47,274 bases of DNA from the IMG/VR virus record IMGVR_UViG_3300045973_001178, positions 1 through 47,274 of that record, one strand, 5' to 3'. Source of the DNA: a virus. The notes under the pieces are model-generated. The model was given only the letters and a program-made list of their open reading frames with translations. It did not search any database and was not told the DNA's origin. The position numbers were made by a program, and so were the translations under genes. This document shows positions 1 to 47,274 of the stretch, piece after piece; position 1 is the stretch's first letter; every line of letters begins with the position of its first letter.

Positions 1-82
1 GGTTGGCGACCTGGAACGCAGCATTGTCTGTGCACACGAACTCCGACAGCCAGAAGTTTGTTGTGAGCTTGGTATTGATCAT
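1..82 (-). CDS. Partial N-terminus, probable M15-type peptidase (endolysin candidate)
   Basis: The ATG at 82 opens a frame that runs off the window edge after 27 codons and begins MINTKLTTNFWLSEFVC. The pattern 'KLT.NF.LSEF.C' is typical of the start of M15A-type D-Ala-D-Ala carboxypeptidase-like proteins, which in phages often act as endolysins cutting peptidoglycan cross-links. The start overlaps the stop of the upstream gene (ATGA), and a purine-rich GGGGTGG stretch lies upstream, so translation is probably coupled. Catalytic residues (HxH and D motifs) lie outside the window, so activity cannot be judged. It could also be a tail-associated or structural peptidase. Confidence 0.55.
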   Translation of the reverse strand, partial: MINTKLTTNFWLSEFVCTDNAAFQVAN

Positions 83-381
83 TTCTTTACCACCCCTTCC
101 ATGGCCAGAGCGAAGTCCTTCACAGCATTCTCAAACTCTGCGTGGTCGAGCACGAACTTAATCTTGTCGTTACCCTCGGCGTAAACCGTGTAGCGATTGC
201 TCCGGATAACCAGTATGGTCTCAAAGCACTCGTGCATGAAATTTTCTAAAATATCCGACAGGTTCTTGCCACCGACGATCATAACCATGTTCTCAAGATC
301 GCACTCACCATCATCTCTGCTGGCGTCCACAGTAACCTTGAACTTCTTGCCGCTCAGTATTACAGCACGAGGCAGTTTCAT
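79..381 (-). CDS. Hypothetical protein, 100 aa
   Basis: Starts MKLPRAVILSGKKFKV. A longer frame exists, but this ATG has an AAGGAT ribosome-binding site and begins after a strong hairpin, so I chose it. The product is acidic at its end and mixed alpha/beta, with no signal peptide, membrane segment or recognised motif. It sits between an unknown gene and the probable M15 peptidase and overlaps the latter by 4 nt. It may be virion- or lysis-associated by position only. Confidence 0.7.
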   Translation of the reverse strand: MKLPRAVILSGKKFKVTVDASRDDGECDLENMVMIVGGKNLSDILENFMHECFETILVIRSNRYTVYAEGNDKIKFVLDHAEFENAVKDFALAMEGVVKK

Positions 382-400
382 GGTATCCTTGAGATGATGC

Positions 401-420
401 GGGCCCCTGCGAAGGGGCCC
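401..420 (-). terminator. Perfect 8-bp-stem hairpin between two genes
   Basis: An inverted repeat GGGCCCCT-GCGA-AGGGGCCC lies 8 nt beyond the stop codon of the 429-896 gene and just upstream of the ribosome-binding site of the 79-381 gene. There is no U-run on either side, so it is more likely an mRNA-stabilising or processing hairpin, or an attenuating structure, than a classical intrinsic terminator. Confidence 0.5.
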
Positions 421-428
421 GCCATCGT

Positions 429-896
429 CTATGCTTTCTTGTCGGCGCTGACTACTACAGTGGGGATGGCATACGAGCCATCGGGAAGGCGCACCAGCGG
501 GAGCTTCACCCACGTCGAGCTAGATACGTCCCAGCCCATCATGTGTACCCGCGATGCCTTCTTGTCTCTGTCGAAGGCCGGCAGCACGCCGTACTCGAGC
601 ACCATGATCTTGCGGATCACAGGCTCGGTCTTCTCGCCTCCGAGGATCACCTGCAGGTTGTACTTGGCGTCATGCTTCAACCCATTGGTTTCATGATCGA
701 TCAGGCACACCATGGTGTTCCGGGCTACATCGTCTTTGTCTCCAGCTTCAGTGCAGTTAACGGACAGTGGTTTACCCTCGCAAAGCACCTTGACGTTTGT
801 TTTCTGATCCAGGTTAAGATTCTCCATGGACCAGAGCAGTGAGACGTCATTTTTCGTCCGATGAAATACGCGAAGCTTTACTTTGTCTGCGTTCAT
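429..896 (-). CDS. Hypothetical protein, 155 aa, possibly virion-associated
   Basis: Starts MNADKVKLRVFHRTK with an AGGAGA site 6 nt upstream. The composition suggests a beta-rich, soluble protein with no signal or membrane segment, and no known family is recognised. The position among head genes and the beta-rich make-up would fit a small virion component such as a decoration or connector protein, but this is inference from location. Confidence 0.7.
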   Translation of the reverse strand: MNADKVKLRVFHRTKNDVSLLWSMENLNLDQKTNVKVLCEGKPLSVNCTEAGDKDDVARNTMVCLIDHETNGLKHDAKYNLQVILGGEKTEPVIRKIMVLEYGVLPAFDRDKKASRVHMMGWDVSSSTWVKLPLVRLPDGSYAIPTVVVSADKKA

Positions 897-914
897 CTGG
901 TTCTCCTGTCTGTT

Positions 915-1727
915 CTATTTCCCGAGTTCGGCGAGCCTCTGGTCAATGCACGAGAGGACGTTGGCGTCTTTCTCGAAGCCCTGAACCTTATGGAGGACCT
1001 CCGCGTTCGTGGTCTTGTAAATGAAGATCTTCTTCTGCAGTCCGGTCTGCTGGAAGAAGGGCGCCAGTTCGGCCGGCAGATTCTCCGGCAGCTTGTAATC
1101 GGCTGCGACCTTCGGCTTGGCGGTGATGCCGCTGGCCGAGGCTATGATCTTCTGCGCTTCGTCGGCGATATACTGCCCGCCGCTGACTTCCGTAGAGAAG
1201 GATGAGGATCCGGCGGACCTAACAAGGCGCCGGGCTTCGTCGTCCGGGATCTCCCCGTTGCTGTTGAAGTTGACCGGGTCGGACCCGATCGAGATCACAG
1301 TGTTCTCTATGGCATTCTTTACGCCAGCCTGGTTGTCGTAATTTTTGCTCTTCTCTTCCTTGGAGCTCATCCGCGGGGGAGTGTAGTCCAGCTTGAGCCC
1401 GGGCTGTCCGGGGCCGGCGTGGATGGCGTTAGCGGGGCCGGCGGTATTGGTTTCGATCGGAGCGCCGCCCTGCACTATGGCCTGCACTGGCGGTATGGCG
1501 CCGGGGCCTGTGCCGCTGACTTCCGAGATGTTGAGGGTTTCCTTCACCATCAGCTGCCCGGTGACGTAGGCGTCAAGCGTGGGCGTGCCGCTGGGCATCG
1601 GAGAGCTGTAGCCGTCCTTAGGGATAGCGATCCCGAGCTCAGGGACCTGCAGGGCCACAGGGGATACGTTCTTGAACCGGAACATCGTAACTGCGTTGGC
1701 CGCTGGGGCCGTCTGTTCATTTGACAT
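915..1727 (-). CDS. Hypothetical protein, 270 aa, probable virion component
   Basis: Starts MSNEQTAPAANAVTMFRFKN with an excellent TAGGAGG site. The first half is predicted beta-rich (FRFKNVSPVALQVPELGIAI), resembling short N-terminal domains of phage head or neck proteins. The middle is Gly/Pro/Ala-rich and probably flexible. The C-terminal part (from about residue 190) is charged and helical. No motif identifies a function. It lies between two other unknown genes downstream of the capsid gene. Confidence 0.7.
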   Translation of the reverse strand: MSNEQTAPAANAVTMFRFKNVSPVALQVPELGIAIPKDGYSSPMPSGTPTLDAYVTGQLMVKETLNISEVSGTGPGAIPPVQAIVQGGAPIETNTAGPANAIHAGPGQPGLKLDYTPPRMSSKEEKSKNYDNQAGVKNAIENTVISIGSDPVNFNSNGEIPDDEARRLVRSAGSSSFSTEVSGGQYIADEAQKIIASASGITAKPKVAADYKLPENLPAELAPFFQQTGLQKKIFIYKTTNAEVLHKVQGFEKDANVLSCIDQRLAELGK

Positions 1728-1779
1728 TGCTGCCTCCTAACTATTTTCGATTCACTTCTTTGAGGCTATGCCCCAAAAT

Positions 1780-2316
1780 TTATTTGAGCAGGGAAGGCTT
1801 CTCCATGTGGGCGGCCGGACGAGACGGCTTCTCCACAGGGGTGGGCGGAAGCGCCGGTGCCGGCTCCTGCGCGGGCGGGGCCATGCCCACTTCCCTTGCT
1901 AAGGTCTTCTGCTCCTGCCAGGTCTTCACGCACTCATCGTACATAGTATCCTCGAAGCTCTTCGGGTACGCGCCGGTAAGGGCGGCCCGGTCGGATTCCT
2001 CGGGGTACTTGGTCAGAATGGCGTCTATCTGCGGTTTGGATAGCTTCATGTTCTCATCGCGCTCTGTGCTGATGGTGGAGAACAGCTCGGAGCTGCGATC
2101 CAAGCCTTGGGACTTGTCGGATTGGTGGTACTGGTCGGCCAGCACACGCTCGTTGGCAGGATTGGTTATGATCGCCTTGAAGGCGGCCTTGGCGTCATCC
2201 TGGGCGCGGTCTTTGATGGCCTTGATGTCGTCCTTGAGCGGATCCATGCCGGTAGTGGCAAGGCGCTGCAGGGTGGCTAAGGCGGCCGATTTAGTTGTAT
2301 CTAAGTTCCAAGACAT
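1780..2316 (-). CDS. Hypothetical helical protein, 178 aa
   Basis: Starts MSWNLDTTKSAALATLQRLA at an ATG preceded by AGGAGA with good spacing; a longer upstream frame has no such site and overlaps the neighbouring gene. Predicted strongly helical and charged for residues 1-140, then a Pro/Ala-rich tail. The helical-then-proline layout is common in scaffold or tail-assembly helper proteins, but no family is recognised. Confidence 0.7.
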   Translation of the reverse strand: MSWNLDTTKSAALATLQRLATTGMDPLKDDIKAIKDRAQDDAKAAFKAIITNPANERVLADQYHQSDKSQGLDRSSELFSTISTERDENMKLSKPQIDAILTKYPEESDRAALTGAYPKSFEDTMYDECVKTWQEQKTLAREVGMAPPAQEPAPALPPTPVEKPSRPAAHMEKPSLLK

Positions 2317-2327
2317 ATTATCTCCTG

Positions 2328-2741
2328 TTAGAAACTCCGGCGAACGTTCTTTGTGGACTTGAGGATGTCGAACACCGGCATGATCTTGCGCAGCGACTGT
2401 GCACGCGCTTTGATCTGCTCCATGGTCGGGAGGAAGTTCTCGTCGAATACGGAACGAGCAAGGGCCTCCACCTCGTAGAAACTCGAGCACTTGGAGCACA
2501 GATCACAGACGTGATTGAACAGCTTGTTGTCCATCACTACGTCACGGTGGTTGTGCCGGCACTGCTCCTGCTCATAGCGCTGCGCGCGCTTGAGGTCCTG
2601 CACGAATAGATCCCGGGCGGTCTTGAGGGCGTAGTCCTCGCCTCCGAGCATCCAGTGCAGCTTATTGTAGCTTGAAAAATTGAAAGCCTTTTCTTGTGCG
2701 GCTTTATCTGCGGTGGTGCGTTTATCTTCGGGTTGGCTCAT
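2328..2741 (-). CDS. Hypothetical protein, 137 aa, with Cys pair
   Basis: I chose the ATG at 2741 (MSQPEDKRTTADKAAQ) because AAAAGGA lies 9 nt upstream. An ATG at 2750 is directly against that same site and is less likely. The sequence is helical with a short cysteine/histidine cluster near the middle (HVCDLCSKC), which could bind a metal ion. It lies directly downstream of the capsid gene and the terminator-like hairpin at 2782-2807. Confidence 0.7.
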   Translation of the reverse strand: MSQPEDKRTTADKAAQEKAFNFSSYNKLHWMLGGEDYALKTARDLFVQDLKRAQRYEQEQCRHNHRDVVMDNKLFNHVCDLCSKCSSFYEVEALARSVFDENFLPTMEQIKARAQSLRKIMPVFDILKSTKNVRRSF

Positions 2742-2781
2742 GGGGTTCATTCCTTTTCTGAGTCGTTTTTTTCTAAAGATA

Positions 2782-2807
2782 CCCCCGGGGGCTTGCACCC
2801 CCGGGGG
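2782..2807 (-). terminator. Strong GC hairpin after the capsid gene
   Basis: Two copies of CCCCCGGGGG, each itself a palindrome, are separated by 6 nt. On the minus strand the hairpin follows the capsid stop codon by 26 nt and is followed by TATCTTTAG, a modest T-rich stretch. It probably ends or attenuates transcription after the capsid gene, or protects the 3' end of its mRNA. Confidence 0.6.
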
Positions 2808-2833
2808 ACATCTATCCAACTATGCGGCTCCGA

Positions 2834-3868
2834 TTACGACAGAGGCCACACGCCGGGGAGCTGACTTGCGTCCAGCCCATTGACGTCCATTCCTACGACA
2901 CCTGCCGTATTGTGGATACCGAAACCGACCTGTTCCCAGCTCGTCACATAGTAACGAGTATCTTTTGGCCAGTCAACCACTTTCACTTCGACCGCCTTAC
3001 GCTCGGGGATACGGCCGAGTTTGTCGGGGGTGGTTGTGAGGTAGATCCTGGTGGGCGCCACGCGGGTGGACATGATCAGGCGGATGCCGTGAAGCACGCC
3101 GAACTGCCCGGTTTCCACGATGACGTTCAGGGACACCTGGTCCAGCTGGTCAGCGTTCCACGACAGAATGTCGGTGTAGCGCATGGGGTGCATAACGTAT
3201 GCGCCCGGGGCCAGCTGACGGGACAGGAGATGCCCTGCCATCTTCACCATGTCTGCGCGCTGGACGGGGCCGGTCACGCCGAGGTGGGGGTTGGGGCCGA
3301 CTTGGTAGGCCCTGTCCAGGAGCCCGAAGACTTGATCGTCCTCGGTGATCGCGTTGGCGATGGCCACACGTTCTTTGGCGCGGTCAAACGCCGGGAACCT
3401 GCGGATCTGGATTTCTTCGTAGTGCACGGAGCTCGTGATGTTGATCGAGAACGTGGGTATGAAGATACGCTGAATGTTCGCTTCCACCAGCGGAGGCGTA
3501 CCGCGGGCGCCGACTGCCAGCGCGGGGTACTCCGGGATGTCCAGGTCGTACGCGGGGATTTCGCCTTGGGGCAGTTCGTCGGTCAACAGGAGCTTGCGGC
3601 CCACTGCGACGTAGTCGTTTCTGTCCTTCAGGGGAGTCTGCATCGCGAAGGCCACCCTTTTGAAGGAGGGACCTGGGTTCTGCAGGATCGCGTCGAACGC
3701 TGCTTCTTTCTGGTCAAGGGTGGGAACCTGTTCGAAGGACGCCTTCTTTACGAGGGCGCGCGCTCCGCGTTCCACTGCTGTACCTTTGACGTTGGTGGTC
3801 GTTTCGTACTGGGGTGACCAGATCTTTTCGAACGCACCGGCTACTTCGGGTCTTGGGCTATATGCCAT
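2834..3868 (-). CDS. Major capsid protein (HK97-fold type)
   Basis: This 344-aa protein is the likely head shell subunit. The length, the acidic N-terminal helix region and the C-terminal stretch with a conserved-looking 'DTRYYVTSWEQVGFGIHN' segment match phage major capsid proteins of the HK97 fold. It sits where expected, downstream of protease, scaffold and decoration-like genes, and is bracketed by hairpins at 2782-2807 and 3993-4021, as for a strongly expressed unit. Its ATG has only a weak CAGG site but is preceded by a leader of about 120 nt with hairpins. The assignment rests on context and sequence character, with no direct comparison run. Confidence 0.8.
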   Translation of the reverse strand: MAYSPRPEVAGAFEKIWSPQYETTTNVKGTAVERGARALVKKASFEQVPTLDQKEAAFDAILQNPGPSFKRVAFAMQTPLKDRNDYVAVGRKLLLTDELPQGEIPAYDLDIPEYPALAVGARGTPPLVEANIQRIFIPTFSINITSSVHYEEIQIRRFPAFDRAKERVAIANAITEDDQVFGLLDRAYQVGPNPHLGVTGPVQRADMVKMAGHLLSRQLAPGAYVMHPMRYTDILSWNADQLDQVSLNVIVETGQFGVLHGIRLIMSTRVAPTRIYLTTTPDKLGRIPERKAVEVKVVDWPKDTRYYVTSWEQVGFGIHNTAGVVGMDVNGLDASQLPGVWPLS

Positions 3869-3992
3869 GGTAGTTGCCTGATACTTTGCCGTTTGGCGAG
3901 GGGTATCACCCCCTTATCCCACAATAATGTGGTGTAGTCTTCTTTGTTATTCTTCTTTCTGGTTCAAGTTTACACTTAAAACGAAATCTGTA
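3869..3992 (-). promoter_or_regulatory. Structured leader of the capsid gene
   Basis: The non-coding stretch before the capsid ATG contains three small stem-loops: GCC-GTTT-GGC (3889-3898), GGGG-TATCA-CCCC (3900-3912) and CCACA-ATAA-TGTGG (3919-3932). At 3961-3977 the minus strand reads AAGTGTAAACTTGAACC, one base away from the AAGTATAAA core of the four promoter-like sites elsewhere, but without the downstream TATA. This may be a variant promoter followed by a stabilising leader. No sigma70 promoter is obvious. Confidence 0.4.
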
Positions 3993-4021
3993 CCGGAGCG
4001 GGCGTTAATAGCCCGCTCCGG
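3993..4021 (-). terminator. 11-bp-stem hairpin after the decoration-like gene
   Basis: CCGGAGCGGGC and GCCCGCTCCGG form a perfect 11-bp stem around a 7-nt loop, 15 nt past the stop of the 4037-4603 gene. On the minus strand it is followed by TACAGATTTCGTTTT, which is U-rich but interrupted. An intrinsic terminator or processing site that separates the capsid gene from the genes upstream is likely. Confidence 0.65.
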
Positions 4022-4036
4022 ATTTTGGTCGCTGTC

Positions 4037-4603
4037 TTACTTCACTACGATCTCGAGCACCGGTTCGGTGGCCGAGTTGTAGAACGCTGCCACGAAGCCC
4101 AGGCAGGTGTTATCGTTGGCGGCCGCGCCGGTTGTGCCGTCGAGGACGTTGGTGATCTTGCCGAATGCGTCGCTCATGACGTCGCAGTTGACGTACAGCT
4201 TGTCCATCGGCTCGTAGTCGTGGATGCTGTCGTCGAAGGCGAACACCTTTTCGACGCCGTTATCGGCAGTGCGGAACACGTTGTTGAACAGGGAGACCCT
4301 GCCCAGCTGTATCACGTTGCCTTTCCCGGAGCCGTAGAGGCCGGTCTTGTCGAACGTCTCGTCAGCGTAGCTGTTCTTCTGGAACTTCGCGAGGCCGTAG
4401 GGGGCCACGTTGAGCGCCAGCCTGTTGTCCGCCCGGTACTGGTAGGACATCAGTGTGCTGTTGCCGCCGGTGACGCCGAGCGTAAGGGGCGAGCCCCCGT
4501 AGATCGACATATCCGACATCGCAACGAACTTGGTTGCGTCTTCCAGCTTTACTTCGTCGGGGTTGAGCCCGAGACCGCGACCGAATGTGCCTATGAATTG
4601 CAT
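4037..4603 (-). CDS. Putative head decoration or capsid-associated protein, 188 aa
   Basis: Starts MQFIGTFGRGLGLNPDEVKL with a good TAGGAGA site. The product is Gly/Asn/Ala-rich, predicted mostly beta, with no charged helical regions, signal or membrane segment. It lies between the scaffold-like gene and the major capsid gene, the usual place for head decoration or stabilisation proteins, and is followed by a strong hairpin. Function is inferred from position. Confidence 0.6.
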   Translation of the reverse strand: MQFIGTFGRGLGLNPDEVKLEDATKFVAMSDMSIYGGSPLTLGVTGGNSTLMSYQYRADNRLALNVAPYGLAKFQKNSYADETFDKTGLYGSGKGNVIQLGRVSLFNNVFRTADNGVEKVFAFDDSIHDYEPMDKLYVNCDVMSDAFGKITNVLDGTTGAAANDNTCLGFVAAFYNSATEPVLEIVVK

Positions 4604-4631
4604 AGTTTTTCTCCTAGTCTGATTTTACCGA

Positions 4632-5840
4632 TTATCTCGCATCCCAATACTTCGCCAGGAAGGCAGACCCATTGCCCATATCCGGCTCATCTTCGTTCAG
4701 GAACGTCGGAGGCACCGCTCTCATGGAAGCTTTGGGGTGCTGTTCTGCGCCGAACGGATTGGCCGGTGCTGCTGGCTTACCGAATGGTGCTGGTTTGGCT
4801 TCCATGCCGATTGCAGGCTTCGCTCCGGGCAGTCCGCCGCCCATTGCTGACCCTTCCGACTTGCCGAGCAGCTTCAAGAAAGAAGCCAGCGCGGCCAGGT
4901 TTTTCCTGTCTATCTTTGAGAGAGCGGCCACTGCGGCCTGCTCGTCCTTTTCTGTCAGAAGCTTCTTACCGATGAGGTCCTGTATGATGGACTCCATCAG
5001 GCCGGAGGTCTCTTTGTCCTCGTTGCCTTTTTCCATTACGCCGACTTTCTCTTCAGCGGCCTTGGCTTTGCCTTCCGCCATGTCCACTTTGCCCTTCATC
5101 TCTTCGAGCGCCCGGCGCATGAAGTCGATTTTGTCCTTAACATTGGTCGAGGACTGGGGGTTGATGGCCACGGTGGGCTCGCCGCCGGCGGAGCCGGGGA
5201 GACGGGCGTAGAAAGCCTTGGTCTTGGAGGAAGTGCCGGAAGGAACTGGGTGCATTTTCTGCCCGGCTTTGAACTCGGACATCTGCATGGCCATGAGGGG
5301 CTCTTTCGGATTGCCCTTCTCGGTCTTTACTTCGGCTTCGTTCCACGCCATCATGCCGGCTTGCTTGGTCATGAGGTTGGCGTTGGCTTCGAGAGCCACC
5401 ACTGCGGTGTCGAAGGTCTCGAGCGAGTTAACGCCCTGGCCGGTCATCTGCTCGATGATCTCGGTGGGGGTGATAACGTCTTCCGGGGGTGCGCCGGTTG
5501 CAGCGAGGCACTTCAGAATTTTGTTCTGCACGACCACGGGGATGATCCGGGACGCTTTTGCGGCGCGGAACTCACCTTTCTCTTCAGCCACGAAGTAGCT
5601 GTCGTTGAAGGTTTTGCCCTGGGCGAAGCGGATGGTGAAGGCAGCTTCTTTCTTGTCTTCCGGCTTCTTGTCGTCTTTCTTCTCTGCGGCTTCCTCGGCT
5701 TTGCCTTCCTTACCTTCCCACGGCTTTGCTGCTGCGGCAGGGGCGATAGGGGCTGCGGCTGCTTCGGGTGCGGGTGCTGCCACTGGGGCGGGCACGGGCT
5801 TTGTTGCGTCTGCGGGTGCGGGTGTGACTATAGGATCCAT
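4632..5840 (-). CDS. Probable shorter product of the scaffold gene (internal start)
   Basis: This 402-aa form shares frame and stop with the 489-aa protein but begins at an internal ATG preceded by CAGGAGATAATACC, the strongest ribosome-binding site in the gene. It lacks the first 87 residues. Nested in-frame scaffold genes are known in lambda-like head modules (C/Nu3). The shorter form could be the main scaffold and the long form a minor component. Expression is inferred only from the site. Confidence 0.5.
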   Translation of the reverse strand: MDPIVTPAPADATKPVPAPVAAPAPEAAAAPIAPAAAAKPWEGKEGKAEEAAEKKDDKKPEDKKEAAFTIRFAQGKTFNDSYFVAEEKGEFRAAKASRIIPVVVQNKILKCLAATGAPPEDVITPTEIIEQMTGQGVNSLETFDTAVVALEANANLMTKQAGMMAWNEAEVKTEKGNPKEPLMAMQMSEFKAGQKMHPVPSGTSSKTKAFYARLPGSAGGEPTVAINPQSSTNVKDKIDFMRRALEEMKGKVDMAEGKAKAAEEKVGVMEKGNEDKETSGLMESIIQDLIGKKLLTEKDEQAAVAALSKIDRKNLAALASFLKLLGKSEGSAMGGGLPGAKPAIGMEAKPAPFGKPAAPANPFGAEQHPKASMRAVPPTFLNEDEPDMGNGSAFLAKYWDAR

Positions 5841-6101
5841 GGTATTATCTCCTGTGGGTTGTGGGGTCGATACGGCCGGGTCGGCCATTTTCTGGTTTAT
5901 TTCAGCCACTTTTTGCTCAGCGGCTGCGAGTTCTAGTTCAGCTTGTTTCTGCTCGTCAATCAGTGCGCCTGCTTCTCCGGGAACTACTTGCACTCCGGCG
6001 GAGGCAGCGGGATCAGCGGGAACTGCGGTAGCAGCGGCCGGCGCGGGGGCGGCTGCCTGTACTTTAAATCCGAGGGACTGCAGTACTTTGGCGTATCCCA
6101 T
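4632..6101 (-). CDS. Putative scaffold/head assembly protein, 489 aa, with internal start
   Basis: The N-terminal 150 residues are Ala/Pro-rich low-complexity sequence, followed by a charged linker (KKDDKKPEDKKEA), a compact central domain (about 150-300), a coiled-coil-like segment (FMRRALEEMKGKVDMAEGKA) and a Pro/Gly-rich tail. This fits an internal head scaffold. It follows the protease gene by 4 nt and has AAGGA before the first ATG. A second in-frame ATG at 5840 (residue 88, MDPIVTPAPADATK) has a better AGGAGA site at ideal spacing, so a 402-aa form is probably also made, as in nested protease/scaffold genes. Confidence 0.65.
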   Translation of the reverse strand: MGYAKVLQSLGFKVQAAAPAPAAATAVPADPAASAGVQVVPGEAGALIDEQKQAELELAAAEQKVAEINQKMADPAVSTPQPTGDNTMDPIVTPAPADATKPVPAPVAAPAPEAAAAPIAPAAAAKPWEGKEGKAEEAAEKKDDKKPEDKKEAAFTIRFAQGKTFNDSYFVAEEKGEFRAAKASRIIPVVVQNKILKCLAATGAPPEDVITPTEIIEQMTGQGVNSLETFDTAVVALEANANLMTKQAGMMAWNEAEVKTEKGNPKEPLMAMQMSEFKAGQKMHPVPSGTSSKTKAFYARLPGSAGGEPTVAINPQSSTNVKDKIDFMRRALEEMKGKVDMAEGKAKAAEEKVGVMEKGNEDKETSGLMESIIQDLIGKKLLTEKDEQAAVAALSKIDRKNLAALASFLKLLGKSEGSAMGGGLPGAKPAIGMEAKPAPFGKPAAPANPFGAEQHPKASMRAVPPTFLNEDEPDMGNGSAFLAKYWDAR

Positions 6102-6105
6102 AGTG

Positions 6106-7515
6106 TTATTCCTTCACCGGAAACTGGAGCATGCCCTTAAATTCCCAGGGCTTGCCAGTGGCGATGGCCTGTACGATCCGCTCTTTATCTGCGGCATTCC
6201 ATGTGGAGAAGTCCTCCACGAAATTGATCGGGTACTGCATCGATGCCTCGGCCTTAGGGGCCGGGGGTACTGCCGGGGCCGCTGCTGGTGCGGCGGCGGC
6301 CGGCGCAGGCGGGGCTTCAGGGGTGGGAGGGGGCTTCACAGCCTTACCTTCCTCCGCTTCGGCCGCGGGGCCACCGGGGGCTTGGGCTGCGTCAGGCAGC
6401 TGGCCTCCGACTTCACCCTTAAGCTTCTCGAACTCCTGCTCGACAAGGCCTTTGATCTCCGGGCGCTTGTCTTTGTCGAGGGCTTCAAGGAATGGGCCCA
6501 GGATCTTGCGAAGTTCCTCTTCGATGATCCGGCGTTTCTTGGTGTCGATAACTTTCTCGGCGCCCTCAGCGACGTCCTGCGGCAATGTGCCGAGGGTCTC
6601 CTGATACTGAGACGGCTGCGGCTGGCCTGGCTGAGCGGGCGGCTGAATCTTGGGTGCGGCTTGAGGCATAAATCCACCTGTGTTCTTGAACGTGCTCGAC
6701 AGTTCTATGCGGTTGCGGCTGACCGGCTTCCCGGAGGCGATTGCGTACTTCTCGAACAGCTCTGCCATCCGGTCGATGGATACGTCGTGCCGGGATGCGT
6801 ACACCTCGAGCATGCGGGCGGTGCCGTCGGCCGGGATGTACACGATCGAGTCCTCTATAAAGGAAAGACCGAAGTTATCCTCGTAGCACTTCTTGCCGTA
6901 AACGTCGCGGCCCTTACAGTAAAGTGGGGATTGCGGATGCACGTGCAGGCACAGCTCATCCATGTTGGTGGCGATGTTGCCGCAGAGCGAGCACTGTGCT
7001 TGCTTGGCGATCGTGCCCATGGAAGTGCTGGTCACCTTGCCGGACTCTATGTCGCCCAGCAGGCCCGGGCGCAGGGTGTTGATAGCCTTGCGGTCAATGG
7101 CGCAGAGCAGCTCGACGTACTTGTCGGAGTAAGCATCGTCGTTGAAGTGGACGGGCGTGTAGACCGCGTCCAGGATTATGCCGAAGGCCTTCTCAGGCTT
7201 GTCGGAATCGTGGTTGAAGTAGACGCCCTTGCCCTGGAAGGTCTGATAGGACTGGCGCAGCTCCGGGTGCGGGAAGCGATCGCCGTTAAGATTGGCGATG
7301 TCCGCGGTGATTGCACGCGCGCGATAATACAGGAAATTGGTGAGGTCGTAATCGAACTTCTGGCCGGGGACGAAGGGGCAGACGTCATCCTTGCAGAATA
7401 TACCGCCCTGCTTGACGTAGTCGATCCAGTCAGCCGCAAGCCTCACAATATCAGAGGGCTTGCTGTAGACCTTGGAGATCTCTACTGTGCCGTAGCGTTT
7501 AAAGCCTGGGATCAT
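6106..7515 (-). CDS. Putative prohead maturation protease, 469 aa
   Basis: Residues about 95-185 carry 'YFNHDSDKPEKAFGIILDAVYTP' in broken form: the NHD with a following hydrophobic 'GIIL' and a later Ser-rich 'VTSTSMGT'. Together these resemble the His and Ser of herpesvirus/HK97-type prohead proteases. A Cys cluster (CSLCGN with later Cys and His) suggests a zinc site near residues 175-200. The C-terminal half is Pro/Ala-rich with a charged helix, as in protease-scaffold fusions, and ends in a short conserved-looking segment (FVEDFSTWNAADKERI). The gene precedes the scaffold gene. Its start overlaps the end of an HNH gene by 17 nt. Confidence 0.6.
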   Translation of the reverse strand: MIPGFKRYGTVEISKVYSKPSDIVRLAADWIDYVKQGGIFCKDDVCPFVPGQKFDYDLTNFLYYRARAITADIANLNGDRFPHPELRQSYQTFQGKGVYFNHDSDKPEKAFGIILDAVYTPVHFNDDAYSDKYVELLCAIDRKAINTLRPGLLGDIESGKVTSTSMGTIAKQAQCSLCGNIATNMDELCLHVHPQSPLYCKGRDVYGKKCYEDNFGLSFIEDSIVYIPADGTARMLEVYASRHDVSIDRMAELFEKYAIASGKPVSRNRIELSSTFKNTGGFMPQAAPKIQPPAQPGQPQPSQYQETLGTLPQDVAEGAEKVIDTKKRRIIEEELRKILGPFLEALDKDKRPEIKGLVEQEFEKLKGEVGGQLPDAAQAPGGPAAEAEEGKAVKPPPTPEAPPAPAAAAPAAAPAVPPAPKAEASMQYPINFVEDFSTWNAADKERIVQAIATGKPWEFKGMLQFPVKE

Positions 7516-8044
7516 GTAGTTTATTACTCTTCCTTAAGTTCGCCGCACTCGTTAAAATTTGAAGATTCCAAGGCACATGTAACCCGCACACTGTCTTGCC
7601 CTGCAGCGGGTAGATGTGGTCCACGTGCCGCTTAACCCCATCTGCCACTTCAAGACGCTTAGCCTCAGCGTATACCGCCTCAATCTTCGCAAACTGCTCC
7701 GCTGTCAGCCAAGGAGGTGTTGCCTCCAACTTCGCCGCCCTACGCTTCGCTAACTTGGCCCGAAACTTCGATACGTGGCCAGCATAGTACTTACGGTTGG
7801 CCAGTTTTATCTCTGGGTGGCTGGTGTAGTATTCAGCCCTCTCCTGTTTATGCGCCAGGTAGTACTCCCGCGCACGCTGTTTCCTAGCTTCCTTATTCTT
7901 CGCGTAAGCTGCCGCGTTATACTCAGAGATCTGAACTGCCTTGCGCTTCCGATACTGCCGATCGTATGCTGCTTTATCTGTGGAGTGCGCCAGATAATAC
8001 TCAGCCTTATTCCTGCGAAGTGCTTCCAGATTCTTGTATGGCAT
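7499..8044 (-). CDS. HNH homing endonuclease, 181 aa
   Basis: The C-terminal half contains HVDHIYPLQGKTVCGLH, then WNLQIL and a final N..K.NK pattern, the His-Asn-Asn metal-binding nuclease core of HNH enzymes. The N-terminal half is Lys/Arg/Tyr-rich with repeated EYYLAHKQERAEYY-like units that probably bind DNA. It is a paralogue of the 8682-9212 gene. Its final codons overlap the protease ribosome-binding site and start, as expected for a mobile gene inserted between functional genes. It probably cuts related phage genomes lacking the insertion. A GGAGAG site lies 10 nt upstream of the ATG. Confidence 0.9.
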   Translation of the reverse strand: MPYKNLEALRRNKAEYYLAHSTDKAAYDRQYRKRKAVQISEYNAAAYAKNKEARKQRAREYYLAHKQERAEYYTSHPEIKLANRKYYAGHVSKFRAKLAKRRAAKLEATPPWLTAEQFAKIEAVYAEAKRLEVADGVKRHVDHIYPLQGKTVCGLHVPWNLQILTSAANLRKSNKLHDPRL

Positions 8045-8180
8045 GCTTTAAGCACTCTCCGCAAATCTGCTTTATGACACCCTTAAGTTTCACGGCCATC
8101 AAGGGGCGGTCCTGTTTGCACTCCTCACAGACCGTAACTACCTTCAGTGGCTCCGGTGAGCCGAATCGCTTGAATCCCAT
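8007..8180 (-). CDS. Small zinc-finger-like protein, 57 aa
   Basis: Starts MGFKRFGSPEPLKVVTVCEE with AAGGAG 8 nt upstream; a longer frame would overlap the previous gene and lacks a site. Two CxxC pairs (CEEC and CGEC), 26 residues apart, form a zinc-ribbon-like pattern. It overlaps the start of the HNH gene by 38 nt. Its role is unknown; such small ribbons often bind nucleic acid or protein partners. Confidence 0.65.
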   Translation of the reverse strand: MGFKRFGSPEPLKVVTVCEECKQDRPLMAVKLKGVIKQICGECLKHAIQESGSTSQE

Positions 8181-8184
8181 CGTC

Positions 8185-8385
8185 TTACTCCTTGCTGAGC
8201 TCTTCAACAAGCTCCTCCATTCGTTTCATGGCGGCCTTGACCGCCTCTATCTGCATCCTAAAATCGGGGGACAGTTTACCGCGGTAATCATAGTCCATGT
8301 ACTCTAGGTATTCGAGGTCACGCTTAATATGTTCGTGGTGAGCCTGGAACCTGTCCCGTGCTGTATTAAAGAACTTGTCTTCCAT
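8185..8385 (-). CDS. Hypothetical helical protein, 66 aa
   Basis: Starts MEDKFFNTARDRFQAHHEHI at the ATG that overlaps the stop of the preceding gene (TGATG). It is highly charged and almost entirely helical, ending in MKRMEELVEELSKE, so a coiled coil is plausible. No known family is recognised. It lies in a set of three small genes between the two HNH genes. Confidence 0.65.
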   Translation of the reverse strand: MEDKFFNTARDRFQAHHEHIKRDLEYLEYMDYDYRGKLSPDFRMQIEAVKAAMKRMEELVEELSKE

Positions 8386-8651
8386 CAAACGCCGCCTGGT
8401 ACTTGCCCGGTATCGTGAGGGAGAGTTTCGGAACGCATTCCGCCCGCCCCTTCAGCACTGGGAACTCCCGAATCTAAACCGAGGCGCTTATATGGGTCAC
8501 CTTCAGTCTTCGGGTTTGTATCATAACCCAACTGGCTTCGCATGAGGTCATCGGTTTTGCGAGCAGGATCACCTTTGCCCTTCATAGGCTTAGACGTGAC
8601 GTCCGTTATAACAACGGGTATCTGCTTTACGAAACCTGATTCAGAGTTCAT
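8385..8651 (-). CDS. Hypothetical protein, 88 aa
   Basis: Starts MNSESGFVKQIPVVITDVTS at 8651, with AAAGGTTGT just upstream; an ATG at 8663 has no site and would lie inside the promoter-like element. Residues 20-88 are Gly/Pro/Asp-rich and probably disordered. It is the first gene after the promoter-like motif at 8664-8682. Function unknown. Confidence 0.6.
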   Translation of the reverse strand: MNSESGFVKQIPVVITDVTSKPMKGKGDPARKTDDLMRSQLGYDTNPKTEGDPYKRLGLDSGVPSAEGAGGMRSETLPHDTGQVPGGV

Positions 8652-8663
8652 ACAACCTTTCAT

Positions 8664-8682
8664 CTATATACAGATTTATACT
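8664..8682 (-). promoter_or_regulatory. Promoter-like element, GTATAAA-N4-TATA family
   Basis: Reads AGTATAAATCTGTATATAG on the minus strand and is preceded by TTTAAAAAATA. It touches the stop codon of the HNH gene and lies 12 nt upstream of the start of the 8385-8651 gene. It is one of four near-identical sites (see also 13948, 18234 and 37642), which strongly suggests a common promoter class. The motif is unlike the sigma70 promoters at 41.3 kb. Confidence 0.6.
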
Positions 8683-9212
8683 TATTTTTTAAATGCCGGC
8701 ATTTTGTTATGCTTCACCAAATTATCTGTGGCCACCAGTATTTGCAGGTTCCACGGAACATGTAATCCGCACACTGCCTTGCCCTGCAGCGGGTAGATGT
8801 GGTCCACGTGCCGCTTGATTCCGTCTATCGCTTGCAGCCTAGCTGCTTCTACGTAAAACCGCTCTATAACCACAAAGTGCTGTGTTGTGAGCCAAGGCGG
8901 AGTAGCCTTCAATACAGTGGCAGCACGTCGTGCAACCGCAGCATTTACCTTACCTGGGTTGGCTTTCTGCCATGTCCGTGTTCTTATGCGGTAATACTCT
9001 CTGTGTGCTTGACGCCATATATCATGGTATGCCACGTACTCAATATTGTGTGCAGATCTCCATTGCCGGCATCGAGCAGCATATGCGTCTTTTCGCTCCT
9101 GGTAATACTGCTGGTATTCATGCTTACGCTCTACGTAATAGGCGTCGCGATAAGCCTTGCGCTTATCATTCTGAGCTTTCCAGTATGCCTTCTGGCACTC
9201 AGTCGCAGACAT
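8682..9212 (-). CDS. HNH homing endonuclease, 176 aa (paralogue)
   Basis: Carries the same core as the 7499-8044 protein: HVDHIYPLQGKAVCGLH, WNLQIL and a final N...K.NK. The N-terminal region is rich in Tyr/Arg/Lys repeats (EYQQYYQERKDAYAARC). The DNA encoding the HNH core is 64/68 identical to the other copy. It lies immediately downstream of the portal gene with an AAGGAGA site, so it is a free-standing endonuclease gene between portal and head genes. Confidence 0.9.
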   Translation of the reverse strand: MSATECQKAYWKAQNDKRKAYRDAYYVERKHEYQQYYQERKDAYAARCRQWRSAHNIEYVAYHDIWRQAHREYYRIRTRTWQKANPGKVNAAVARRAATVLKATPPWLTTQHFVVIERFYVEAARLQAIDGIKRHVDHIYPLQGKAVCGLHVPWNLQILVATDNLVKHNKMPAFKK

Positions 9213-9224
9213 AATATAGTCTCC

Positions 9225-11003
9225 TTACACTTCCGGCATCGTGGGCTTATCTTCACCCATTGGGGCCGGCAGTTTGCCAGCTTCCTGCTGCTTTGTCCGG
9301 GGCGGCACCATCGAGTTAGGGATGGTGGGGCCTGGCGGAACGACCTTGTCTCCGGGGGCCACAGGCGGGCGCCCCGGGGCGGCTTTCGGATCAACCACAT
9401 TGCGTGGCAGCTCGATGTCACGGAGCTTATGACCGCGGAGGGTCTCGTTGCGCACCGTAGGATCCTTCATAGCATCCTTGCGCGCCTCACGCCACTGCGG
9501 GTCAAGGCTGGTGGACTGCTCATTCTCCAGCGCGGCCTTCATCTTGTTGGTGTCCAGACCGAGCAGGTCGTAAATAACCTCGGCCGGCAGGTCACCCTCT
9601 TTGCGCATCTTGGCGAGATATTCCTGCTCCTGCATGCCGGAGACAAGGTTGGACGGGTGCCAGAACAGCTTAGGCACGGCGTACTTCTTGATGTCGGGGA
9701 TGTAGGTTTTGTCGTTCGAAATGTTGGAGGCGGCCTCCGAGCGGTTGCGGATGATGTACTCGCGCTTCTTGGCGACGGGCAGCCACACTTTGTCGGTGGT
9801 GTGCCGGTTGACCAGCGCGCGCTGCAGCATGTAGCGGTGCATGATCAGCTTGATCGACATGGCTTCTTTCGCGTAGGGGTTAGCCTCAGCGAACATGGCC
9901 TCGTTGGCGGACATGGCGATGAGAATGCGCTTCTGCGTCCACTCAAACCACTTGATGAGGTCTTCGTGCTGTGTAGAGCCCGTCTTGTACTCCATCTCCA
10001 AGAACGCGTGGTAGATGAGGTCGTAGTCCGGGTCGCCCTTGGCTTCGATGAGCTTAGCCTTGAGCATGTCAAAATGCTTCTTGCTCGGCAGCCACTTCTG
10101 TTCCTTGGATCCGATCTTCCAGATCTTGATGGGGAACATGTGCCGGTCGATGAACGTCAGCATGAGCATGTACAGCTTGTCTTCCGCGAGCAGGTACTTG
10201 AGCGCCGCCTTCATGGGCGACTCACCGCGGGTGATGTAGCCGGCGGATTTGTTGGCGTAGTGGATGACCCGGGAGTTGTCCAGGTGAATCGGCTGGCCCT
10301 TGGAGACGCGCTCTTTGAAGTCGCCGGGCAGCATGTCCACAACCGCGCGGTCGATCTCCTTGGAGGAGTTCATCATCTTGCGCAACTCTTCGTCAGGCTT
10401 CAGGAAATAGGCAACGCCGGAGCCGGCGTAAACTTTATGCACTTCAATGTTTTCCGGGGGATACTGGTGGAAGGCTTCCCATTCCATGGTGCTGTCGTCC
10501 CAGTTGCCCACGTGAAACGATTCGCCCAGGAGCTCGTAGTCCCGGGACATATGCACGATCATCTGCATGAGGTTCAGCCGCTCGCTGAGGTCCTGCCAGT
10601 AAGGCTCAAGCTCTTTGTCTTCGCAGCGGACTTCCATGTCACCGAAGGGGAACGTGGAGTGCAGGTTGATGAGGTTGCGGACGATCGGGTGGAACGAGTA
10701 GTAGTGCCGCAGGCGCCGGTTCAGTTCTTTGAGGTTCTCTTTCGGGAACATCAACAGAATCGGGTCGAACATTGGATCGACGTACATCAGCGGTACGCGT
10801 GAGGATCCTCCGCCGTCCATGTAGCCCATGCCGCCGTCGCTGGCGGTGCGCTTGAAAGCAGCTTCCTGCAGGTTGTCCATCATGGTCTCATATTTGGCCG
10901 CAATCCCACCCTGACCTTTCAGGCCGGATGGGAGGATAGCATTAGCTTTGCGGGTGAAACCTTTATCGCCAGACGACGGGTCACTGCTGTCTTTTTTAGA
11001 CAT
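9225..11003 (-). CDS. Portal protein
   Basis: This 592-aa protein forms the ring at the head vertex through which DNA enters. The length, the N-terminal helical region with LRHYYSFHPIVRNLINLHS, the 'DYELLGESFHVGNWD' strand region, the 'RHMFPIKIWKIG' segment and the long stem-like helix around 'ANEAMFAEANPYAKEAMSIK' (broken) all fit portal proteins. The C-terminal 90 residues are Pro-rich. The GAGGT site supports this start. Between terminase and protease genes it occupies the usual head-module position. Confidence 0.85.
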   Translation of the reverse strand: MSKKDSSDPSSGDKGFTRKANAILPSGLKGQGGIAAKYETMMDNLQEAAFKRTASDGGMGYMDGGGSSRVPLMYVDPMFDPILLMFPKENLKELNRRLRHYYSFHPIVRNLINLHSTFPFGDMEVRCEDKELEPYWQDLSERLNLMQMIVHMSRDYELLGESFHVGNWDDSTMEWEAFHQYPPENIEVHKVYAGSGVAYFLKPDEELRKMMNSSKEIDRAVVDMLPGDFKERVSKGQPIHLDNSRVIHYANKSAGYITRGESPMKAALKYLLAEDKLYMLMLTFIDRHMFPIKIWKIGSKEQKWLPSKKHFDMLKAKLIEAKGDPDYDLIYHAFLEMEYKTGSTQHEDLIKWFEWTQKRILIAMSANEAMFAEANPYAKEAMSIKLIMHRYMLQRALVNRHTTDKVWLPVAKKREYIIRNRSEAASNISNDKTYIPDIKKYAVPKLFWHPSNLVSGMQEQEYLAKMRKEGDLPAEVIYDLLGLDTNKMKAALENEQSTSLDPQWREARKDAMKDPTVRNETLRGHKLRDIELPRNVVDPKAAPGRPPVAPGDKVVPPGPTIPNSMVPPRTKQQEAGKLPAPMGEDKPTMPEV

Positions 11004-11027
11004 GTTTTACCTCAGGTTCATTTTCAA

Positions 11028-12305
11028 TTAGAACAGTTTAATGTCCTTGTCTTTTTCAGCATCACCGAAGTACTTCTCCATCCCTTCATGGGACAGCGCG
11101 TACACTTTGCCGTCGGTGCCTTTAAAGGTGCCGGTGGTCTGCAGTGCCCCGTCGATGACGGAGAACACCATGTACGCGAACTTCTTGCCAGCGTTCTTCG
11201 ACGTCTTGGCGCTGCCTACGTTCAGCATGATGGCGATAACGCCGGAGCTGTTGAGGAACTCCACCGGCCGGGATGATGGTGTGCTGAGGTTCTTGTCCTG
11301 TGACTCGAACTTGTCCACGGCCTGGTACTTGAAACTCTTCAGAGAGAACTCGTAGTCCGGCGCCACCTCTGCGGTCTTGGCTGCCAGGTACTCCCCGATG
11401 CTTTCGAGGAACGGGGTAAGGTTGTCCACCTTGGGCTTCCCTACCTGCTGATCGAAGAATGCTTGCGGGCTGTCTTCCTTAATAACATCATCGAGCAGCG
11501 CGGCCTCTTCCTTCTCGAGCAGTGCCTCAACGTCCTCTTTGGCGTTGGCCTTCTCTTCGTCCGCCTTGTCCTTCTCTTCCGCGGCCCGAATGTACCGTGC
11601 GGATAATATAACGAAATCTTCGCGCGGAAGCAAGCCATTAAAATAAGCGTCCTTTACGTACGCCGAGGCGCGCTTAGGATCCTTGTCGGAACCGGATACC
11701 ATGAGGTAGTCCACCACAGCTCTCCCTTGCTCTGAAATGTTGGAGAACTTTGGCTCACTGAATCCGGAGAACCAGTCTTTCTTGGGCTTCTCCAGTTCAA
11801 GGTCTACCACTTTGTCGTACTGGCGATATTCCTTCACCTTGCCCTTGAGGTCTTCCCGGGCGTCTTCGATGATGGGGTGGTTGCTGATCTCTTCACGGTG
11901 GAAGTCACCCTTCTGCCCGAAGATCGAGTAGCCGGCTGTCCACGGCATGATGAAGTAGAAGTCGAACTTGGAGCCCTTGGCTTCGCCCCAGCCCATGTTG
12001 TAGGACGGGATGGCGGCCGGGACGGTCATTATGTTCGCGTCCGGGGTCAGGAACTCTTCCACGGACACCCCGGCGATCTCTTTGAAGATCTGGCGGATGT
12101 CGCTTTGCTGGTAGCCCTGAGAGATCAGGTAGCTTTCCAGATAGCTGTAGGGGTACATCTTCACCTGCAGCAGTTGGCGGAGGTTCTTCTCAAGCTCCAC
12201 GATCTCCTGTGGGGTGCCGCTGCCGGCGAAGGCGGTGCCCTCCATCATCTTTTCCATCATGTACGCGCCGCTGCCGCCGCCCTGTTTGTTAAAGCTGGTT
12301 TCCAT
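11028..12305 (-). CDS. Hypothetical protein, 425 aa, head-module gene
   Basis: I start at METSFNKQGGGSGAYMMEKM, because the first ATG (12311) lies inside the AGGAG site, which has ideal spacing to the second. An N-terminal Gly/Met-rich segment is followed by a small helical region (LLQVKMYPYSYLESYLISQG), a Trp/Tyr-rich central part, a strongly acidic-basic coiled-coil stretch (residues about 235-275) and a C-terminal mixed alpha/beta region. No function is recognised. Its location between portal and the 531-aa gene suggests a virion protein. Confidence 0.7.
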   Translation of the reverse strand: METSFNKQGGGSGAYMMEKMMEGTAFAGSGTPQEIVELEKNLRQLLQVKMYPYSYLESYLISQGYQQSDIRQIFKEIAGVSVEEFLTPDANIMTVPAAIPSYNMGWGEAKGSKFDFYFIMPWTAGYSIFGQKGDFHREEISNHPIIEDAREDLKGKVKEYRQYDKVVDLELEKPKKDWFSGFSEPKFSNISEQGRAVVDYLMVSGSDKDPKRASAYVKDAYFNGLLPREDFVILSARYIRAAEEKDKADEEKANAKEDVEALLEKEEAALLDDVIKEDSPQAFFDQQVGKPKVDNLTPFLESIGEYLAAKTAEVAPDYEFSLKSFKYQAVDKFESQDKNLSTPSSRPVEFLNSSGVIAIMLNVGSAKTSKNAGKKFAYMVFSVIDGALQTTGTFKGTDGKVYALSHEGMEKYFGDAEKDKDIKLF

Positions 12306-12324
12306 GGTCATCTCCTGACTGATA

Positions 12325-13920
12325 TTAGAACAGATCCGTTGCTGACGGTTCGAACACTGCTTCGTGATTAACCTTCACCACACCCTTAGCTGTCTCAAGG
12401 ATGTAGTCTGCGGCCGCGATGGCGAGGATTTTGCCGCTGGTGATGGAACTGCCGCGGTCAAAGCCCACAACGTCGCCTAACGCGAAGGGGACGGGCGGGC
12501 GGCCCAGCATAGCATTGGCGACCATCACCTTGCGGCGGCGGATAGCTTTGGCTTCGATGTCCAGTTCCCACGGTCCTTGGCCTTTCGTGGCGTCGTACTC
12601 TTGGTTCTTCATGATAAGTCCGGCGTCCATGCGCAGGCTGGCGCGCTGGCGGGCAGGTATTTCTTTCTCAGGCCCGCGGCCGGGCCGCTCTTCCTTCCTG
12701 ATGTCCTGCTCATCCCTGTGTAGCTTGGCCAGTATTGCCACTACGTCTGCGCGCTCAAGCAGGTCGGGATGTTGCTGCATGAGGTCTGTCGCCGGGCCGC
12801 GCCAGTTGTCGGGGTCTGCCGCAGTAGCCTGTTTGAGTTCCGCAAAATACTTCTTCAGGCTCTCGTGCAGCATGAGGTCCTCGGGTTCGTTGGACTCCGG
12901 AGTCATAATAAGCTGCATCTCGCGAATGAACTGGTTAATGCCGGGGATTGCGGCGGTGGGGATGTCGGCGGTGTCGGTGAACTCCTGCCGGCGCTGCTGC
13001 TTGGAGACGGCCCTAGCGTCGTCCTCCGCGGAAACTTTAGCTGCGGCGGCCTGAGCATCCTCCAGCTTCTTACGGGTGGCGGGGCTGAGAGAATTAAGAT
13101 CCACATCTCCGTTTATGCCTTTCTGCCGTGCCTCCTCCGCCTGGGCATCATCCTGCTTTTTCTCTCTCATCTCGGCCCGGCCGGCGTGCTCTATGGAGCG
13201 GCGGGTTATTTCGTCATCGATGTTGGCCTGGGTCTGCATCAGTATATCGTTGAGTTTCTGGTTAAAGGATTCGGAACGCTGCTCTTCGGAGAAGTAGCCG
13301 GAATTAACCATCATCTCCCGGGCCTGCTCCACAGCAACGGCCTCGTCGGCGCTGGCTTTGAACATCCATGACGCATGTTTGGATCCCTCATCGCCTTGAC
13401 CGGCAGACATGTCGGTAACTTCAGGCTTGGCTTCCTCGGCGGCAGCGGCGGGAACGGCAGCCTGCTCGGTAGCAGGCATAGCCTCGGCCGGGGCCGTAGG
13501 GTACAGCAGGTTCCACACCTTGTCTATGCTGAAATCCCCCTTGGTGGGGAACATGGAGGCAGGAACTTCGTTGTTCCTGATGGGCAGCAGAAGGCTGCCT
13601 AATCCCTGTTTGTCGTGCGGGATGTCCGCAGCGGTAGCCGGCAGCCGGTTGGTCACCAGCGCCTCACCCTCAACCTCGTCAGCTATCTTCTCGAGCTGCT
13701 GTTTGACCAGCAGCATGGACTTGTTGGGGTCGCCCTCAGGGAGAAGGGCGTTGTAGTCGATAATGGTGTCCGCCAAGTTCTTGAAGAAGCCTTCGGTGAG
13801 CACGGCTATGTCTTTTTGGTGGAGGGGATCTGCTCCGGCTGCGGCCGCTTGGGTCAAGTCCCGGGCATAATCGCTTGAGGAGAAGGATGTGCTGTCAAGT
13901 ATGTAGCTGTTCTTTAACAT
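12325..13920 (-). CDS. Hypothetical protein, 531 aa, Ala/Glu-rich with SH3-like C-terminus
   Basis: Starts MLKNSYILDSTSFSSSDYAR with a GGAGG site. Residues 60-340 are mostly charged helix with Ala-rich spacers. The last 70 residues, with 'GDVVGFDRGSSITSGKIL' and later 'YILETAKGVVKV', look like a small beta-barrel of KOW/SH3 type, often a nucleic-acid or protein binding unit. The whole resembles a flexible rod with a C-terminal binding domain. It is the first gene after the promoter-like element at 13948. Function unknown. Confidence 0.7.
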   Translation of the reverse strand: MLKNSYILDSTSFSSSDYARDLTQAAAAGADPLHQKDIAVLTEGFFKNLADTIIDYNALLPEGDPNKSMLLVKQQLEKIADEVEGEALVTNRLPATAADIPHDKQGLGSLLLPIRNNEVPASMFPTKGDFSIDKVWNLLYPTAPAEAMPATEQAAVPAAAAEEAKPEVTDMSAGQGDEGSKHASWMFKASADEAVAVEQAREMMVNSGYFSEEQRSESFNQKLNDILMQTQANIDDEITRRSIEHAGRAEMREKKQDDAQAEEARQKGINGDVDLNSLSPATRKKLEDAQAAAAKVSAEDDARAVSKQQRRQEFTDTADIPTAAIPGINQFIREMQLIMTPESNEPEDLMLHESLKKYFAELKQATAADPDNWRGPATDLMQQHPDLLERADVVAILAKLHRDEQDIRKEERPGRGPEKEIPARQRASLRMDAGLIMKNQEYDATKGQGPWELDIEAKAIRRRKVMVANAMLGRPPVPFALGDVVGFDRGSSITSGKILAIAAADYILETAKGVVKVNHEAVFEPSATDLF

Positions 13921-13947
13921 AGAAATCGTGCCTCCGGTCTGGTCTTA

Positions 13948-13967
13948 CTTATATAGTATTTTATACA
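13948..13967 (-). promoter_or_regulatory. Promoter-like element, GTATAAA-N4-TATA family
   Basis: Reads TGTATAAAATACTATATAAG on the minus strand, preceded by TTTAATTTTAA. It overlaps the last codons and stop of the 13961-14350 gene and lies 28 nt upstream of the 531-aa gene. It shares GTATAAA, a 4-nt gap and TATA with the sites at 8664, 18234 and 37642. Confidence 0.6.
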
Positions 13968-14350
13968 TTAAAATTAAATGCGGCCGCGATCTTGCGGAAA
14001 AGGGCGCGGATGCCCCACTTGTCATCTGCTGGCTCAGGGATGGGGGCTGGAACCGGCGCAGGCACCGGGCGGACCACCGGCACCATGGCGACCTTCTTGA
14101 GGGTCATGTTGACGTGCCAGGCGCCTTCCCGGGCGGTTGCAGGAGCTGACATGGTGTCGTAGCCTTCGTTGGCGCAGCCGCCGCGAGCGTTGTACGTCTC
14201 GGCCTCTCCGGTCGAGCTGCCTGTTCCGGGCAGGGAGGTTTTGTAGTCCTCTTTCATGCCCTGATTGGTCTCATGTGAGAGATGTGGCTCTTTCAGGCCC
14301 GGCAGGCGGCCCATAAAGTCCAATTTGATAGGTTTTTTTGTGATTTCCAT
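13961..14350 (-). CDS. Hypothetical protein, 129 aa, Pro/Gly-rich
   Basis: Starts MEITKKPIKLDFMGRLPGLK. The first 70 residues are flexible (TSLPGTGSSTGEAETYNARG), followed by a valine-rich segment, a proline-repeat linker (VPAPVPAPIPEPADD) and a short C-terminal helix (WGIRALFRKIAAAFNF) that is amphipathic and could touch a membrane or another protein. No family is recognised. Its end overlaps the promoter-like element. Confidence 0.65.
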   Translation of the reverse strand: MEITKKPIKLDFMGRLPGLKEPHLSHETNQGMKEDYKTSLPGTGSSTGEAETYNARGGCANEGYDTMSAPATAREGAWHVNMTLKKVAMVPVVRPVPAPVPAPIPEPADDKWGIRALFRKIAAAFNFNV

Positions 14351-14356
14351 AGTGCC

Positions 14357-16147
14357 TCAATTTGACCAAGGATCCTGCATGGTGAGGTTTTCCTCAATGG
14401 TCTCGACTTCGCCCCAACCATCATCCTCTCCTGTAGCCTTGTGCTTCAGGAGCCACACCTTCGTGGCGCCCACGATCGTGTCCACGTAGTCTTTGCTGCC
14501 GGTGGACGGGTGGTCTATCCTGTTGCCAATGCTGATGAGCTGCTTCGTCTCAACTATCTGCGGTGCAAAGGGGAGGAGCTTGTACCGCTTAGTGTAAATC
14601 ATTTCCTTGAACGTCTTGTAGTCAGACACGTCGAGGTTATATTCGAACGACGGGATGGCAGCAGCGTTAAGTTCCTCTTGCAGTGAGGCGCTTTGCCACT
14701 GGTCAAACCATACGCCCATGATGCTGAAGTGTTTACTCAGGTCTTCGATGAACTCCCGGATGTTGGTGAAAGAAACCATGTACTTGTTCTTGCGATCCGG
14801 AACCCAACCGGTGATTAAATCCTGGACAAAGATGGGTGTGGTGCCTACCATCTCGCGGTGGTACATCCCGAGCGCAGCGCTGTCTATCTTGCGGCCCAAG
14901 TCGATGGTGATAATGTGGTCGTGATGCCGGGATATGCGCGGCGAGTAGCTCAGTATCCGTTTGCACACCTTGGCGTCCTTGATGTAGTCCTCTATCTCCA
15001 CCACTGACTTGTGGCCTGGCGTGATGCAGTCTGTGACTTTCTCAGGGTACTCGAGGAATCCGTGCTCGGACTCGGGCGGATCCGCCATGAGCATCATCTT
15101 GGCGTCTGTCGGATTCTTGTCGAAGTCGTCCTTGAACTCCAGAGGCACCTTGATTATCCGGGGGACTTTGGTCAGGACTCCGTCCACGTACTCGTCGTCG
15201 TATCCGTCAATGAAATCGAACCACTGGCCGCTGAACAGGTGGAGCGGCTTCACTTCCCACGTGGCTGCGCGGTCGGTGTACACGTGCAGATTTTTCAGGT
15301 TGTCCCGGTACATCTGCATGGTGAAGTCTTCGATCTCGCGCGGGTAAGAGATGATGAACCCTTTGCCGCGGAGACCGAACCGGGTGGTGCTAGACGATTT
15401 GATGTTGCGGAAAATCTTAGCAGCGTTGCGGGACTTGTTGGCGGCCTGGAAGGCCGACGCCTCGTCGAGAACGTACACGAGCGTGTTGAAACCTTCGGCG
15501 CTCTCGTTGTCGCTGTTCTTGGACATCAGCCGGATAAGCTTTGGGAAAATGATGCCGTCTTTCGTGATCATCACGAACGCTTCGCCCGGGTTGGGCTTTA
15601 TCTGGCTGATAAACGCACCAGAGTTCCGGATCGGGTACTTATCCTTGAGCCAGCGCCAGCGCAGCACGCGTTGCCGGAGCTTCTCGAAGAAAACTTCGTT
15701 AGCCTTGGCGCCTGACGGGGCCACGTTGACGCAGTCCAGGTATTCACCTTCGGGCTGCTTGAAGTAAAATTGAGGGGACTTCATGCACAAGCACAGGTAG
15801 CAGACGTAGCACAGGATTAGCACGCACAGGGTGTCTTTGCCTGACCCTTTGCCCCACGCGAGCACGGCGAGGGAGTTGCCGTTGCTGAACGCAGTCTGAG
15901 GGTCGTCACCGATCATGAAGTCGAAAACCATATACTGACGCTCCGACAGCGGAGGGAAGTCCATATGGTTCTTAGATTCGACAAATTCACGGAAGCCAAC
16001 CGGCTCCTCGACGAACTCTACGTCCTTGTCTTGCTGGATCAGCTGCGTCGTGACAAAATTAATGGCGGAGTCCAACATCACGTCGTGAATATGCTGCGAG
16101 ATGCTGAATCGCTTAGCCTTAATCACGGATATTTTCGGGTTGATCAT
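14357..16147 (-). CDS. terL: Terminase large subunit
   Basis: The 596-aa DNA-packaging motor. The N-terminal ATPase shows Walker A AWGKGSGKDT (residues 97-106) and Walker B LVYVLDEA (223-230) with the catalytic Glu. The C-terminal RNase H-like nuclease shows ITIDLG with Asp 415, WFDQW with Asp 481 and DYVD with Asp 555. All expected residues are present, so both functions are probably active. Its start overlaps the stop of the preceding gene (ATGA), and the 129-aa gene and portal block follow. Confidence 0.95.
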   Translation of the reverse strand: MINPKISVIKAKRFSISQHIHDVMLDSAINFVTTQLIQQDKDVEFVEEPVGFREFVESKNHMDFPPLSERQYMVFDFMIGDDPQTAFSNGNSLAVLAWGKGSGKDTLCVLILCYVCYLCLCMKSPQFYFKQPEGEYLDCVNVAPSGAKANEVFFEKLRQRVLRWRWLKDKYPIRNSGAFISQIKPNPGEAFVMITKDGIIFPKLIRLMSKNSDNESAEGFNTLVYVLDEASAFQAANKSRNAAKIFRNIKSSSTTRFGLRGKGFIISYPREIEDFTMQMYRDNLKNLHVYTDRAATWEVKPLHLFSGQWFDFIDGYDDEYVDGVLTKVPRIIKVPLEFKDDFDKNPTDAKMMLMADPPESEHGFLEYPEKVTDCITPGHKSVVEIEDYIKDAKVCKRILSYSPRISRHHDHIITIDLGRKIDSAALGMYHREMVGTTPIFVQDLITGWVPDRKNKYMVSFTNIREFIEDLSKHFSIMGVWFDQWQSASLQEELNAAAIPSFEYNLDVSDYKTFKEMIYTKRYKLLPFAPQIVETKQLISIGNRIDHPSTGSKDYVDTIVGATKVWLLKHKATGEDDGWGEVETIEENLTMQDPWSN

Positions 16148-16617
16148 AGCACCCGCACCGTGTTGTTGAGGATGTAATTGTCGCCCTCATCCAGGACGAT
16201 GTCGTAGATGACCTGCAGGTCGAAGGGCACTATGTCCCGGACCGCAGAAAAGGTGATTACATGGTCCGATATTATCCCTGCGTTCGGGTAATACGGGTTG
16301 TTGGACACGTCGGCGATGGGCGCCACAGCAATAGGGAAGCGAGACTGCAGCTCGTTCAGTTTGACCCGCACCAAGCTGGCCAGAGGCACTGAAGAAAAGG
16401 GGTATGGCAGCGGGTTGGCAAGGAATTTATGATGCGGGAGCGATATGCTGTTGTACGTGTTTGTGCACACGCGCTGCACCATGCAGAGTGGGAGCTTAAC
16501 GACGTGGCAACGGTATGGCCGCACGTACCGGGTGGTCCAGTCTATGCCTTTAACCATACAGGCTTCCCCGCATCCGAATGCGGGAGATAGGTCGCTATAG
16601 CTCTTCAGTATCTTCAT
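16144..16617 (-). CDS. Hypothetical protein, 157 aa
   Basis: Starts MKILKSYSDLSPAFGCGEAC, overlapping the upstream stop (ATGA), with no separate ribosome-binding site, so it is probably translated by coupling. The composition is mixed with several Cys residues and a beta-rich C-terminal half. It lies directly before the terminase large gene. A small terminase subunit is usually found here, but this protein shows no helix-turn-helix, and I do not assign that role. Confidence 0.65.
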   Translation of the reverse strand: MKILKSYSDLSPAFGCGEACMVKGIDWTTRYVRPYRCHVVKLPLCMVQRVCTNTYNSISLPHHKFLANPLPYPFSSVPLASLVRVKLNELQSRFPIAVAPIADVSNNPYYPNAGIISDHVITFSAVRDIVPFDLQVIYDIVLDEGDNYILNNTVRVL

Positions 16618-17243
16618 TTTTTAAAGCTGGTAAGCTTGCTCAGCAGTACCCGCTGGAAGTCGGCCATTTTGTTGGGCGCTATCGCCAATACGGTCTCTTT
16701 CACAGCGTCCATGATGATTTGGTTCTCCATCCGGGCTTGCTTCGCTACGATCTCACGCAGGTCATCTGCAGCCTTGGCGTGCTGATTGATGGAGTCCACG
16801 AGATTGCGGATTTCTCCTACGTATTTCACGATCGACGCCTCCACGTTCTTGTTGGAGTCCTGCGTCGGGGATGTAGCCTCGAGCTCGGTGATGCGGTTGA
16901 GGCACGCGCGCACAAGGTTCTGCAGCAGCGCGCCCTGGGGGCCGGCATCTATCTTCAGGATGTCGTCCATCTGCTCGAATATGAGGCTGAAGTCCTTCTT
17001 GGTCACTGTCTGCGGCCGGAAGGCCTCTACAATGGAGTTGGCGGTGCGCTTCAGGATGTTGGGGCGCTGTGGTATGCGGTCCGACGGTATTTCCGACAGG
17101 CTGGTGAGGTAGTCGTACAGCTCGTTGAGCTGATAGTTCTTGGTGTAAACGGCGTATGCCTCGGCGCCCTTACCTAAGGTTTCAAGCATCTCGATGATGG
17201 TGATGTTCTTGTCTTTGAAGCGTGAAATATCTATTTCGGCCAT
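16614..17243 (-). CDS. Hypothetical helical protein, 209 aa (possible small terminase)
   Basis: I start at MAEIDISRFKDKNITIIEML because the upstream Met lies within the preceding gene. The protein is almost entirely helical with long charged stretches and a possible coiled coil (IRNLVDSINQHAKAADDLRE). Small terminase subunits are oligomeric helical proteins placed just before the large subunit; here one gene separates the two. The ribosome-binding site is weak. This role is a guess from position, and no DNA-binding motif is clear. Confidence 0.55.
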   Translation of the reverse strand: MAEIDISRFKDKNITIIEMLETLGKGAEAYAVYTKNYQLNELYDYLTSLSEIPSDRIPQRPNILKRTANSIVEAFRPQTVTKKDFSLIFEQMDDILKIDAGPQGALLQNLVRACLNRITELEATSPTQDSNKNVEASIVKYVGEIRNLVDSINQHAKAADDLREIVAKQARMENQIIMDAVKETVLAIAPNKMADFQRVLLSKLTSFKK

Positions 17244-17250
17244 GGTGGTT

Positions 17251-18219
17251 TTAAGCGTATTCTCCGCTGGTTTTTGCCTGCACGATAGCATTGGCGATGT
17301 CCGAGGCGATCTTATCCAGGTTCTCGTCCCAGTAAGCCACCTCGTCAGGATCTGCGATAAGCGCGCGATCGTTGGCGTACTCAGTTACCCGGGGCAGGGC
17401 GATAGCCTTTATCTCCGCGGGGTCCACTGACTCCCCTATCCCGGAAACTACGCCGTCGGACAGCTCAGAAATGAACTCAGCGATGGGTGTGCCGCTGTAT
17501 GCGCTCTTGAGATTACCCAGTACCCCACCGTACATCACGGCCGGATCCGATTTCTCAGGGGCGTCAGCAAGGGTTTGCTCGATGTCGCCGGCGCCCTCGT
17601 CTCCCCCGCTCTGGATAGCCTGATTGGTGGAGATGGTGTAGCTGCTCCACTGCCGCTTCCACACAGGAGGTAGACCAAGCTCGTCGGCCTGCTCTTGCAC
17701 TACCTTGAAAAGGGTGTTGTGCACCGCGGTAAACAGCTCAAGGCGCACTTTTGCGGCTGCATCTTTCCGTTTGGCTTGCTCTTCCTCAGCAGGAGAAGCA
17801 TACGGGGTTTTGCGGACCCTGTCGTCCATACTGGGGACCAACTTGTTTGGGGCTCTGACAATGTTTCGAGCAAAGTCCTCAGAGCTGAGAACAGATGTTA
17901 TCCTGGCGCGGTATTCAGGGTACACACTCTCCCGCATCTTGGCTTTCAGCTCGAGGGATGTGGCGTTTTGGGTGAGGGCGGCAACAGCAGAATCGTACAG
18001 GCGATCTACATATCCCCATTTTTCCAACTGTTTGGTTATCCCGTCCACAAAACGGGCGCGCTCAGCCGGGTCTTCGGTACCAATGAAATGGCTGTAGTAG
18101 TTTACGAGCTCATCCGTCTCCTGGACGCCAAGCCGAGTTTGGCCCACCATGCGCCGGCCGCGCTGCCGCGGCTCACCTTTAGGTAGAGTTTTGGCCCAGT
18201 TCACCGATGATTTATACAT
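17251..18219 (-). CDS. Hypothetical protein, 322 aa, first gene of the packaging block
   Basis: I start at MYKSSVNWAKTLPKGE because GGGAGA precedes it; two upstream ATG codons lie before that site. The N-terminal 35 residues are basic, and the rest is mainly helical with an acidic C-terminal quarter (ADPDEVAYWDENLDKI). It directly follows the promoter-like element at 18234-18253, so it is probably the first gene of the late virion unit. No function recognised. Confidence 0.7.
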   Translation of the reverse strand: MYKSSVNWAKTLPKGEPRQRGRRMVGQTRLGVQETDELVNYYSHFIGTEDPAERARFVDGITKQLEKWGYVDRLYDSAVAALTQNATSLELKAKMRESVYPEYRARITSVLSSEDFARNIVRAPNKLVPSMDDRVRKTPYASPAEEEQAKRKDAAAKVRLELFTAVHNTLFKVVQEQADELGLPPVWKRQWSSYTISTNQAIQSGGDEGAGDIEQTLADAPEKSDPAVMYGGVLGNLKSAYSGTPIAEFISELSDGVVSGIGESVDPAEIKAIALPRVTEYANDRALIADPDEVAYWDENLDKIASDIANAIVQAKTSGEYA

Positions 18220-18233
18220 ATAGTCTCCCATCA

Positions 18234-18253
18234 TTACTATAATGTTTTATACT
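18234..18253 (-). promoter_or_regulatory. Promoter-like element, GTATAAA-N4-TATA family
   Basis: Reads AGTATAAAACATTATAGTAA on the minus strand, preceded by ATTAAAAATTA. It begins at the stop codon of the double-HTH gene and lies 15 nt upstream of the 322-aa gene. It marks the junction between replication/transcription genes and the virion block, where a late promoter is expected. Confidence 0.65.
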
Positions 18254-18834
18254 TAATTTTTAATGAACTTGCCTTTATATTTGTGCAGGAACTTAACCAT
18301 CGTGGGATATTTTCCTGTCTTTTCCAGCCGGGTAACCATAAGCCGGAAGGTTATGGACACGTCCGGGTTGCTGACCTTCTCCACCCGGGCAATGTCGTAG
18401 AAGCTGTTGCCGGCCATGGCCAGCTGCAGCAAAGAAAACTGCCGATCCGTGAGGTCCGGCCGGCAGCTCATGTACTCACACAGCATGGCTTCGCTTTGCA
18501 GGAAATTGTAGAGGGTGAGGATCTTCACGCGGATGCTCTTGAAGCTGTCGGACAGGTGGGGCTGGGCGATGCAGAACAGGATGCTGAGCTCCCGCTGTTT
18601 GTGTTTGCCTTCCTGCTTGACCTTAAGCGCCTCCAAGATCATGAGATCCCGGTCGGTGAAATAGTACTTGCAGATGAGCTTCATCCACTCCGCCAAGTCG
18701 CCAGGCTCGAGCCGGTCGGCCTCTTTTATCACCTCTTCGAAGGTGTAATGTACGTTCTTCCCGATCATCACATTGGCTCGAGTATTAAATAATTCTTGCG
18801 GTTCACAATCACCAACAGATCTTTCTTTAAGCAT
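18253..18834 (-). CDS. Double helix-turn-helix protein, candidate sigma-like factor, 193 aa
   Basis: The segment from about residue 58 (YYFTDRDLMILEALK, then ELSILFCIAQPHLSDS) and that from about residue 125 (DLTDRQFSLLQLAMAGNSFY, then DIARVEKVSNPDVS) both resemble the helix-turn-helix of sigma factor region 4 or LuxR-type regulators. It lies between the NusG paralogue and the first promoter-like element of the virion block, so a role in late transcription is plausible. The ATG at 18834 has a strong GGAGG site, though it overlaps the NusG gene by 67 nt; an alternative ATG at 18768 overlaps the NusG stop. I prefer 18834. Core sigma regions 1-3 are not recognised. Confidence 0.6.
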   Translation of the reverse strand: MLKERSVGDCEPQELFNTRANVMIGKNVHYTFEEVIKEADRLEPGDLAEWMKLICKYYFTDRDLMILEALKVKQEGKHKQRELSILFCIAQPHLSDSFKSIRVKILTLYNFLQSEAMLCEYMSCRPDLTDRQFSLLQLAMAGNSFYDIARVEKVSNPDVSITFRLMVTRLEKTGKYPTMVKFLHKYKGKFIKN

Positions 18835-19337
18835 GTGGCCTCCACTTTAATGTCCCGGCGCGTAACCGATGTAACCTTGCCCACCACGCCAGTATACGGG
18901 CCCACAGAGATGCGCACCTTGCGGCCGACACGAATGCCGGCATCGTAGGTCGGCGATACGCCATCGCAGCCGGACTTCACCATCTTCTCCAGCTCGAAGT
19001 ACGTCATGGTGTGGTATTTTCCGAGCATGCCGCGGAGGAAATAGAAACCCAGACCCGATTTGCGGATCTCATCCTCGACGTTAGTTATTTGTTGGGGGGT
19101 GCTGATGCCTACGAAAATGTAACCGGGGAAAACTGGCTCGTTAATAGCTTTGCAGTCGTCCCCGGATTTGGCTAGAACTCGCGCGCTTGGGATCCACGCG
19201 GTCGTGCCTTTTAAAATTTTATAAGTTTGTGTTTGGTATTTTTGCGTCTGGTATTGGCGGGAATTAACCCAAAGAATATACCACTTCAAAGATCGATCAA
19301 TGACTTTGAGTTGGTACCGTTTAGGGATTGGAAACAT
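18768..19337 (-). CDS. NusG-like transcription elongation factor, 189 aa
   Basis: Residues 19-110 match a NusG NGN domain: LKWYILWVNSRQYQ, then a basic region and 'PVFPGYIFVGI' (PxFPGYxFV is the hallmark). A C-terminal KOW domain follows (GIRVGRKVRISVGPYTGVVG). NusG/RfaH proteins bind RNA polymerase and adjust pausing and termination. Phage paralogues may favour phage transcription. It overlaps the primase half by 52 nt and the HTH gene by 67 nt. A 53-residue insertion-like stretch between the domains is longer than in a typical NusG. Confidence 0.85.
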   Translation of the reverse strand: MFPIPKRYQLKVIDRSLKWYILWVNSRQYQTQKYQTQTYKILKGTTAWIPSARVLAKSGDDCKAINEPVFPGYIFVGISTPQQITNVEDEIRKSGLGFYFLRGMLGKYHTMTYFELEKMVKSGCDGVSPTYDAGIRVGRKVRISVGPYTGVVGKVTSVTRRDIKVEATCLKKDLLVIVNRKNYLILEPM

Positions 19338-19945
19338 GTCTCCAAGAACTTCTGCTTGCCATGTTTCATCACATACTCATCTGGATCAAGCTCAACAAGA
19401 TCCACAGTTACAGGCAGAATACCTCCTTGTCTTAAAGTGTCTGATGCCTTCGCTGCTGCTACCCTTCCTGCGTCGTCCGGATCATAGCACACAAGCACAC
19501 ACTTACAGAACCGCCGAAGCAAGCACATGTGATCCCATGATAGATGCGTCCCTAATGTACAAACCACATTGCCGATGCCTACATCGTAAAGCTTGAGGAA
19601 GTCGAATATCCCCTCTACGACTATAGCATATTCCTGTTCTGCAATGCAAGCATGTGTTTCAGTGAGCCCATACAGGAGCTCGGCCGGAAAGATCCGCTCC
19701 GTGGTGTCGTAGAAGAACTTGAGGCCCGGGCTGCGGAAGCAGAGGCCCTTGAAGAAGCCATGGAGATCATGCAGCGGGTAGATTAGGCGCTCACCTGGCC
19801 CGAAGTCTTTAACCTTGTGCAGCCACAGCGGGCTGGAGGGCCCGTAGACGTCACCGTCCTTGTAGTAGCAGATGCCGAATTTGTCGAGGGTGGGCCGGCT
19901 GATGGCTTTCTCCTCAAGGAGAGTGATAAGGGATTTTTGGCTCAT
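19286..19945 (-). CDS. TOPRIM domain of a split DNA primase, 219 aa
   Basis: The protein shows TOPRIM motifs: AIVVEGIFDFLKLYDVG with the EG..D signature (residues about 107-123), then CVLVCYDPDDAGRVAAA (DxDxAG type, about 150-165) and ELDPDEYV near the end. These are the metal-binding residues of DnaG/topoisomerase catalytic cores. The N-terminal 75 residues resemble the region preceding TOPRIM in DnaG. No zinc finger is present; a candidate partner is encoded at 29826-30314. The start overlaps the polymerase stop (ATGA). Confidence 0.85.
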   Translation of the reverse strand: MSQKSLITLLEEKAISRPTLDKFGICYYKDGDVYGPSSPLWLHKVKDFGPGERLIYPLHDLHGFFKGLCFRSPGLKFFYDTTERIFPAELLYGLTETHACIAEQEYAIVVEGIFDFLKLYDVGIGNVVCTLGTHLSWDHMCLLRRFCKCVLVCYDPDDAGRVAAAKASDTLRQGGILPVTVDLVELDPDEYVMKHGKQKFLETCFQSLNGTNSKSLIDL

Positions 19946-22386
19946 TTTAGCTCCACCATCTCGCCGAGGCTCGGGCCGCGCTTGATACCAACAGGGGTAG
20001 GCACGCAGAGTGGCTCCGTGGTCTCCAGCAGGACCTTTATCTTAGGCCACAGCTCGAGATGGTTCGTCTCAGACATCTCCAACACCACGGCGTCGTGGAT
20101 CTGGAAGCAGAAGGTGTAGTCGTTCACATCCGGCGGATAGGTCTGCAGCATGTTGATGAGCGCCAAGTTGGTGATGTCGGCGCCGTGCGACTGGATGGGG
20201 CTATTTACTGCACAGCGGGCGCAGGACGAGGCAATAGAGTTGATCGGATGGTCTATGCCATCCAGATGCCGGATGCGCCCCAGAGGCGTGTAGACGCATT
20301 TAAACTCACGCGCGTAGGCTTTGACGTCCTCTATCCACTGGGCGACGCCCGGGTAGCCGCGGAAGAAGTTGTCGTACAGCTTCTTGGCGTCGTTTTTGGA
20401 CATCCCTTTGTCCTCGGCGAGGGTTTTCCAGCTCATACCGTAGATAATACCGAAGGACACACTCTTGGAGTTGGAGCGCTGATCATCGGTGACCTGCTCT
20501 GGCGGTATGCCGTACACAGTGGAGGCCATTACGCGGTGAATGTCGAGGCCAGAATTGAGGTCGGCCAGCAGTTTCTTATCCTGCGACAGGTGGGCCAGCA
20601 CGCGGACCTCGATCTGTGAGAAGTCGAACTCGTAGTAGATGTAGCCGGGCCGGGCGGTGAACGCCTTTTTGATGTCTTTGTTCTTCCTCGGCAGGTTCTG
20701 GAGGTTGGGCTTAGCTGACGCCGTGCGGCTGGTGTTCTGCACGCCGACCTTGTAGTCCGTGTGGATGCGATTGTCGGCCTCTGACAGCCTCAGCAGCGGG
20801 ATAACAAAGGTTTTCAGCAGGGTGGACGTGGCCCGGTAGTCTAGCAGCATGTCGATGACCGGGTGCTTCAGTTTGAGCTTCTTCAGGGTATCCTTGTCAG
20901 TGGACTCCTGTGTCTTGGTGAGGCGGATTACCGGCAGTTTCAGGTGTGTGAACAGTATTTCGGCCAGCTGCTCGTCCGAAGTGATGTCGAAGGTTTTACC
21001 CACAGAGGCGTGGATCGTCAGGGTAAGCTGCGCGATCTTATCTTCATACTCTTTTTGCACCCGCATGAGGTGCGCACGGTCAGCGTACACGCCGGCGTAC
21101 TCCAGTTCCATGAAAATGGTGTTGACCTGCATGTAGAGACTATACAGCAGGAACTCCAGGTTCTGCTCTTTGAGCATGGGAGCCTGAGTCATGAAGATGC
21201 GGAAGGTGCAATCCACGTCGCCACAGACGTAAACCTTCAGGATGCTGCGCGGGATCTTGGAGTAGTCGTGCCCGCACTTGAGCTGCGCCTTTATCCTCTC
21301 GAGCGCGTCGTCGTAGCCGCCCATATCTGTGTAGACCCAAGCCAGATTCTTCAGCTTTTTAGACATCTGCGTCTCGTCGATAATGTTGGAGGAGATCAGC
21401 GTGTCGAGGAAGAAGAAGCCGGCCGTGATGCCGACATCATACCGCAGGATCTTGAGGTCGTATTTACCATTATGGAGGATAAGCTTCTTGTTTGTCAGGT
21501 ACTTATTCCATTTGTCGATAAGCGGCTTGCGGCGCTCTTCCGGCCAATGATTGGTGTTGCCATCGTCGAGCCAAGGGAAGTACGCAGCCTTGCCTGGGGC
21601 CCAGCAAACGGCCCAGCAGACCGTCTTGGTGTGCATGAAGTCAGGACCGCCGTCCGTCTCGATGTCGAGGGAGAGATATTCATAGCTCTTGGTCATCTCA
21701 ATGAACGTGTCGAGCTTCTCTTCGGTCTCCAGATAGATGTAATCGGTGGGTATTTTAGGGGCCACGCCGTGCACGGCCGCTTTGTGTCCGCGCTTGATGT
21801 TGCGCACTATCTGCGTCTCGTGGTTGGAGTCGGCGTAGATGGCGTCGATGTTGTAGATGGGCATGAAAAGGATGCCCGGGTACTGCTCGAGAGTTACAAG
21901 GCCGCCCTGGAGCAGGGTGAGGTTTGCCTTGCGGTCGCCCATGAAATGCTTGAGGACGTCCGGCCCCTCGAGAATGACCAGTTTAGGAGCTATGGAGCGT
22001 ATTTCCTTGTTGAGGTAGTTGAAGCACGCCTTGGCCTCCTTGGCCTTGGGTTTTGGCACCTTGTCGGCGTAGCACTTCACCATGTAGGTGATGTAGACCT
22101 GCCGGCGGTCCATCTCAGCTTTCTTCAGGATCCGGTCCAGCAGGATACCGCGTTCCCCAAGATACGGGCGGCCGAACGTGTCGTCGTCCGAGGCCGGCTG
22201 GGGCCCGATCCACATCATGGTGGGGGCGTAGTCTCCGGCGCCCATAACGATGTTGCGCCGGGCAGCGTACCGGCCGCACAGGTTACACTTGGGATCAACT
22301 ATCGCCGCGATCTTAGCCTTGTCGGCTTCGCGGGTAATAGCAAAATCATGAACTAACGGTAAGTCTAATTGGAGATCATTTTGCAT
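19942..22386 (-). CDS. Family A DNA polymerase fused to a UDG-like domain, 814 aa
   Basis: Residues 34-200 resemble family 4 uracil-DNA glycosylases, with C34/C37 and C105/C121 as 4Fe-4S ligands, GRPYLGERG and APKLVILEGPD. The expected motif-1 Glu and motif-3 His are not seen (IGPQPASDD and MPIYN), so glycosylase activity is doubtful. The 3'-5' exonuclease follows: D241/E243, N306 with D310, and Y386/D390. The polymerase has motif A D588-E593, motif B R637/K641/F645/Y649 and motif C H764-D765, followed by Ala. Phe at 645 is the dideoxynucleotide-discriminating residue. The SPO1 polymerase has a similar fusion. Probably the replicative polymerase. Confidence 0.95.
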   Translation of the reverse strand: MQNDLQLDLPLVHDFAITREADKAKIAAIVDPKCNLCGRYAARRNIVMGAGDYAPTMMWIGPQPASDDDTFGRPYLGERGILLDRILKKAEMDRRQVYITYMVKCYADKVPKPKAKEAKACFNYLNKEIRSIAPKLVILEGPDVLKHFMGDRKANLTLLQGGLVTLEQYPGILFMPIYNIDAIYADSNHETQIVRNIKRGHKAAVHGVAPKIPTDYIYLETEEKLDTFIEMTKSYEYLSLDIETDGGPDFMHTKTVCWAVCWAPGKAAYFPWLDDGNTNHWPEERRKPLIDKWNKYLTNKKLILHNGKYDLKILRYDVGITAGFFFLDTLISSNIIDETQMSKKLKNLAWVYTDMGGYDDALERIKAQLKCGHDYSKIPRSILKVYVCGDVDCTFRIFMTQAPMLKEQNLEFLLYSLYMQVNTIFMELEYAGVYADRAHLMRVQKEYEDKIAQLTLTIHASVGKTFDITSDEQLAEILFTHLKLPVIRLTKTQESTDKDTLKKLKLKHPVIDMLLDYRATSTLLKTFVIPLLRLSEADNRIHTDYKVGVQNTSRTASAKPNLQNLPRKNKDIKKAFTARPGYIYYEFDFSQIEVRVLAHLSQDKKLLADLNSGLDIHRVMASTVYGIPPEQVTDDQRSNSKSVSFGIIYGMSWKTLAEDKGMSKNDAKKLYDNFFRGYPGVAQWIEDVKAYAREFKCVYTPLGRIRHLDGIDHPINSIASSCARCAVNSPIQSHGADITNLALINMLQTYPPDVNDYTFCFQIHDAVVLEMSETNHLELWPKIKVLLETTEPLCVPTPVGIKRGPSLGEMVELK

Positions 22387-22952
22387 GCACTTTTCATCCA
22401 GCTCTCTAAGAGCACAGTCCAGTCACGATCACATATAGCATGTTGGGTATTCCACGGCTGAGGGATGAGCCACCCCATCCCACCTGCAGCGCAAAATTGG
22501 TCAATATTATCGTCACGGTCGTCGAGAAGAATGGCGTTGGGATTAGCTAAGAGCCGCTTGTGTGCAGTCATCAGGATGACCTTGTCCATGTACTGCGGGA
22601 GGCACCTTTCAATCCAGCGCAGCTTCCCAAGCCAGGCTACCGGGTCTTTCATCGGGTAGGACGTGAGGTATACCTCGTCGGAGTAGCTCTCCACGATCTC
22701 GAGCACGTCGCTGCCGCGGCGGTCCCACTTCAGATCCTCCCAAAAACGAATCGTGTGACACTCCTTGATCAAGGAGTCCATGGTGTGGCGCCCATTGGTG
22801 GCTGCCACAGCCTCAGGGAACATCTCATAGTTACCGCGTTTGTAAGGGTAGTTGGCGATGTCGTACGGCAGGCCCAGCGCGCTCTGCAGGCCACCGACGA
22901 AGTCCACGAGGACCCCATCCATGTCGAGAAAAACTATAGGTTTATCGCTCAT
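22365..22952 (-). CDS. 5'(3')-deoxyribonucleotidase (NT5C-like HAD), 195 aa
   Basis: Haloacid-dehalogenase motifs are clear: VFLDMDGVLVDF (motif I, both Asp), LTSYP (motif II Thr/Ser) and ILLDDRDDNIDQF (motif IV). Phage and organelle 5'(3')-deoxyribonucleotidases of this type remove phosphate from dNMPs. It could balance nucleotide pools with the dNMP kinase at 33546-34208 or degrade an unwanted nucleotide. The gene overlaps the polymerase start by 22 nt and has an AAAGGG site. Confidence 0.85.
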   Translation of the reverse strand: MSDKPIVFLDMDGVLVDFVGGLQSALGLPYDIANYPYKRGNYEMFPEAVAATNGRHTMDSLIKECHTIRFWEDLKWDRRGSDVLEIVESYSDEVYLTSYPMKDPVAWLGKLRWIERCLPQYMDKVILMTAHKRLLANPNAILLDDRDDNIDQFCAAGGMGWLIPQPWNTQHAICDRDWTVLLESWMKSACKMISN

Positions 22953-23209
22953 TGTCCCTTTCGTTTTCTGTACTTAAGGATTTCCCAAACCTGCTTTTTC
23001 CATGTATTAATGGTCTTGCTTTTTGTGTCACTGACCATAAACTCGGCGCTGACAATATTATAACATTTGCGACTACCTTTATGCAACACATGTTTAACCA
23101 CCATCAGCGGGGCGAAGTCCTTCTGCTTGCGCAGAATAGCAATATCATGGGCGTCCGTGACCCGGACTACATACCCCTCGAGGTGGCGGCGAAACTGGAC
23201 AATACGCAT
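22949..23209 (-). CDS. Hypothetical basic protein, 86 aa
   Basis: Starts MRIVQFRRHLEGYVVRVTDA and ends in a strongly basic tail (KKQVWEILKYRKRKGQ). The first part looks beta-rich, the last helical. It overlaps the next gene by 4 nt. A nucleic-acid contact is possible from charge alone; no family recognised. Confidence 0.6.
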   Translation of the reverse strand: MRIVQFRRHLEGYVVRVTDAHDIAILRKQKDFAPLMVVKHVLHKGSRKCYNIVSAEFMVSDTKSKTINTWKKQVWEILKYRKRKGQ

Positions 23210-23218
23210 GCGTATCCT

Positions 23219-24082
23219 TTACAGCTGAACTGTGAGCGACGCCGAGAGGTCCACCATAAACGAGCAGTTGTTCGTCGTAGGTTTGGACCCGATCATGTGC
23301 AATATAGGGCAGCGTGTGCTGGTGGGCGGATACACTTCGCGTTCCGCGTAGTCCACCTTACCCATGATTACGCCCTGGCGGAAGGATCCGGCGTTGATCA
23401 GGAATCCCTCCCGCACCCGGACTTCCGGGGGCCGCTCCTTGGTGTCGTAATAGCGCTGGAACGGTATGAATTTAGGCTTGTGGCTATGCCCGCGAATAAA
23501 GACGTCCACAGCTCGCCACTGGTTGGACACCTTCTGCAGCTCGTTGATGTCGCTGGCTTCAGTTACGCCGCTGCCTTTGCCATGGTGGATATGAATCTTG
23601 ACGGTGGCGCTGCCGGCAGTCTTGTATTTGAAGTTGAGGCGCAGCAGAGCCTGGCCGGATCCGAGGTATGGAATTTTGTTCTTGGCGCAGATGTACTGAA
23701 CCGAGGTCAGCCCGTTAGCGTAAACACGGTAGTGGTCCCCGTCGAGGAATCCCAGCGTACGGGAGGGCTTCATCAGCTTGTTTAACCGCGGGATGACGAA
23801 GTTGTCCATCCACGTGAGGTGCTGTATGTCCTCCTGCTCAAGCGCTTCCTGCCGGTCGTTGAACATGGCGCGGCGCAGGAGCCGGGTCGTGGGGCGGTCG
23901 TCGTCCGTGAGATCTCCCGGGCAGATGAAGTAGGCATACTTATCCTTCCTCACAATGTCAGATAGTGCGTCGAAGCTCCTCTCTAAGAACGCCGGGGATC
24001 CGATGTGTAGGTCTCCGATGCAGTAGAGGTTCATCATCGGGCCGGTCTTGTTTACACCAAAGTCAAAGTCCTTGATCAGCAT
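23219..24082 (-). CDS. Metallophosphoesterase, 287 aa
   Basis: Calcineurin-like motifs occur in order: GDLHIGS, GDLTDDD, DGDHY (a variant of GNHD), HIHHGKG and RGHSHKP. This is the usual two-metal phosphoesterase core. The ATG at 24082 has CAGGAGCTTT upstream. It lies beside SbcC and SbcD, whose nuclease belongs to the same superfamily, but this gene is shorter, lacks Mre11 capping features and has different spacing. The substrate is unknown: nucleic acid or nucleotide. Confidence 0.8.
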   Translation of the reverse strand: MLIKDFDFGVNKTGPMMNLYCIGDLHIGSPAFLERSFDALSDIVRKDKYAYFICPGDLTDDDRPTTRLLRRAMFNDRQEALEQEDIQHLTWMDNFVIPRLNKLMKPSRTLGFLDGDHYRVYANGLTSVQYICAKNKIPYLGSGQALLRLNFKYKTAGSATVKIHIHHGKGSGVTEASDINELQKVSNQWRAVDVFIRGHSHKPKFIPFQRYYDTKERPPEVRVREGFLINAGSFRQGVIMGKVDYAEREVYPPTSTRCPILHMIGSKPTTNNCSFMVDLSASLTVQL

Positions 24083-24112
24083 AAAGCTCCTGTAATCCTA
24101 GCAGTAGCTGGT

Positions 24113-26302
24113 TCAGGCAGCCGGAATGTAGTTGCCCTCAAGATCTCGAGATAGCACTAGGGCGTTCTCAAATGAGGACTTCAACTCCGGTAGATGTGAT
24201 ACCAGTAGTATCTGTTCGAACTCAGGTTCAATTCTTTTCAGTAGTTCCACGAAAGCCAGCAACCCCGCATCGTCCAAGTCCGCTATTTCGTCAATAATCA
24301 GCAGCCCTAACTTCTGGCCGGATTTGAGATACAGCAATTTGGCTAACGCGAGCCGGATGGCTAAGTAGATGCGGACGGTCTCTCCGCCGGAGTAGAGGGA
24401 TATGTCCCGCTCCCCGTTAATGTCCGCCACCATGATCGCTAAAGTCTCTGAGGTCTTCGCAGTAGTGGCGTTGGTTTTTATGGTCTGGAAGGTGACGTGG
24501 ATCTTCCCATCGGACAGGAGCTCCATGTACTGGTCCAGGTACTGCTGCAGCTCCGTCAGGCAGTTCTCCAGGACGAGGGTTGGAATACCTGTAGGGCCGA
24601 AGGCTTTCACCAGTTCAAGGTGAACGTTTCGTTTTAGCGCGGCGGATTTGACACCCGCTTCTTTAAGCGGCAATTCCTCAGTCTTCTTGGCGTGCTGCTC
24701 CAGCTGATAAACAGCAAGGCTGCGGCGGTGACGCAGAGCATCTAGCTCCGGGTGCATCCCCACAATGATTCTGTCCAGCTGATACTTTCGATCTTGAAGT
24801 TTAGATTTCTTCATGAGAACATCGCCGACGTCAGGCATGCTGCCCCGCTTGCTTATCACTTCCGTCTTAGCCTTAACTATGTTGCTCACCAGCTCGGCCG
24901 CGTCCGTGATATGCCCTGCAGTTTCAAGCTCTCGCTCTTCCTTCAGGCTTTTAAGGTGCGCTACGTTGGCTACGTAGTTTTCCTTCGCACGCGCCTCCGC
25001 AGATAACTTCCGTGTCAGTTCCGGAATGGTATTCAAGATAGCCGTGATTCTGGCCAGTTCCCCTCGTATATTTAGGAGATTTATACTTAAATTGTTAATG
25101 GTCTGCTTCCGCTCAGCACACAAGAAGCCGGCAGCCTCTACCTTAGCCTGCAGCTCGCCGCGGTGCTTGCCGAGGTGTTCCTCGGTCATGTTGGTGCCGC
25201 AGAGGGGGCACTTATCTTTAGGTAGATCGTCTACTTGCCCCTTATATTCCCATATGGTTTTCTCAGCCTGGTCAGCCTCAGCTTTAGCGGTAGCCATCTG
25301 CTGGACGATATCGTCCTGCTGCTTCTTCAGGTCCTCGAGCGCCGGGCGGGTCAGCTCAGCATTCTGGATCTGTATGTTCAGAACTGTGGCGACCTTATCG
25401 TCGGGGGCCACAGCGGTGTCGGCCTCGTACTGCTCGATGGTGGCGTCGTACCGGGCCAGCTTATTCTCCCAGCGCGCGGTGGTGTCCGAGTGGTGAGCTA
25501 TGAGGCTGTTAAGTGCCCGCTCGTCCCGCTGCAGCTCCACAGAGAGCCGGTCGTAATCGGCGCAGGACTGATTGAGCTGCGAGATCTCTACCGCGGCGGC
25601 CGTGGCCTCCGTATTCAGCTGCGCAATGGCAGCTTCCTTGCTGACTATCTCTGCGGCGAGGGCATCGATGTCGGCTTGGGTAACCGTAAACGTGAGCAGC
25701 TCAGCGCGCAGGCGCTCGAGGGTGTCGTTAACCAAGGACAGCTCCACCTCGGATGTGGCACTAAGCTGCCGGGCCTTCTTCTCCAGCTCGAGGTAGGAGT
25801 TCATGCCGAAGATCTCAGTGAGAATATCCTTGCGCACCGACGGGAGTTTGTCCACGAAGGCGGAGAGGTTGCGCTGGGCGGAGTAAATGGTGTTCTGCCA
25901 CACAACTTCCGGCATGCCCAGGAACTCTTCCACGGACACCGACATAGGCTGATCGTCGGTAATGTTGGTAAAAACGGTTTTCTGTGCGGATCCGAACTTC
26001 TTTTTGCGGACAACCTTGTACTGCTTGCCGGCGTGGCTGAAGCGCAGCTCGGTCTTATATCCGTCCTCGGCCGGCACCCCGCCCACCTGGTGGATCATGC
26101 CGTCGAGATTCTTGCTTACGGAGGTTCCGTACAGGCTGTAGTTGATGCCGGCGATCAGGCTGGACTTGCCGGTGCCGTTGCTGTGTGCCATGTCTGCCTC
26201 TATGCTGCCGAGGATGGCCACGATGCCTGAATACTGGGACAGGTCCACCTCGAACGAGGCCCAGCCCATGAAATTAGAGAGAGACAGGTTTTCAAGCTTC
26301 AT
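24113..26302 (-). CDS. sbcC: SbcC/Rad50-like ATPase, 729 aa
   Basis: Walker A is SNGTGKSS (residues 41-48), with a long coiled coil, a zinc hook CPLC at C365/C368, the ABC signature LYSGGETVRIYLAIRLALAK, Walker B LGLLIIDEIADLDD and the H-loop LLVSHLPEL. With SbcD it forms a nuclease that processes hairpins and DNA ends. It is shorter than bacterial SbcC (about 1000 aa), as is common in phages (T4 gp46). It overlaps SbcD by 11 nt. The gene contains one AAGTATAAA match at 25081, which I consider chance. Confidence 0.95.
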   Translation of the reverse strand: MKLENLSLSNFMGWASFEVDLSQYSGIVAILGSIEADMAHSNGTGKSSLIAGINYSLYGTSVSKNLDGMIHQVGGVPAEDGYKTELRFSHAGKQYKVVRKKKFGSAQKTVFTNITDDQPMSVSVEEFLGMPEVVWQNTIYSAQRNLSAFVDKLPSVRKDILTEIFGMNSYLELEKKARQLSATSEVELSLVNDTLERLRAELLTFTVTQADIDALAAEIVSKEAAIAQLNTEATAAAVEISQLNQSCADYDRLSVELQRDERALNSLIAHHSDTTARWENKLARYDATIEQYEADTAVAPDDKVATVLNIQIQNAELTRPALEDLKKQQDDIVQQMATAKAEADQAEKTIWEYKGQVDDLPKDKCPLCGTNMTEEHLGKHRGELQAKVEAAGFLCAERKQTINNLSINLLNIRGELARITAILNTIPELTRKLSAEARAKENYVANVAHLKSLKEERELETAGHITDAAELVSNIVKAKTEVISKRGSMPDVGDVLMKKSKLQDRKYQLDRIIVGMHPELDALRHRRSLAVYQLEQHAKKTEELPLKEAGVKSAALKRNVHLELVKAFGPTGIPTLVLENCLTELQQYLDQYMELLSDGKIHVTFQTIKTNATTAKTSETLAIMVADINGERDISLYSGGETVRIYLAIRLALAKLLYLKSGQKLGLLIIDEIADLDDAGLLAFVELLKRIEPEFEQILLVSHLPELKSSFENALVLSRDLEGNYIPAA

Positions 26303-27449
26303 TCAGGATCTCCATGCCGGCGCTTTGCACGGCTGCGTTCATGTCTTTATCTGTGTACACCTGCTTATCGAGCCATAGCTTGAAGGCAGACTGCGCGGTC
26401 AGATGGCCAGTGAACTGGGTGTCCCGGGCCACCGTGTCGTCGGTGCTGTCGAAGCTGATTTTCGTGATCTTGTAAGGGAGGCAGGCCTTTATCTGCGAAA
26501 TTACCGCGTGCCGGTTAATGAGGTTCAGGTCCTGCTTATGCCCTGTCACCACCAGTTTCATCACGGAGTCCTTAACGAGGTCCTGCACGGCCTTGATGAT
26601 AGCTATCAGGATCTCGGTGCGGTCTCCGGACTCGATGGGCGCCCTGATGGCTTCACCCACGCCGCTGAACCAGAACTCGTTCTTGTTGAGGTCCATGGTT
26701 ATCTGGAAGAACTTGCGTACAGGAAGAGGTACGAAGCTGTAATGCGGGTTGTCGCCGAACTCGTACACCACGAAACCCTTCAGGTCGTCGATCTCGTTGA
26801 AGGTAATGCGCTCCGGGGAGCTGATATAGGCCACCAGCGGATCCTGCTGCACAACCTTATGGCCGTGAATGTCGCCCATAAGCATAGGGCACTTCAGCAG
26901 TCCCTTGGTGTCCGCCAGGCTCACGCCGCGGGGGTCTGTGGCCTCACCCTTGCCCTCTATGGCGTCAAACATGAGCGTGTGGGACAAAGCCAAGTCGGCC
27001 TCGCCAGTGGGCTCCAGGGCCGCTTTAAACGCCTCGATGTACGTCCGGCCTTTCAGATAGGCTTTGGACAGGTGCGGGATGACGTATATCTTCTTGCCGC
27101 CGATGGTCAGCATCTTAGGCTCGCGGTAGACCAAGGTTATCTGCTTGTTGCCTACGTCCACGAACTCGCTGAGCGCGTGCTGCAGGAAGGTCTGCTCCTT
27201 CTCGTTGACGTCATGGTTGCCCAGCACAAGGGTCACGTTGATGTCGCAGAGGATGAGCCGGGCCAGGATCTTGTGGAACTCCTGCCTCTCTGCAGACGGC
27301 TTCCAGTTGCGGTACATATCCCCGACTATGATAAAGTCCTTGATTTGGTTCTTTATCGCGTAGTCCACCATGTAATTGGCGGAGGCTACGAAGTCTTCCA
27401 GTCGGTTGTTGCAATCGAAATGCCAGTCTGCAGTGAGGAGGATTTTCAT
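26292..27449 (-). CDS. sbcD: SbcD/Mre11-like nuclease, 385 aa
   Basis: The N-terminal TADWHF (D8, H10), VGDMYRN, LGNHDV, LALSHT and MGDIHGHK motifs make a metallophosphoesterase active site. The usual fourth-motif GDxxD reads GDMYRN and the last GHxH reads DIHGH, but the metal-binding pattern is complete. The C-terminal third matches the SbcC-binding capping region in length. It acts with SbcC in recombination and end processing, like T4 gp47. It overlaps RecA by 4 nt. Confidence 0.9.
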   Translation of the reverse strand: MKILLTADWHFDCNNRLEDFVASANYMVDYAIKNQIKDFIIVGDMYRNWKPSAERQEFHKILARLILCDINVTLVLGNHDVNEKEQTFLQHALSEFVDVGNKQITLVYREPKMLTIGGKKIYVIPHLSKAYLKGRTYIEAFKAALEPTGEADLALSHTLMFDAIEGKGEATDPRGVSLADTKGLLKCPMLMGDIHGHKVVQQDPLVAYISSPERITFNEIDDLKGFVVYEFGDNPHYSFVPLPVRKFFQITMDLNKNEFWFSGVGEAIRAPIESGDRTEILIAIIKAVQDLVKDSVMKLVVTGHKQDLNLINRHAVISQIKACLPYKITKISFDSTDDTVARDTQFTGHLTAQSAFKLWLDKQVYTDKDMNAAVQSAGMEILNEA

Positions 27450-28540
27450 TTTTTTCTCTTAGGCTTTATGTCGGTGACTACGTCAGCGTCCATGCCCTCA
27501 GTTTTGATGCTGGACACCGGAACACCCTTGAGCTCGCAGATCTTGTTGGTCACAGCTAAGCGGATGTCCGCGTAGGTGTCCGGATTGGCTACCAAGGTCT
27601 CTATGAGCTTGTCGTACCCGATGCAGATGCCGTCACCCTTGTACGTGTAGGTGGTTCCGTCTTTGGCGAGTATGCCGGCCGCCAGCGCCGCGTCCACAGT
27701 GTCGGCGACCAAGCTGAAGCCCTTGCCGAAGATCAGCTGGAAGTCGGTGGAGAGGTATTGCTGGCTGGTTTTGCTCTTCTCCACGTACACCTTGATCAGG
27801 TGGCCGTAGATGGTGTCGTCGTTTTTCTTCTTGAGCTTTTCCTTCTTGGACACCTTGAAGCGCAGCGAGGCGTAGAACTTCAGCGCCATGCCGGCCGGGG
27901 TGGTTTCCGGGTTGCCGTACACGATACCGACCTTGAGCCGGATCTGGTTGATGAATATGACCACAGCCTTGGAGTGAGCTATGATGGGGGTCAGCTTGCG
28001 CAGGGCCTGCGACATCATAGAAGCCTGCCGGCCTACGAACTGCTTGCCCACCTCACCCTGCACCTCAACGTCAGGCACCAGAGCGGCCACGCTGTCCACG
28101 ATGATCATGTCCACCTTGCCCGTAGAAGACAGCTTCTCAACCACAGCAAGGCCTTCCTCACCGGTGGCAGGTTCCACGTATATGAGCGCCGCTACGTCCA
28201 CGCCGAGCATGGTCGCGTATTCCGGGTCGAAGCAGTGTTCTGCATCAACGAGGGCTACGACGCCGCCGTTACGCTGGCATTCAGCAGCTGAGATGAGGGT
28301 GAGCGTGCTTTTGCCTGAGCTCTCCCAGCCGAATATCTCGATGATGCGGCCGCGGGGGTATCCGCCGCCCAGGATGTAGTCCAGCGACAGGAGCCCGGTA
28401 GGGATCTTAGCCAGCTTCATATCCTTCTGCGCGGCGCCGATGGCGGCCACCGCTATGCCCATCTTACCAAGCTCAGCCAGAGCTTCAGCAATGGTGGGCG
28501 GGGGTCCTGCTGGTTTCTTTTCGTCTTTTTCTTTTGACAT
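27446..28540 (-). CDS. recA: RecA recombinase, 364 aa
   Basis: True RecA-type motifs: Walker A GWESSGKST (71-79), Walker B DMIIVDSVAALVP, the conserved QALRKL region, INQIRLKVGIVYGNPETTPA loop 2 (in part) and the C-terminal dsDNA-binding domain. The basic C-terminal tail (IKPKRKK) replaces the usual acidic one. It catalyses strand exchange; with SbcCD and the RuvC-like enzyme it suggests recombination-dependent replication. Bacterial RecA is about 350 aa, so it is full length. No clear ribosome-binding site precedes the ATG. Confidence 0.95.
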   Translation of the reverse strand: MSKEKDEKKPAGPPPTIAEALAELGKMGIAVAAIGAAQKDMKLAKIPTGLLSLDYILGGGYPRGRIIEIFGWESSGKSTLTLISAAECQRNGGVVALVDAEHCFDPEYATMLGVDVAALIYVEPATGEEGLAVVEKLSSTGKVDMIIVDSVAALVPDVEVQGEVGKQFVGRQASMMSQALRKLTPIIAHSKAVVIFINQIRLKVGIVYGNPETTPAGMALKFYASLRFKVSKKEKLKKKNDDTIYGHLIKVYVEKSKTSQQYLSTDFQLIFGKGFSLVADTVDAALAAGILAKDGTTYTYKGDGICIGYDKLIETLVANPDTYADIRLAVTNKICELKGVPVSSIKTEGMDADVVTDIKPKRKK

Positions 28541-28541
28541 G

Positions 28542-28778
28542 TTATTTGGATGTGCTCGTGCTTATGTTCCTGAACGGGTTGAGGATCTGAATGATCCACA
28601 GCAAGCAGACGCAATGCCACCACGGGATGTGGAGGTACTGAGGCTGCAGGAACGTGAAGTATATGGGTGCCATATAGTTCCAGAGGAAGTACATGATTGT
28701 GCCCGAGATCATGGCGAGGCAGGGGATAATAGCTATCGTCCCCAGTGCGGCGATTATGGCGAGTATTATTACTTGCAT
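28542..28778 (-). CDS. Small membrane protein, 78 aa
   Basis: Starts MQVIILAIIAALGTIAIIPC: residues 1-35 form one or two hydrophobic helices, and a further hydrophobic stretch lies at WWHCVCLLWIIQIL. It probably has two to three transmembrane segments and a short polar C-terminus (NPFRNISTSTSK). It lies between recA and a small soluble protein. A holin is possible but has no support beyond the topology, and it is far from lysis-type genes. Confidence 0.6.
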   Translation of the reverse strand: MQVIILAIIAALGTIAIIPCLAMISGTIMYFLWNYMAPIYFTFLQPQYLHIPWWHCVCLLWIIQILNPFRNISTSTSK

Positions 28779-28781
28779 GGT

Positions 28782-28973
28782 TTACACTCCTGTCGTGTTG
28801 GTTTTCTTGGCGAACGGAAGGCCGGTGGGGCCCTCGACTACGGTATAGCCCTCAGGGAGGTCGGACGCGCCGTCCTCTTTGAAGCTGAACCACCGCATCT
28901 GCCCTCCGCGAGCGTTCTTCTTCTCGTGGAGAAAGTACGTCTTACCTTTGCTGTTTGTGAACTTGAATGCCAT
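28782..28973 (-). CDS. Conserved-type small protein, 63 aa
   Basis: I start at MAFKFTNSKGKTYFLHEKKN, with TAGGAGG at ideal spacing. The pattern FxNSKGKxYxLH, then RWFSFKEDG, LPEGYTVVE and GLPFAKK matches a widespread family of small bacterial and archaeal proteins of unknown function that I recognise only by its shape. It is likely an independently folded unit. Function unknown. Confidence 0.7.
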   Translation of the reverse strand: MAFKFTNSKGKTYFLHEKKNARGGQMRWFSFKEDGASDLPEGYTVVEGPTGLPFAKKTNTTGV

Positions 28974-28981
28974 GTTGCCTC

Positions 28982-29326
28982 CTACGGCTTTACCGGTAAC
29001 TGTCGCACGTCTACTATGTTGCAGAAATCCCCGTTCATCGCCAACTTGGCCTGGAGGGTCTTGTTGATGAAGAGCGCGGGGTTGAGTTTGTCCTCGATGG
29101 CTGACAGGGGTATGTTGCACACCCGCAGCCACGTGTACAGCGCTTTGCCGGGGATCAGCGTAGGCTCCACCAGTTGGCTCGCCGTGTATGCGTCACTCCT
29201 GCCGCCTTCCGTCACGTCCACGATGAACTTAAGGAAGTTGCGCTTCCCTGTGGGCTTCGTGATGGAAAAGTTTTGTACTCCGCGCACCGTTACAGTGCGC
29301 CACCCTATTGCGGTTGCGTTTGTCAC
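28982..29326 (-). CDS. Hypothetical protein, 114 aa, GTG start
   Basis: I choose GTG at 29326 because GGAGGATAAT precedes it; the first in-frame GTG at 29338 lies within that site. The sequence (FSITKPTGKRNFLKFIVDVT) is beta-rich and basic in the middle, loosely like an OB-fold or DNA-binding protein. It lies in the replication module where a single-stranded DNA-binding protein would be useful, but no SSB motif is clear. Confidence 0.55.
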   Translation of the reverse strand: MTNATAIGWRTVTVRGVQNFSITKPTGKRNFLKFIVDVTEGGRSDAYTASQLVEPTLIPGKALYTWLRVCNIPLSAIEDKLNPALFINKTLQAKLAMNGDFCNIVDVRQLPVKP

Positions 29327-29338
29327 ATTATCCTCCAC

Positions 29339-29824
29339 TTATCTGTGACCGGAAGGGTCAAGATAGAGCATGCTCTGGAACAGCTTGATCTTCTCGCGCA
29401 GCACGTCCACGGACTTGTCGAGGTTCCCGTGCACGAACATTACGGAGAGGTGGTATGCTTCGGCCAGCAGCTTGTCTTCGCTGGCGGCGCGCAGGTCCCG
29501 GCTGGATCCGGCAGCCATGTTGGCGGCCGCGGCCTCGCGCATATCGGACGACTTAAGGGAGGACACCGCGGTGGCCAGCATGGATGAGCTATGCATCAGC
29601 TCCTTGTTAAGCTTATTGGCATCAACCATGGTCCGGGCCAGGTGCAGGTTGTTGATCGAGTCGATCGCCAGCCGGCCGGCTTTGTTGAAGTTGTTCTGCA
29701 CCTCGCAGATCTTCGAGTTTATTGTGTCCGGGGAAAGGTCCGTAATGTCCAGATCCACGAACAGGGTTTTCAGTAACGTCGTATTATCCGCGTACTCCTG
29801 TGCCGTCATCAGCGCTTTTTGCAT
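29339..29824 (-). CDS. Hypothetical helical protein, 161 aa
   Basis: Starts MQKALMTAQEYADNTTLLKT with a GAGGAG site 11 nt upstream. Predicted mostly helical, with a polar Ala/Ser-rich middle (REAAAANMAAGSSRDL). No motif recognised. It sits between a beta-rich protein and the primase zinc-binding protein in the replication module. Confidence 0.65.
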   Translation of the reverse strand: MQKALMTAQEYADNTTLLKTLFVDLDITDLSPDTINSKICEVQNNFNKAGRLAIDSINNLHLARTMVDANKLNKELMHSSSMLATAVSSLKSSDMREAAAANMAAGSSRDLRAASEDKLLAEAYHLSVMFVHGNLDKSVDVLREKIKLFQSMLYLDPSGHR

Positions 29825-29825
29825 G

Positions 29826-30314
29826 CTATTTAATCTCCTCTATCTCTTTTATTAGTCGCGAGTACATCGCGAAATCGATGAAGTCTTTGGATGAAATTTC
29901 AGCGTCTATGTCTTTCAGCTTCTGTGTATAAGGGTATGTATTACGACCCTTGTTATTATACCAAAACTTAGCCAGCAAGAGCAACAGTGCATCACGATAG
30001 TTTGTTGCCGGTTTTTTCAGCTTCATGTCCAGCAGCTCTACGATGCAGGTGCTCTTCTCCCAAAGGGTCTCAACGGTCTTGCGCGGCACCTTCTCCGCGA
30101 AGGCCACGAACTGAGATTTTGACCACCCACGCTTGCAGGCGAAGCAGAAGAACGTGTCATCCGGATAGATGAACATGTTGGGGCTGCCCTTGTCGCCGTG
30201 GAACAGACATAGCCCGCGGAGCTTACCGCCCACCGTGTTGAAGGTGAACCCGTAGTCCTGCGCAATATCGAGCAGGCCCCAGTTCCTATATTTTTTGACA
30301 CGGGCTATGTCCAT
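29826..30314 (-). CDS. DNA primase zinc-binding domain (CHC2-like), 162 aa
   Basis: The first 70 residues resemble the DnaG CHC2 zinc domain: LRGLCLFHGDKGSPNMFI followed by FFCFACKRGW, giving C-x2-H and C-x2-C. The rest is helical and unlike TOPRIM. It probably recognises the priming site, while the catalytic TOPRIM protein is encoded 10 kb away (19286-19945). The helicase stop and this start are adjacent (TAAATG), which ties it to the helicase. Confidence 0.85.
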   Translation of the reverse strand: MDIARVKKYRNWGLLDIAQDYGFTFNTVGGKLRGLCLFHGDKGSPNMFIYPDDTFFCFACKRGWSKSQFVAFAEKVPRKTVETLWEKSTCIVELLDMKLKKPATNYRDALLLLLAKFWYNNKGRNTYPYTQKLKDIDAEISSKDFIDFAMYSRLIKEIEEIK

Positions 30315-31688
30315 TTAGAACGGCAGCTCCTCGGCTGTTGCCGCCGCAGGGGCCGGCTCCATGACTGCTATCTCCTCGGCGCGTACCTCGTGCTCTTGCA
30401 TCTTCATGCGCTCGAAGTTGGCTTTGATGGCGAAGCGGACCTTGGGACCGTCGCGGTGCTTTATCAGGCTGCCCTCCAGGTCTACCACCCCGGACGCCAT
30501 GGCCTGCTGCTGGTCTATGGCCCGGAGAGACAGGATGATGTCGGCGTGGTTGGCGATGAACTGAGACAAGGCTATGTGCTGCACGCCGTAGGCGGTGCCC
30601 TTCTCTTTGATGCCCTCGCGGTTGATCTGTACGGCGGTGACCACCGGGATCTTCTTGACGCGGCCGATGCGGCGCAGCTCGGCGGCGATGATGCCGAACT
30701 TCTCATGGGTGTCCATCTTGCCCTTGGTGGTGAGGGTCATGATCTGCATGTAGTCCACCAGTATGATGTCGAAGGTGAGCGGCAGCAGGTCGTTTATCTT
30801 GGCCTCGATGAACTCAGGGCCGCAGTCGGTGGGCTTATCTACGACGTAAAAGATGTTTTCCCGGGTTTTCTGGGCGTCCAAGGCCTTGTGGAGGCGTATT
30901 TTCTCGTCGTCAGTGAGTGTTCCTTGCTTCAAAGCATTGTACGGCACCATAGCATCGAGGGCGTCAAAACGGCGCATATAGTCCGGCCGGTAGTTCTCGA
31001 TGGTGATATATAGCACGTTTTTGCCTGCTTTCCAGGCGTTATAGGCCATATTGAGCAGCATGACCGACTTACCCTCGCTGGTAGCGGCCGCCACGATCAT
31101 GATCTGGCCCGGGTACAGCCCGTTGGATGCTTTATCAAAGGTAGGGAAGCCGGTGGGCACGCCGGGGGTGTTGCAGGCGTTAGCGTAGGAGTCACGGCGC
31201 TCCTCTACAGATTCAGATACCGTGGCCTCGGAGCTGAGCTCGTCAATATCATGGGTGATATCAAAGAACTCCTTCTGCATGAAGGGCACGATGTCCTCCA
31301 TGGCGTTGGCGCGGAACATCTCGGCCGAACGGGTCAGTGCGGCGCGGAGCTTCAGCTTCTTGAACTCCTGCTTGGCCGTGTTGATGAGGAACGCTATGGG
31401 CGCCGTAGAGTCAGTCAGAGAAACTTCGTCGTAGGCTGACAGTACTTTGGCGGTATTCTCCTCGTTAGCCCTGGAGGCGTCCAGCACCCGAACCAAGCTG
31501 TCACGTGACAGCACGTCGTTGTAGCTGCGGTAGTAGTCCGTTGCGATCTCGAAGAGGATTTTAAAACGATTCAGGTCATTGTCCGCTTCCTCGATAAAGA
31601 TGGTGGGCTTCAGGCTCTTCTCCGTTACGATCTTGAAGTTGGCTTTGTTAGAGAACAGATGCTTCAGTATCTCTTTTTCAACTGCCAT
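30315..31688 (-). CDS. DnaB-like replicative helicase, 457 aa
   Basis: The N-terminal 160 residues are helical as in DnaB. The RecA-like core has Walker A AAATSEGKS (residues 200-208, the Ser variant of AxxxxGKS), IENYRPDY, Walker B DIILVDYMQIM and QINREG, followed by the C-terminal RxKHRDGP arginine-finger region. It unwinds DNA ahead of the polymerase as a ring. The Pro/Ala-rich tail ends in EELPF, which could dock a partner. The loader at 32068-32763 is upstream. Confidence 0.9.
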   Translation of the reverse strand: MAVEKEILKHLFSNKANFKIVTEKSLKPTIFIEEADNDLNRFKILFEIATDYYRSYNDVLSRDSLVRVLDASRANEENTAKVLSAYDEVSLTDSTAPIAFLINTAKQEFKKLKLRAALTRSAEMFRANAMEDIVPFMQKEFFDITHDIDELSSEATVSESVEERRDSYANACNTPGVPTGFPTFDKASNGLYPGQIMIVAAATSEGKSVMLLNMAYNAWKAGKNVLYITIENYRPDYMRRFDALDAMVPYNALKQGTLTDDEKIRLHKALDAQKTRENIFYVVDKPTDCGPEFIEAKINDLLPLTFDIILVDYMQIMTLTTKGKMDTHEKFGIIAAELRRIGRVKKIPVVTAVQINREGIKEKGTAYGVQHIALSQFIANHADIILSLRAIDQQQAMASGVVDLEGSLIKHRDGPKVRFAIKANFERMKMQEHEVRAEEIAVMEPAPAAATAEELPF

Positions 31689-31699
31689 GTGGAGACTCC

Positions 31700-32059
31700 T
31701 TAATAATGTTGAATGCTGTCCATCCCGAAGCGAGCTTCAGTAGGATCCTGAATGGTGCAAGGGAACGCCTTCTGCAGCAGTTCGCGGTACTCCAGCATCT
31801 GCGGGTTGACGGTGATGACGTTGACGGAGGTCTTCAGTCGGCGGGCCAGCAGGAGCTTATGCGCGAACAAGGTCCACGACTCGAGCAGGTCGCCCTTGGC
31901 GTCCTTCATCACAGGCACGAGCTCGCGGAACTTGGCCATGATGGTCTCAAAGGGGGACAGGCGCTTCAGCTTCTTGCGGGCTGAAGTTATACGTTTTAAG
32001 GTTACAGGCTTGTTCTTCTTGCCCAGCTTTATAATCTTTTTCTTTTTCTTCGGCGGCAT
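31700..32059 (-). CDS. Hypothetical basic protein, 119 aa
   Basis: Starts MPPKKKKKIIKLGKKNKPVT with an AGGAGGG site. The first 35 residues are very Lys-rich, suggesting DNA or RNA contact, and the rest is helical. It lies between the helicase and its loader, so a role in replisome assembly or origin binding is possible. No domain recognised. Confidence 0.6.
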   Translation of the reverse strand: MPPKKKKKIIKLGKKNKPVTLKRITSARKKLKRLSPFETIMAKFRELVPVMKDAKGDLLESWTLFAHKLLLARRLKTSVNVITVNPQMLEYRELLQKAFPCTIQDPTEARFGMDSIQHY

Positions 32060-32067
32060 ACGCCCTC

Positions 32068-32763
32068 CTATAATTTTATCGTGTCACGGAAGTTGGGTCC
32101 GGTGAACTGAACCCGCCTCGTGTGCTCTTTGATCATCGACGAGATTCTGGCCCCTGAAGGATTAACCAAGGCCATTTGCGTGAGGTTGTTGTGGCTGGTG
32201 AGGATGATGGGCATCAGATTGTTGCAGCGCGCCCTCACCACTTTGTCCAGCACCGAGTCCACATAAGCTATCTCGTCGCGGATGGGGCGGTAAGCGTAGC
32301 CCATGTCGTCGATAAGTAGGTACGTGGTGTTCTGCAGCATGTAAGCAAACTGGTCGCGGGCCCGGATGATATTATCCACGCAATCCGTCAGCGTGGTGAA
32401 ATACGCCGAGTAACCGTGCCGCAGCGCTTCTATCAGCACGGCGCACCCGAGATACGTCTTAGCAGTACCCTCCCCGCCCCACAGATACAGGCCGGTGCCT
32501 GCCTTCCTATTCTTATGCATGGACTTGATATAGGAGGCAAGCTGCTCTTTCGGCTTCTCTGACTGGGGCGAGGTTATAACGTCCAAGGACGCTTTACGGT
32601 ACTTCATGGGTATACAGGCGCGCACTTTACGCACCTCTACGTCATATTCGTGATAGCAATCACATCCGAAGTTCAAACCAGCGCACTTCGGGCAAGCATC
32701 GATTATTCTCCGCTTCTCGGCGGTAAGGTAATCCACATCATTATTGCTCCCAGGAAAGGTCAT
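32068..32763 (-). CDS. DnaC-like helicase loader, AAA+ ATPase, 231 aa
   Basis: AAA+ motifs: Walker A GGEGTAKT, Walker B LLIDDMG, sensor 1 PIILTSHNN and the ARISSMI (sensor 2-like) segment. An N-terminal Cys cluster (CPKC...CDC) may bind zinc. It would load the DnaB-like helicase at the origin. The position two genes upstream of the helicase supports this. Confidence 0.85.
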   Translation of the reverse strand: MTFPGSNNDVDYLTAEKRRIIDACPKCAGLNFGCDCYHEYDVEVRKVRACIPMKYRKASLDVITSPQSEKPKEQLASYIKSMHKNRKAGTGLYLWGGEGTAKTYLGCAVLIEALRHGYSAYFTTLTDCVDNIIRARDQFAYMLQNTTYLLIDDMGYAYRPIRDEIAYVDSVLDKVVRARCNNLMPIILTSHNNLTQMALVNPSGARISSMIKEHTRRVQFTGPNFRDTIKL

Positions 32764-32765
32764 GT

Positions 32766-32984
32766 TTAAGTCCTCCGGTTCGGATCCCGCGGTACCAGTT
32801 TCTCACGCAGAGCGAACAGGTGTCCCTCAGCGCGGCCAGCGATGCAAGCGTTGCAGATCGTAAGGTCCAACCGTTTGGATACGTCTTGGCGCATGCACTT
32901 CGGCAGCTTCATGAACGCGCAGGGATTCTCCCCTATGTTGCCGCGGTCGTGCTGTGGGTCGTTGTTGTAATTTGGCTCACTCAT
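32766..32984 (-). CDS. Small Cys-containing protein, 72 aa
   Basis: Starts MSEPNYNNDPQHDRGNIGEN with GGAGGTGAGA upstream. It contains four Cys in a 2+2 arrangement (C22, C30, then CNAC), which could bind zinc, and a basic C-terminus (REKLVPRDPNRRT). It lies between the loader and the resolvase. Function unknown. Confidence 0.6.
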   Translation of the reverse strand: MSEPNYNNDPQHDRGNIGENPCAFMKLPKCMRQDVSKRLDLTICNACIAGRAEGHLFALREKLVPRDPNRRT

Positions 32985-33549
32985 CTATCTCACCTCCTGC
33001 TAGTTTTATATTGTACTTCTGAACAGCTTTGTATGTCTCCATGAACGCCTTGGTGGCGTCTCCGCCGGCTTCCACAGCAAGGTATTCCATGCCGAGCCGG
33101 GCGAGGCAGTACGCGTCGCATTCGTCATCCTCTTCGAAGCTGGTGCCGAACTTCTTGAATGCATGGAGCAGCATCACGTTCTTCTTGGCAGCTCCGGAGC
33201 CGGTCACGTATTTCTTCAGTGTGCCGGGGGCCACCACGATGAGGCGCTTGTCTTTGAGATGCACGCAGCGCTTGATGGTGCCGCCGCATTCACCCAGCCC
33301 GAACGCCTGCCCGTGGGCGGCGAAGGCGTAGCCCTCCATCACACACAGGTCGGCGCTGGGCGGGATCCACCGGTTCACAACCTCCTCGATGTACATGAGG
33401 CGGTGCACGCCGCGGACGGTGGGTTTTATCTTGGTGGTGGAGAAGCGCGGAGCTTCCGGAGCCATGATGGTCTTGTCATTGTGGATAATAGCCAGACCGG
33501 TGCCGGTGAGGGACTGGTCTATGCCCACCACCGTGTAGGCATTTATCAT
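32977..33549 (-). CDS. RuvC-like Holliday junction resolvase, 190 aa
   Basis: RNase H-fold acidic residues are all visible: GIDQSLTGTG (Asp 11), VMEGYAF (Glu 72) and EEDDECDAYCLA (Asp 142 and Asp 145). RuvC cuts four-way junctions and helps remove branches before packaging. It is a separate protein of normal length. It overlaps the next gene by 8 nt and the previous by 4 nt (ATGA). Confidence 0.9.
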   Translation of the reverse strand: MINAYTVVGIDQSLTGTGLAIIHNDKTIMAPEAPRFSTTKIKPTVRGVHRLMYIEEVVNRWIPPSADLCVMEGYAFAAHGQAFGLGECGGTIKRCVHLKDKRLIVVAPGTLKKYVTGSGAAKKNVMLLHAFKKFGTSFEEDDECDAYCLARLGMEYLAVEAGGDATKAFMETYKAVQKYNIKLAGGEIDE

Positions 33550-34208
33550 ATGCCTTGTACCCCTACGATGGCCTTCTCCGCGGCAGCCAAGGCCTGCAGG
33601 TAAGTTATCTGCTCGAGGTCTTTAACCCCAGAGGCGAGGATCTGCTGCGCCAGGCGCTCACTCTCGTGTGTGGCAGTGGCGTCGTACCGCTTTGATCGGA
33701 AATCACAGAAGGTGATGGTGGCTGAGACCTCTAGCTGCTTAGCCAGTTCCTCCACAATGAGCATCTCGTTAAGGAAGCGGCAATCCCCGCAGGATACGCT
33801 TTTACCTGCCTGTATAGCGGCGGCGGCTGACTGTGCCCACGCATGTACCCAGTAGTCGGGGTCGCGTTTGCGCATAGCGTCGGTACCTACGCGCTGCAGA
33901 AGCCGGCGACCGGTCATGGCCTGCGGATAATCTTTGCAACACTGCTTGCTGAATACCAGCTGTGACTCTCTCTGCAAGGTTCCAGCTAAGGCGGCGTTTG
34001 GGTGCTGGAATCCGATGATGTACTCTTTAAACTCCTCATAGCGGGCCCGGATGGGGAAGCCGACAATATCCTCGCACATGTCGATGAGTGCATCCTTGAA
34101 GTCGATCTGCACCCAGTCGCCGGGGCAGGTCTTCGCCATGTTCTTGGCCTGAAAATCCTTGCCGCTGCCGATCACGCCCATCTTCACCGAAAGTTGTGGT
34201 GCTAACAT
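33546..34208 (-). CDS. Deoxynucleoside monophosphate kinase, 220 aa
   Basis: The P-loop is GVIGSGKD (residues 11-18). The segment MTGRRLLQRVGTDAMRKRDP then YWVHAW resembles phage dNMP kinases such as T4 gp1. It phosphorylates dNMPs to dNDPs, feeding DNA synthesis, and may also act on modified nucleotides. A GGAGGAACC site precedes the ATG. It pairs functionally with the nucleotidase at 22365-22952. Confidence 0.8.
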   Translation of the reverse strand: MLAPQLSVKMGVIGSGKDFQAKNMAKTCPGDWVQIDFKDALIDMCEDIVGFPIRARYEEFKEYIIGFQHPNAALAGTLQRESQLVFSKQCCKDYPQAMTGRRLLQRVGTDAMRKRDPDYWVHAWAQSAAAAIQAGKSVSCGDCRFLNEMLIVEELAKQLEVSATITFCDFRSKRYDATATHESERLAQQILASGVKDLEQITYLQALAAAEKAIVGVQGI

Positions 34209-34612
34209 TTAGGTTCCTCCTTGAAATGAGTGAAGTCCTGCTTGCAGTTAAGCTCCTGCATGCGGATGTCGTGCAGGAACACCGGCTCACCACCCAGCAG
34301 CTCAGGATTCTGGTATATGTTACCGAGCACCTCAAAGTCCTCCCAGTTGCACATCTGAGAAAAGCCTGAATCCTTCTTGATGCACATAAAGCCATCACGG
34401 GTCCACACCACCTGCGCGATCCACCCGGCCTCGTCAGTCAGCACGATGTCGCCGTCGTAGATGTCCTTGCCGTTATGGCTGATGATGCCCAGGGCCTCCA
34501 TGATTACGACAGGCTGCCCTTCATTCTTCCACTTGAACACGTCGCCGGTGCGATCCTCGAATAGCATCTGCTTCGCACCCTCGTGCCACGCCCGATATTT
34601 ATGTTCTCTCAT
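34202..34612 (-). CDS. YopX-family protein, 136 aa
   Basis: Starts MREHKYRAWHEGAKQMLFED, then NGKDIYDGDIV and VLGNIYQNPELL: the hallmarks of the phage YopX family, whose biochemical role is unknown. It is complete and has a GGAGG site. It overlaps the chaperonin stop by 4 nt. Confidence 0.85.
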   Translation of the reverse strand: MREHKYRAWHEGAKQMLFEDRTGDVFKWKNEGQPVVIMEALGIISHNGKDIYDGDIVLTDEAGWIAQVVWTRDGFMCIKKDSGFSQMCNWEDFEVLGNIYQNPELLGGEPVFLHDIRMQELNCKQDFTHFKEEPKC

Positions 34613-36123
34613 TCTGCCTCCGTAACTATCGCGCCAGTAGTGGCGAGCATTTTTGCAATAGATATGGCGGAGTCTACCGCCACGCGGATGGACTTAGCGG
34701 AGTCGATAACCCCGTCTTCCATCATGTTGGATATGCACCCGTAGCGAACGTCGAACAAGCTGAGGGTGTCGTCGGTTGCACGCGCGGCCGGGCCCGCATC
34801 GCCCTTGTAGTTGGACATGAGCGCGCGGAAAGGCATCGCCATGCCGTCGTACAGCGGCGTAGGGATATTGGGCCGGGAGTGCAGGGCTGCGAAGCGGCGG
34901 AAGATCTGGTAGCCGCCGGCGATGTACCCTTCCTGCTGGGCGCCGCGGACCGTGTGCAAGGTGCTCTCCACGTTCTGGTAGCCGACCCGCTTTGCTTTGT
35001 CGGTGTAGCCGCCAACCCGCAGAACAGCAGCCTGGCCGCGGAGATTGCTCACCCGCTGCTTCACTTTGAGCTGATGCATAGGGCTTTTGAGCTTTTTTGC
35101 CCTGTTTTCGACGTCTTTTATGTACTTTTCGGGCACCGGAGAGGAGAAATAGACGGTGCAGTAGTCCTGCCCGACGACCACCCGGGGAGCCGTTCCGAGG
35201 TTCTCAGGGATGGCCACGGTGCCGAAAACGTTGCTTACGAGGCCTCCGCCGGTGATTTTGGCGATGTCAAGGAGGCTGTCATGCTGGTCGAAGGTAAATT
35301 CCGGGGTCTTCAGCACCATGACGTCGAGGGATCCTATATTAAGGTTGTGGAGCAGCAGGGTCAGGACGTCTTTGCTCATGCCGTTGGCGATGAGGATGAG
35401 AGGGGCCTGTTCTTTGTTCACGGCGATCATCAGCTCAAGCACGGAGTGGACGTCATTCAGCTGTATATCGCTGACCAGAATCCGAGGGTTCACAAACTCT
35501 TTGCGCTTGCCCTTCAAGAACTGGTAGGACAGCGGGTTGGTCTTGAAAGTGAATCCGTTGCGGTACTCCACGCGGAGCTCAGGCTGATCATCCTGCACGA
35601 TGTCCACGTGAGCGAACTCCCCGATCTTGTGGCACATGCCTCCTATAATGCCGCCGATGGTGGCGTCCTTTGCGGCCGTGGTGGCTATAGCGCGGAGGAT
35701 TACCTCCTCATTACCTGCCCACGTGGCCAGCTTGGTGCAATCCACCTCATGCTGTAGTTGTACCTGGAAATCGCGATTGATGACCTCAAGCCAGTCATAT
35801 ATCTCTCGAGGTTGGTAGCCGGCCACCAGCAGCGTGCGGGCCGCCCTGACGAGCCCCACAGTGAGGACAGCTACCAGCCCCACACCGGACCCCGCCTTGC
35901 TGTATACGTCGTTGGCGACGTCCTGGAGCAGCTGGATGGCTACGTGCTCGAAGGGATCCTCATGCTTGATATACGTGAGAAGGCCGGAGTATAGGCTCAC
36001 AATTTTACCTCCAAAGAAAATGGTTCCCTTGTCCGGACCGCAGGACGCGAGAAGCAAAGGTGTGATTTTGTTAAGCCCGTCAGCTATTGGTATTATCGGG
36101 CTGTCGAGTAAGATTCTTTTCAT
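34609..36123 (-). CDS. GroEL-family chaperonin lacking catalytic aspartates, 504 aa
   Basis: The frame aligns end to end with GroEL. N-terminal LLASCGPDKG matches LGPKG; the apical domain has PLILIANGMSKDVLTLLLHN and VMVLKTPEFTFDQHDSLLDI, followed by ITGGGLVS (GroEL LTGGTVIS); then VESTLHTVRGAQQEGYIAGG (GroEL [21 protein letters not shown]). However, GroEL Asp52, Asp87 and Asp398 correspond to residues near L44, S79 and S387, so ATP hydrolysis is not expected; Asp495 is retained (D474). The protein lacks the GGM tail, and I see no GroES gene. AAGGA lies 11 nt before this ATG. It may be a non-ATPase folding scaffold, or a subunit that joins host GroEL. Confidence 0.85.
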   Translation of the reverse strand: MKRILLDSPIIPIADGLNKITPLLLASCGPDKGTIFFGGKIVSLYSGLLTYIKHEDPFEHVAIQLLQDVANDVYSKAGSGVGLVAVLTVGLVRAARTLLVAGYQPREIYDWLEVINRDFQVQLQHEVDCTKLATWAGNEEVILRAIATTAAKDATIGGIIGGMCHKIGEFAHVDIVQDDQPELRVEYRNGFTFKTNPLSYQFLKGKRKEFVNPRILVSDIQLNDVHSVLELMIAVNKEQAPLILIANGMSKDVLTLLLHNLNIGSLDVMVLKTPEFTFDQHDSLLDIAKITGGGLVSNVFGTVAIPENLGTAPRVVVGQDYCTVYFSSPVPEKYIKDVENRAKKLKSPMHQLKVKQRVSNLRGQAAVLRVGGYTDKAKRVGYQNVESTLHTVRGAQQEGYIAGGYQIFRRFAALHSRPNIPTPLYDGMAMPFRALMSNYKGDAGPAARATDDTLSLFDVRYGCISNMMEDGVIDSAKSIRVAVDSAISIAKMLATTGAIVTEAE

Positions 36124-36388
36124 ACAGGTCAATGTCCTTGTTCATGTTATCGGCAATTTCCGATAAAGAACCAGACCACACATTATGCCGCGAGAACAAC
36201 GTCGTCGAGTCCAGAACTACATCATAGCTTGGATCACGGGTCAGCTCATCTGTGCAGGAAGGGAATACAAGGCGTATCGCGCCCTCAAACCCCTTCCCCA
36301 TTGTTTGCTGCCCGATCTGATCGCGAAGTATCCGCAAGATCCTCTCTCGGGCGCAAAGAAATTTTTCCACTGCTTTCAGGTCGTACAT
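36080..36388 (-). CDS. Hypothetical protein, 102 aa
   Basis: Starts MYDLKAVEKFLCARERILRI with a purine-rich upstream stretch. Helical N-terminus, mixed C-terminus. It overlaps the chaperonin gene by 44 nt, so the two may be translationally linked. No known family. Confidence 0.6.
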   Translation of the reverse strand: MYDLKAVEKFLCARERILRILRDQIGQQTMGKGFEGAIRLVFPSCTDELTRDPSYDVVLDSTTLFSRHNVWSGSLSEIADNMNKDIDLYEKNLTRQPDNTNS

Positions 36389-36405
36389 TACCGCTCACCG
36401 TGATA

Positions 36406-36990
36406 TTAAAAGTCAAAGGAGGCATAGGTTAAAAAGACTGACATTGCGTACGGCATACCTACTCTCTCTAGTGTACCTGTGGCTGAGTTTAAGCTGTAGT
36501 GCTCTCTGTATGTTAACATGAAGTCAGCAGTATCTTGTGGTGCGACTGGACGACACAGCTCCAGTGGACGTATAACTCTGCTGCCAACTTCCCCCACTTT
36601 CAGGTACCGTTTTATTATATCAAATGCCGGAGCCAGTTGCAACTCCACATGCACTTTCAGGTTGTCGTCGTTGAGGTATACATAATCAGGATCTACGACG
36701 TTGTCCGTAGTGAAATTGAGCCGCACCATGAGTTGGCGCGTGGCGCGAGTGTAGGCACAGTCCGGAATTATGGCCCACTCCTCGAGGCGTGATATTAAGC
36801 CAGCAGATATGTCACTGAGCTTATCATGTGATGGAGTCATATCCCACGTGGCAGAGGTGTAGTCCTGTAGTGCGGTCAGCCACCCAGACAGTTTGGTGCG
36901 CAGAGCGGAGCGCTCATTAAGGGTATGAACATGACCAGCAAGGCGCCGATAGTAGTCCCAGTGCAGCAGCAGGTTACTCTGCGGAATCAT
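36406..36990 (-). CDS. Hypothetical protein, 194 aa
   Basis: Starts MIPQSNLLLHWDYYRRLAGH with GGGGAAAG upstream. Mixed alpha/beta with several Trp and Tyr residues. The C-terminal half is beta-rich (NATGTLERVGMPYAM-like stretch). No family recognised. In the early-type block. Confidence 0.65.
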   Translation of the reverse strand: MIPQSNLLLHWDYYRRLAGHVHTLNERSALRTKLSGWLTALQDYTSATWDMTPSHDKLSDISAGLISRLEEWAIIPDCAYTRATRQLMVRLNFTTDNVVDPDYVYLNDDNLKVHVELQLAPAFDIIKRYLKVGEVGSRVIRPLELCRPVAPQDTADFMLTYREHYSLNSATGTLERVGMPYAMSVFLTYASFDF

Positions 36991-37393
36991 GTTTCTTTCC
37001 CCGCTTCCTGGATTTAGGAGCTGACGGATCCGGCTGCGGCGTGTCGGAGACTACGATGTAATCCGGAAAAACCAGCAGGGTGTTGGGCGCGGACATGGCA
37101 CAATTTACCACCTTGATCAAGCGCGCAGTCTCGTTCTGGTTAAGGACGTGGCGGGTGCTGTAGACGTAAAGCACGTCGGAGTTCAGCTTAACGGTGTCGA
37201 GCACCAGCGCACAGACAGCGCCGCTGGGCAGCGTATGTTTGGCTGCCAGTACCGCATCGAGCTGGGACTGTGTGGTCTTATCAGTGTCCGCTTTTGCGTT
37301 GGTGATGATTCCGCGTATGTGGTCCAGGTCTGCCCGCGTGAGCAGTAACTTTTTGTTGGCCACCTTTATTTTTATTACGGATAGCGAAATCAT
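36974..37393 (-). CDS. Hypothetical protein, 139 aa
   Basis: Starts MISLSVIKIKVANKKLLLTR with AAGGAGC 8 nt upstream. The N-terminal region is basic and helical, the centre beta-rich, and the C-terminus a basic disordered tail (SAPKSRKRGKKHDSAE). It overlaps the next upstream gene by 113 nt in another frame, an unusually long overlap. Confidence 0.6.
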   Translation of the reverse strand: MISLSVIKIKVANKKLLLTRADLDHIRGIITNAKADTDKTTQSQLDAVLAAKHTLPSGAVCALVLDTVKLNSDVLYVYSTRHVLNQNETARLIKVVNCAMSAPNTLLVFPDYIVVSDTPQPDPSAPKSRKRGKKHDSAE

Positions 37394-37577
37394 TAGGTTG
37401 CTCCTTGACCTGCAGCTTCTTAAGCAGCTTACCGCAAATTCCGAGCACCTTAAAATACTCGTCTACGATCACCTTCGCGGCGGTTCTATTCTTGCAGAGG
37501 GGGCACGTCTTACCGTAAAATCCTATGCGTGAATGGCCTCGTTGGCAGACTGTAAACTCTTCTTGCTTGGGGGACAT
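37281..37577 (-). CDS. Zinc-ribbon-like protein, 98 aa
   Basis: Starts MSPKQEEFTVCQRGHSRIGF with an AGGAGATACT site. Residues 11-29 contain C-x3-H and CPLC, a likely zinc-binding unit, and the C-terminus is basic. The C-terminal third overlaps the 36974-37393 gene. It is the first gene downstream of the promoter-like element at 37642. It may bind nucleic acid. Confidence 0.6.
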   Translation of the reverse strand: MSPKQEEFTVCQRGHSRIGFYGKTCPLCKNRTAAKVIVDEYFKVLGICGKLLKKLQVKEQPNDFAIRNKNKGGQQKVTAHAGRPGPHTRNHHQRKSGH

Positions 37578-37641
37578 AGTATCTCCTGTTCTATATCCCG
37601 CAATGGTACTGGTTTGGCTGATTCATGTCAAGCTGCGCTCA

Positions 37642-37661
37642 CTTATATAAGGATTTATACT
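37642..37661 (-). promoter_or_regulatory. Promoter-like element, GTATAAA-N4-TATA family
   Basis: Reads AGTATAAATCCTTATATAAG on the minus strand, preceded by ATTAAAAACGG. It lies 6 nt after the stop of the 37668-38027 gene and 65 nt before the zinc-ribbon gene. This is the only copy in the early-type block, which argues against a purely late role. Confidence 0.6.
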
Positions 37662-37667
37662 CCGTTT

Positions 37668-38027
37668 TTAATACTGCCCGGCGAAGCGGCGGAGCGCCGG
37701 CAGCACCGACTTGACCCCGCCGTAGAGGTGCCAGTCAGCAATGAATGCACGCACGTCTGATATGACCAGGCCGTAAAAGGTCTTGGAGGTCTTCCCGAAG
37801 TGAATCATAAGCACTGGGGACAGCTCCTCCGTCACCGTGGCCTCTTTGAGGTCGTCTACAAACAGGGATGCCGTCTTGTGCCGGCGGTTCACAGTGATGT
37901 TGACCTTGCGGCCGTCAGGCAGGATCACAGACCCCTTGGCGGACAACTTGACCGTAGGCTCCTCATAAATAAAAACCACAGCCTTGAGCAGCGGAATGAT
38001 GTAACGACCCAGTGGTGCTTTTTTCAT
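37668..38027 (-). CDS. Hypothetical protein, 119 aa
   Basis: Starts MKKAPLGRYIIPLLKAVVFI. The start is coupled to the preceding stop (ATGA), with a weak site. The sequence is beta-rich with basic patches (LPDGRKVNITVNRRHKTASL). No family recognised. Its end lies beside the promoter-like element at 37642. Confidence 0.6.
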   Translation of the reverse strand: MKKAPLGRYIIPLLKAVVFIYEEPTVKLSAKGSVILPDGRKVNITVNRRHKTASLFVDDLKEATVTEELSPVLMIHFGKTSKTFYGLVISDVRAFIADWHLYGGVKSVLPALRRFAGQY

Positions 38028-38410
38028 AAAGTTATGTTAGGAGGGTACGGCTTCCATGTGCGAGTGCTGTAGTGGAGGTTATACAGCTCATGCATTACAA
38101 ACTGAAATAACAGCTGCTCCATGGATCCGCCGGGGCGCGGAGAGTAAGCGAGGAGGTACTGGTGAAATTTATTCAGCGCGTAGGCCGGCTTGCCCGGGAC
38201 GTTGTAGCGCTCCTCGATCAAAGCGAAGAGCTGGTCAAGGCGCGGGAGCCACACCTTATTCACCTTGGACGTCTTGTCGGACAGCAGCACCAAGGCACAC
38301 TTCTCTCCGGTGTTCCGGGAGTAGTAATAGTCGCCTCGGGCCGGCTTCCACAGTTTGCGGAGTACGGCGGCCTGCGTACACATGTTGGCGTATTCAGCGC
38401 TTGTATCCAT
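38024..38410 (-). CDS. Hypothetical protein, 128 aa (paralogue A)
   Basis: Starts MDTSAEYANMCTQAAVLRKL; shares NMCT, then W and DYYY, and later VWLPRLDQLFALI with the 38394-38831 protein. This looks like a known phage family with a 'WLPRQDQLQ' signature, whose role is unclear. It overlaps its paralogue by 17 nt. Tandem duplication is likely. Confidence 0.7.
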   Translation of the reverse strand: MDTSAEYANMCTQAAVLRKLWKPARGDYYYSRNTGEKCALVLLSDKTSKVNKVWLPRLDQLFALIEERYNVPGKPAYALNKFHQYLLAYSPRPGGSMEQLLFQFVMHELYNLHYSTRTWKPYPPNITL

Positions 38411-38831
38411 AAGCCATGTGTGGCTTGTGCAGCCACTCCTGATCGCCCCAAGCTTTCTTATAGGTCAACGCCATGTAGTAGCGGAGCCACATCTGCTCAG
38501 TGGACCGGGCCTGCTTGTGATCGATGAACGCTGCGAACCGGCGATGGTATTTCCCGGTCCAGTTCGGGATCTTGAAGATGAGGTCCTGCAGCTGGTCCTG
38601 CCGCGGCAGCCACACGTGCTCCACCTTGAAGCCGCAGCACTCCTTACCTTGAATCTTGTTACCGTCCACCCAGTGACTGAGCAGCCACTTGTTGGCGGGG
38701 GCCCCCGGCATGATGCAGGTGACGGAGTGATCTACCCGACAGAAGATGTAATCCCAAGGCAGCGGCACCCACTTCGACTGGATCTCCGGCGTGATGGTGC
38801 ACATGTTAATGTAGTAAGGGGAAATGTCCAT
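38394..38831 (-). CDS. Hypothetical protein, 145 aa (paralogue B)
   Basis: Starts MDISPYYINMCTITPEIQSK and carries VWLPRQDQLQDLIF. It shares the NMCT and VWLPR.DQL features with the next gene. The remainder has Trp/Tyr-rich stretches (WLRYYMALTYKKAW). It is adjacent to the MmcB-like gene. Function unknown; the shared family suggests a phage-specific recognition role. Confidence 0.7.
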   Translation of the reverse strand: MDISPYYINMCTITPEIQSKWVPLPWDYIFCRVDHSVTCIMPGAPANKWLLSHWVDGNKIQGKECCGFKVEHVWLPRQDQLQDLIFKIPNWTGKYHRRFAAFIDHKQARSTEQMWLRYYMALTYKKAWGDQEWLHKPHMAYGYKR

Positions 38832-39700
38832 TATGCCCCTTTTTCCGGCTGCGGAATGATCGGATCGCCCGTAACCCCGGGTTTTTCGCGGCCTGCGACC
38901 TTGTCTATGATGCCGGACAGCTCTTTAAGGTGGTAGCGGATGCTCTCCACGTTGTGCGCGTCCAGGCCCATTTTGAGGTCCTTGAAGGCCATGTTCATGT
39001 CGCGGAAGCGCCAATATTCACCTAAATCGATGCCAAAATGGGTCAAAAGGGCCTTTTTGGCCGATATTAGCTTGCTCCGGGTCTCCCAGTTGCCCTTGAT
39101 GGCCGCCTCCACGCGCCCCACCCGGTCCACCATCTTCTTGCTCCAGTTGACGTTGTGCGTGTGGGCCTGCTTGCGGTTGACGGCCGCGGCCACCTCCGCG
39201 CGCACCCTGTACTTCTGTTCGCTGATGAGCAACGCCAGGGCGTAGTGGAAGTCCGGCTCGAACTCGCGCACCTTGGGAGTTTTCTTGGTGGTCCACCCGT
39301 TCGGGCCGCGCACGATCCAGCCGGCGACGAAAGGAATGTCGTCCATGGTGCATACGCCCTCGGCGGGGGTGGCGAAGTAGAACCGGCTGCAGTAGGGTAG
39401 ATATGTCTGCCACTTGTCGGACCGGATGTCAGAAAGGAAGTCCGGCCGGCTCACCTTGATCTCGTAGATGGCGAAGTCCGGCCGGGTGTACGACATGCGG
39501 ATGCGCAGGGCGTCAGGGCAAGGGCGCCGCTCCAGGAACCGGCTGCCGGCATACACCTCGCCGCAGATGTAGTCCGATGTCGCGTTGACGTTCTCACAGA
39601 GATCTGTGATGAGGCCACCGTGAGTCCACCCGTTCGTTTCGGGTTTCTTTTTCTTTACCGGAGGTTTTGGTTCCGGCTCGTAATCGCGGTTGATCGCCAT
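38831..39700 (-). CDS. MmcB-like PD-(D/E)XK nuclease, 289 aa
   Basis: The N-terminal 30 residues are basic. The core from about residue 73 shows PDFAIYEIKVSRPDFLSDIR then KWQTYLPYCSRFYFATPAEG, which matches MmcB/DUF-type DNA repair nucleases: D...EIK is the catalytic PD-(D/E)XK. The later region is helical and basic and may hold DNA. The family is known from bacterial DNA repair; in a phage it may act in recombination or host DNA degradation. The stop and start overlap (TAATG). Confidence 0.8.
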   Translation of the reverse strand: MAINRDYEPEPKPPVKKKKPETNGWTHGGLITDLCENVNATSDYICGEVYAGSRFLERRPCPDALRIRMSYTRPDFAIYEIKVSRPDFLSDIRSDKWQTYLPYCSRFYFATPAEGVCTMDDIPFVAGWIVRGPNGWTTKKTPKVREFEPDFHYALALLISEQKYRVRAEVAAAVNRKQAHTHNVNWSKKMVDRVGRVEAAIKGNWETRSKLISAKKALLTHFGIDLGEYWRFRDMNMAFKDLKMGLDAHNVESIRYHLKELSGIIDKVAGREKPGVTGDPIIPQPEKGA

Positions 39701-39921
39701 TAGGTGATGTCCTTGAAGTTGGGGCCCAGCTTAACCCTCTCCGCAATGATCAAAGGTTTAAGAAAAGGAGTCAGCAGGCGCTCTACCTGCTGGTCTGTCA
39801 TCGGGCCACCATAGGTTGACACGTGATCCATGAAGGCCTTAACAACAGGCTCGTACTTGCGGAAGTACACGGCCCACAACTCCCGGTCACGCCGGTCTAT
39901 AGGGTACTCAAAGGTCGGCAT
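39700..39921 (-). CDS. Hypothetical protein, 73 aa
   Basis: Starts MPTFEYPIDRRDRELWAVYF. Charged and helical, ending in a basic-hydrophobic region (AERVKLGPNFKDIT). It is adjacent to the MmcB-like gene and a paralogue-pair member. No family recognised. Confidence 0.6.
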   Translation of the reverse strand: MPTFEYPIDRRDRELWAVYFRKYEPVVKAFMDHVSTYGGPMTDQQVERLLTPFLKPLIIAERVKLGPNFKDIT

Positions 39922-39922
39922 A

Positions 39923-40201
39923 CTACGCGATCTTTTCGAAGGTGGTGAGCGCGTGCACCAGTATGATGTTGTACTTCTCGTCGAGGCCAGCGTGCTTGAT
40001 GCGGCTGGTCACGGCGGCGAAGTGCGCCGGCCCGGGCAGCCAGTTAGCTGTCACGGATCCGATCTTCACGACCATAGTCTCGCGGCCGGGGCGGTAGATG
40101 AAGGTCTTCTTCATCTTGTACATCTCGATGATTTTCTTCAGCTGCAGGTTCTCTGCGCGAAGTGATTCGAGGGTTTCAACTGGTTTCTTTTTCGTGCTCA
40201 T
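39923..40201 (-). CDS. Hypothetical protein, 92 aa (paralogue of 40674-41096)
   Basis: Residues 30-90 (KKTFIYRPGRETMVVKIGSV, then NIILVHALTTFEKI) match the C-terminal part of the 40674-41096 protein. The first 30 residues are a charged helix (ESLRAENLQLKKIIEMYKM), probably a coiled coil. The pair suggests a small phage-specific beta domain fused to a coiled coil. Function unknown. Confidence 0.65.
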   Translation of the reverse strand: MSTKKKPVETLESLRAENLQLKKIIEMYKMKKTFIYRPGRETMVVKIGSVTANWLPGPAHFAAVTSRIKHAGLDEKYNIILVHALTTFEKIA

Positions 40202-40665
40202 TTTTCCTCCGAGGTTCTGCGCACTTGGCGCACCGAGTACAGTATATATACGATGTCTGCGTTGCGGATAAGCGCCGTGGGGGTCTCTGTGAACTTCTTG
40301 GTGCGGATGTCACGGTTGCTCTGCCTGGACCACTCGTGCAGCTTCACGGCGTATTTCGCATGCAGAGCGGTGTACGACATGCCGTCAGGAATAGTGTCGA
40401 TGACGCGGCTGACGATGACTGAAGCGTGGTTGCCGGCCTGGCGCACTATCAGCTCGCCGCGCAGCTCCACGTCCCAGACTTCCCGGGGCGGCTCCACTTT
40501 GTAAGGGATGGGCGTCGCCGGCCGCACCGGCGGGCTGAAGTCAAGGCCGAAGAAGCGCTTGATGTTGACGTAGCCGTACGGGTTGTCCGGGGCGCCGCCG
40601 GAATCTTTCTGCAGCTTTTTACCGAAGAACCCACCCTGCATGAAGTTGAGCGTCGGGAATCCCAT
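40198..40665 (-). CDS. Hypothetical protein, 155 aa
   Basis: Starts MGFPTLNFMQGGFFGKKLQK. The C-terminal half is mixed and contains VWDVELRGELIVRQAGNHAS. It overlaps the next gene by 4 nt. No motif recognised. It separates the two paralogous beta-domain genes. Confidence 0.65.
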   Translation of the reverse strand: MGFPTLNFMQGGFFGKKLQKDSGGAPDNPYGYVNIKRFFGLDFSPPVRPATPIPYKVEPPREVWDVELRGELIVRQAGNHASVIVSRVIDTIPDGMSYTALHAKYAVKLHEWSRQSNRDIRTKKFTETPTALIRNADIVYILYSVRQVRRTSEEK

Positions 40666-40673
40666 GGGACCTC

Positions 40674-41096
40674 CTATCGAATGAACTGCGGCCGGTTGCC
40701 CTCGAGGATCGTGAACTTGGCAGCATAGTGGTAAATGACGATGTTATAAACATCATCCACGCATGCTTGCTTGAGCTCTCGGATGAGGAACGCGATGGTC
40801 TCGGAGTTGCCTATCCAGCCGGTGGCGGCGTCACCGATCTGCACCACCATGACGGGGCGGCCGGCTTTGTGTTTGAAGGTGTAAGTTTTATTTAATTCAT
40901 GCAGCGCTTTGGTGAGCCGGGCGATTTCGCACTCGAGAGCTTTGATTGATTTTTTAGACTTTGACATGGTGTCCTTTGGTTCGCGAAATTCACAGTGGTT
41001 GCTCAGGCTGTACCCTTTAGGGCAGCGGCCACCGTAGCCAAAGCCGTTCCCTAAACCTTTGCATGGGTCGTCGTAGTGGGGGCACTTGAGGCTCAT
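40674..41096 (-). CDS. Cys-rich plus beta-domain protein, 140 aa, with alternative start
   Basis: From MSLKCPHYDDPCKGLGNGFG the N-terminal 40 residues hold four Cys, then MSKSKKSIKALECEIARLTK opens a coiled coil and the beta domain shared with 39923-40201. The ATG at 40967 (residue 44) has AAAGGACACC, a better site than the ATG at 41096, whose start is coupled to the preceding stop. Either both products are made or the short 97-aa one is the main form. The Cys unit probably binds zinc. Confidence 0.6.
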   Translation of the reverse strand: MSLKCPHYDDPCKGLGNGFGYGGRCPKGYSLSNHCEFREPKDTMSKSKKSIKALECEIARLTKALHELNKTYTFKHKAGRPVMVVQIGDAATGWIGNSETIAFLIRELKQACVDDVYNIVIYHYAAKFTILEGNRPQFIR

Positions 41097-41302
41097 AATT
41101 TTCGCGCCTGTTTGACGAGGGCAAGAGATTCGGCGATGGCCTTGAGGCCCTTGAAACAATCCGGGCAGATGTCCATCTCAACCCAGCGCCCCAGTATGCT
41201 CCACCAGTGCTGCACCACGACCGGATCCTTGACCCGGCAGCGTGTGCTGGCGCCCTCTATTTTCTGGCCGCAAGCATCGCAGTGGAACGTGATAGTATGC
41301 AT
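41093..41302 (-). CDS. Zinc-ribbon-like protein, 69 aa, first gene of the minus-strand block
   Basis: Starts MHTITFHCDACGQKIEGAST with CCGAGGAGACAACC upstream, so the longer frame is not used. CDAC and CPDC 36 residues apart resemble a zinc ribbon. It is the first gene after the leftward promoter, so it is probably among the earliest expressed. A role in host takeover is possible but not shown. Confidence 0.7.
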   Translation of the reverse strand: MHTITFHCDACGQKIEGASTRCRVKDPVVVQHWWSILGRWVEMDICPDCFKGLKAIAESLALVKQARKL

Positions 41303-41324
41303 GGTTGTCTCCTCGGTTGCGTAA

Positions 41325-41353
41325 AGTTTAGCAAAAGATTTGCATAAAGTCAA
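41325..41353 (-). promoter_or_regulatory. sigma70-type promoter, leftward
   Basis: On the minus strand TTGACT (41353-41348) and TAAACT (41330-41325) are separated by 17 bp, with the start expected near 41318. It serves the minus-strand block through the 69-aa gene. With the rightward promoter at 41368-41396 it forms a divergent pair whose -35 boxes are 14 bp apart. Confidence 0.7.
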
Positions 41354-41367
41354 ACATATTCTCAGTC

Positions 41368-41396
41368 TTGACTTTTTACTGGTCCACCGGTATACT
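41368..41396 (+). promoter_or_regulatory. sigma70-type promoter, rightward
   Basis: TTGACT (41368-41373) and TATACT (41391-41396) are separated by 17 bp, with transcription expected from about 41403. It drives the plus-strand gene at 41434. The match is good at both boxes, implying early use of host RNA polymerase. Confidence 0.75.
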
Positions 41397-41433
41397 TTGC
41401 AATAAGTGCAAAAACGTTACAAAAAGCCCATAG

Positions 41434-41853
41434 GTGCCCTACAAAGTGACCGCAGATATGACGAAATTACCGCAGAAGAAATTATACATGCCGATCTACG
41501 GCGAGCAGCCGGCGAAGTGGGACTCGATGTGGGGCTGTAAGCATACGATTGGCAGCATGAATCACAAGATGCATCGCATCATGCGGGCCACCCTGGACGA
41601 CTTCAGGTTCTACATGACGAACCGCCGCGGGAAGGTGTCGGTGACCATGATCACTCTGGATCTCATCGAGCACCTGGAAATTAGTTTATTGGCGCATCGA
41701 ATTGAGAAGCCGGTGTATCTTTGTTCCGCATGCCGGGATCTTCTCGTGGCGCATGTTCCTGTGAATCACATGATCTCTTTGCCGCACTATTCTCCGAACC
41801 TCCTATACGCGCGAAGCGCGTCCGCCCGCGCCGGAAAGAAAACGGTCGCCTAA
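41434..41853 (+). CDS. Hypothetical protein, 139 aa (GTG or ATG start)
   Basis: The frame starts GTG at 41434 (MPYKVTADMTKLPQKK); an ATG at 41458 gives 131 aa. Neither has a clear ribosome-binding site. The sequence contains a Cys pair (YLCSACRDLL), a basic N-terminal region (PQKKLYMP) and a Met/His-rich centre. It is the first plus-strand gene after the rightward promoter, so it is probably an early protein. Function unknown. Confidence 0.55.
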   Translation: MPYKVTADMTKLPQKKLYMPIYGEQPAKWDSMWGCKHTIGSMNHKMHRIMRATLDDFRFYMTNRRGKVSVTMITLDLIEHLEISLLAHRIEKPVYLCSACRDLLVAHVPVNHMISLPHYSPNLLYARSASARAGKKTVA

Positions 41854-41961
41854 TACATTGTCTTTATCTGGATGAGGAGTATCTGCTGATATACATCTTC
41901 ACGCAGCTACGCGTTTATCGACACGCATTCTTCGCTGCATTACATGCTCTTCTCTTCTCTC

Positions 41962-41986
41962 ACTCCAGTTCTACCAGAACTGGAGT
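41962..41986 (+). terminator. Perfect 11-bp hairpin after the first plus-strand gene
   Basis: ACTCCAGTTCT and AGAACTGGAGT flank a 3-nt loop (ACC). It lies 109 bp past the stop at 41853, with a pyrimidine-rich stretch before it and no U-run after it. It is either a terminator variant or an RNA structural element. Confidence 0.45.
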
Positions 41987-41992
41987 TCATAC

Positions 41993-42043
41993 ATCAACAA
42001 TCATGCAATAATTCAAGCAATCAATTCAAGCATGATTGTTGAT
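41993..42043. repeat. 14-bp inverted repeat with two direct repeats in its loop
   Basis: ATCAACAATCATGC (41993-42006) is repeated as its reverse complement at 42030-42043. The 23-bp loop contains AATTCAAGCA at 42010-42019 and again at 42023-42032, 13 bp apart, the second running into the right arm. Stacked direct and inverted repeats of this kind are typical of sites where a replication initiator or regulator binds several copies. Confidence 0.55.
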
Positions 42044-42478
42044 TTATAAAGTTGAGCGATTGAAAAACGGCCATGTGACCCAGCGCACTGCTGTGCGCCG
42101 CAAGCACCGCCAGCTGCAGCGGGAGGGGACATTAACAGCCAGCCCGCCGCATCCGGCAGTGATCCCGGCATGGGTGAGGTTCTCAGACTACGGGTTCCCA
42201 CCCTTGTCCATTCCCCAGACACACACTGTGTGGTTAGTTCCGCGGCCGGCCGGGCCGGTCCCGGTCCTTCATTGCCGGCTCCCGGGCTTGCCCGGCACCC
42301 TTTTATGGCCCGATAGGGTGGTCCTGGCGCCCCCGCACCAGCACCGGCTCTATCATGGCTCCCTCTCGGCTGGTGGGGTCCCGCCAGCCTGCCTACCCCT
42401 ATTTCCAGCAGTTTAAGGCCCATTTTGACGAAAATCAAGCAAAAACAGGCCTAATCTTGGGTTTTTGGGTGGGATTTC

Positions 42479-42513
42479 CTACTAATTTGACATAAATTAG
42501 TATTCATTAGTAG
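42479..42513. promoter_or_regulatory. Cluster of ATTAGT/ACTAAT half-sites
   Basis: CTACTAAT (42479) is paired with ATTAGTAG (42506-42513), and ACTAATTT with AAATTAGT flanks a 5-bp spacer at 42481-42501. Three half-sites in 35 bp, about 80 bp upstream of the radical SAM promoter, look like operator elements. No conserved promoter boxes are placed with them. Confidence 0.4.
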
Positions 42514-42593
42514 TTGGCCCGGGAATCCCGGTGCATGGAATTTTAGGCACAATCCCGGCAATCATGTGGTAATTTGTTATGAATTGATACAAG

Positions 42594-42623
42594 TTGACAC
42601 ATCACGGCGCGCCGTGATATAAT
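42594..42623 (+). promoter_or_regulatory. sigma70-type extended -10 promoter with operator spacer
   Basis: TTGACA (42594-42599) and TATAAT (42618-42623), both consensus, are 18 bp apart, with TG at 42615-42616 forming an extended -10. The spacer is mainly the palindrome at 42601-42618. The start of transcription is expected at about 42630, the first base of the radical SAM start codon. Confidence 0.8.
42601..42618. promoter_or_regulatory. Perfect 18-bp palindrome, probable repressor operator
   Basis: ATCACGGCGCGCCGTGAT is an exact palindrome of 9-bp arms and lies between the -35 and -10 boxes, overlapping the first base of the -10. A dimeric repressor bound there would block polymerase. No repressor gene is recognised in this cassette, so the regulator may be a host factor or may lie elsewhere. 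Confidence 0.65.
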
Positions 42624-42629
42624 GGTGGC

Positions 42630-43484
42630 ATGCCATGGTATGATATACAACCTGTCCGTCTGCCCCTCGCCCGCGTCTTCGTGCAAGACAACATCTTCTG
42701 CCCGCATGATCAGCACGCCTACTTCGATGAACCCGGCCTGACCACGCCATTCTACGACGAGGTACATATATCTTGTACATTCACGTGGGATCGCCAACGC
42801 GCTATTTATCTCCAGGAGAAGTGGACCCACCGCGGTTCCGTAGTTAAGATCGGTGGCCCCGCATTCGGCTCGCCGGCTACCGACTTCATTCCGGGCCTCT
42901 ACACCGACCTGTCCGTCACCTTCATGACCCGCGGCTGTGTGCGGCACTGCAAGGCCTGTTTCGTGCCGACAATCGAGGGCGCATTCCGTGAATTGCAATA
43001 CATACACCCAGCGTCCATAATACAGGATAACAATCTCCTTGCTTCTTCCGACGCCCACTGGGACCGCGTCATGGCGATGCTGAGGACCCGGCACACGATC
43101 AAGTTCAAGGGCGGCCTGGACGTCCGGCTGCTTTCACCGAAGCGTATCGCCGACCTCGCGGCCATCAGGCGGCACATCGCTGAGCTATTCGTCGCGTGCG
43201 ATAAGCCCGGTGATCTGTCAGCTTCACTGGCGGGCATCACGGCTCTCAAGGCCGCGGGGTTCCCGCGCTGGAAGCTGCGCTGCTACGTCATCATCGGCGC
43301 CGACATGGTCGAGGAGGAAGACCGCCTCCGGAAAATTTTCGCGGCCGGCGCTATCCCGTTCGCTCAGCTGCTGCGGGATCCCGACGACAAACTCGAGTAT
43401 AGTCAGGAGTGGCGCAAGTTCCAGAAGACGTGGTGCCGGCCGCCGGCGACCAAATCCCACTGCAAGAAATTAGGAATACTATGA
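42630..43484 (+). CDS. Radical SAM protein, 284 aa, probably leaderless
   Basis: C103, C107 and C110 in RGCVRHCKACF form the CX3CX2C 4Fe-4S motif that binds S-adenosylmethionine. QDNNLLASSDAHWDRVMAML and KFKGGLDVRLLS follow as in MiaB/Elp3-like phage radical SAM proteins, and the C-terminal half has the expected barrel segments (CYVIIGADMVEEED). The start ATG is the likely first base of the transcript, with no Shine-Dalgarno site. The substrate is unknown: tRNA, nucleotide or small peptide are options. No SPASM domain is seen. Confidence 0.85.
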   Translation: MPWYDIQPVRLPLARVFVQDNIFCPHDQHAYFDEPGLTTPFYDEVHISCTFTWDRQRAIYLQEKWTHRGSVVKIGGPAFGSPATDFIPGLYTDLSVTFMTRGCVRHCKACFVPTIEGAFRELQYIHPASIIQDNNLLASSDAHWDRVMAMLRTRHTIKFKGGLDVRLLSPKRIADLAAIRRHIAELFVACDKPGDLSASLAGITALKAAGFPRWKLRCYVIIGADMVEEEDRLRKIFAAGAIPFAQLLRDPDDKLEYSQEWRKFQKTWCRPPATKSHCKKLGIL

Positions 43485-43696
43485 ACAAACTATGTATAAT
43501 GGTCCTGATGGCTGCAGCACTGGCGGGGTGCGATGACGGGCCGACCAGCGCATCCAAGCTGAAGATGGTCACCCTGCACTACGACACCATCACGGTCACC
43601 TGCAAGTCCGCGTACGTGCACAGCGGCATGGCGTACTTCAATGACTGCAGCGACGATCAGACCCACATGATCGCCTACGGCTGGGAGGGCAAATGA
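43481..43696 (+). CDS. Small lipoprotein, 71 aa
   Basis: Starts MNKLCIMVLMAAALAGCDDG, a signal peptide with lipobox LAGC and lipidation at Cys 17. Asp at position +2 suggests retention in the inner membrane of Gram-negative bacteria. The mature part is small (about 55 residues) with two further Cys. It overlaps the previous gene (ATGA) and has an AGGA site. Phage lipoproteins may exclude superinfecting phages or act in lysis; neither role is shown. Confidence 0.75.
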   Translation: MNKLCIMVLMAAALAGCDDGPTSASKLKMVTLHYDTITVTCKSAYVHSGMAYFNDCSDDQTHMIAYGWEGK

Positions 43697-43890
43697 GCAA
43701 AGCACCTAAAGTTAAGAAGCCCCGGTACACCAAGGCCGAGCTGGTCAAAGCGCTCGAGCTCATAACCAAGTGGTGGGCTGACCGCACGTCGAGCAGCTGC
43801 GTCGGCTGCCCCGGCCGCTTCACCACCTGCAAGATCGGCGATGAATGCGACGTGGCCAAACATTTCCTGGCGGAGGCTAAAAAATCATGA
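43693..43890 (+). CDS. Cys-containing protein, 65 aa
   Basis: Starts MSKAPKVKKPRYTKAELVKA, a basic N-terminus, then helix, then CVGCPGRFTTCKIGDEC with four Cys in about 17 residues, likely a metal site. It overlaps neighbours by 4 nt at each end. Function unknown. Confidence 0.65.
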   Translation: MSKAPKVKKPRYTKAELVKALELITKWWADRTSSSCVGCPGRFTTCKIGDECDVAKHFLAEAKKS

Positions 43891-44207
43891 GCGAAAAGAA
43901 AGGCGCATACCTGATCCCGTTCCTCGACGGCGTGCCGCAGCACTACCCGGAGTCATGGCACAAAAATATGGAATGGCGGGACAACAAACCGTTCCATGCG
44001 ACGTTCAACTACACGGGGTACGGCCGCGGCCGCAGCTCCGCAACGATCCACTTCTGCGACGATGCCGGCGTCGAGTACGAGATGTTCATGACCCACTTCG
44101 ATAAAATCGCGCGCAACATGTGCTACGGCACCATCTCCGGATACTGGGATTTCATCAAGTGCGGCCAGAACTACGGGGTGAAATACATAGGAGCGACGCC
44201 CTCATGA
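43887..44207 (+). CDS. Hypothetical protein, 106 aa
   Basis: Starts MSEKKGAYLIPFLDGVPQHY. Predicted beta-rich (FHATFNYTGYGRGRSSATIH), with aromatic residues and a small-domain character. Both ends overlap by 4 nt. No family recognised. Confidence 0.65.
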   Translation: MSEKKGAYLIPFLDGVPQHYPESWHKNMEWRDNKPFHATFNYTGYGRGRSSATIHFCDDAGVEYEMFMTHFDKIARNMCYGTISGYWDFIKCGQNYGVKYIGATPS

Positions 44208-44851
44208 CCGACGACGAGATCATCGCGCATATGAATAAAATGTGCCAGGGCTGCTGCAACAATCCGGCCCCGGCCGGATATAATCCGGGCTGTAATGGCG
44301 GCTGCGAATCAACCATAGGGTGGGAGGCAATGCTCGAGGATAATCAGCGGGTCCGACTCGTCGGCCAGCTGGGGAATGTACTAAAGCAGGTCGCTGAAAA
44401 AAAGTCGCGGGGTCAACTAAATAGCCGGGAGTTCCGCGACGTCGAGGGGCTGCTGTGCGATGTGGCGTCGTGGTGTCAGGGCCATCTGGACGGCGAGGGG
44501 TGGGACGAGGTGAAAGCGATCTTCGACCGGTACCGGCTGGTTCCGCGGCCGCAGTACATCGTCGAGAATTGGGGCACCGGGGTGCCGCGGTACGATAGGG
44601 ATCCGGACTACTCGGTACAGTTGCCTATCCCGGCCGGCATACCGCTGCGCCAGTGCGCTACGTGCACGTTGGCGGAGTGCAGCAACTACCTGTGCCTCAA
44701 GTCCGTGTACTGCCAATTTTACACAGGCGGGCCGACCCGGGAGCCGGAGGGACTCACGGGCTACGACCGCGGCGAGGCAGCGCTCGATCAGCACATCGAC
44801 ACAACCAAGACCACCGGCGTGCATGAGCAGAAATTCAAGGCGGGACTATGA
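44204..44851 (+). CDS. Cys-rich protein, 215 aa
   Basis: Starts MTDDEIIAHMNKMCQGCCNN; the first 35 residues hold six Cys, and the C-terminal region holds CATCTLAECSNYLCL. The middle has a charged helical region. Two Cys clusters could bind zinc or Fe-S. Start and stop overlap neighbours by 4 nt. Function unknown. Confidence 0.65.
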   Translation: MTDDEIIAHMNKMCQGCCNNPAPAGYNPGCNGGCESTIGWEAMLEDNQRVRLVGQLGNVLKQVAEKKSRGQLNSREFRDVEGLLCDVASWCQGHLDGEGWDEVKAIFDRYRLVPRPQYIVENWGTGVPRYDRDPDYSVQLPIPAGIPLRQCATCTLAECSNYLCLKSVYCQFYTGGPTREPEGLTGYDRGEAALDQHIDTTKTTGVHEQKFKAGL

Positions 44852-45147
44852 GCGAATTAGGCAAATGCGAACATTGGGTTACTCCGCAGGCGCGGGCGCT
44901 GATTCACCATCCTCTGGCGTGGAACCGGAAGATCTGCAAGTTCGAGGGCCGCGCGTGCCCGGACCACACCAATAAACAATGCGATGTGGTCAAGCCGAAA
45001 GAGTCCGGCATATCCGTGGCGGCGTGGTGCCGCATTAAAAACGGCGAGGTGGTAAGCGTTTGTACCTGCGGCGCCCGGAGCTGCCATGCGCACCCGACCA
45101 AGTGCCTCATCACGGTGTCGATCACCGACATTCTTAAAACGCGGTAA
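44848..45147 (+). CDS. Cys-rich protein, 99 aa
   Basis: Starts MSELGKCEHWVTPQARALIH. Cys residues appear in two groups (CKFEGRACPDHTNKQC and CTCGARSCHAHPTKC), probably metal-binding. It overlaps the previous gene by 4 nt. Function unknown; it shares only the Cys-rich character with its neighbours. Confidence 0.65.
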   Translation: MSELGKCEHWVTPQARALIHHPLAWNRKICKFEGRACPDHTNKQCDVVKPKESGISVAAWCRIKNGEVVSVCTCGARSCHAHPTKCLITVSITDILKTR

Positions 45148-45157
45148 CGGAGGTTAT

Positions 45158-45382
45158 ATGGCGATAGACTCGTTCTCAATGCGGCAACTGGTTAAAGGCA
45201 AGACATCACTGCAGCTGATCCTCGACGACGTGGAGTCAGAATTAACGAGCTTGCACAAGTTCTTCAGCCAGCTGTCGCCCCGCGGGAAGCGCGCGCTGAA
45301 GTTCTACGAGGGGCTCGCTGTGCTGTTGCGCAAAGAGATCGCGCGCCAGGCGAAGTTACCCACCACGCGCTACAAAGACTGA
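45158..45382 (+). CDS. Hypothetical helical protein, 74 aa
   Basis: Starts MAIDSFSMRQLVKGKTSLQL with an ACGGAGG site; a longer frame overlaps the previous gene. Mostly charged helix (DDVESELTSLHKFFSQL). No motif. It is the only cassette gene here with no Cys. Confidence 0.65.
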   Translation: MAIDSFSMRQLVKGKTSLQLILDDVESELTSLHKFFSQLSPRGKRALKFYEGLAVLLRKEIARQAKLPTTRYKD

Positions 45383-45392
45383 GGAGATCCCT

Positions 45393-45662
45393 GTGAAAAA
45401 ATGCCCGAAGTGTAAAAGCATAATGACGTGGCACCGGGTCCGTGACAAGGCGCCGGTGTGTCTGGAGTGCGAGGGCCGCAAGTTCCTGCGGTGGTGCCGG
45501 CGTGCGGAGCGGGAGAAACTCGTGCCTATCGCCGGCTGGGCGTGGGACACCGACGATGGTTGGCATGCCAGCCAGTGCCGGCCCAAGCCGGCCGTGGTCA
45601 AGTCGGTGCCGTGCCAGATCATGGTGGCCCGCAAACACGTCGGCATGGACGGTACGGACTAA
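45393..45662 (+). CDS. Zinc-ribbon-like protein, 89 aa
   Basis: GTG start with GAGGAGA upstream, beginning MKKCPKCKSIMTWHRV, with CPKC and CLEC 15 residues apart forming a zinc ribbon. The middle is basic (CRRAEREKLVP) and the C-terminus contains further Cys. It may bind nucleic acid. Part of the plus-strand cassette. Confidence 0.7.
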   Translation: MKKCPKCKSIMTWHRVRDKAPVCLECEGRKFLRWCRRAEREKLVPIAGWAWDTDDGWHASQCRPKPAVVKSVPCQIMVARKHVGMDGTD

Positions 45663-45850
45663 TGCTGCCAATACACGCCGTCCGCCTGGCGCACCAGCAG
45701 CAACCGCCGCCCACTCACGCGCTCGTCGTAGTGGAGCCGCCCCGGCCGCAGCATAAACCCGCCGCGCCGCAACAGCAAGATGCCGGCCTCTGTTTCTTGG
45801 TCGCCTTCGCCAGCAGCTATATTATCTCGACCATATTGTCACGCCACTGA
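45662..45850 (+). CDS. Possible small protein, 62 aa (weak)
   Basis: The ATG overlaps the preceding stop (TAATG), which supports coupled translation. The sequence is Gln/Pro-rich in the middle (HQQQPPPTHALVVVEPPRPQ) and ends in a hydrophobic stretch (LCFLVAFASSYIISTIL) that could be a membrane helix. There is no separate ribosome-binding site or recognisable family, so it may be spurious. Confidence 0.3.
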   Translation: MLPIHAVRLAHQQQPPPTHALVVVEPPRPQHKPAAPQQQDAGLCFLVAFASSYIISTILSRH

Positions 45851-45860
45851 GGAGGCCTGT

Positions 45861-46466
45861 ATGAATAAAAAATGCAAAGAGTGCAAGCCGGAGATCAACT
45901 GCTTCCACGTGGGCACCGAACTAGGGCCTGATCCTTGTCCTTGGCACAAGCCCGCGCCGGATCATAACAAGGTGCCCCGGGGCTCCGTCATGGACCTCAC
46001 GATCACCAACTGCGATGGTGACGGCCAAGTGGACGCCCGGATGCGCCTACGGCTCTGCATGACCTACTCCCGCGAAGATGGCGTTCTGTACGAGAATTGG
46101 ATCTCGCCGGACTGCCCGCTGCCTCAGCCGATGATCGCGGAGATCTTAACGTTCCTCGAGCAGAATGGCTTTCCGCCCGGCCCCGCGCCGGATGGCCGGT
46201 TCGTCCGCAAGGCTGAGCTGCCTGCCAGCCTGATCGCCAAGCTGATGGGCCCCGCCTGGATGACCCAGTTCCGCCAGCTCACGGCTGACATGAAGCAACG
46301 GCAGTTACTTGACTCCGCGCCGCCGCCGCGCCGGCTGGACAACAATCCGGGTGGTATTGCGGCCTGCCACATTGAGGGCATGCAGGGCTTTACCTACCAA
46401 GATGATGGCTTCAATGTTGAGGTCATCGATGTTGTTTCAGAGCCGGTGCCACCGGGTCTTACCTGA
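45861..46466 (+). CDS. Cys-containing protein, 201 aa
   Basis: Starts MNKKCKECKPEINCFHVGTE with GAGGAGG upstream. The N-terminus has a CxxC plus Cys/His cluster; residues 40-130 are mixed, with DLTITNCDGDGQVDARMRLR resembling a beta sheet. The C-terminal part has a Pro/Arg-rich link and an acidic beta segment (FNVEVIDVVSEPVPPG). It is the last gene of the cassette. Function unknown. Confidence 0.65.
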   Translation: MNKKCKECKPEINCFHVGTELGPDPCPWHKPAPDHNKVPRGSVMDLTITNCDGDGQVDARMRLRLCMTYSREDGVLYENWISPDCPLPQPMIAEILTFLEQNGFPPGPAPDGRFVRKAELPASLIAKLMGPAWMTQFRQLTADMKQRQLLDSAPPPRRLDNNPGGIAACHIEGMQGFTYQDDGFNVEVIDVVSEPVPPGLT

Positions 46467-46826
46467 TTGCCTACTTGTTACCTACCCGGGCGGCCAATAT
46501 GGCGATTGTAATATAAAGTAATAAGGTTAAGTAGTGTAGATAGTTATTACCCCACTACGGGAATTGGAGATGTTGGGCGCGTAGCGCCACTGTAGGTAAT
46601 GCGTTTTGGCGGTTCCGCGCCCGCGGGCCCGCGAATAATGGTCTTCCCGCCCGGGAATATACTTATAAAGCCGAATATTTTAGCCCCATATGTCGCGCCA
46701 GCGACACTATGCGCTAGGGCTATATTGGCATATTATTGCCTGTTTTTATACCCTACAGCGTCTATTTTCATGAAAAACAGCCTGAAATCACCTATTTTGG
46801 GGGGTTTGGGCCTAATTACCTCGGGA

Positions 46827-46846
46827 GTATACCCCCCGGGGTATAC
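46827..46846. repeat. Palindrome with CC spacer
   Basis: GTATACCCC and GGGGTATAC are separated by CC. A second palindrome with the same 9+2+9 geometry and CC spacer occurs at 46868-46887. They could be operator or packaging-site elements; no gene uses them. Confidence 0.45.
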
Positions 46847-46867
46847 GGCTGCAGATCCGGCTCCCCT

Positions 46868-46887
46868 GGTGCCGCCCCGGCGGCACC
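46868..46887. repeat. GC-rich palindrome with CC spacer
   Basis: GGTGCCGCC and GGCGGCACC flank CC. It would form a strong RNA or DNA hairpin. The partner at 46827-46846 has the same arm length and spacer. Confidence 0.45.
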
Positions 46888-47101
46888 TACCAGATTGGCT
46901 ACTAGGCCGGCGGCGCCGGCTACTGGACTTGGTGGGGTAGTAAGATCATTGGTAGGGCCGTGTATGATATATGTATTGGACGGCGGGCGGATTAGCCGGT
47001 AAAGTGGTGGGAAAATACTGCGCGGATTTGAAGGGACCCCCGGGGGGCTGCGGGGGCATCCTCTGCGGAATTTCTTACATTTTTTTTATTCATTAAAGTT
47101 T

Positions 47102-47132
47102 AAAAAAAAAAATAAAAAAAAAATAAAAAAAA
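47102..47132. repeat. Near-pure A-tract
   Basis: Runs of 11, 10 and 8 A are separated by single T. This is unlike the GC-rich sequence around it and is followed by GAGAGTTACC. It could be a replication-associated AT-rich element or an assembly artefact near the end of the contig. Confidence 0.5.
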
Positions 47133-47241
47133 GCTAGAGAGTTACCGCGCAGCTAGTTACTAACATTACTAGTGGGAAATAAGCATAGGTAGTAAGGTGG
47201 TAGCATATGGGCGGTAGTGGGCGGTAGCCTATAGGTAGCAT

Positions 47242-47258
47242 GGGGGGGGGGGGGGGGG
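47242..47258. repeat. Run of 17 G near the window end
   Basis: Seventeen consecutive G precede TTTTACAAAAATAAAT. Such runs are a known artefact of some short-read platforms or a sign of an unresolved contig end. It may instead be a real homopolymer; I cannot decide. Confidence 0.5.
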
Positions 47259-47274
47259 TTTTACAAAAATAAAT

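Follow-up and report, generated by a model that had tools for sequence, protein, structure and literature searches.

A phage radical-SAM gene with a predicted leaderless start behind a consensus promoter and two upstream dyads conserved in a related phage

Results

Genes for a portal, a capsid, a terminase, a DNA polymerase, a helicase and SbcCD mark the window, i.e. the whole 47,274-base stretch of DNA analysed here (virus record IMGVR_UViG_3300045973_001178), as tailed-phage DNA. Most of its genes run leftward, and a rightward cluster occupies about 41.4−47 kb at the right end of the contig. The record is a fragment, and neither an integrase nor a clear repressor was found among the window proteins scanned. 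The phage also encodes a GroEL-like chaperonin (34609−36132, minus strand; PHROG 5725, E 9e-51). For comparison we used a single relative, G001 (IMGVR_UViG_3300045973_001103, 66,412 bases), which was found by a terminase search and shares with the window 82% identity in TerL, 96% in the capsid protein and 56% (E 2.8e-108) in a radical-SAM protein, whose gene lies in the same divergent context in both phages. The features bearing on the analysis are listed below.

18253−18834, minus strand: 193-aa protein in which two stretches resemble a helix-turn-helix, its GerE match being sub-threshold; conserved in G001
18768−19337, minus strand: NusG-like protein over the Pfam cut-off, neighbour of the 193-aa protein; conserved in G001
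41325−41353, minus strand: leftward promoter PL, TTGACT-17-TAAACT; conserved in G001
41368−41396, plus strand: promoter PR1, TTGACT-17-TATACT, serving the gene that opens the rightward cluster (41458−41853); TTGACT-17-TATCAT in G001
42420−42446, no strand: conserved noncoding block around TTTTGACGAAAATCAAGCAAAA, from the G001 alignment
42480−42512, no strand: operator-like dyad O1, TACTAATTT-N5-AAATTAGTA-N3-ATTAGTA; also in G001 (L011, 6556−6588)
42567−42589, no strand: dyad O2, TGGTAATTTGTTATGAATTGATA, 9-5-9, degenerate, just upstream of the −35; perfect in G001 as TATCAATTT-N5-AAATTGATA
42594−42599, plus strand: TTGACA, the −35 hexamer of PR2, the promoter of the radical-SAM gene; in G001, TTGACA 17 nt before TACAAT
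42601−42618, no strand: perfect 18-bp palindrome ATCACGGCGCGCCGTGAT, candidate operator or chance, sharing one base with the −10; absent from G001
42615−42623, plus strand: extended −10 TGATATAAT, with TG at 42615−42616 and TATAAT at 42618−42623; G001 counterpart TGATACAAT
42630−43484, plus strand: gene for the 284-aa radical-SAM protein (PHROG 9298, C103-C107-C110), its ATG placed on the predicted start of transcription
43481−43696, plus strand: next gene, encoding a small lipoprotein-like protein and overlapping the radical-SAM stop (ATGA)

The gene read from PL has a leader and a Shine-Dalgarno (SD) sequence (GAGGAG) before its ATG at about 41302. Downstream of the first rightward gene, two consecutive hairpins (CTCCAGTTCT-ACC-AGAACTGGAG and ACAATCATGC...GCATGATTGT) occupy 41963−42050, and G001 carries two hairpins of other sequence at the same place (AACTAAAGCC...GGCTTTAGTT and ACAACCATGC...GCATGGTTGT). 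Such retention of position with divergence of sequence has the look of compensatory change, pointing to a structured RNA or a terminator; a long-leader radical-SAM transcript would also exist if PR1 reads through these hairpins. Noncoding blocks CACCCTTGTCCATTCCC and CCGATAGGGTGGTCCTGGCG, within 42183−42342, are conserved in G001 and could pair mutually. The fold of 42150−42425 was only mildly better than that of shuffles (z −2.1 for the window sequence and −0.6 for that of G001), and no known RNA family from Rfam matched within 41000−43600. In G001 (L011, 4311−6444, minus strand), the radical-SAM protein ends in a tail, L-x-D/E-P-D-R, similar to that of several small, Cys-rich proteins encoded downstream, and these tails apparently overlap the signal for translating the gene that follows.

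The radical-SAM identity proposed in an earlier note on this DNA was supported by the match to the PHROG 9298 profile (E 4.3e-20, residues 80−269) and by the iron-sulfur cysteines C-x3-C-x2-C (C103, C107 and C110), which were invariant, as was a D-N-N motif, in homologue alignments of 30 and 27 sequences. Homologue scans returned none with one sequence, nor with two sequences in genomes, and succeeded with a five-sequence alignment. The window protein fell below the cut-off of Pfam PF04055 (E 0.018), for which the best relative scored 1.8e-6. A structure predicted from the 27-sequence alignment (mean pLDDT 89) consisted of alternating strands and helices, and its best match among solved radical-SAM structures was weak (QueE, 5th5; E 0.017, probability 0.91); searches of solved structures gave no match informative about the substrate, and the best viral structural match was a methylthiotransferase model (E 6.8e-5). 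The protein falls in one branch with mobile elements from bacteria, Clostridia among them (39−48% identity in the best segment), and in the loci examined its bacterial relatives adjoin ParA/ParB or DNA methyltransferase genes, indicating mobile elements. The annotated PHROG 9298 proteins of Bacteroides phages and of the Methanomassiliicoccales virus vir215 resemble it in the profile match (E 4e-20) and in the C-x3-C-x2-C, E-G and D-N-N motifs, but the annotated phage members are only 24−26% identical, and the window protein stands in a distinct branch. Judged by the PHROG 9298 match, the C-x3-C-x2-C motif and the confidently predicted structure, the gene is real. It is conserved at 56% identity in G001, and the Fe-S motif is invariant in relatives; its product is a putative mobile-element radical-SAM enzyme that would cleave SAM by a [4Fe-4S] cluster. 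Four more distant capsid relatives yielded no match to the gene and no convincing dyad in searches run without a positive control on records that may be fragments.

PR2 was the sole 12/12 match to the σ70 consensus in the whole window. Its TTGACA and TATAAT are separated by an 18-nt spacer (42600−42617), and 6 nt lie between TATAAT and the ATG at 42630, so that the expected start, 7 nt past the −10, coincides with the A of this ATG. All elements that the earlier note had described, including the palindrome between the hexamers, were found in place, and the absence of an SD site that it had claimed was borne out. Of the window's 59 other gene starts, 34 were predicted to pair with the anti-SD at −6 kcal/mol or better; at the radical-SAM start the pairing reached −5.4, solely via a GGTGG abutting the ATG. 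These bases sit upstream of the predicted start and would be missing from a leaderless transcript.

The leaderless reading gained its main support from G001, in which the same gene follows TTGACA-17-TACAAT-GGTCGAC-ATG, i.e. a consensus promoter whose −10 is again extended and an ATG placed where transcription should begin, without an SD. In both phages the sequence thus places the promoter-set start of transcription at the start codon, at the same ATG distance, despite a shift of the whole unit: in the flank alignment the TTGACA of the window stands opposite CTGACA of G001, and the G001 promoter and ATG lie ~25−30 bp further downstream. The window protein carries 8−10 extra N-terminal residues, predicted to be disordered, compared with homologues. 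A joint move of promoter and start codon is the outcome expected of selection for a leaderless start, and the shift may reflect such selection; local duplication is another route by which it may have arisen. Of the relatives found, G001 alone carried the leaderless arrangement. Most distant homologues, on viral as well as bacterial contigs, are preceded by an SD and lack a long palindrome upstream, and SD sites are common elsewhere in the phage; therefore, within the material examined, the layout is peculiar to this gene in the window phage and G001. Taken together, the two-phage comparison makes the leaderless start well supported at the sequence level, with transcription most likely beginning on the A of the ATG at 42630.

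The palindrome fared differently. The earlier note had read it as an operator at which a dimeric repressor would silence the gene tightly, and comparison did not support this. That note had also assumed an early gene and surmised a conditional function. The G001 spacer GACCCGGCCCAGTTTGA is not palindromic, and no site within 3 mismatches of the palindrome occurs in G001. A search for further copies likewise found none within 3 mismatches in the window, and among viral contigs the sequence recurred on a single unrelated one, outside a promoter. The first of these results ruled out a phage-wide regulon site and the second a widely used viral operator. As expected of an operator, the dyad overlaps the promoter; it is neither kept in G001 nor repeated in the window, either of which would lend further support without being strictly required.

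That the palindrome is in the spacer by chance, and stood out because many windows were scanned, is a serious contender, somewhat short of an even prospect; any regulation would then reside elsewhere, and a real leaderless promoter is compatible with it. Its absence from G001 and its occurrence outside a promoter on an unrelated contig fit this explanation, and such palindromes are not rare per window: dinucleotide shuffling of the 47-kb window produced at least one of 18 bp or more in 13 of 100 cases, and another perfect 18-bp palindrome, ACTCCTTGATCAAGGAGT, lies within a coding region at 22760−22777. Chance accounts less well for the exact position, the expectation for a palindrome centred in the PR2 spacer being ~1.1e-4 (3.4e-4 over the three promoters of the intergenic region). 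This low value is suggestive, not conclusive, because the palindrome was selected from many windows, and it keeps an operator role in play.

An operator at which a dimeric repressor occludes RNA polymerase, keeping the gene silent until some signal brings release, seems to us unlikely. The perfect dyad exactly within a consensus promoter (~1e-4 per promoter) argues for it, as does phage PY54, whose cI and cro give leaderless mRNAs with experimentally mapped 5′ ends and which has a single palindromic Cro operator of 16 bp (PMC4488713). Against it stand the lack of conservation in G001, the absence of a second site in the window and the failure to find a clear repressor or integrase among the proteins scanned from this fragmentary record. 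We regard the spacer palindrome as a lineage-specific operator at best, and it may be chance.

Upstream of PR2, the dyads O1 and O2 appear to be better operator candidates, being conserved in G001. O1, which the earlier note had overlooked, has identical arms, spacing and third half-site in the two phages, and the −35 follows it at a similar distance, 82 nt downstream in the window and 75 nt downstream in G001. Neither phage contained further copies of O1 or O2 at the threshold applied. The exact 9-5-9 dyad of O1 occurred in 34 stretches of viral contigs that were mostly AT-rich and unrelated; for this reason O1 was dropped as a family-specific motif across viruses and its matches outside G001 were left unused. 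In three stretches from contigs outside the phage pair (L024, L025 and L028), TACTAATTT-N5-AAATTAGTA is accompanied by a third half-site 3 nt off, which may mark a common type of binding site. O1 and O2 could instead serve replication or packaging. That 41300−42630 functions chiefly as an origin of replication or in another kind of DNA maintenance, with iteron-like O1/O2 and an incidental promoter, is improbable: AT-rich dyads, half-site repeats and several conserved noncoding blocks between divergent gene blocks would suit it, but three conserved consensus promoters aim at conserved open frames, each dyad is single-copy and a clear GC-skew switch was not seen.

Two conserved neighbours, the NusG-like and the 193-aa proteins, could act on transcription. 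The latter is a possible binder of the conserved dyads, and a link of either protein to O1/O2 is speculation.

Discussion

We consider it probable that the radical-SAM gene has its own leaderless promoter and is controlled via O1 and O2, with the palindrome as an extra operator if it functions at all. A strong dedicated promoter in the right-end rightward cluster would drive the gene, transcription would begin on the A of the ATG, as position and comparison suggest, and the leaderless mRNA would be translated without an SD. Control would probably be exerted mainly at O1 (42480−42512) and O2 (42567−42589) by a dimeric phage or host protein, of which the two-helix-turn-helix protein at 18253−18834 is one conceivable example. 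The spacer palindrome, if functional, would be a further operator that this lineage has acquired, and a dimer bound there would exclude RNA polymerase. The product would be a mobile-element radical-SAM protein, most relatives of which lie in ordinary SD-translated operons.

The classic leaderless phage mRNA made beside operators is that of lambda cI from PRM, a maintenance repressor gene with three operators that is unrelated to the radical-SAM gene. The telomere phage PY54 offers a closer likeness, with strong phage promoters, mRNA starting at the AUG and one palindromic operator nearby; it differs in being temperate, and its controlled genes encode repressors with Cro as a proven binder, with mapped 5′ ends (PMC4488713), whereas the gene here encodes an enzyme with a predicted start and a candidate binder. 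In Cluster O mycobacteriophages, the divergent SigA promoters PL1 and PR2 are predicted to start mRNA on the first codon base (PMC4351075). The divergent intergenic region, the predicted leaderless mRNAs and dyad repeats near some promoters recall our locus, but the 17-bp dyad of those phages is present in >30 copies per genome, mostly away from promoters, unlike the single-copy spacer palindrome (PMC4351075). By analogy, the window locus would work like PY54 and Cluster O, the parallel being one of arrangement and not a tested family membership shared with their regulators. Most likely, there is nothing out of the ordinary about the radical-SAM gene, which would be one more regulated leaderless gene of the sort already known from phages, comparable to PY54 cro/cI and to the Cluster O promoters. 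Among the papers searched, we found nothing pertinent on phage radical-SAM enzymes with leaderless mRNA.

More doubtful is a broader proposal, in which a movable leaderless unit of promoter plus ATG, two upstream dyads and an extra spacer operator in one lineage would let the enzyme be made under a programme distinct from that of SD-translated genes, e.g. when ordinary translation initiation is impaired.

Each part of the arrangement alone is already known, so that its general interest is moderate to low. If the model is true, the locus would provide a clean example of a two-phage comparison that speaks for selection of a leaderless start, and O1, O2 and the palindrome would be defined DNA sites with which to seek the protein that regulates this mobile-element radical-SAM enzyme.
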